This document shows positions 1 through 22,820 of a DNA stretch of 22,820 nucleotides, one piece after another. The position numbers and the translations under genes were made by a program. Under the pieces are notes generated by a model. The model worked only from the letters and a program-made list of their open reading frames with translations, made no database searches and was not told the DNA's origin. The number at the start of each line of letters is the position of its first letter. The stretch's first letter is position 1. The stretch comes from a virus: IMG/VR virus record IMGVR_UViG_3300036985_007539, positions 1-22,820 of that record; one strand, 5' to 3'.

Positions 1-651
1 ATCATGGACATTCTTAAGACTTATTTTCTTTATATCCTCTTCACGTCCAGGAAACATTGCTTCTAATTGTTTCTTAGACTTCCACATTCTACGCCATAAA
101 TAGTTACAGTCAGATAAATCTTTCTTGCAAAAATAGGGATCGATAAGGAAAGAACTATATCCTACGTTATCTACACAAATATCACCATTAACACTATCTG
201 TACGATAATCCATCCATACACTAAGAAGATTCATACCTGTAGTTATTGCACCTTCAAATGCTTCGCTTATTGTTTCAAGGATATTATCTCTTTTACATAT
301 CCAAAATAGAATTTTACTTATTTGATCAGCGGTATATTCATCACTTCCTTCTATAGGAACGGCTATCATACTTTTACGATTTTTTCGTTGATAACCTGTT
401 ACCATATCTACGATACGTCTAATTCTATTGAAACTAAAATTCTTTCTACTGTTACGTGTACCTATATCGATGCCATAGACATCACTCCATAGTTTTTGAT
501 CACCTGCTTTGAAACGCATGTCTATATCAGCTTCAGTCCAATAAGACTGATTGATAGTCAAAGCTTGAGCATAGCTTTGCTCCATCATTCTTTTGATATT
601 TTGATCATTTCCATCAACATAGTAATTTTCGTCCATTACAGGATAGCTCAT
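1..651 (-). CDS. Portal protein, N-terminal part (runs off the left edge)
   Basis: An open frame of 217 codons starts at ATG 651 and reaches the window edge without a stop. The start follows TAGGTAAAA, a usable ribosome site, 6 bases after the stop of the upstream fibre gene. The product looks like the portal of podoviruses of the P22 type, the ring at the capsid vertex through which DNA is packaged and ejected. Supporting stretches are RRIVDMVTGYQRKNRK at residues 78-93 and DPYFCKKDLSDCNYLWRR at 171-188. P22-type portals usually carry a 'basic arginine-rich start, then DPxxxxxDxxD.xY' pattern at these places. Most of the protein, with the crown and barrel regions, lies outside the window. 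It is the last visible gene of the leftward fibre operon, an unusual position because portals normally sit with scaffold and capsid genes, which here run in the opposite direction. Confidence 0.85.
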   Translation of the reverse strand, partial: MSYPVMDENYYVDGNDQNIKRMMEQSYAQALTINQSYWTEADIDMRFKAGDQKLWSDVYGIDIGTRNSRKNFSFNRIRRIVDMVTGYQRKNRKSMIAVPIEGSDEYTADQISKILFWICKRDNILETISEAFEGAITTGMNLLSVWMDYRTDSVNGDICVDNVGYSSFLIDPYFCKKDLSDCNYLWRRMWKSKKQLEAMFPGREEDIKKISLKNVHD

Positions 652-657
652 TTTTAC

Positions 658-1392
658 CTATGCATTTGTTAAAGTTTTATGATAATCATAAGTAGATACA
701 ACATTATATGTTTTTGCTGTTTCTCCAGCAAATTTTATAACTATTTTTTGATTAGGAATATCAGCAGAAACTGTTACTACAGGATTGCCAGCACTATCAT
801 ATAATTGATTAATGATAGAATTTATAACTGTGATATTACCTCCAACAGCTCTTCTAGCTCCAGTGAAAACAGTAGACATATAAGCTTCATTATAAGTACT
901 TCTAAAAGCATTTATACGGGCTTCTATAGAGATCATTTCACCTTCAGACAATGGTATAGATATGATATTTGTTGGAGAATTATTAACCGTTTGTATAGCG
1001 CTCTGAGCAAACTCACGTTTAGATCCAGTATAACCAACTACTGGAGTAAATTGTAATGTTAAAGTATTCAAAGTGCCGATAGTTTCCAGTCCATTTTCTG
1101 CAGTTATTGTTATAACACCATTTATATCAGGATTAGCAAAACCAGAATCAGCGGCAATACTATCAAATATATTACTAGCTTGGCCAAATTGAATCCATGT
1201 AGCGATAGGACCATTTTTATTTACCAATAGATAAGCTGTATCATTAACTTCATTTATCCAAATGTCACCAATATCAAAACTTCGATGATCTTGGCTTGTT
1301 GGTGATCTAGGAATAATATGAAGATTAGGTGGATTACTTTCTTTAATACCTAAATAACCTAAAGGTTGTCCGACTGGTAAACTTTTGCCCAC
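658..1392 (-). CDS. Tail fibre / tip protein with C-terminal domain B
   Basis: A 244-residue virion protein, probably a tail fibre or receptor-binding tip. The start is GTG at 1392: AGGTGG lies 5 bases upstream and overlaps the stop of the preceding gene, and no nearby in-frame ATG competes. Residues 35-75 hold a short 'IGDIWINE...TAYLLV...ATWIQFG' module that is common in phage fibres and other surface proteins. Residues 120-244 (domain B, starting at GYTGS) align with the C-terminal half of the neighbouring 269-residue protein. Shared landmarks include GYTGS, a central EAR, ARRA followed by a glycine, DSAGNPV versus DSAGSPT, and a closing VVSxYxYH. The shared C-terminus and divergent N-terminus suggest duplication followed by module exchange. 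There is no recognisable enzyme motif. The exact receptor and place in the tail are not known. Confidence 0.75.
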   Translation of the reverse strand: MGKSLPVGQPLGYLGIKESNPPNLHIIPRSPTSQDHRSFDIGDIWINEVNDTAYLLVNKNGPIATWIQFGQASNIFDSIAADSGFANPDINGVITITAENGLETIGTLNTLTLQFTPVVGYTGSKREFAQSAIQTVNNSPTNIISIPLSEGEMISIEARINAFRSTYNEAYMSTVFTGARRAVGGNITVINSIINQLYDSAGNPVVTVSADIPNQKIVIKFAGETAKTYNVVSTYDYHKTLTNA

Positions 1393-1400
1393 ATTCCCAC

Positions 1401-2210
1401 CTATGTGTTAGTTTTTATAAAATGATATCTATAACTTACAACCCAGTTCCATGTTTCAGTACCAACACCAGTTACTAATAATCTTACATCATTAGAACTG
1501 ACATCAGCATCTACTGTTGGAGATCCTGCAGAATCTTCTTGTACATCAATAATAGGATCAGAAACTTCTAAAGCGCCTGCGGCAGCTCTTCTTGCAGTAT
1601 ATCTAAGGAAACCTCCACATGAAGCAGCATAATCACTTTTAAAGCCACCAAAACGAGCTTCAACAACAACCATTGTACTGGTAGCTAAAGTAATAGCAGC
1701 TATCTGTGTTGGTGTAGTATTAGTAGTTTGTACACCAGCTTGTTTAAGGATATCATTAGAACCAGTATATCCTGAAGCTGTTCCTTTAATATCTAATGAT
1801 AATATTCCACTAATATTATTGCTATCATCAATAAGAACACCACTGTCTTTGATCAGCTTACCAGTTGTAGAATTATATCTAACAATAGCATTGGCTGTAG
1901 CACCTGCAGGACCAACTACATCACCAACTTTATTCTCTATCCACGATAGTTGAGCAGCACCGTCTGTTTTTAAGATATAACCAGCAGTACCGTCAGCTTG
2001 TGGCCACTTTAAGCCATCTAAAACGAGATCACCAGCGGCTTTAGGAGTAAGCGTGATACCAACATTAGCATCAGTTCCAGCACCTGATATTGTAATACCA
2101 TTCATAGACAATTGTGCAGTAGCTACATTCGTTGTAATTGTAGTAGCGTTAGCTGTGTTAGCTATAAAATCTTTTGTTAAACTTATCGAACCTTTAAAAC
2201 TGTAGGGCAT
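1401..2210 (-). CDS. Tail fibre protein: one 124-residue repeat plus domain B
   Basis: A 269-residue fibre protein. Residues 22-145 are a single copy of the 124-residue repeat that occurs four times in the next gene upstream. It includes ITISGAG, LDGLKWPQADGTAGY, GDVVGPAGATANA and IDDSNN. Residues 146-269 form domain B, shared with the 244-residue protein downstream and beginning GYTGS. The repeat resembles the glycine/threonine-rich repeats of beta-structured phage fibres, so the likely layout is a trimeric shaft segment followed by a distal tip. The ATG at 2210 has AGGTT about 6 bases upstream, just after a strongly folded intergenic sequence. That fold separates this gene from the long repeat fibre and might set the ratio of the two products. 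Confidence 0.8.
   Translation of the reverse strand: MPYSFKGSISLTKDFIANTANATTITTNVATAQLSMNGITISGAGTDANVGITLTPKAAGDLVLDGLKWPQADGTAGYILKTDGAAQLSWIENKVGDVVGPAGATANAIVRYNSTTGKLIKDSGVLIDDSNNISGILSLDIKGTASGYTGSNDILKQAGVQTTNTTPTQIAAITLATSTMVVVEARFGGFKSDYAASCGGFLRYTARRAAAGALEVSDPIIDVQEDSAGSPTVDADVSSNDVRLLVTGVGTETWNWVVSYRYHFIKTNT
1776..2147 (-). repeat. Fifth copy of the 372-base fibre repeat
   Basis: This unit codes for residues 22-145 of the 269-residue fibre protein and matches the four-unit array of the neighbouring gene in length, phase and landmarks (TTITTNVATAQLS at the start, IDDSNN near the end). It links the two fibre genes as a potential recombination site. Confidence 0.8.
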
Positions 2211-2214
2211 ATTA

Positions 2215-2279
2215 AACCTATATGGTTAAAAACCATATCCATCCTATGATAAACATATATCATAGGAGGGATATAGGTT
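2215..2279 (-). repeat. Nested inverted repeats between two fibre genes
   Basis: The 79-base gap between the fibre genes is nearly all inverted repeat. ATATCC-a-TCCTATGAT (2235-2250) pairs with ATCATAGGA-g-GGATAT (2259-2274), giving 15 pairs with one mismatch and an 8-base loop. A second hairpin, TATGGTT/AACCATA (2221-2227 with 2231-2237), overlaps it. An outer pair, AACCTATAT/ATATAGGTT (2215-2223 with 2271-2279), encloses both. No long T-run follows on the leftward strand, so a simple intrinsic terminator is unlikely. A processing site, an attenuator, or a control on translation of the downstream fibre gene is possible. Confidence 0.8.
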
Positions 2280-2289
2280 AAAGTAATAA

Positions 2290-3930
2290 TTAGAATATAT
2301 AAATACCAGCGCGGAAACGTCCATCAGGAGTTTCAGGAACGCGTAAAGCTACATCACCATTAGCTTTTGTAATTCTAATGCGATCAACGCTAGCAACATC
2401 TAAATTAGTTCCATCATATTCCATAACAGTAACCATTGGATCAACTTTACCATGAGTTGCAGCAGTGATTGTACGAGTATAGAAACCACCACTAGCAGCT
2501 CCCCAAGCAGTATTTACGTCAGCATCAAATATTGGGTATTTAGCTATTGAAGGTTGAGCAACCCAAGAAAGTTGAGCAGCACCATCTGTTTTAAGAACAT
2601 AACCAGCAGTACCGTCAGCCTGTGGCCACTTTAGACCATCTAAAGTTAAATCACCAGCGGCTTTAGGAGTAAGAGTGATACCAACGTTAGCATCAGTTCC
2701 AGCACCTGATATTGTAATACCACTTGCAGATAATTGTGCAGCAGCAACGTTTGTTGTAATAGTGGTAGCGTTAGCAGTAGTAGCTGTAATAGCTGCAACA
2801 CCAGTAACGTTATTACTGTCATCGATGATAACGCTTGATCCTTGGATAATTTTACCAGTAGTTAGGTCAAATCTAGCAATAGCATTATCAGTAGCTGAAG
2901 CAGGACCAACTACATCACCTGATGTTTGAGCTACCCAAGAAAGTTGAGCAGAACCATTGGTCTTTAATACATAACCAGCAGTACCATCAGCTTGTGGCCA
3001 TTTTAAGCCATCTAACGTTAAATCACCATTAGCTTTAGGTGTTAAAGTTATACCAACATTTGGATCAGTGCCAGCACCTGATATTGTGATGCCACTAACA
3101 GACAACTGTGCAGCAGCAACGTTTGTTGTAATAGTTGTTCCATTTAAGGTTGTACCAGTTAATGCTACGACACCTGTGACGTTATTGCTATCATCTACGA
3201 TAATTCCAGAATTCTGTATTAATTTACCAGTAGCTAAGTCATATCTTGCTAAAGCATTATCGGTAGAAGAAGCAGGACCAACTACATCACCAGTGGCAGT
3301 AGAAACCCAAGAAAGTTGACCAGCACCATCTGTTTTAAGGACATAACCAGCAGTACCATCAGCTTGTGGCCATTTAAGACCATCTAAAGTTAAGTCACCA
3401 GCGCCTTTAGGCGTAAGTGTGATACCAACAGCAGCATTAGAACCAGCACCTGATATTGTGATGCCGCTAACAGACAACTGTGCAGTAGCAACGTTTGTTG
3501 TAATAGTGGTAGCATTAGCTGTAGTAGCTGTAATAGCTGCAACACCAGTAACATTATTACTGTCATCAATAACAACACTACTATCTTTAATCAACTTGCC
3601 AGTTGTAGAATTATATCTAGGAATAGCATTAGCTGTAGCACCTGCAGGTCCTACAACATCACCTAATGTTTGAGCTACCCAAGAAAGTTGTGCAGCACCG
3701 TCTGTTTTTAAGATATAACCAGCAGTACCGTCAGCTTGTGGCCACTTAAGACCATCTAAAGTTAAGTCACCGGCGCCTTTAGGCGTAAGTGTAATGCCAA
3801 CATCAGTATTAGAACCAGCACCTGATATTGTGATGCCGCTCAAAGATAGTTGTGCAGCAGCAACGTTTGTAGTAATTGTAGTAGCATTAAAACCGCCTAA
3901 CACTACTAACGAGCCATAAAGATTTGCCAT
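2290..3930 (-). CDS. Long tail fibre with four 124-residue repeats and tip domain A
   Basis: A 546-residue fibre protein. After 15 leader residues come three full repeats of 124 residues (16-139, 140-263, 264-387) and a fourth truncated to 72 residues (388-459). Each opens with TTITTNVA.AQLS and contains LDGLKWPQADGTAGY and GDVVGPA; the full copies also end with a DDSNNVTG segment. Residues 460-546 are tip domain A, with GGFYTRTITAATHG, MEYDGTNLD and a closing PDGRFRAGIYIF. The same domain closes the 139-residue protein encoded just upstream. These repeats are typical of low-complexity beta shafts in phage fibres, and the tip probably contacts the host surface. The gene begins 10 bases after the upstream gene's stop, with GGAGGC before the ATG. 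The unit number could change by recombination between the nearly identical DNA copies. Confidence 0.85.
   Translation of the reverse strand: MANLYGSLVVLGGFNATTITTNVAAAQLSLSGITISGAGSNTDVGITLTPKGAGDLTLDGLKWPQADGTAGYILKTDGAAQLSWVAQTLGDVVGPAGATANAIPRYNSTTGKLIKDSSVVIDDSNNVTGVAAITATTANATTITTNVATAQLSVSGITISGAGSNAAVGITLTPKGAGDLTLDGLKWPQADGTAGYVLKTDGAGQLSWVSTATGDVVGPASSTDNALARYDLATGKLIQNSGIIVDDSNNVTGVVALTGTTLNGTTITTNVAAAQLSVSGITISGAGTDPNVGITLTPKANGDLTLDGLKWPQADGTAGYVLKTNGSAQLSWVAQTSGDVVGPASATDNAIARFDLTTGKIIQGSSVIIDDSNNVTGVAAITATTANATTITTNVAAAQLSASGITISGAGTDANVGITLTPKAAGDLTLDGLKWPQADGTAGYVLKTDGAAQLSWVAQPSIAKYPIFDADVNTAWGAASGGFYTRTITAATHGKVDPMVTVMEYDGTNLDVASVDRIRITKANGDVALRVPETPDGRFRAGIYIF
2554..3885 (-). 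repeat. 372-base direct repeat array (3 full + 1 partial units)
   Basis: The DNA units are 3885-3514, 3513-3142, 3141-2770 and the truncated 2769-2554, exactly 372 bases apart and therefore always in frame. A further full unit lies in the next gene at 2147-1776. Segments such as the code for LDGLKWPQADGTAGY are almost identical in all copies, which makes unequal recombination likely. Confidence 0.85.
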
Positions 3931-3940
3931 AAAGCCTCCT

Positions 3941-4360
3941 TTAGGATATGACTATTTTTGCTCTAAATCTCAAATCCGGAGAATCCGGAACTTTTATTGT
4001 AATGTCACCATTAGATGCCATTTCTAAGACATCAACAATAATTTGCGTCGATTTTACACCATCGTATTCATATGTATCTGTCGATGGTAATAATCCTCTT
4101 CCATGTGTTGCAGCAGTAATTATTCTGTAGTAATAACCACCTAAAGGTCCAGACCATCCAATTGTCGAATTAGTATCAGTTTCACTATATTTTGATAAGC
4201 CACCAACTACTTGAGATAATTTTAGTGGAGTAATAATTGTAGTATCATTAACACCCGCTAAAGCTTCAGCTGCTGTAGCTAATCTAGCCTTACCTTTTAC
4301 TAATTCTGTTGCATCTGGAACACTACCTGCAGTACTATTTATAATACCAGCATTTGACAT
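3941..4360 (-). CDS. Short fibre / collar-type protein with tip domain A
   Basis: A 139-residue protein. Residues 16-52 read as a phage fibre repeat (the ATxxxKGxxxLATxxExxAGxxxxxxxTPxxL pattern): ATELVKGKARLATAAEALAG followed by TIITPLKLSQ. Residues 57-139 are tip domain A, shared with the C-terminus of the 546-residue fibre: GGYYYRIITAATHG, a YEYDG and a closing PDLRFRAKIVIS. The ATG at 4360 follows an AAGGAGT-like site. The gene sits between the first gene of the operon and the long fibre gene. It may be a short fibre, an attachment piece or a competing tip that uses the same fold as the long fibre. No enzymatic signature is seen. Confidence 0.75.
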   Translation of the reverse strand: MSNAGIINSTAGSVPDATELVKGKARLATAAEALAGVNDTTIITPLKLSQVVGGLSKYSETDTNSTIGWSGPLGGYYYRIITAATHGRGLLPSTDTYEYDGVKSTQIIVDVLEMASNGDITIKVPDSPDLRFRAKIVIS

Positions 4361-4369
4361 ATGTACTCC

Positions 4370-4717
4370 TTATGTTCCAGACTCTACAGTAAGTATTTCT
4401 ACAGAAATCCATCCAGAAGCAGGTGCAGTACCTGTTATATGTTTACAATAAAATTTAGTTCCAACTTCTATAAATTGAGGAGCATTTCCTAAAGCTTTAT
4501 TAGCAGTTACATCCCATACTTGGAATGAATTTGCAGGAAGTTTCAATTTATTTGTTGAACCATCGTCAGAAAAGTATATCGTTTCGTTAGTATTATTTGT
4601 AATTTTAACGATACGAGCACATTTAGTTGTCGCATTTCCAACAGCAGTATAACTATCGGTAATGACGCCGAATGCTAATTCACGGATAACATCCCAGCCA
4701 GCTCTTTTGCCATACAT
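4370..4717 (-). CDS. Small virion-associated protein, first gene of the fibre operon
   Basis: A 115-residue protein beginning MYGKRAGWDVIRELAFG at ATG 4717, with AAGGG 6 bases upstream. The open frame extends further back to a TTG at 4789 and an ATG at 4762. However, the TTG lies within the -35 hexamer and that ATG overlaps the -10 of a very good leftward promoter (4761-4789), so neither can be on the transcript. The protein is rich in beta-prone stretches (YFSDDGSTNKLKLPANSF, SGWISVEIL) and resembles small virion accessory proteins next to fibre genes. I do not recognise a named family. It starts the operon that continues into the fibre and portal genes. Confidence 0.65.
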   Translation of the reverse strand: MYGKRAGWDVIRELAFGVITDSYTAVGNATTKCARIVKITNNTNETIYFSDDGSTNKLKLPANSFQVWDVTANKALGNAPQFIEVGTKFYCKHITGTAPASGWISVEILTVESGT

Positions 4718-4760
4718 AAAAAACCCTTTTTTATGCACACTAAAGTTTGTATCTGTCTTC

Positions 4761-4789
4761 ATATTAAATTTTTTAACGATAGGTAACAA
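4761..4789 (-). promoter_or_regulatory. Sigma70-type promoter for the leftward fibre-portal operon
   Basis: On the minus strand TTGTTA (4789-4784) is separated by exactly 17 bases from TAATAT (4766-4761). Transcription should start near 4754, upstream of the ATG at 4717. This decides the start of the first gene. Confidence 0.7.
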
Positions 4790-4796
4790 GAATTAT

Positions 4797-4824
4797 TTTA
4801 CATAAAAGAATAAACATGTAGAAT
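4797..4824 (+). promoter_or_regulatory. Candidate rightward promoter
   Basis: TTTACA (4797-4802), a 16-base spacer and TAGAAT (4819-4824) precede the 82-codon ORF starting at 4860. It is back to back with the leftward promoter, so both may share control. Confidence 0.45.
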
Positions 4825-4859
4825 ATGATTTTATCAACAAAAAAAACTTATGGTGTTTT

Positions 4860-5108
4860 ATGAAATTTTCAATAGATGAATGTTTAAGACAAAAAATTGG
4901 TATTTGTATAGATGATGCAAAGATATTCTATTTTGATTTTCCTAGTACTTCTAAGATAGAAGAATTACATGAAGTTGTTTCTGAACTAAAAATAGCCTTG
5001 TGGAATACTATGGAAGCAGAAAAGAAGGCTAATGAGGAAAATAAAATAGTAGAAATGCCAACAGAAGAAATTTGTTGTGAAATATGTTCTGAAGAAGAAC
5101 CAAAATAA
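4860..5108 (+). CDS. Small acidic protein of unknown function
   Basis: An 82-residue ORF starting at ATG 4860 with GGTG 4 bases upstream. It is strongly acidic toward the C-terminus, has a predicted helical middle (EELHEVVSELKIALW, residues 35-49), and ends with a cysteine cluster CCEICSEEE at residues 72-80. It is a single-gene unit: a promoter lies upstream and a strong terminator closes 63 bases downstream. The cysteines could bind metal, but the number and spacing fit no family I know. Because it is isolated and divergent from the fibre operon, a regulatory or host-takeover role is possible but only inferred. Confidence 0.6.
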   Translation: MKFSIDECLRQKIGICIDDAKIFYFDFPSTSKIEELHEVVSELKIALWNTMEAEKKANEENKIVEMPTEEICCEICSEEEPK

Positions 5109-5133
5109 TATTCTCCGTTTAAACTTTGATATT

Positions 5134-5171
5134 ACCATCATGATTTCCTAAAGGTCATGATGGTTTTTTTT
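5134..5171 (+). terminator. Intrinsic terminator after the 82-codon gene
   Basis: ACCATCATGA (5134-5143) pairs perfectly with TCATGATGGT (5155-5164) around an 11-base loop, followed by eight T residues (5164-5171). Confidence 0.9.
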
Positions 5172-5247
5172 GTTTCCAACACTTTCTAAGATAAGATAAA
5201 TATATATATATATCTTCTTCTTAATACACTGTGGATTTGATCATAAG

Positions 5248-5376
5248 TGGTCATTTTGGGAAGTAAGTGCATGTTTATAATTTGTTTACAAGCAGTTCAG
5301 TACATACTTGCACTTAAACGATCTACTGCAAGTATAGAATTCCATACTTGCAGTTTACATATTTGATATATGACCA
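5248..5376. promoter_or_regulatory. Cluster of palindromic half-sites upstream of the capsid operon
   Basis: A 30-base palindrome (5325-5354) has arms ACTGCAAGTAT and ATACTTGCAGT around an EcoRI-like GAATTC centre, with one mismatched pair. Related half-sites occur at 5303-5315 (CATACTTGCACTT) and 5265-5273 (AAGTGCATG). The whole is bracketed by the inverted heptamers TGGTCAT (5248-5254) and ATGACCA (5370-5376). No ORF of useful length lies here. A regulator-binding region is the simplest reading. Confidence 0.6.
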
Positions 5377-5397
5377 TTAACAGAAAAATAATTTTCA

Positions 5398-5425
5398 TTG
5401 ATAAAAAATTAGAATCTAGTAATAT
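5398..5425 (+). promoter_or_regulatory. Promoter of the capsid-tail operon
   Basis: TTGATA (5398-5403), a 16-base spacer and TAATAT (5420-5425). Transcription should start near 5432, giving a leader of about 85 bases before the scaffold ATG at 5518. No other equally good promoter appears before the end of the operon at 16072. Confidence 0.65.
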
Positions 5426-5475
5426 AAGATTAAATTTAATCTTGATGCGCTGCTCGCGTTAGAGTTCAAGATTAA
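5426..5475 (+). promoter_or_regulatory. Overlapping palindrome and leader hairpin
   Basis: AAGATTAAATTTAATCTT (5426-5443) is a perfect 18-base palindrome over the expected transcription start. Its right arm can instead pair downstream: TTAATCTTGA (5436-5445) with TCAAGATTAA (5466-5475), a 10-base stem around a 20-base loop containing GCG..CGC. The two folds exclude each other. Confidence 0.65.
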
Positions 5476-5517
5476 GTAGTTAACAGCAGAACAGGTATTC
5501 GCTATACCAGGAGTGTT

Positions 5518-6255
5518 ATGTCAGAAGAATTTAATGAAGCGCAAGTAGTGGAAGTCGCTGCTCCACAGGACGAAGGCACTCAAGCCTCGGAAGTAGAAAC
5601 AAAAGAAGTTCAAAAGCCAAGTTCCGATGAGCAAGAACGTAACTGGAGATCTCTTAGACAAGCTAAAGAAGAGGCAGACCGTAAAAATCAAGCATATGAA
5701 AGACAAATTGCTGAATATACTTCTTTGGTTAAAGAATTAGTTGTTGGTAAACAGCAACAAAATCAGGTACCTGAAGAAGTAGAAGACGATGCAGACATTC
5801 CAACGTTTGCTCAAACGAAGAAAACAGTTAGACGAGAAGCTGAAAAGATTGCTCGCGAGATTGTTTCTGAGACTTTAGCAAAACGTGAACAAGCAGAAGC
5901 ACCTAGGCGATTAGTTCAAGAATATGCTGATTTTGATGAAGTTGTAAGTAAAGAAAATGTTGATTACTTAATTAAAAACGAACCGGAATTAGCAGCAATC
6001 TTAGGTAGTGTTGGGGATCAATATAACAAAGGCAAAGCTGCCTATAAGTTTATAAAGAACCTCAATATTTCAAAAAGTAAAGATGTTGAGTCCATGAAAA
6101 AAGATGCCTCCAAAAATTCGGTTAAACCGGTATCGCCAAATGCTATAGCTGGGCGAAATTCTGTGGGAGATGCTAATACTTTTTCTCGTGGTTTAACACC
6201 TGATCTTAAAAAGCAACTCTATCAAGAAATGATGGATGCTATCAAAAGAGGCTAA
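5518..6255 (+). CDS. Capsid scaffolding protein
   Basis: A 245-residue, highly charged protein starting at ATG 5518 with AGGAG 4 bases upstream. It is rich in Glu, Lys and Gln, has a helical coiled-coil region (residues about 40-75, NWRSLRQAKEEADRKNQAYE) and a second charged helix around 100-128. It ends with a basic tail, EMMDAIKRG. Size, charge pattern and position directly before the major capsid gene match phage scaffolding proteins. These line the inside of the procapsid, guide capsid assembly and leave before or during DNA packaging. No protease motif is visible, so it is unlikely to be a scaffold-protease fusion. It is the first gene of the rightward virion operon, 32 bases ahead of the capsid gene. 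Confidence 0.75.
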   Translation: MSEEFNEAQVVEVAAPQDEGTQASEVETKEVQKPSSDEQERNWRSLRQAKEEADRKNQAYERQIAEYTSLVKELVVGKQQQNQVPEEVEDDADIPTFAQTKKTVRREAEKIAREIVSETLAKREQAEAPRRLVQEYADFDEVVSKENVDYLIKNEPELAAILGSVGDQYNKGKAAYKFIKNLNISKSKDVESMKKDASKNSVKPVSPNAIAGRNSVGDANTFSRGLTPDLKKQLYQEMMDAIKRG

Positions 6256-6287
6256 TCTAATTCTGGAATAATCTGGAGTTAAAAACT

Positions 6288-7241
6288 ATGGCAATTACGA
6301 CCAGTAGTGTGTTGCCGGCAGCCGTACAACAAAGTTTATCTTTAAAGTTACTGTCGGTTCCAACACCTTACATGATTCATAGCATACCAGCTATGAAAAA
6401 AAACATGCCTGCTAATGGTGGTAGAACTTTGCGTATGAGACGTTACAACGCTCTACATACAGCAACAGTACCACTCGGAAATTCAGGCGTTACCCCACCA
6501 GCTCAACAATTAACAGCTGTTGATATTGATGCTACGATTGATTTTTATGGTTCTTATGTATTAATAAACGAACAAGTAACATTACAATCTGAAGATCCTG
6601 TTCTTAATTCAGCAGCACAAAGACTTGGCGTTTCTTTAAGACAAACAGAAGACGAATTAGTACGTAACATGCTTGCTTCTACAGCAGCTTTCATTAACTG
6701 TGTTAATGGAACAAATGGCGACAATCCAACAGAATTAACACGTGGTGATATTGACGAAGTTATTCGTTCATTAGCAAATTCTAATGCATATACAATATCT
6801 GATAGTATTGAAGGTACAAATCAATTTGGTACTTCTCCTGTTCGTGATAGCTACCTTGCTTTAGCTAGCACACAGTTAATTGGAGATTTGGAAAATGTAA
6901 CAGGATTCATTTCTAAAGTACAATATCCTGGTAATGGTAATGATGCTTTACGTCCTGAATGGGGTAGTGTATCAAATATCCGTTTCTTACTATCTTCAAT
7001 GGGTTCTGTAGCTGCTAATGCTTCTTTAAATGATGCCAATATATATAATATTTTTTGTGTAGGTATGGAAGCATATGCTGTTATTGAACAAGATGGATAT
7101 AGTGCTCAATTCATTCTAAGACCACCCATTTATGATGGTCCTTTAGCATTGAATTCTAGTGCAGGTTATAAATTTGCACAAGTTCCAAGAATCACGAATG
7201 ATGCTTGGGTTATTAATCTAAGAACTACATTAAGCGTATAA
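6288..7241 (+). CDS. Major capsid protein, N4-gp56 family
   Basis: A 317-residue protein that forms the icosahedral shell. It fits the N4-gp56 family of HK97-fold capsid proteins. Indications are the N-terminal MRRYNALHTAT (residues 50-60), the central YVLINEQVTLQSEDPVLN (90-107), the charged helix RQTEDELVRNMLAS (118-131), a VRDSYLALAS-like helix and a C-terminal FILRPPIYDGPL. Length is within the normal range for the family. The ATG at 6288 follows CTGGAGT about 9 bases upstream. The gene follows the scaffold and precedes an FCCH-domain virion protein, as in many short-tailed phages with this capsid type. Capsids of this family assemble around a portal like the one encoded at the left edge. 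Confidence 0.92.
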   Translation: MAITTSSVLPAAVQQSLSLKLLSVPTPYMIHSIPAMKKNMPANGGRTLRMRRYNALHTATVPLGNSGVTPPAQQLTAVDIDATIDFYGSYVLINEQVTLQSEDPVLNSAAQRLGVSLRQTEDELVRNMLASTAAFINCVNGTNGDNPTELTRGDIDEVIRSLANSNAYTISDSIEGTNQFGTSPVRDSYLALASTQLIGDLENVTGFISKVQYPGNGNDALRPEWGSVSNIRFLLSSMGSVAANASLNDANIYNIFCVGMEAYAVIEQDGYSAQFILRPPIYDGPLALNSSAGYKFAQVPRITNDAWVINLRTTLSV

Positions 7242-7251
7242 GGAGGATACT

Positions 7252-8199
7252 ATGACTGTTGAAACTGAAATAATGGTCGGTAAGTATACTTCCGATGGTA
7301 ATTATAAAATATTGCAACTTCCCAATGAAATTCAATATTTTTCTATTGACAACTATACACAATATAGTTCTACTGCAACTCCAGGCGTTGTAAAGAGTGC
7401 TAAATGGTATTTAGGAATGCCTGAAGATTCATATTTAGGTATTAAAAATACCGATGCTAAAGCTACAGATGAAAGCGTATTAGGTTTAACTGGCGGTTTC
7501 CGTTGGTTAGAAAGTCAACCAAATAATCTAGGTGCTGTTGTAACAGGAACTGTAATAACAGCAGCTTCTCCAGCAGTATGCTCAGCAGTTGCTCATGGTT
7601 ATTCAATAGGTGATGTAGTTCAAATAACTGGATCTGTAGGCATGTTACAAATAGCTGGAATGGAATTTTCTATTACAGCTACTGGTGATTCTGATCATTT
7701 TACGATTGGATATTTGCCAGCTGTAGGTTTTGCTGCTCCTGCTAGTGCTTTTAAAGTACGTAGAGTAGTAACACCTCCAGAATTTTTCCCACGTCGCAGA
7801 TTTATCACATCCATTACAAAAGCTGTAGAAGCAGTGATTAAATTCTCTGTTGTACATGGTTATTCTGCTGGTGAATTAATTACTGTTCATGTGCCAGTTG
7901 CTTTTGGAATGAAACAAATTGAAGGTAAACAAGCAAAGATTCTATCGGTAGATACAGTAAATAACACAATTACTGTTGATATCAATACTTCTTCATTTGA
8001 TACTTTCGCATTTCCAGCATCTGCAAGTGTTCCATTTACTCAAGCTTATGTTGTTCCATATGGTGACTATGCTTTAGTATTAACAGGAGCAACCAAAAAC
8101 GAAGGCTTCCGTGGCTTACGTTTAGGTTCTGCTGTTTGTGGAGCTGCTAGTGATGCAATGAAATGGTTTGCTCTATCCGCAGGATATCAAGTTTTGTAA
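7252..8199 (+). CDS. Virion protein with two FCCH-like domains, probable capsid decoration
   Basis: A 315-residue protein starting at ATG 7252 with a near-perfect AAGGAGG site. Residues about 100-155 and 185-250 form two copies of the beta-barrel module called the ubiquitin-activating E1 FCCH-like domain, which in phages has nothing to do with ubiquitin. Landmarks are AHGYSIGDVVQITG with MLQIAGMEFSI in copy 1, and VHGYSAGELITVHV with MKQIEGKQAKI in copy 2. Such proteins are often encoded next to N4-gp56 capsid proteins and are thought to decorate the capsid or join the neck. The position 10 bases after the capsid gene supports a high-copy head protein. A third FCCH-like segment is present in the 733-residue tail protein downstream. 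Confidence 0.75.
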   Translation: MTVETEIMVGKYTSDGNYKILQLPNEIQYFSIDNYTQYSSTATPGVVKSAKWYLGMPEDSYLGIKNTDAKATDESVLGLTGGFRWLESQPNNLGAVVTGTVITAASPAVCSAVAHGYSIGDVVQITGSVGMLQIAGMEFSITATGDSDHFTIGYLPAVGFAAPASAFKVRRVVTPPEFFPRRRFITSITKAVEAVIKFSVVHGYSAGELITVHVPVAFGMKQIEGKQAKILSVDTVNNTITVDINTSSFDTFAFPASASVPFTQAYVVPYGDYALVLTGATKNEGFRGLRLGSAVCGAASDAMKWFALSAGYQVL

Positions 8200-8206
8200 A
8201 ATTTTA

Positions 8207-8321
8207 AGGAGCGTTCTAAGTTAAAAAAAGATGCTTTATTTATGTCGTGGCATTTTCTACTAAGACTTTTATGGTAGGTTTAAAATAGAAAATGTAATAA
8301 ATAAATTAATGGAACGCTCCT
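8207..8321 (+). repeat. 115-base extended hairpin between virion genes
   Basis: Three nested stems in the 144-base gap make one long rod. AGGAGCGTTC (8207-8216) pairs with GAACGCTCCT (8312-8321). TTTATTTAT (8235-8243) pairs with ATAAATAAA (8297-8305). CATTTTCTA (8251-8259) pairs with TAGAAAATG (8286-8294). All 28 pairs are perfect. No T-run follows on the plus strand, where the sequence is A-rich (TGCTTAAAAAAAAAGG). It may be an RNA processing or stability element of the virion transcript, a small RNA, or a MITE-like inverted-repeat insertion. Confidence 0.8.
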
Positions 8322-8343
8322 GCTTAAAAAAAAAGGAAGAAAA

Positions 8344-8667
8344 ATGGTTTATATAAAAAAAAATAACGAAGAAAAATTAGCAAAAATGCATGAAGCAGAT
8401 AATATATTAGTCAAAGGTATCTTTACATGTTTAGAGCCCAAAGGTGGCGATATAACATTTCCTTATCGTAAGTATAAGGAAGATAAAACAGTGAATTATC
8501 ATTTTGAAGATGGTAAAGAGTATGAAATACCAATTTGTGTTGCAAAACATTTGAACAATTGTGGATGGGAAGTAAATGCTCACTTACTAGATAAAAATGG
8601 TGATACATATGTTGGTATAGGTAAAAAAGAAAAAAGGTTTGTATTTCAAAGTAATGAACTTATTTAA
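8344..8667 (+). CDS. Small structural-type protein, conserved in capsid operons
   Basis: A 107-residue protein starting at ATG 8344, with AAGGAAG 4-5 bases upstream. The segment FPYRKYKEDKTVNYHFEDG (residues 40-58), followed by YEIPICVAKHLNNCGW (60-75), resembles a short protein often found between capsid and connector genes of podoviruses with N4-gp56 capsids. Its function is unknown to me; a head-completion or minor virion role is inferred from position. It follows the 115-base hairpin and precedes the connector gene by 12 bases. There is no signal peptide or membrane segment. Confidence 0.65.
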   Translation: MVYIKKNNEEKLAKMHEADNILVKGIFTCLEPKGGDITFPYRKYKEDKTVNYHFEDGKEYEIPICVAKHLNNCGWEVNAHLLDKNGDTYVGIGKKEKRFVFQSNELI

Positions 8668-8679
8668 TAAGCGGTTATT

Positions 8680-9627
8680 ATGACTACATTAGATACAATA
8701 AGAACAAAAATAAGAAGATTGGTAGCCTCTCCATCTGCCTCACAATTAAGTGATAGTCAGATCGATTTTTATATAAATACTTTTTATTTAGATGATCTTC
8801 CTCAATATCTAAAGATATTTGATCTTAAGACTGTATATACATTTTATACAGAGCCAAATATTGATAAATATCCATTAAATATAAATCCATCATTTGTTAG
8901 TGCTACTACGAAGGCATATTATAGTGTGGAACCTCCTGTATATATTGCTGGATATGAATCATATTATACTCAAGACAGAACCGAATTTTTCAGATTATAT
9001 TCATACATAAATTATGAAAATACAGTTAGTGGAAATAATACTTTAGGTCCATACGACATCCAGATAACAAACGTTCCAGTTATTCGAAATCAAGTTACTA
9101 TATCGGCTAAAGATTCATTAGGAGCAAATCTTATTGTTACAGATGATGGTTCTGGTGGATTTACTGGCGATGTCCTTGCAGGATCAATAGATTATGTAAC
9201 TGGTAGTATAACTGGATTACAATTCACCAATGATATTCCCAATAGTGAACTTATCACTATTCAATCTGTACCTTATGTAGCTAACAAACCAAAGACAATA
9301 TTATTTTTCGATAATACTTTTATCGTAAGACCTATTCCTGACAACACTTATAAGATAGACATAAATGCTTGTATTTATCCTACAGTATTATTAAATATAG
9401 ATGATTCACCTTCTCCACAAAATCTATGGCAATTATTGGCTTATGGTGCAGCTCAGAAAGTACTTGAAGATAGAGGAAATGTTGAAAATGATCAGATAAT
9501 GTCTCAAAAATTAGCTGCACAATTAATACTATGTAATAGAAAAACATTAGAACAAAACAGACCAGTAAGGGCATCGACTATATATACGTCTTATGATTAT
9601 CCTTATGGCAACATGAAACAATTCTAG
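8680..9627 (+). CDS. Probable head-tail connector (adaptor) protein
   Basis: A 315-residue protein. The N-terminus, TIRTKIRRLVASPSASQLSD then IDFYINTFYLDDLPQYL (residues 5-43), is a helical start typical of phage adaptor or neck proteins that bind below the portal. The C-terminal part, LWQLLAYGAAQKVLEDRGN (residues 248-266) followed by a helix and an arginine-rich YDYPYG tail, supports this. Between them lies an inserted beta module (about 117-200) with DDGSGGFTGD and GSIDYVTGSI. A related module occurs near the N-terminus of the 733-residue tail protein. The ribosome site is weak (GCGGTTATTATG). In assembly order it should bridge the portal and the nozzle. The family is assigned from overall pattern, so the exact name is uncertain. 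Confidence 0.65.
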   Translation: MTTLDTIRTKIRRLVASPSASQLSDSQIDFYINTFYLDDLPQYLKIFDLKTVYTFYTEPNIDKYPLNINPSFVSATTKAYYSVEPPVYIAGYESYYTQDRTEFFRLYSYINYENTVSGNNTLGPYDIQITNVPVIRNQVTISAKDSLGANLIVTDDGSGGFTGDVLAGSIDYVTGSITGLQFTNDIPNSELITIQSVPYVANKPKTILFFDNTFIVRPIPDNTYKIDINACIYPTVLLNIDDSPSPQNLWQLLAYGAAQKVLEDRGNVENDQIMSQKLAAQLILCNRKTLEQNRPVRASTIYTSYDYPYGNMKQF

Positions 9628-9635
9628 AGGTAAAT

Positions 9636-10232
9636 ATGGTTTATTTAAATAACATACCTAATGCTACAGATTTTCTATCTCAAAGTCAGTCCCAGTTAAA
9701 AGAAAACTTTTCACAATTAGAGACACAATTTAGTGTAGACCATGATTCTCTACTTGCAGGACATGCTACAGGTAAACATTTAAAACTTACACTACCAAAA
9801 CGAGCTGCAGATCCAACTACAGTAGCTGATGAAATAGTACTGTATACTAAAGCAGTTGGTGCTGATGTTAACTTATTTTACAGAAATCAAAATAATGGAA
9901 CAGTTAATCAAATAACATATAGCCCACAACCATATATAAGAGCATTTGGTCATTGTGATAAACTTGGAACTCTTATAGGTACATCTCTTAATCTTGCTTC
10001 AGTAGTTACTTCAGTATCAGGAGATAACTATAAATTTAAATTTACATTTACAACACCTTTAGCAGATTCTAATTATACTATATTAGCAACTCCAAGTTTT
10101 CCTAATTTTATTTCAGGAGGAGCAGCTTGTGATATTATAGAAAGAACTGCAACTAATTTTACAGTTAGTATATTTGGTGATAATGCTCCTCGTGTTGCTT
10201 CTGGTCTTGATGTTCTTATCTTAAAAGTTTAG
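9636..10232 (+). CDS. Virion protein of unknown role (tail-associated)
   Basis: A 198-residue protein starting at ATG 9636 after AGAGGT. The N-terminus (YLNNIPNATDFLSQSQSQL, residues 3-21) followed by SVDHDSLLAGHATGKHLKL (33-51) is a pattern seen in small virion proteins of marine and other podoviruses. It probably forms a helical attachment segment followed by a beta-rich C-terminal half. Around residues 105-198 the sequence alternates hydrophobic and polar residues, as in a beta sandwich. It sits between the connector and the nozzle-like gene with 8-base gaps on each side, so it is almost certainly co-expressed and part of the particle. It may be a short fibre or tail decoration; I cannot decide. 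Confidence 0.6.
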   Translation: MVYLNNIPNATDFLSQSQSQLKENFSQLETQFSVDHDSLLAGHATGKHLKLTLPKRAADPTTVADEIVLYTKAVGADVNLFYRNQNNGTVNQITYSPQPYIRAFGHCDKLGTLIGTSLNLASVVTSVSGDNYKFKFTFTTPLADSNYTILATPSFPNFISGGAACDIIERTATNFTVSIFGDNAPRVASGLDVLILKV

Positions 10233-10240
10233 GTTAAATT

Positions 10241-12442
10241 ATGTATCAACCTTTTTATATAGAAGCATTCAAAACAGGTCTAGAACTTGATAAACCATCT
10301 TTTAAAATAGAAGATGATGCTTTTGAAATTTTAGAAGATGCTTATGTTTGGAGAGAAAGAGTTATTAAAAAAAAAGGTTATGAAAAAAAATGCAGACTTA
10401 CAAGAACACCAACAGTAAGTTCTCTAGGAAATACCACGGGTAGTACTAGCAGTGGTAATATAAAGACATTCTTATCACTAGAAACGAACATGGAACTAGC
10501 TCAGAATACAATAGTGATACATATTGCTGCTCCAAATGCTGAGATATTTACTGAACCATCAACAGCAGATGGTACATTAGTTGGTAGTGGTGGTGGCACT
10601 GGAACGATAAATTATGTTACAGGAGCTTATACATTAGTATCTGGAAGTGGATGGGGTGCTGGGCATGCTATAACTATTAATTTTAGTTATTATCCTGGAT
10701 TACCTTGTGTAGGTTTAGGTGTAAGAGAATTAGCTTCAATCAATGCTGAACAGTCATATGCTTTTGATACGAAATATTTCTATTTATGGAGTAATACTGT
10801 TCAAAATTTCATGGAAGCTGGTGTTGGAACAACATGGTTAGGTAGTGATTCTGATTTTTTTCATGGAGCAAATTATTACAGTTCTAGTGTAGGTGGAGAC
10901 ATATTTTTTGTAACAAATTTTAATAAAGGACTAACACCAGATCCAATACGATATTATAATTCAACATTTACGACATTTAATCCTGATGTTGATGGCATTG
11001 GAAATAAGTTGCAGCAAGCATTGTTATTAATTCCTTATAAAGGCCGTTTAATAGCTTTAAACGTATATGAAGGTTCATCATTAGCTACTGCTACACAGAT
11101 TGGTGGAAGAGCTCGTTGGTCATGGAATGGTGATGCTTTAGTAGCTGGTTCTTGGCGCAGTGATATTGCTGGTAAGGGTGGTTATATTGATGCTCCAACG
11201 AGTGAATATATAATTTCTGCTGGATTTATAAAAGATACCTTAATAGTTGGTTTTGAAAGATCAGTATTTCGTTTAAGATATACTGCAAATGAGATATTAC
11301 CATTTGTATGGGAACGTATAAGTAATGAATATGGTATCGAATCGACAGATTCTGTAATAAAACTTGATCAGAATCAAATAGCCATAGCAGCAAATGGTAT
11401 CATAATGTCTGATGGTTTAGGTGTTAAACGTATAGACCAAAAAATCCCAGACTTAGCATTTCAAATCAATAATGATAATGAAGGAAACAAAAGAGTCCAT
11501 GGGATACGTGACGATGTTAATAAATTGATTTATTGGACATATACTGATGCATCTCTTGGAAGTTCTTTTCCAAATAGAATTTTAGTATTTAACTTTGAGA
11601 ACTATTCATGGGCAATTTTTAAAGATACTCTTACATGTTTCAGTTATTTACAAAGATCTAGTGATTACACATGGTTAGATTATTTTAATCATACATGGGA
11701 AAATTGTAATTTTCCTTGGAATTCTTTCAAGCAACAATCATTAGTTCAAACGGTTATTGCAGGTAATCAACAAGGTTACATATTTCAAATGCAAGTAAAA
11801 AATTATAATGATTCAAGCTTAGCTATAAAATCTATAACTCCTGGTTTATCTGTCATCTTGACAATCGTTAATCATAATTTTAATAATTCTGATTTCATTT
11901 ATGTAACAGGAATTATTGGTACATGCAATGTATTGAATGATAAAACATATAGAATTAGTGTAATTGATGTTAACAATATAAGAATAAGTAGTATTTTTGG
12001 ATTACCTCCCACAGTACCAATAGGAAGCACATATTTAGGTGGTGGTGAAGTTTCTACAGTTCATGATTTTAAAGTACGTACAAAGTCATTTAATCTAGCA
12101 CAAATGGGTAAAGGACTAGAATTTGGTTACCTAGATTTTCTTTTAGACAGAACAGAAAATGGTGAATTTAATGTTGATTTATATTTAGACAATAATGATA
12201 GCTATAAAATAAATGTTAATGATTCATTTTTCAACACAACCGTGTCTTCAACAATATCTGATCAAGATTTACCCGCAGAGAAGAAAGTCATGCATAGATT
12301 TTTTTGTCATGCAAACACTCATTTTGTTCAATTTGAATTTAATTTAACACAGAACCAAAAATCCGATAGAAGTATATCATCTTCAGATATACAAATTCAT
12401 TCTTTAACATTATGGATGGATAAATCAGGAAGGATGGTATGA
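10241..12442 (+). CDS. Large tail protein, nozzle / DNA-stabilisation type
   Basis: A 733-residue protein, the largest in the window. The N-terminal AFEILEDAYVWRERVIKKKG (residues 28-47) and the long beta-rich middle with GFERSVFRLRY, RISNEYGIESTDS, AIAANGIIMSDG and GNKRVHGIRDDVNKLIYWTY match the pattern of the tail nozzle or tube-B-type proteins of short-tailed phages (analogous to P22 gp10 or T7 gp12), which close the neck and hold the packaged DNA. Two extra modules are inserted. Residues about 72-150 share the INYVTG/IDYVTG beta module with the connector protein. Residues about 524-590 look like an FCCH domain (LTIVNHNFNNSDFIYVTG). The gene overlaps the next one by ATGA. The analogy is by architecture and position; sequence identity to known nozzles cannot be checked here. 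Confidence 0.65.
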   Translation: MYQPFYIEAFKTGLELDKPSFKIEDDAFEILEDAYVWRERVIKKKGYEKKCRLTRTPTVSSLGNTTGSTSSGNIKTFLSLETNMELAQNTIVIHIAAPNAEIFTEPSTADGTLVGSGGGTGTINYVTGAYTLVSGSGWGAGHAITINFSYYPGLPCVGLGVRELASINAEQSYAFDTKYFYLWSNTVQNFMEAGVGTTWLGSDSDFFHGANYYSSSVGGDIFFVTNFNKGLTPDPIRYYNSTFTTFNPDVDGIGNKLQQALLLIPYKGRLIALNVYEGSSLATATQIGGRARWSWNGDALVAGSWRSDIAGKGGYIDAPTSEYIISAGFIKDTLIVGFERSVFRLRYTANEILPFVWERISNEYGIESTDSVIKLDQNQIAIAANGIIMSDGLGVKRIDQKIPDLAFQINNDNEGNKRVHGIRDDVNKLIYWTYTDASLGSSFPNRILVFNFENYSWAIFKDTLTCFSYLQRSSDYTWLDYFNHTWENCNFPWNSFKQQSLVQTVIAGNQQGYIFQMQVKNYNDSSLAIKSITPGLSVILTIVNHNFNNSDFIYVTGIIGTCNVLNDKTYRISVIDVNNIRISSIFGLPPTVPIGSTYLGGGEVSTVHDFKVRTKSFNLAQMGKGLEFGYLDFLLDRTENGEFNVDLYLDNNDSYKINVNDSFFNTTVSSTISDQDLPAEKKVMHRFFCHANTHFVQFEFNLTQNQKSDRSISSSDIQIHSLTLWMDKSGRMV

Positions 12443-12933
12443 GTTATCAACCTGGAAATTCTATTAATTCTTTTTTGCCGACGGACATAATACTTCCTGA
12501 TGATCAAAAAGAATTAAATACAATGCTTGATGAGTTATTCAGAAAGATAATAGATGCTGTTAACAATAAAGATATTGGTCAATACAACACTGTAGAATTA
12601 GTCAATGGTCAGAAATTTTTTACTGTTGGAGATCCACAAAAATTTAAAGATGTATATCGTAAAGTAATAAATTTTGGATCATTGCCAAATAATACCACAA
12701 AGAATGTTGCACACGGAATATCCGTAACATCATCAACATTATTTACAAGAATATATGCAACAGCGACAAATACCACTGGATTAGTCAGTATACCTATTCC
12801 ATATTCAGACCCAACTGCGATCGCTAATTGTATAAAAATACAAATTGATGCTACAAATGTAGGTATAACTACATTGATTAATTATTCCAGTTTCAACACT
12901 TGTTATGTGGTTTTGGAGTATTTACAATATTGA
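12439..12933 (+). CDS. Small tail protein
   Basis: A 164-residue protein whose ATG overlaps the TGA of the nozzle gene (ATGA), indicating translational coupling. The N-terminal third is helical and acidic (ILPDDQKELNTMLDELFRKI, residues 18-37). The remainder is beta-rich, with VYRKVINFGSLPN followed by TTKNVAHGISV (residues about 72-96), a short pattern seen in tail-tip and fibre-attachment proteins of podoviruses. It probably joins the distal end of the tail or holds a fibre. The role is inferred from gene order and this motif; no enzyme motif is present. Confidence 0.6.
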   Translation: MSYQPGNSINSFLPTDIILPDDQKELNTMLDELFRKIIDAVNNKDIGQYNTVELVNGQKFFTVGDPQKFKDVYRKVINFGSLPNNTTKNVAHGISVTSSTLFTRIYATATNTTGLVSIPIPYSDPTAIANCIKIQIDATNVGITTLINYSSFNTCYVVLEYLQY

Positions 12934-12947
12934 TTAGGAGATAATAT

Positions 12948-13505
12948 ATGCCTAAGTTAGGTGAATTTTTCTTTGGTAAAAGCAGTAGTACAGAACAAAT
13001 GCCGTTATTTAGTCCAGAACAAATGGCGTTTCTTAATAAAATTCTTGGTGCTGTTGAACCTGGAACAATGTCTGGAATAGATTATTTAACAAAAATGGTT
13101 TCAGGAGATCAGGGATCTATGAATGCATTTACAGATCCATATATGAGACAATTTCAAGAGCAAACAATACCATCTATATCTGAAAGATTTGCTAATTTAG
13201 ATGCTCAGAAATCAAGTGCTTTTGGACAATCATTAAGTCAAGCTGGAGCTGGATTACAAGAACAATTAGCAGCATTACGTGCAAATCTTAAAAATCAAGC
13301 TTTATCACAATTACAAGGATATGCAGGTATGGGATTGGGACAACAATATCAAAATATTGTTAAACCAGGAACATCTGGAATGTTTGCTGGAATGGCTGCA
13401 GGAGCTGGTTCTGCAATTGGTTCAGCTGCTGGTTCTGCAATGATGGGCGGTATGGGTTTTGGTGGTGCTGGCGGTGCTGGACTTAGTTCATTAGCTGTTC
13501 TTTAA
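12948..13505 (+). CDS. DNA-ejection (internal virion) protein, small
   Basis: A 185-residue protein starting at ATG 12948 after AGGAG. It has a helical middle (residues about 62-130) with TDPYMRQFQEQTIPSISERF, SSAFGQSLSQAGAGLQEQLA and repeated Ala/Gln. The C-terminal stretch, about residues 145-180, is almost only Gly, Ala, Ser and Met, as expected for a membrane-inserting segment. This is the usual build of the smallest ejection protein of P22-like or related podoviruses, which leaves the head with the DNA and helps form a channel through the cell envelope. Two larger proteins of the same kind follow directly, giving the common set of three ejection proteins. Confidence 0.7.
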   Translation: MPKLGEFFFGKSSSTEQMPLFSPEQMAFLNKILGAVEPGTMSGIDYLTKMVSGDQGSMNAFTDPYMRQFQEQTIPSISERFANLDAQKSSAFGQSLSQAGAGLQEQLAALRANLKNQALSQLQGYAGMGLGQQYQNIVKPGTSGMFAGMAAGAGSAIGSAAGSAMMGGMGFGGAGGAGLSSLAVL

Positions 13506-13526
13506 TTATCTTTAAAAGGAGTTTAT

Positions 13527-14765
13527 ATGGTTTTAGGAGCATTAGTAGTACCACAAAATGATATTGGAGCACAAATTGGTCAATCTTTTGGAGCTGGTCT
13601 TGGTCAAGGTTTATCTAGACAATTTGATAGTTTTAGAGATACTAAAAAATTAAAAAATCTTTCTTTAAAATGGAATAAAGAAACTCCAAAAGACCAAATA
13701 ATAACGGAAATTATGACTTCTGATGCTAGTCCTGAAGCAAAGCAAGCATATTTATCTAATCTTACTTCTTTATGGCAAATAGAACAACGTGGGGCTGAAA
13801 CAGAATTAAAAAAACAAAAATTAGGTCAAATTCAATCATTATTAGGTATTTTTGGAGAAGATCAACAACCACAAGCTCAAAATAATAATCCATTAGAAGC
13901 TTTAACAGAAAAAAGAGGATCTTATAACGCAGCACAAAATGCTATCGATCAAGTACAAGATCAACCACAACAATCTCAAATGACACAAATGCAACAACCA
14001 ATGCAACAACAACAAGAACAAGTAAAACAACCATTAAAAAGCTTCAATCAAAAGCAAATATTAGCAGCAACGATGTTAGATCCTAATATTGGGCGTGCTA
14101 TGATGGAACAGAATAAATTCAAACAGAAAGAAGATCTTCAAAGTAGAAAAGATATTTCAAGTTCATATAAAGAAACAAAAGATTACAGAAATACTCTTAA
14201 TACTTCTTACAAGGCTGCTTTAGAAGATAAACAAGTTTATAAACGCATGATGGAATTAAATGACAAAAACTTAGCTAGTCCTTTTCAGGCTGTGTTATCA
14301 GAACATTTTAATATTCCTATAAGTATATTGTCTAATCCTCAATCTGAAGAATTTGAAAAACTTGTAGCAACAATGACTAGAAACGTTAAGCAATATTATG
14401 GCGCTAGAATTACAAACTTAGATCTTGAGATGTTTTTAAAGGGTATTCCAACATTGAAGAACTCAAAAGAAGGTCGTCAACTTATTATAGAAACACTTGA
14501 AAAATTGAACAAACCTAAAGAATTGGAATACAAAGCTTATCAAGATATAAAAAAAGAATATAAAGACAAACCACTTCCATTTGATTTACAAGAACGTGTG
14601 TTAGAAAAAATAGAACCTGAACTTGATAATTTGTCTAAAGAAATTAAATCATCTATAGGCAAAGATTCTTCTAAAATTTTAGTCATATCTCCAGAAGGAA
14701 AAAAGTACAAACTTCCTAAAGAACATATAGACGAAGCTTTAAAGGCTGGTTGGAGGACAGAATAA
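13527..14765 (+). CDS. DNA-ejection (internal virion) protein, glutamine-rich
   Basis: A 412-residue protein starting at ATG 13527 after AAAGGAG. The N-terminus (DIGAQIGQSFGAGLGQGLSR, residues 12-31) is Gly-rich and amphipathic. A low-complexity Gln/Met region spans about residues 117-175, followed by charged helices up to residue 390. The final residues, LVISPEGKKYKLPKEHIDEA and onward to GWRTE, form a small C-terminal motif that often ends phage internal virion proteins. The protein is predicted to be carried inside the capsid and released ahead of the DNA. It sits between the small and the 435-residue ejection proteins; the next start codon overlaps its stop (TAATG). There is no lysozyme or transglycosylase motif. 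Confidence 0.65.
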   Translation: MVLGALVVPQNDIGAQIGQSFGAGLGQGLSRQFDSFRDTKKLKNLSLKWNKETPKDQIITEIMTSDASPEAKQAYLSNLTSLWQIEQRGAETELKKQKLGQIQSLLGIFGEDQQPQAQNNNPLEALTEKRGSYNAAQNAIDQVQDQPQQSQMTQMQQPMQQQQEQVKQPLKSFNQKQILAATMLDPNIGRAMMEQNKFKQKEDLQSRKDISSSYKETKDYRNTLNTSYKAALEDKQVYKRMMELNDKNLASPFQAVLSEHFNIPISILSNPQSEEFEKLVATMTRNVKQYYGARITNLDLEMFLKGIPTLKNSKEGRQLIIETLEKLNKPKELEYKAYQDIKKEYKDKPLPFDLQERVLEKIEPELDNLSKEIKSSIGKDSSKILVISPEGKKYKLPKEHIDEALKAGWRTE

Positions 14766-16072
14766 TGACCTTCCAAAAATTCTTAGAACCTGTGGAAGAA
14801 ATAAAAGATGAAAAAAGGAAACCTAATTTCACTAATTTTCTCGAAGAAGTAAAAGAACCTGAATCTACGACTAAAAGTATTCTTAGACAAACTGGTCAAT
14901 ATGCTTTAAGGGGAGCAGAAGGTTTTTTAGGAGTTCCTGGAGACATCGCCGATGTTGCTGGAAGAGTTTCTGAATGGGGAGCAAGACAAAGCGGACAAAC
15001 ACCGTATAAATCTTATGAAGAGAAAAAAGCTGCTGAAGAAAAAGATCCATTAGATTTTAAAATTCCTACAACAAGTAAACTTAGACAATATTCAAAAGAT
15101 ATTTTCGGTGATACATTCGAACCAAAGACTAGGGCACAAGAAGTAATAGGACAAACTGCTGAAGATATTGGATCTTTTTTATTTCCATTAGGCGGACAGG
15201 TTAAATTATTAAGACCTGTATTAACAGCTGTTGGAAAAAATGTGGCTGGTTTAGGAGGTGAGGCAATTGGTGGAGAAAAAGCAAAAAATTATACTGAATT
15301 AGGTTCATTATTCATGATGGGATTATTAAAAAGACCTAAAATAAACGAACTTAGAAATAGTTTATATGAACAATCAAGATTATTAAGAGACGAAAAAGAC
15401 GTTGTTAATGCCTCAGATTTATCAAAATCAATATCTAAAATAGAAAAAGATCTTTTGAAAGGTTCTCCAACAGCAGTTTCAAAAGCATCATCTTTAAAGA
15501 CAATCAAAGAGATAAAGTCAAAAATTAAAGACAAAAATATTGCGATAGGAGAATTAGAAGAATTTAAAAAAGATATAAATGAAGCTGCCTCAAATGCTAA
15601 GATATGGCAAGAAGGAGCTACATCAGGTAAGAGAAATAAAACTTCACTAAAATTGGTAGGAAAAGAAATAGATAATGCTATCGAACAATATGGTAAAAAA
15701 AATCCTGAATATTTAAAAAAATATAGAGATGCTAATAAAGTTGCATCAGCAATATACAGGGGAGAAGATGCTTCTAATTTTATAGAACATGCATTAGATA
15801 AAACAGGAAAAGGTGTTTCCGACCTTACAAAAACTATATTTCTTATACAACATCCAATTTTTCATTTAGCTTCTTTTGGAAAAGGAATTGTCAAACCTCC
15901 TTATAAAATCTTAACACATGTCTTCCAAAGTCCAGATCTTCAAAAACATTATCTTGGTATTTTACGTAGTGTTTCTAGAGAAAATGTTGCAGTAACTTCA
16001 AAACTCATTCAAAGATTTGATGAAAAAATCAAGAAAGACAAAAATTTTAAAGATTTTTTAGAAGAAGAATGA
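14765..16072 (+). CDS. DNA-ejection (internal virion) protein, last gene of the virion operon
   Basis: A 435-residue protein. I choose the ATG at 14765, which shares one base with the preceding stop and has GGAGG about 8 bases upstream, over a TTG 15 bases earlier that lies in front of that site. Residues about 38-60 (LRGAEGFLGVPGDIADVAGR) and 130-190 are hydrophobic, Gly-rich amphipathic segments. The middle, about 200-310, is a charged coiled coil. A conserved-looking C-terminal region contains NPEYLKKYRDANKVASAIYRG and HPIFHLASFGKGI (spanning residues about 310-375). This layout suits a pilot or ejection protein that crosses the host membrane. The gene ends only 1 base from the convergent lysis gene, with no terminator hairpin between, so transcripts from both sides must overlap. 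Confidence 0.65.
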   Translation: MTFQKFLEPVEEIKDEKRKPNFTNFLEEVKEPESTTKSILRQTGQYALRGAEGFLGVPGDIADVAGRVSEWGARQSGQTPYKSYEEKKAAEEKDPLDFKIPTTSKLRQYSKDIFGDTFEPKTRAQEVIGQTAEDIGSFLFPLGGQVKLLRPVLTAVGKNVAGLGGEAIGGEKAKNYTELGSLFMMGLLKRPKINELRNSLYEQSRLLRDEKDVVNASDLSKSISKIEKDLLKGSPTAVSKASSLKTIKEIKSKIKDKNIAIGELEEFKKDINEAASNAKIWQEGATSGKRNKTSLKLVGKEIDNAIEQYGKKNPEYLKKYRDANKVASAIYRGEDASNFIEHALDKTGKGVSDLTKTIFLIQHPIFHLASFGKGIVKPPYKILTHVFQSPDLQKHYLGILRSVSRENVAVTSKLIQRFDEKIKKDKNFKDFLEEE

Positions 16073-16073
16073 G

Positions 16074-16283
16074 TTATCTTAGGTTATCGGACTCTCTTTC
16101 GCATAGATCATCGTAATCCTTTTGACTTTGTAATCTTTTACTTTCTCTTTCTTTATCAGTTGTGAAACATTCTTTTATTTCAAAATAAATAGACCAACTT
16201 ATAAATACAATAAAAATTATTACTATAGCCAGCAGAAGTTTCATACCTATAATTGCGACAATCAAATGTAGTAAACATTCCAT
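16074..16283 (-). CDS. Small membrane protein, candidate lysis accessory
   Basis: A 69-residue protein with a hydrophobic N-terminal segment (about residues 5-35) followed by a charged tail rich in Glu, Lys and Arg. One membrane helix with a soluble helical tail is the shape of an inner-membrane spanin or a small antiholin. The ATG at 16283 directly follows the stop of the upstream holin-like gene. An internal ATG at 16244 (MKLLLAIVII...) also has an AGGT site just before it, so two forms are possible, as known for dual-start holins. No lipobox or outer spanin partner is visible. Role is inferred from shape and position only. Confidence 0.5.
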   Translation of the reverse strand: MECLLHLIVAIIGMKLLLAIVIIFIVFISWSIYFEIKECFTTDKERESKRLQSQKDYDDLCERESDNLR

Positions 16284-16514
16284 TTAGTACCATTTCCTCA
16301 TATCTTTTTCCAATTTTTCTTGTTCATTTTCTTTTTCTTTTTTCTCTTCTTTCCATAAATGAACCCAATATGCAATCAAAGCAACTGCTGCAAGTACTAA
16401 TATTTCATACTGTCCACACATCCACAATAAAATAATAGCTGCTACCAGGGAAAATCCCATTATTTGAGTACCAAATAATGCAAAAAGTATAAGAAACGCT
16501 AAAATACTAATCAT
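16284..16514 (-). CDS. Holin-like membrane protein
   Basis: A 76-residue protein with two or three membrane segments: residues 3-32, which may form one long or two short helices, and residues 37-53. A highly charged C-terminal tail (KEEKKEKENEQEKLEKD, residues 55-71) follows. These are the classic features of phage holins, which open the inner membrane at the end of infection. The neighbour downstream is another small membrane protein, so the pair looks like a lysis cassette. I see no endolysin next to it, so that gene must be elsewhere. The start ATG at 16514 has AAGAGA upstream. A non-lysis membrane function cannot be excluded. Confidence 0.55.
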   Translation of the reverse strand: MISILAFLILFALFGTQIMGFSLVAAIILLWMCGQYEILVLAAVALIAYWVHLWKEEKKEKENEQEKLEKDMRKWY

Positions 16515-16552
16515 AAATAATTCTCTTTTTTTTATTTTATATTTTATTACAC

Positions 16553-16669
16553 AAAAGAGGAGATGCGTGGGACTGTATAGGGAATGGGGGTATCCAACAC
16601 ATCTCCAAAATTCTATTAAAAGAGGAGATATGCGGAGACTGATTGGAAAGGGATGTCAGGCATATCTCC
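16553..16669. repeat. Two tandem similar hairpins
   Basis: Two units, offset by 65 bases, each begin AAAAGAGGAGAT (16553-16564 and 16618-16629) and fold on themselves. Unit A pairs GGAGATG (16559-16565) with CATCTCC (16600-16606). Unit B pairs GGAGATATGC (16624-16633) with GCATATCTCC (16660-16669). Both loops contain GACTG and a G/A-rich stretch. On the leftward strand each hairpin is followed by TCTTTT, so they may be weak terminators in series with the strong one at 16681-16719, or a duplicated structured RNA. Confidence 0.7.
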
Positions 16670-16680
16670 AATATTATTAT

Positions 16681-16719
16681 AAAAAACCCCAGCAATCAGT
16701 TTGCAAATCATTACTGGGG
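16681..16719 (-). terminator. Intrinsic terminator of the recombination operon
   Basis: On the leftward strand CCCCAG-T-AAT pairs with ATT-G-CTGGGG (T-G wobble, 10 pairs) around a 13-base loop and is followed by six T residues. It lies 17 bases past the stop of the YqaJ-type gene. On the plus strand the wobble becomes a C-A mismatch and no T-run follows. Confidence 0.85.
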
Positions 16720-16736
16720 CAAAAAACAGGAAGTTT

Positions 16737-17627
16737 TTAAGAAAGTGTATATGAAAAACGATATGATATTGCATCAGATTTTCTATATTTATCAAGATCT
16801 ATAAAATTTTCTTCGCAAGCTTTTCTATAGTCTATTCTTGAGTTTGTAATTTTAGATATTTTTACAACATCTCCAATGACAACTGTTTTATCTCCTGACT
16901 TTTCTATCAATTCTTTTCGCAATGATTCTTTTTGTACTTCCAATTCTTTGATTTTATCTTCGATAAACCTCAATTGAATTGATAATGAAACACATTCTTC
17001 ATCATTTTCATAAGATAAATCGCTAGAAGAGGATTGAGGAGCAACATCAGCTTCTACATAATTATTCCAGAAGTCACATAATCTTGGAATCAAGATACTT
17101 TCTATGAAGTCATCATCTTTTTCGACTAACATCATAGATATTTTATTATCTAAATAAGCAGCAATATAACCAGTTAAAGCTCCAGAGACTAGATATTGAT
17201 GTTGAATTTGCACCCAATATTCTGGATATTCTTTCTTTAATTCCAGTGAGCCTTGAAAATCGATAACATTTAAAAGCTTATATGTACGAGGACATTTCAA
17301 TTCTACGAATTCCGTACCATCTTCATTCATTCCGTCGAAAGAAGCCTGTATGAATGAATAATAATCATGTTTACCACATATGGATGAGAATTTACTTTCT
17401 ATATTAATATTGAAAGCCATCAAAGCTTCTTCTTCTAGGTCTATACCTCTTTGCATGTCTGCATTAATGTCATTTTTAAAAGCTCTACCTGTTTTTTCTT
17501 CCCACAACTTTAACAACGTGTTATATCTTGACATACCAACGATGACAGCGCTATCACTTGCACCAATGCCAGTTAAACGCCATTCTAGCCATTTGTTTGT
17601 TCTTTGAAGCATATCCACTACCTTCAT
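16737..17627 (-). CDS. YqaJ / lambda-Exo-type recombination exonuclease
   Basis: A 296-residue nuclease of the YqaJ viral recombinase family (PD-(D/E)XK fold). These enzymes degrade one strand of double-stranded DNA from its end to give 3' overhangs. Key motifs are GIGASD (residues 20-25), RGIDLEEEA (60-68), ASFDGM with the catalytic Asp 98, ELK (109-111) with Glu and Lys of the active site, and QIQHQYLVSG (140-149). The last 80 residues add a coiled-coil helix (IEDKIKELEVQKESLRKELI, residues 221-240), seen in many family members. The ATG at 17627 follows AGGAG by 8 bases and is 3 bases from the stop of the ERF gene. Together they form a two-gene phage homologous recombination module, comparable to lambda exo and bet. 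Confidence 0.9.
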   Translation of the reverse strand: MKVVDMLQRTNKWLEWRLTGIGASDSAVIVGMSRYNTLLKLWEEKTGRAFKNDINADMQRGIDLEEEALMAFNINIESKFSSICGKHDYYSFIQASFDGMNEDGTEFVELKCPRTYKLLNVIDFQGSLELKKEYPEYWVQIQHQYLVSGALTGYIAAYLDNKISMMLVEKDDDFIESILIPRLCDFWNNYVEADVAPQSSSSDLSYENDEECVSLSIQLRFIEDKIKELEVQKESLRKELIEKSGDKTVVIGDVVKISKITNSRIDYRKACEENFIDLDKYRKSDAISYRFSYTLS

Positions 17628-17630
17628 CGA

Positions 17631-18209
17631 TTAAACTCCTCTTTTGTCGGTTATTAAGCGATTTACGGTATTTATAACATTATCGTAGTTATCTAATGGA
17701 ATATTTTTCAAAGCAACGAAAGCTTTTAACATACGTTGACGAATATCTTCATGCCCATTTATCAAAGTTTCAATAGTGTGTAGTTGTTCTGCAGAAATAT
17801 AATCTACAATGGCATTTTTAGCTGTGTTACCATCATCATCTTCTTCTTCAGCGACTATACCCAATGCAGCAGATAATGAATATCTCTTAGCATAAGATGT
17901 AGCAGAACCTAAGGAATGAGCGTCTTTCTTTTGTAAGACAACTTCAAAGGGACCGTATTCTATCCATTGACCCGATGAATGTATGACTCTAGTATAAACA
18001 GCTACACCATCTTCTGTAGTAATAGCATCTTGTAAAACACATATTTCATTTTTATATAGAGATTCACGTATAGCTTCCCATATGGAGGCAATATTAGCAT
18101 ATTTACTTTTGAAATATGGATTGGAGCTATCTTTGATAGCTGGTTTCATTTGACCTTGAGCATTAGCTAACGCTTTTGCTAATTCATTGATTGATTCTGA
18201 TGTTTTCAT
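17631..18209 (-). CDS. erf: ERF-family single-strand annealing protein
   Basis: A 192-residue recombinase of the ERF family, known from P22, which coats single strands and anneals complementary ones. Diagnostic stretches are NPYFKSKYANIASIWEAIR (residues 30-48) and GSATSYAKRYSLSAALGIV (101-119) followed by the acidic EEEDDDGN (121-128). The start ATG at 18209 has AGGAG 7 bases upstream. It is the first gene of the leftward early operon; its promoter is at 18264-18292, and the exonuclease gene follows. The partnership suggests recombination-dependent replication or circularisation of the incoming genome. Confidence 0.9.
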   Translation of the reverse strand: MKTSESINELAKALANAQGQMKPAIKDSSNPYFKSKYANIASIWEAIRESLYKNEICVLQDAITTEDGVAVYTRVIHSSGQWIEYGPFEVVLQKKDAHSLGSATSYAKRYSLSAALGIVAEEEDDDGNTAKNAIVDYISAEQLHTIETLINGHEDIRQRMLKAFVALKNIPLDNYDNVINTVNRLITDKRGV

Positions 18210-18263
18210 AACTTTCTCCTGTTTTTTCCCCTTTGCAATGGGGTTTTTTTGACTGATGACTTA

Positions 18264-18292
18264 ATCATAACATATAGCATTATTTATCGCAA
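18264..18292 (-). promoter_or_regulatory. Leftward early promoter
   Basis: On the minus strand TTGCGA (18292-18287), a 17-base spacer and TATGAT (18269-18264). Transcription should start near 18257, about 48 bases upstream of the ERF start codon. It corresponds in position to lambda pL. Confidence 0.7.
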
Positions 18293-18306
18293 CAAAAAAT
18301 TTTTGT
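18292..18306. promoter_or_regulatory. Candidate operator in the divergent early region
   Basis: ACAAAAA-a-TTTTTGT is a perfect 15-base inverted repeat adjoining the -35 of the leftward promoter, upstream of the Cro-like gene. The A/T-only core makes a chance occurrence possible. Confidence 0.35.
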
Positions 18307-18366
18307 AGAATAAAATAAAAATAAGTTGTAATATGTATTTATCTTTAAACTCTACAGGGAGAAATT

Positions 18367-18570
18367 ATGAATATAAAAGATTATATGAACAAAAAAGAAA
18401 TATCTGTAACTGCAATGACAGAACTATTAGATATTTCAGCAGCTCACTTACGTATGCTTATGTCAGGATCTAGCGCTCCTAGTCGTAAACTTGCTCTAAA
18501 GATAGAGAAGATAAGCAATGGTGAGATAACCAAAGAAGATGCGATTTTTAATTATAAAGATAAGAGGTAA
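18367..18570 (+). CDS. Cro-like helix-turn-helix regulator
   Basis: A 67-residue protein. Residues about 14-41 (VTAMTELLDISAAHLRMLMS and on to PSRK) fit a lambda-repressor-type or YdaS-like helix-turn-helix, followed by a long helix (ALKIEKISNGEITKEDA). It starts at ATG 18367 after AGGGAG and lies divergent to the ERF operon, exactly where lambda has cro. It most likely binds the intergenic region and switches off early transcription. No larger repressor gene is nearby: the 157 bases between the two operons are too short for a CI. The product is a single small DNA-binding domain with no oligomerisation domain. Confidence 0.7.
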   Translation: MNIKDYMNKKEISVTAMTELLDISAAHLRMLMSGSSAPSRKLALKIEKISNGEITKEDAIFNYKDKR

Positions 18571-18574
18571 AATC

Positions 18575-18919
18575 ATGAAAATAAAAATAGAGAACTGTCG
18601 TAAATGTGAACCAGAAGGAAAAATAAAAGCTTTTCTAAAAATAATTCTGTTAGTAGATGGGTTTCCATTAACGATATCTGATGTAAAAATCATTGACAAT
18701 GGTAAAGGAGCTATTTTTTATGCATTACCTTCTAAAGAGTATACTACCCCCGAAGGAGAGAAGAAATATTTCTCTCTATGTTCTTTCTTTACTAAAGAAG
18801 GTTATGCAGCTTTTAAGCAAGGTATGGATGATGCGCTTGTAGATTATCACAAAAATGTCCCATCAGATCTTAAAGAAGCAGCAGCAGAATTCTTAAAAAC
18901 AAATAACGTTCCATTCTGA
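18575..18919 (+). CDS. SpoVG-like protein
   Basis: A 114-residue protein. I choose the ATG at 18575, which has AGAGGT 7 bases upstream overlapping the stop of the Cro-like gene; an earlier in-frame ATG lies inside that gene without a ribosome site. The stretch GKIKAFLKIILLVDGFPLTI (residues 15-34) with SDVKIIDNGKGAIFYALPSK (35-54) and YFSLCSFFTKEGYAAF (65-80) follows the SpoVG pattern: a short beta domain with 'kAf...d.f.i.d.kvi.g..G.f..mPs.k'. SpoVG proteins of bacteria and phages bind nucleic acids and affect gene expression; their phage role is unclear. Co-transcription with an early regulator and replication genes fits a regulatory or DNA-binding role. Confidence is moderate because the similarity is read by eye. 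Confidence 0.6.
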   Translation: MKIKIENCRKCEPEGKIKAFLKIILLVDGFPLTISDVKIIDNGKGAIFYALPSKEYTTPEGEKKYFSLCSFFTKEGYAAFKQGMDDALVDYHKNVPSDLKEAAAEFLKTNNVPF

Positions 18920-18922
18920 AAA

Positions 18923-18954
18923 AATAGAGGCCCACTATTGCGGTGAGCCCTATT
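18923..18954. terminator. Terminator-like hairpin after the SpoVG-like gene
   Basis: AATAG-a-GGC-c-CAC (18923-18935) pairs with GTG-a-GCC-CTATT (18943-18954). On the minus strand the inner stem GGCTCAC/GTGGGCC closes through a wobble and is followed by TCTATTTTTT. On the plus strand there is one mismatch and no clean T-run, so stopping is likely stronger leftward. Confidence 0.45.
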
Positions 18955-19064
18955 TACGAAAATTTTATTTGGAAATAATCATAAATTGATTTAAGATCCA
19001 AAAAAGACAACAAATGTTATTGTATACTCTTTTTAATTTTATTCAATAAAATTTTTTGTCTCAT

Positions 19065-19113
19065 ATAGTCTCATGCTATCGAACCACAGACCGTATGATA
19101 GTCTCATGCTATC
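19065..19113 (+). repeat. Pair of 16-base direct repeats upstream of the initiator gene
   Basis: ATAGTCTCATGCTATC occurs at 19065-19080 and 19098-19113, 33 bases apart (about three helical turns). The second copy lies in a 7-base inverted repeat, ATGATAG/CTATCAT (19095-19115). They sit 65-113 bases before the initiator start. An operator or extra initiator sites are possible. Confidence 0.7.
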
Positions 19114-19177
19114 ATAAATTCCTATTATTCTCAATAGACAAAATCATTAAATTAATCATTTATAAATAGGAATTATT

Positions 19178-20110
19178 ATGACTGTCCAAAAATTTAATTC
19201 TTTATATATTGATAATAGAAAATATTTTTATACAACACTTAGTAGTCAAATTTTACAAAGAAAAGATATATCAATAGAGGCTAGAGGAACTTGGGCCTAT
19301 TTAAGTAGTCTTCCAGAAAATTGGAATATACATACAATTAATTTAAGAAAAGAATTGAATATTGGAAGAGATAAAGTATTAAGAATAATTAATGAATTAA
19401 TAGATCATAGATTATGTAAAAGAATTGAAGTAAAAGACGAAAAAAGCAAAAAATTTGAAAGATTTGATTATCACATATATGCAGAACCTTATGATCTGTG
19501 TGATCCAGTCCCTGAAATCGCGGTACTGGCTGCAGTACCAGATCCAGTTCCTGAAATCGCGGTGTTGGATTTTGTCTCTGAAATGCCAGTTCCTGAAATC
19601 GCGGTGTTGGATTTTGGGAGTGAAGTTTCCCCTGCTGCATATAATATACATAAACAAAAGAAAGAAAATATAAATATAAATAATAATAAAGAGGAGAGTC
19701 AGAACTCTCCTCGCCCCCCCTCATTATCAATTTTTAATGAAAAAGCAAAAGAATTAACTGAATTTCTAATAAACTCGATTATTTCATGGAAAGGAGGCGT
19801 TTTGAAGGGATCTGATTCACCCAAATGGCTAATGCACATGGAACACATTCTTCGCCTAGATAAGCGTACAGAACAAGAGATACGCGAACTTATAACCTGG
19901 ATGACTCTAGGTGTAGGTGGTAATTCTCTTTTCTGGAGATCGAATATTTATTCTACTCTTGGATTACGTGAAAAGTTTGATGCTGCACAAGCTTCAATGA
20001 AATCGGAGTTTAAAGGAAAATCGAATCAAAAATCTGAGTGTGCGGCATTCAAACATGATAAAGATTACGACTTTTATGCAGCTGTGAAACCTGATTTTTC
20101 AGGAGAGTAA
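19178..20110 (+). CDS. Replication initiator, lambda O-like
   Basis: A 310-residue protein. The N-terminal domain (residues about 1-103) reads as a winged-helix DNA-binding domain: ISIEARGTWAYLSSLPENW (31-49), INLRKELNIGRDKVLRIINE (54-73) and the wing to about 100. Residues 110-148 consist of three PVPEIAVL repeats encoded by the DNA iterons. A low-complexity Asn/Lys linker (about 155-180) follows, then a C-terminal helical domain with SPKWLMHMEHILRL and LREKF that should contact the helicase loader. ATG 19178 has AGGA about 6 bases upstream. It is followed 2 bases later by a DnaC-like gene, the same order as lambda O and P. The embedded origin is described separately. A helix-turn-helix plus repeat plus C-terminal binding domain is the usual plan of such initiators. 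Confidence 0.82.
   Translation: MTVQKFNSLYIDNRKYFYTTLSSQILQRKDISIEARGTWAYLSSLPENWNIHTINLRKELNIGRDKVLRIINELIDHRLCKRIEVKDEKSKKFERFDYHIYAEPYDLCDPVPEIAVLAAVPDPVPEIAVLDFVSEMPVPEIAVLDFGSEVSPAAYNIHKQKKENININNNKEESQNSPRPPSLSIFNEKAKELTEFLINSIISWKGGVLKGSDSPKWLMHMEHILRLDKRTEQEIRELITWMTLGVGGNSLFWRSNIYSTLGLREKFDAAQASMKSEFKGKSNQKSECAAFKHDKDYDFYAAVKPDFSGE
19505..19712 (+). other. Replication origin of lambda type, inside the initiator gene
   Basis: Three iterons of 25 bases lie at 19505-19529, 19544-19568 and 19586-19610, each CCAGTyCCTGAAATCGCGGT followed by rTTGG or ACTGG. A broken fourth copy (TCTCTGAAATG) lies at 19575-19585. They are followed by a strongly A+T-rich, purine-rich stretch (about 19637-19690) and a 9-base inverted repeat, GAGGAGAGT/ACTCTCCTC (19691-19712). 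Order and setting match the lambda origin: iterons, A+T-rich unwinding region, inverted repeat, all within the initiator's own gene. Confidence 0.75.
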
Positions 20111-20112
20111 CC

Positions 20113-20904
20113 ATGAATAAAATAGATTACTCAAAATTTTTAATACAAAACCTATCACGTTTTAAGTCTGGCGATCTAATTTGTGCGGTGATGAACGATG
20201 GAATTCCAGAGTATCGTCCGATTCAATTTACCGAAAGGATAACATGTCCGATGTGTGGAAGTAAAAATGGTTATAAAATAGTAAATCATAACGAATTATG
20301 GTGGGCGTGTACTGAAGATACCTGTATATCTAAGAATGGGAGAGCTAAAACGTATAATAAACCTAAAGAAGACTTAGATAATCTCATGCAAAAAGTTGGT
20401 GTTCCAAAGATCTTTCAATCAGCGAGTTTTGATAATTGGAATCATTCAAATCCTCTTAAGAAAGAATTACTTAGCTTTTTAGATCAAGAAAAACCATTTT
20501 TAGTAATTTTAGGTTCTAATGGCTGTGGTAAATCTTATGCTTCAGTGGCATTGATGAAAGAATATTATAAAAAACATAAAAACATTCCTATTTTTTATGC
20601 TGTCAGTGAGATGTATCAGCAGTGGCTTAAAGAGATGCCATCACCCAATGCATTCACCTATCGTCTCACTAATCACGAATTATTAGTCATAGACGATTTA
20701 GGAATAAGAACACCCTCAGATGCATTTCTGGACTATATTTATTTGATTATCAATAGTAGATATTCAAATTTAAAAAGAACAATTGTAACCACAAATTTAG
20801 ATAGCAAAGAATTAGTTGACAAATTTGGAAAAACAATAGTAAGTAGATTGTTAAGTGGAATCAAAATTCATATGAAAGGTTTAGATATGCGCTATTCCGC
20901 TTAG
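20113..20904 (+). CDS. DnaC-like helicase loader, AAA+ ATPase with zinc finger
   Basis: A 263-residue AAA+ ATPase. The N-terminal part carries a zinc-ribbon-like set of cysteines (C45, C48, C66, C71). The ATPase core shows Walker A GSNGCGKS (residues 134-141), Walker B LLVIDD (190-195), sensor 1 in TIVTTNLD (223-230) and an arginine in VSRLLSG (243-249) that fits the DnaC arginine-finger region. DnaC-type loaders place the replicative helicase DnaB at an origin opened by the initiator. Start ATG 20113 is 2 bases from the initiator's stop and has AGGAG upstream. No helicase gene is seen in the window, so the phage probably recruits the host DnaB. The zinc motif suggests binding to single-stranded DNA or the helicase. 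Confidence 0.88.
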   Translation: MNKIDYSKFLIQNLSRFKSGDLICAVMNDGIPEYRPIQFTERITCPMCGSKNGYKIVNHNELWWACTEDTCISKNGRAKTYNKPKEDLDNLMQKVGVPKIFQSASFDNWNHSNPLKKELLSFLDQEKPFLVILGSNGCGKSYASVALMKEYYKKHKNIPIFYAVSEMYQQWLKEMPSPNAFTYRLTNHELLVIDDLGIRTPSDAFLDYIYLIINSRYSNLKRTIVTTNLDSKELVDKFGKTIVSRLLSGIKIHMKGLDMRYSA

Positions 20905-20940
20905 AATGGCCTAAATTTCGATTAAAACACATGTAGCAAT

Positions 20941-21423
20941 ATGGACACACTGCTAAAAATAATAATCGAAAGAAGGGCCATTAGAAGAAGAAATACAGCA
21001 TATGTGATAAAAGCACTAGCAAATACAGAGAGATCAATATTCCAATTGAATAGAAAAAACTTATTGTATATTATTGAAATTATAAAGTTACCCAGAGTTT
21101 TTATGTTTGAAAATACTCCCCTCATACCATCTCCAACGTTATCTCATGAAATAATTACTGAAAATTTACCAGTATACAGCATACAAGTAATTACTTTATC
21201 AAAATGTTGTAATTCATCCGTTTCTATCTCAACAAATGATGATTTTAAGAAATTAGATAAACGAAATACAGATTCTCTTTTGATGTCGGTAAGTTATATA
21301 TGCAATTCGTGCGGCAATCCATGTGAAATATATGATAAATATATTGATTATTCTTTATTACCTAAAAAAAGTTTATTAAAAAGATTGATATGTAAAATTA
21401 AATCATTTATTCATAGGAAATAA
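20941..21423 (+). CDS. Zinc-binding hypothetical protein (start uncertain)
   Basis: A 160-residue open frame. The C-terminal half is convincing: LSKCCNSSVSIS (residues about 86-97) and YICNSCGNPCEIYDK (about 119-133) form a likely zinc site (KCC and CxxCxxxC). A basic tail (KSLLKRLICKIKSFIHRK) follows. The first 54 residues (basic, helical) are less certain because no ribosome site precedes the ATG at 20941. An alternative ATG at 21103 with GAG upstream would give 106 residues but leave a 198-base gap in an otherwise tight operon. A small membrane-type ORF on the other strand (21125-20922), with a good GGAG site, overlaps this doubtful part. No family is recognised; a DNA-binding or regulatory role is only a guess. 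Confidence 0.5.
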   Translation: MDTLLKIIIERRAIRRRNTAYVIKALANTERSIFQLNRKNLLYIIEIIKLPRVFMFENTPLIPSPTLSHEIITENLPVYSIQVITLSKCCNSSVSISTNDDFKKLDKRNTDSLLMSVSYICNSCGNPCEIYDKYIDYSLLPKKSLLKRLICKIKSFIHRK

Positions 21424-21424
21424 T

Positions 21425-21589
21425 ATGTCCGACGAAGAATTTAATAAAATTTGTAATTATACAAAATTAGAATTAGTTAATTACATAGAACATCTTACGA
21501 AAGATATGAATATGAAAAATGAAATTATAAAATCTCTTAAATGGAAATTATATAGTTATGATGTTTCATCAGAAGAAGATTATAATTAA
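21425..21589 (+). CDS. 54-residue hypothetical protein
   Basis: A short ORF beginning MSDEEFNKICNYTKLELVNY at ATG 21425, with AGGA about 6 bases upstream. It starts 1 base after the stop of the zinc-protein gene and overlaps the RusA start by 32 bases. The product is acidic and helical, with an LVNYIEHLTKDM segment that could form a coiled coil. Such small helical ORFs are common before RusA genes. The tight spacing and ribosome site support a real gene; no function can be assigned. Confidence 0.6.
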   Translation: MSDEEFNKICNYTKLELVNYIEHLTKDMNMKNEIIKSLKWKLYSYDVSSEEDYN

Positions 21590-21989
21590 ATCTCCTCCTC
21601 AAGCACAAGGTAGACCTCGCTTTTGTACAAGAGGTGCTCATGCATTTGCTTTCGATCCTCATAAAGACAAGAAGAACTGGACAAAAATACAGTTAGCAGA
21701 ACAATGTGAGGAGTGCTTAAAATGCCCACTAATACTTTGTGTAACGTTCTATCTTCCTATACCTAAATCTGCATCTAAAAAGAAAAAAGTACTGATGATT
21801 TCGAATGAAATAAAACATACGAAAAAACCAGATGTAGACAATCTTCTTAAGTTTATCCTAGATGCAATGAATAATATCGTATTCGTCGATGATAGCCAGA
21901 TCTGGAATATTACCACTATCAAGAAGTACTCAGAAGAATCACGTACAGAAATAGATATTCATTGGTTTAAACCAACACTGATAAGTTAA
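21558..21989 (+). CDS. rusA: RusA-type Holliday junction resolvase
   Basis: A 143-residue resolvase that cuts four-way junctions formed in recombination and late replication. RusA hallmarks are IIIKSPPQAQGRPR (residues 8-21), the acidic motif PDVDNLLKFILDAMNN (91-106) with aspartates 92 and 94, and VFVDDSQI (108-115) with a third catalytic aspartate. A lysine cluster (72-77) fits DNA binding. The ATG at 21558 lies within the preceding small gene; a second ATG follows immediately. With the ERF and YqaJ proteins it completes a recombination set. It is the last gene of the rightward early operon and its 3' end overlaps the convergent 248-residue ORF by 23 bases. Confidence 0.9.
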   Translation: MMFHQKKIIIKSPPQAQGRPRFCTRGAHAFAFDPHKDKKNWTKIQLAEQCEECLKCPLILCVTFYLPIPKSASKKKKVLMISNEIKHTKKPDVDNLLKFILDAMNNIVFVDDSQIWNITTIKKYSEESRTEIDIHWFKPTLIS

Positions 21990-22713
21990 AGAACCTTCTT
22001 GTTTGTGACATGTGAGAAACATGAGTATTTTCATTAACATTAAAATATAACTTCGCCGCACTCCCAAGTATCGATATTGAAGAGATAATATAGCGTATTT
22101 TTATCGGAAATATCGCGATATCCAAGAATATAAATACTGTCGTACTTAAACTACACATTACTTTTATAATTTTGTTTACAACCATTTCTAATGTTTCTTC
22201 GTCTAAAGTGGTATGTAGAGCATTTCTAGGATAATTTGTGATGGATGTATATAATATTTTTACATCTTTTGCTAATGTAATCATATTTCTTACTAAAGAG
22301 AAAATACTGCTTATGCGATCTATTTTCATGATTTTAGCTCTGAGCATTAATACATTCGACCATTTACAAATCAGATGTATTCCTTTCTTGGAAAAAAATT
22401 CAGCAACCTTAAAAATATTAACTAGCAAAGTTAATACATTCGATGGGAAATTAATCCAAGTGCTGCACATGTCATTTATTGGTTTTAGAAAGTTACAGAA
22501 TAATATAGCACTATCACTGCAGTAATCTTTTAACATTTTACAATGTCCTCTCAAAGATTCGAAACCGCGATATTCTGCCCATAATTCACCTGTCATGAAA
22601 ATGGTAGATGCTAATTTTAAAGTGTCTCTTTTTATGTTTAAATTATTGAATGTGGATTCAATACTTCTTGAATAAGATAGTGTTGTGTCGTAGAAATAAT
22701 TTATAATAGTCAT
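21967..22713 (-). CDS. Hypothetical membrane-type protein, convergent to rusA
   Basis: A 248-residue ORF starting at ATG 22713, with AGGGA about 7 bases upstream. The N-terminal two thirds are helical with many hydrophobic residues and several cysteines. The clearest membrane region is a pair of hydrophobic stretches at residues 186-203 and 208-222 separated by a short basic turn (PIKIR). No family is recognised. The paired hydrophobic hairpin recalls inclusion-membrane proteins of intracellular chlamydiae, but the charged turn and lack of database support make this weak. It runs against the early operon and may be an accessory (moron) gene or a cargo gene from the host. A possible TATAAT -10 lies about 27 bases upstream without a good -35. 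Confidence 0.5.
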   Translation of the reverse strand: MTIINYFYDTTLSYSRSIESTFNNLNIKRDTLKLASTIFMTGELWAEYRGFESLRGHCKMLKDYCSDSAILFCNFLKPINDMCSTWINFPSNVLTLLVNIFKVAEFFSKKGIHLICKWSNVLMLRAKIMKIDRISSIFSLVRNMITLAKDVKILYTSITNYPRNALHTTLDEETLEMVVNKIIKVMCSLSTTVFIFLDIAIFPIKIRYIISSISILGSAAKLYFNVNENTHVSHMSQTRRFFNLSVLV

Positions 22714-22820
22714 ATCTCGTTCCCTGTTAGGTTACGAATATATTATAGATTATTTTTTAATAACTATCCCCAAAATAAAACAAAATATTTTTTGAAAAAG
22801 AACATAGTAGATCGTTCCAG

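Follow-up and report, generated by a model that had tools for sequence, protein, structure and literature searches.

A fibre-shaft module shared by three paralogous genes of one phage genome has probably evolved in concert and as a mosaic. Repeat units that have clearly diverged from one another nevertheless hold identical tracts in common and give conflicting trees along their length, and orthologous tips are joined to non-orthologous shafts. Genes A, B and C appear to be paralogous tail-fibre genes of a single ~34-kb podovirus-like phage, in which each fibre would be composed of an N-terminal attachment segment, a run of shaft units and its own C-terminal tip.

The phage is known from one metagenome-assembled genome in two contigs. 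The first is IMG/VR virus contig IMGVR_UViG_3300036985_007539, analysed over its full 22,820 bases (33% G+C; hereafter the window), and the second, L004 (11,294 bases), overlaps each end of the window at 100% identity, the overlap being exactly 127 nt in either case. Because of these two end overlaps we read the contigs as one genome, which when joined on paper forms a closed circle of 33,860 bases. Exact 127-nt overlaps are, we assume, the pattern left by two contigs of one assembly graph with a word length of 127, and the ends concerned (window 1-127 and 22694-22820, and both ends of L004) very likely come from a single circular assembly that was split at two nodes of the graph; such a split suggests that the sample contained strain variants. 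The collections searched, viral_contigs included, yielded no further genome of this phage and no near-identical one; the nearest relative is contig 3300018080_000412 (loci L005 and L041).

Fibre genes and the layout of their units

The five fibre-like genes of the window (4370-4789, 3941-4360, A, B and 658-1392) are all on the minus strand. They are flanked by a fragment of a P22-type portal gene (1-651) and by a capsid block that faces outward on the plus strand (from 5518 onward). Their setting is that of virion structure, with the portal gene adjoining, capsid and tail-type genes in the window, and the terminase in L004. The portal gene is completed in L004, whose plus strand also carries another cluster of fibre genes. 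The portal gene and its adjoining small genes (window 1-651, L004 9692-11293) point the other way from capsid and terminase, which sets this phage apart from 39 of 39 relatives. The features are as follows (window positions unless L004 is named).

1-651, minus strand: N-terminal part of the portal protein, whose gene extends into L004; strand opposite that of the capsid gene
658-1392, minus strand: fibre gene with a tip-B-type end and no unit; orthologue at L005 14295-15032
1401-2210, minus strand: fibre gene B (269 aa), with N-terminus MPYSFKGS followed by a single unit and tip B
1401-1781, minus strand: tip B, ~124 aa, modelled confidently as a beta-sandwich; shares 78% identity with the tip of L005 gene F
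1773-2144, minus strand: unit B1; matches A1 and C2 exactly over 56 nt, and C3 over 26 codons
2290-3930, minus strand: fibre gene A (546 aa), running from N-terminus MANLYGSLVVLG through three 124-aa units (A1-A3) and core A4 to tip A
2290-2553, minus strand: tip A, ~88 aa; 74% identical to the tip of L005 gene D and 41% to the tip of the 3941-4360 gene
2554-2766, minus strand: unit A4, truncated to its core (~71 aa), after which tip A begins
2767-3138, minus strand: unit A3
3139-3510, minus strand: unit A2
3511-3882, minus strand: unit A1, a mosaic with segments closest to A2, C2, C3/B1 and C1
3678-3783, minus strand: 106-nt tract in A1, identical to gene C unit 2 (L004 6610-6715, plus strand)
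3941-4360, minus strand: fibre gene with a tip-A-type end and no unit; collar-fibre-like N-terminus
L004 6088-7683, plus strand: fibre gene C, three units, in the second fibre cluster
16737-17627, minus strand: YqaJ/RecE-type exonuclease (Pfam PF09588, E 5.1e-22)
17631-18209, minus strand: ERF single-strand annealing protein (Pfam PF04404, E 1.5e-26)
21558-21989, plus strand: RusA Holliday-junction resolvase (Pfam PF05866, E 1.3e-28)

The fibre identification draws on the neighbouring genes and on weak profile matches, and is accordingly tentative: gene A gave a partial match to PHROG 28473 (tail fiber, E 1.1e-5) and the 3941-4360 gene a match to PHROG 910 (tail collar fiber, E 1e-9), while gene B matched none of the PHROG tail-fibre families by sequence. 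Pfam matches of gene A (thiamin pyrophosphokinase, FAM186A and others) were short and repeat-driven and were dropped. A sequence search of solved structures with the unit, tip A and tip B returned no useful relative. The AlphaFold model of gene A, at a mean pLDDT of 45, was unusable, and the shaft was modelled at pLDDT of about 30-50; in the model of gene B only the tip, a beta-sandwich, is confident, and its predicted fold weakly resembles domains of tailspikes and tail fibres at a low whole-chain TM. The units are presumed to form the shaft.

A 372-nt repeat period, which scores 1623 in Tandem Repeats Finder, runs through gene A in register and in frame; ungapped matches of 300 nt between units reach 69-86%, far above chance. 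The initial annotation had described five in-phase 372-base units in two genes, extending from 1776 to 3885. Frame and spacing are as described, and the span fits (A1 starts at 3882 and B1 ends near 1773), but gene A holds three complete units and a ~71-aa core and gene B a single unit, whose last ~15 codons diverge. Gene C has three units, and the L005 genes D, E and F have two, one and one. L005 genes E (11722-13482) and F (13491-14285) adjoin, have the same start and carry tips that are 66% identical, the picture of a duplicated fibre gene. Among 50 whole records (L004 and capsid relatives), no full units were found beyond the L004 and L005 phages.

Divergence of the units and traces of exchange

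The units are not near-identical, as had first been thought. Among the complete ones (A1, A2, A3 and B1), DNA identity is 71.5-79.0% and protein identity 70-82%, with dS of 0.6-0.9; the conserved cores are 77-86% identical in DNA, with NG86 dS of 0.38-0.83. For scale, the capsid gene has a dS of 1.2 against that of the nearest relative phage. As the values for the units lie below this figure, their duplication, or their last full homogenisation, probably postdates the split from the nearest relative and yet is not recent, as far as can be judged from synonymous change. Too high a synonymous divergence had been named at the outset as one observation that would speak against recent exchange of units, and at dS ~0.4-0.9 it rules out recent duplication or homogenisation of whole units. 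The suggestion that unit number changes holds over evolutionary time, given the differing counts among paralogues (three and a core in A, one in B, three in C) and the two units of the L005 orthologue of A. A recent change in length is not supported, because of the same dS values and because adjacent units of gene A match exactly over no more than 35 nt.

Against this background of divergence, two tracts stand out. A1 and C2 are identical over 106 nt, including 36 consecutive codons for the same residue, although elsewhere in the pair only 38% of same-residue codons agree; the analytic bound for such a tract is 2.6e-9. B1 and C3 share 26 consecutive identical same-residue codons (bound 1.9e-5). 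These are the only tracts that survive correction for the 28 unit pairs tested. No exact repeat in the joined genome is longer than the 106-nt tract, whose copies are inverted and 8.13 kb apart; the nearest loci beyond these have no more than 29 nt in common with the units. The clearest traces of exchange are therefore between genes and not between tandem neighbours, since the neighbouring units of gene A share so little exact sequence.

It could be argued that the units were duplicated once and simply diverged, the identical runs reflecting codon bias and conservation of the core protein, and the core motif LDGLKWPQADGTAGY is indeed conserved in all unit copies and largely also in L005. We consider this very unlikely. 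When synonymous codons were re-drawn from the genes' own codon usage (200 trials), the longest run never exceeded 38 nt for A1-C2 or 44 nt overall, as compared with the 106 nt observed, and stretches of identical protein in other unit pairs carry many synonymous differences.

Unit A1 is itself composite, its nearest partner changing along its length from A2 (87%) to C2 (92%), C3 (92%) and C1 (100%). Phylogenies of the two parts of the unit disagree: the 3' segment gives the clade A1+B1+C3 a support of 100/99, whereas the 5' core rejects it (AU p 0.02), and the pairing A1+C2 is rejected in the 3' segment (p 0.0003). The power of such tree tests is limited, the segments being short; the free tree of the 5' core does not itself have A1 and C2 as a pair. 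The alignment of units that had been proposed as a check for gene conversion therefore does reveal exchange, in the form of identical tracts within otherwise divergent copies (A1-C2, 36 codons and 106 nt; B1-C3, 26 codons) and 5' and 3' trees that conflict along the unit. There is a residual chance that the 106-nt tract is an artefact of a chimeric or consensus assembly, although at this length it falls short of the apparent final assembly word of 127. The shared tracts could also derive from an unsampled related phage instead of from the same genome; we infer that exchange took place within this lineage.

Shafts, tips and possible switching

Comparison with the nearest relative separates the history of the shafts from that of the parts at either end. 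Gene D of L005 pairs with A, having the LYGSLVVLG start and a tip 74% identical, and gene F pairs with B, having the FKGS start and a tip 78% identical; within the window genome, tips of the same type are only 38-41% identical to tips A and B. The shaft cores behave in the opposite way, being 82-89% identical to one another among A, B and C (the divergent first unit C1 aside), with 83-89% for A-B and A-C, and 58-63% identical between A and D and between B and F. Paralogues are thus more alike than orthologues, and this is so in the shaft part only, from which it follows that shafts evolve together within a genome and that ends and tips do not. Searches of viral_contigs with tips A and B matched almost only the L005 phage and L004.

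HNH endonuclease genes of the nearest relative (L005 8649-9134; L041 8513-9076) lie beside the fibre cluster and between portal and scaffold genes; it is possible that they are agents of local exchange.

The initial annotation had envisaged a host-range device requiring no reverse transcriptase (none was found among the larger proteins scanned), in which recombination between units would alter shaft length, or fuse A with B and so swap tips; as an active device, it would do so frequently within the phage population. Certain features are those one would want of such a device: the 372-nt units are in frame and directly oriented in two adjacent genes, phage recombinases are tolerant of divergence, and unit number varies among paralogues and orthologues. 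As an account of present activity it is nonetheless highly improbable. The divergence of the units (dS 0.4-0.9, with at most 35 nt of exact match between neighbours in A) argues against it, and the supposed exchange of tips between A and B finds no support in their N-termini and tips, which are still paired as in L005 (A as in D, B as in F). Moreover, recombination between direct repeats of A and B deletes the intervening sequence; tip A and the start of B would be lost, leaving one fused gene and no exchange of tips.

Inversion offers a route to new combinations that avoids this loss. Recombination between oppositely oriented shaft repeats, the best pair being A1 and a C unit through the 106-nt tract, would flip an 8.1-kb block containing B, the 658-1392 fibre gene, the portal gene and small genes, generating reciprocal A-start/C-tip and C-start/A-tip genes. 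The two fibre clusters are oppositely oriented around the portal block, as this would require, their longest shared tract is the longest exact repeat of the genome, and it is only in this phage that the portal gene is opposite to the capsid gene, the two being on the same strand in 39/39 relatives that have both. Yet the start and tip of gene A are combined as in its L005 orthologue, so that the gene is not now in a swapped state, and no molecule of the other orientation is known. The fibre clusters, moreover, have changed place as well as direction, and the rearrangement was therefore not one simple flip. For these reasons an active switch is a minority reading, and inversion by shaft repeats seems unlikely. 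The more specific proposal, that the phage's own ERF system flips the portal block and so swaps the A and C tips without loss and without a site-specific invertase, is quite unlikely; no such invertase was recognised among the proteins scanned (part of the small ORFs lay outside the scan).

Recombination genes, comparable systems and possible hosts

Concerted mosaic evolution of the shaft module, the reading we prefer, would have begun with the multiplication of a common phage fibre-shaft module within the lineage, followed by divergence. Occasional homologous recombination would then have copied patches of unit DNA between genes and between both clusters, with the result that shafts stay mutually similar and unit number can shift over long times, and tips and ends stay with their genes. 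The ERF and YqaJ genes noted at the outset are confirmed by Pfam, and a RusA resolvase can be added to them. This ERF/YqaJ/RusA system is most likely the agent, because Erf-type annealases tolerate ~20% divergence. During phage growth, the Erf protein of phage D3 and its exonuclease outperform the RecA pathway ~100-fold in recombining DNA that is 78% identical (PMC3945230), which makes exchange between units that are 15-28% apart plausible. The earlier suggestion that ERF/YqaJ drive recombination between the units is therefore a reasonable one, in that the genes are present and Erf/exonuclease pairs act on DNA of this divergence, although the part played by these enzymes would be presumptive. 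Other Rad52-like phage annealases (Redbeta and RecT, as well as D3 Erf; PMC3945230) likewise exchange patches at ~20% divergence, and the present phage has its own ERF annealase, accompanied by an exonuclease and a resolvase; the published cases involve phage-prophage pairs or engineered substrates, whereas the substrates here would be paralogous shafts of one genome.

Repeats in fibre genes have precedents that differ in several respects. The antireceptors of Streptococcus thermophilus phages have collagen-like repeats between their domains (mentioned in PMC5601072), which, as here, separate conserved from variable fibre domains, but those repeats are short and collagenous and the units here are of 124 residues and non-collagenous. 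Inversion is found at tailocin fibre loci (PMC13195805), where, as in the present genome, inverted homologous fibre sequences around a block could swap tips.

At those loci, as with the invertible fibre segments of phages P1 and Mu (flipped by Cin and Gin, respectively), a site-specific invertase acts at short sites. Their inverted homologous sequences resemble the arrangement here, but no invertase gene was recognised in the annotated parts of this genome. The gp37 fibre of phage T4, in work by Tetart and colleagues from 1996 that PMC9603124 cites, reportedly changed host range through duplication of a small adhesin domain. Both T4 gp37 and the present genes contain repeats that recombination can multiply, but the T4 repeat is in the adhesin tip and its phenotype was tested, whereas the units here are old, divergent and in the presumed shaft.

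The capsid gene (window 6288-7241) has its closest relatives in cellular genomes among Chlamydiota bins (L147, L148 and L152-L160). A capsid scan of 84,980 species returned only a Simkaniaceae bin (75% aa) and a Parachlamydiaceae bin, and 8 of 234 Chlamydiota genomes contain a capsid relative; there are 353 such relatives in viral_contigs. Five of the contigs in chlamydial bins are of phage size (35-41 kb) and the Simkaniaceae contig closes as a circle, so the association is evidence from binning and not from integration. The large capsid clade may infect chlamydiae; a literature search for tailed phages of chlamydiae gave nothing specific. In the Parachlamydiaceae bin (L148 3821-5898) the capsid gene is interrupted by an insert, probably an intron, that carries a LAGLIDADG endonuclease gene on the opposite strand (4438-5337), and the capsid genes of several other chlamydial bins (G142 contig C388, G087, G194 and G174) match in separated pieces.

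These fibre genes belong to a known kind, that of modular phage fibres evolving by relaxed homologous recombination, and they provide a clear case, in a phage with a full ERF/YqaJ/RusA set, in which the shafts of receptor-binding fibres evolve in concert across genes and the parts that confer specificity do not. Should the 106-nt inverted repeat be recombinogenic, it would offer a simple and testable way of switching fibres that needs no dedicated invertase. Infection of chlamydiae by the clade, at which the capsid relatives hint, would make these fibres candidates for proteins that bind chlamydiae.
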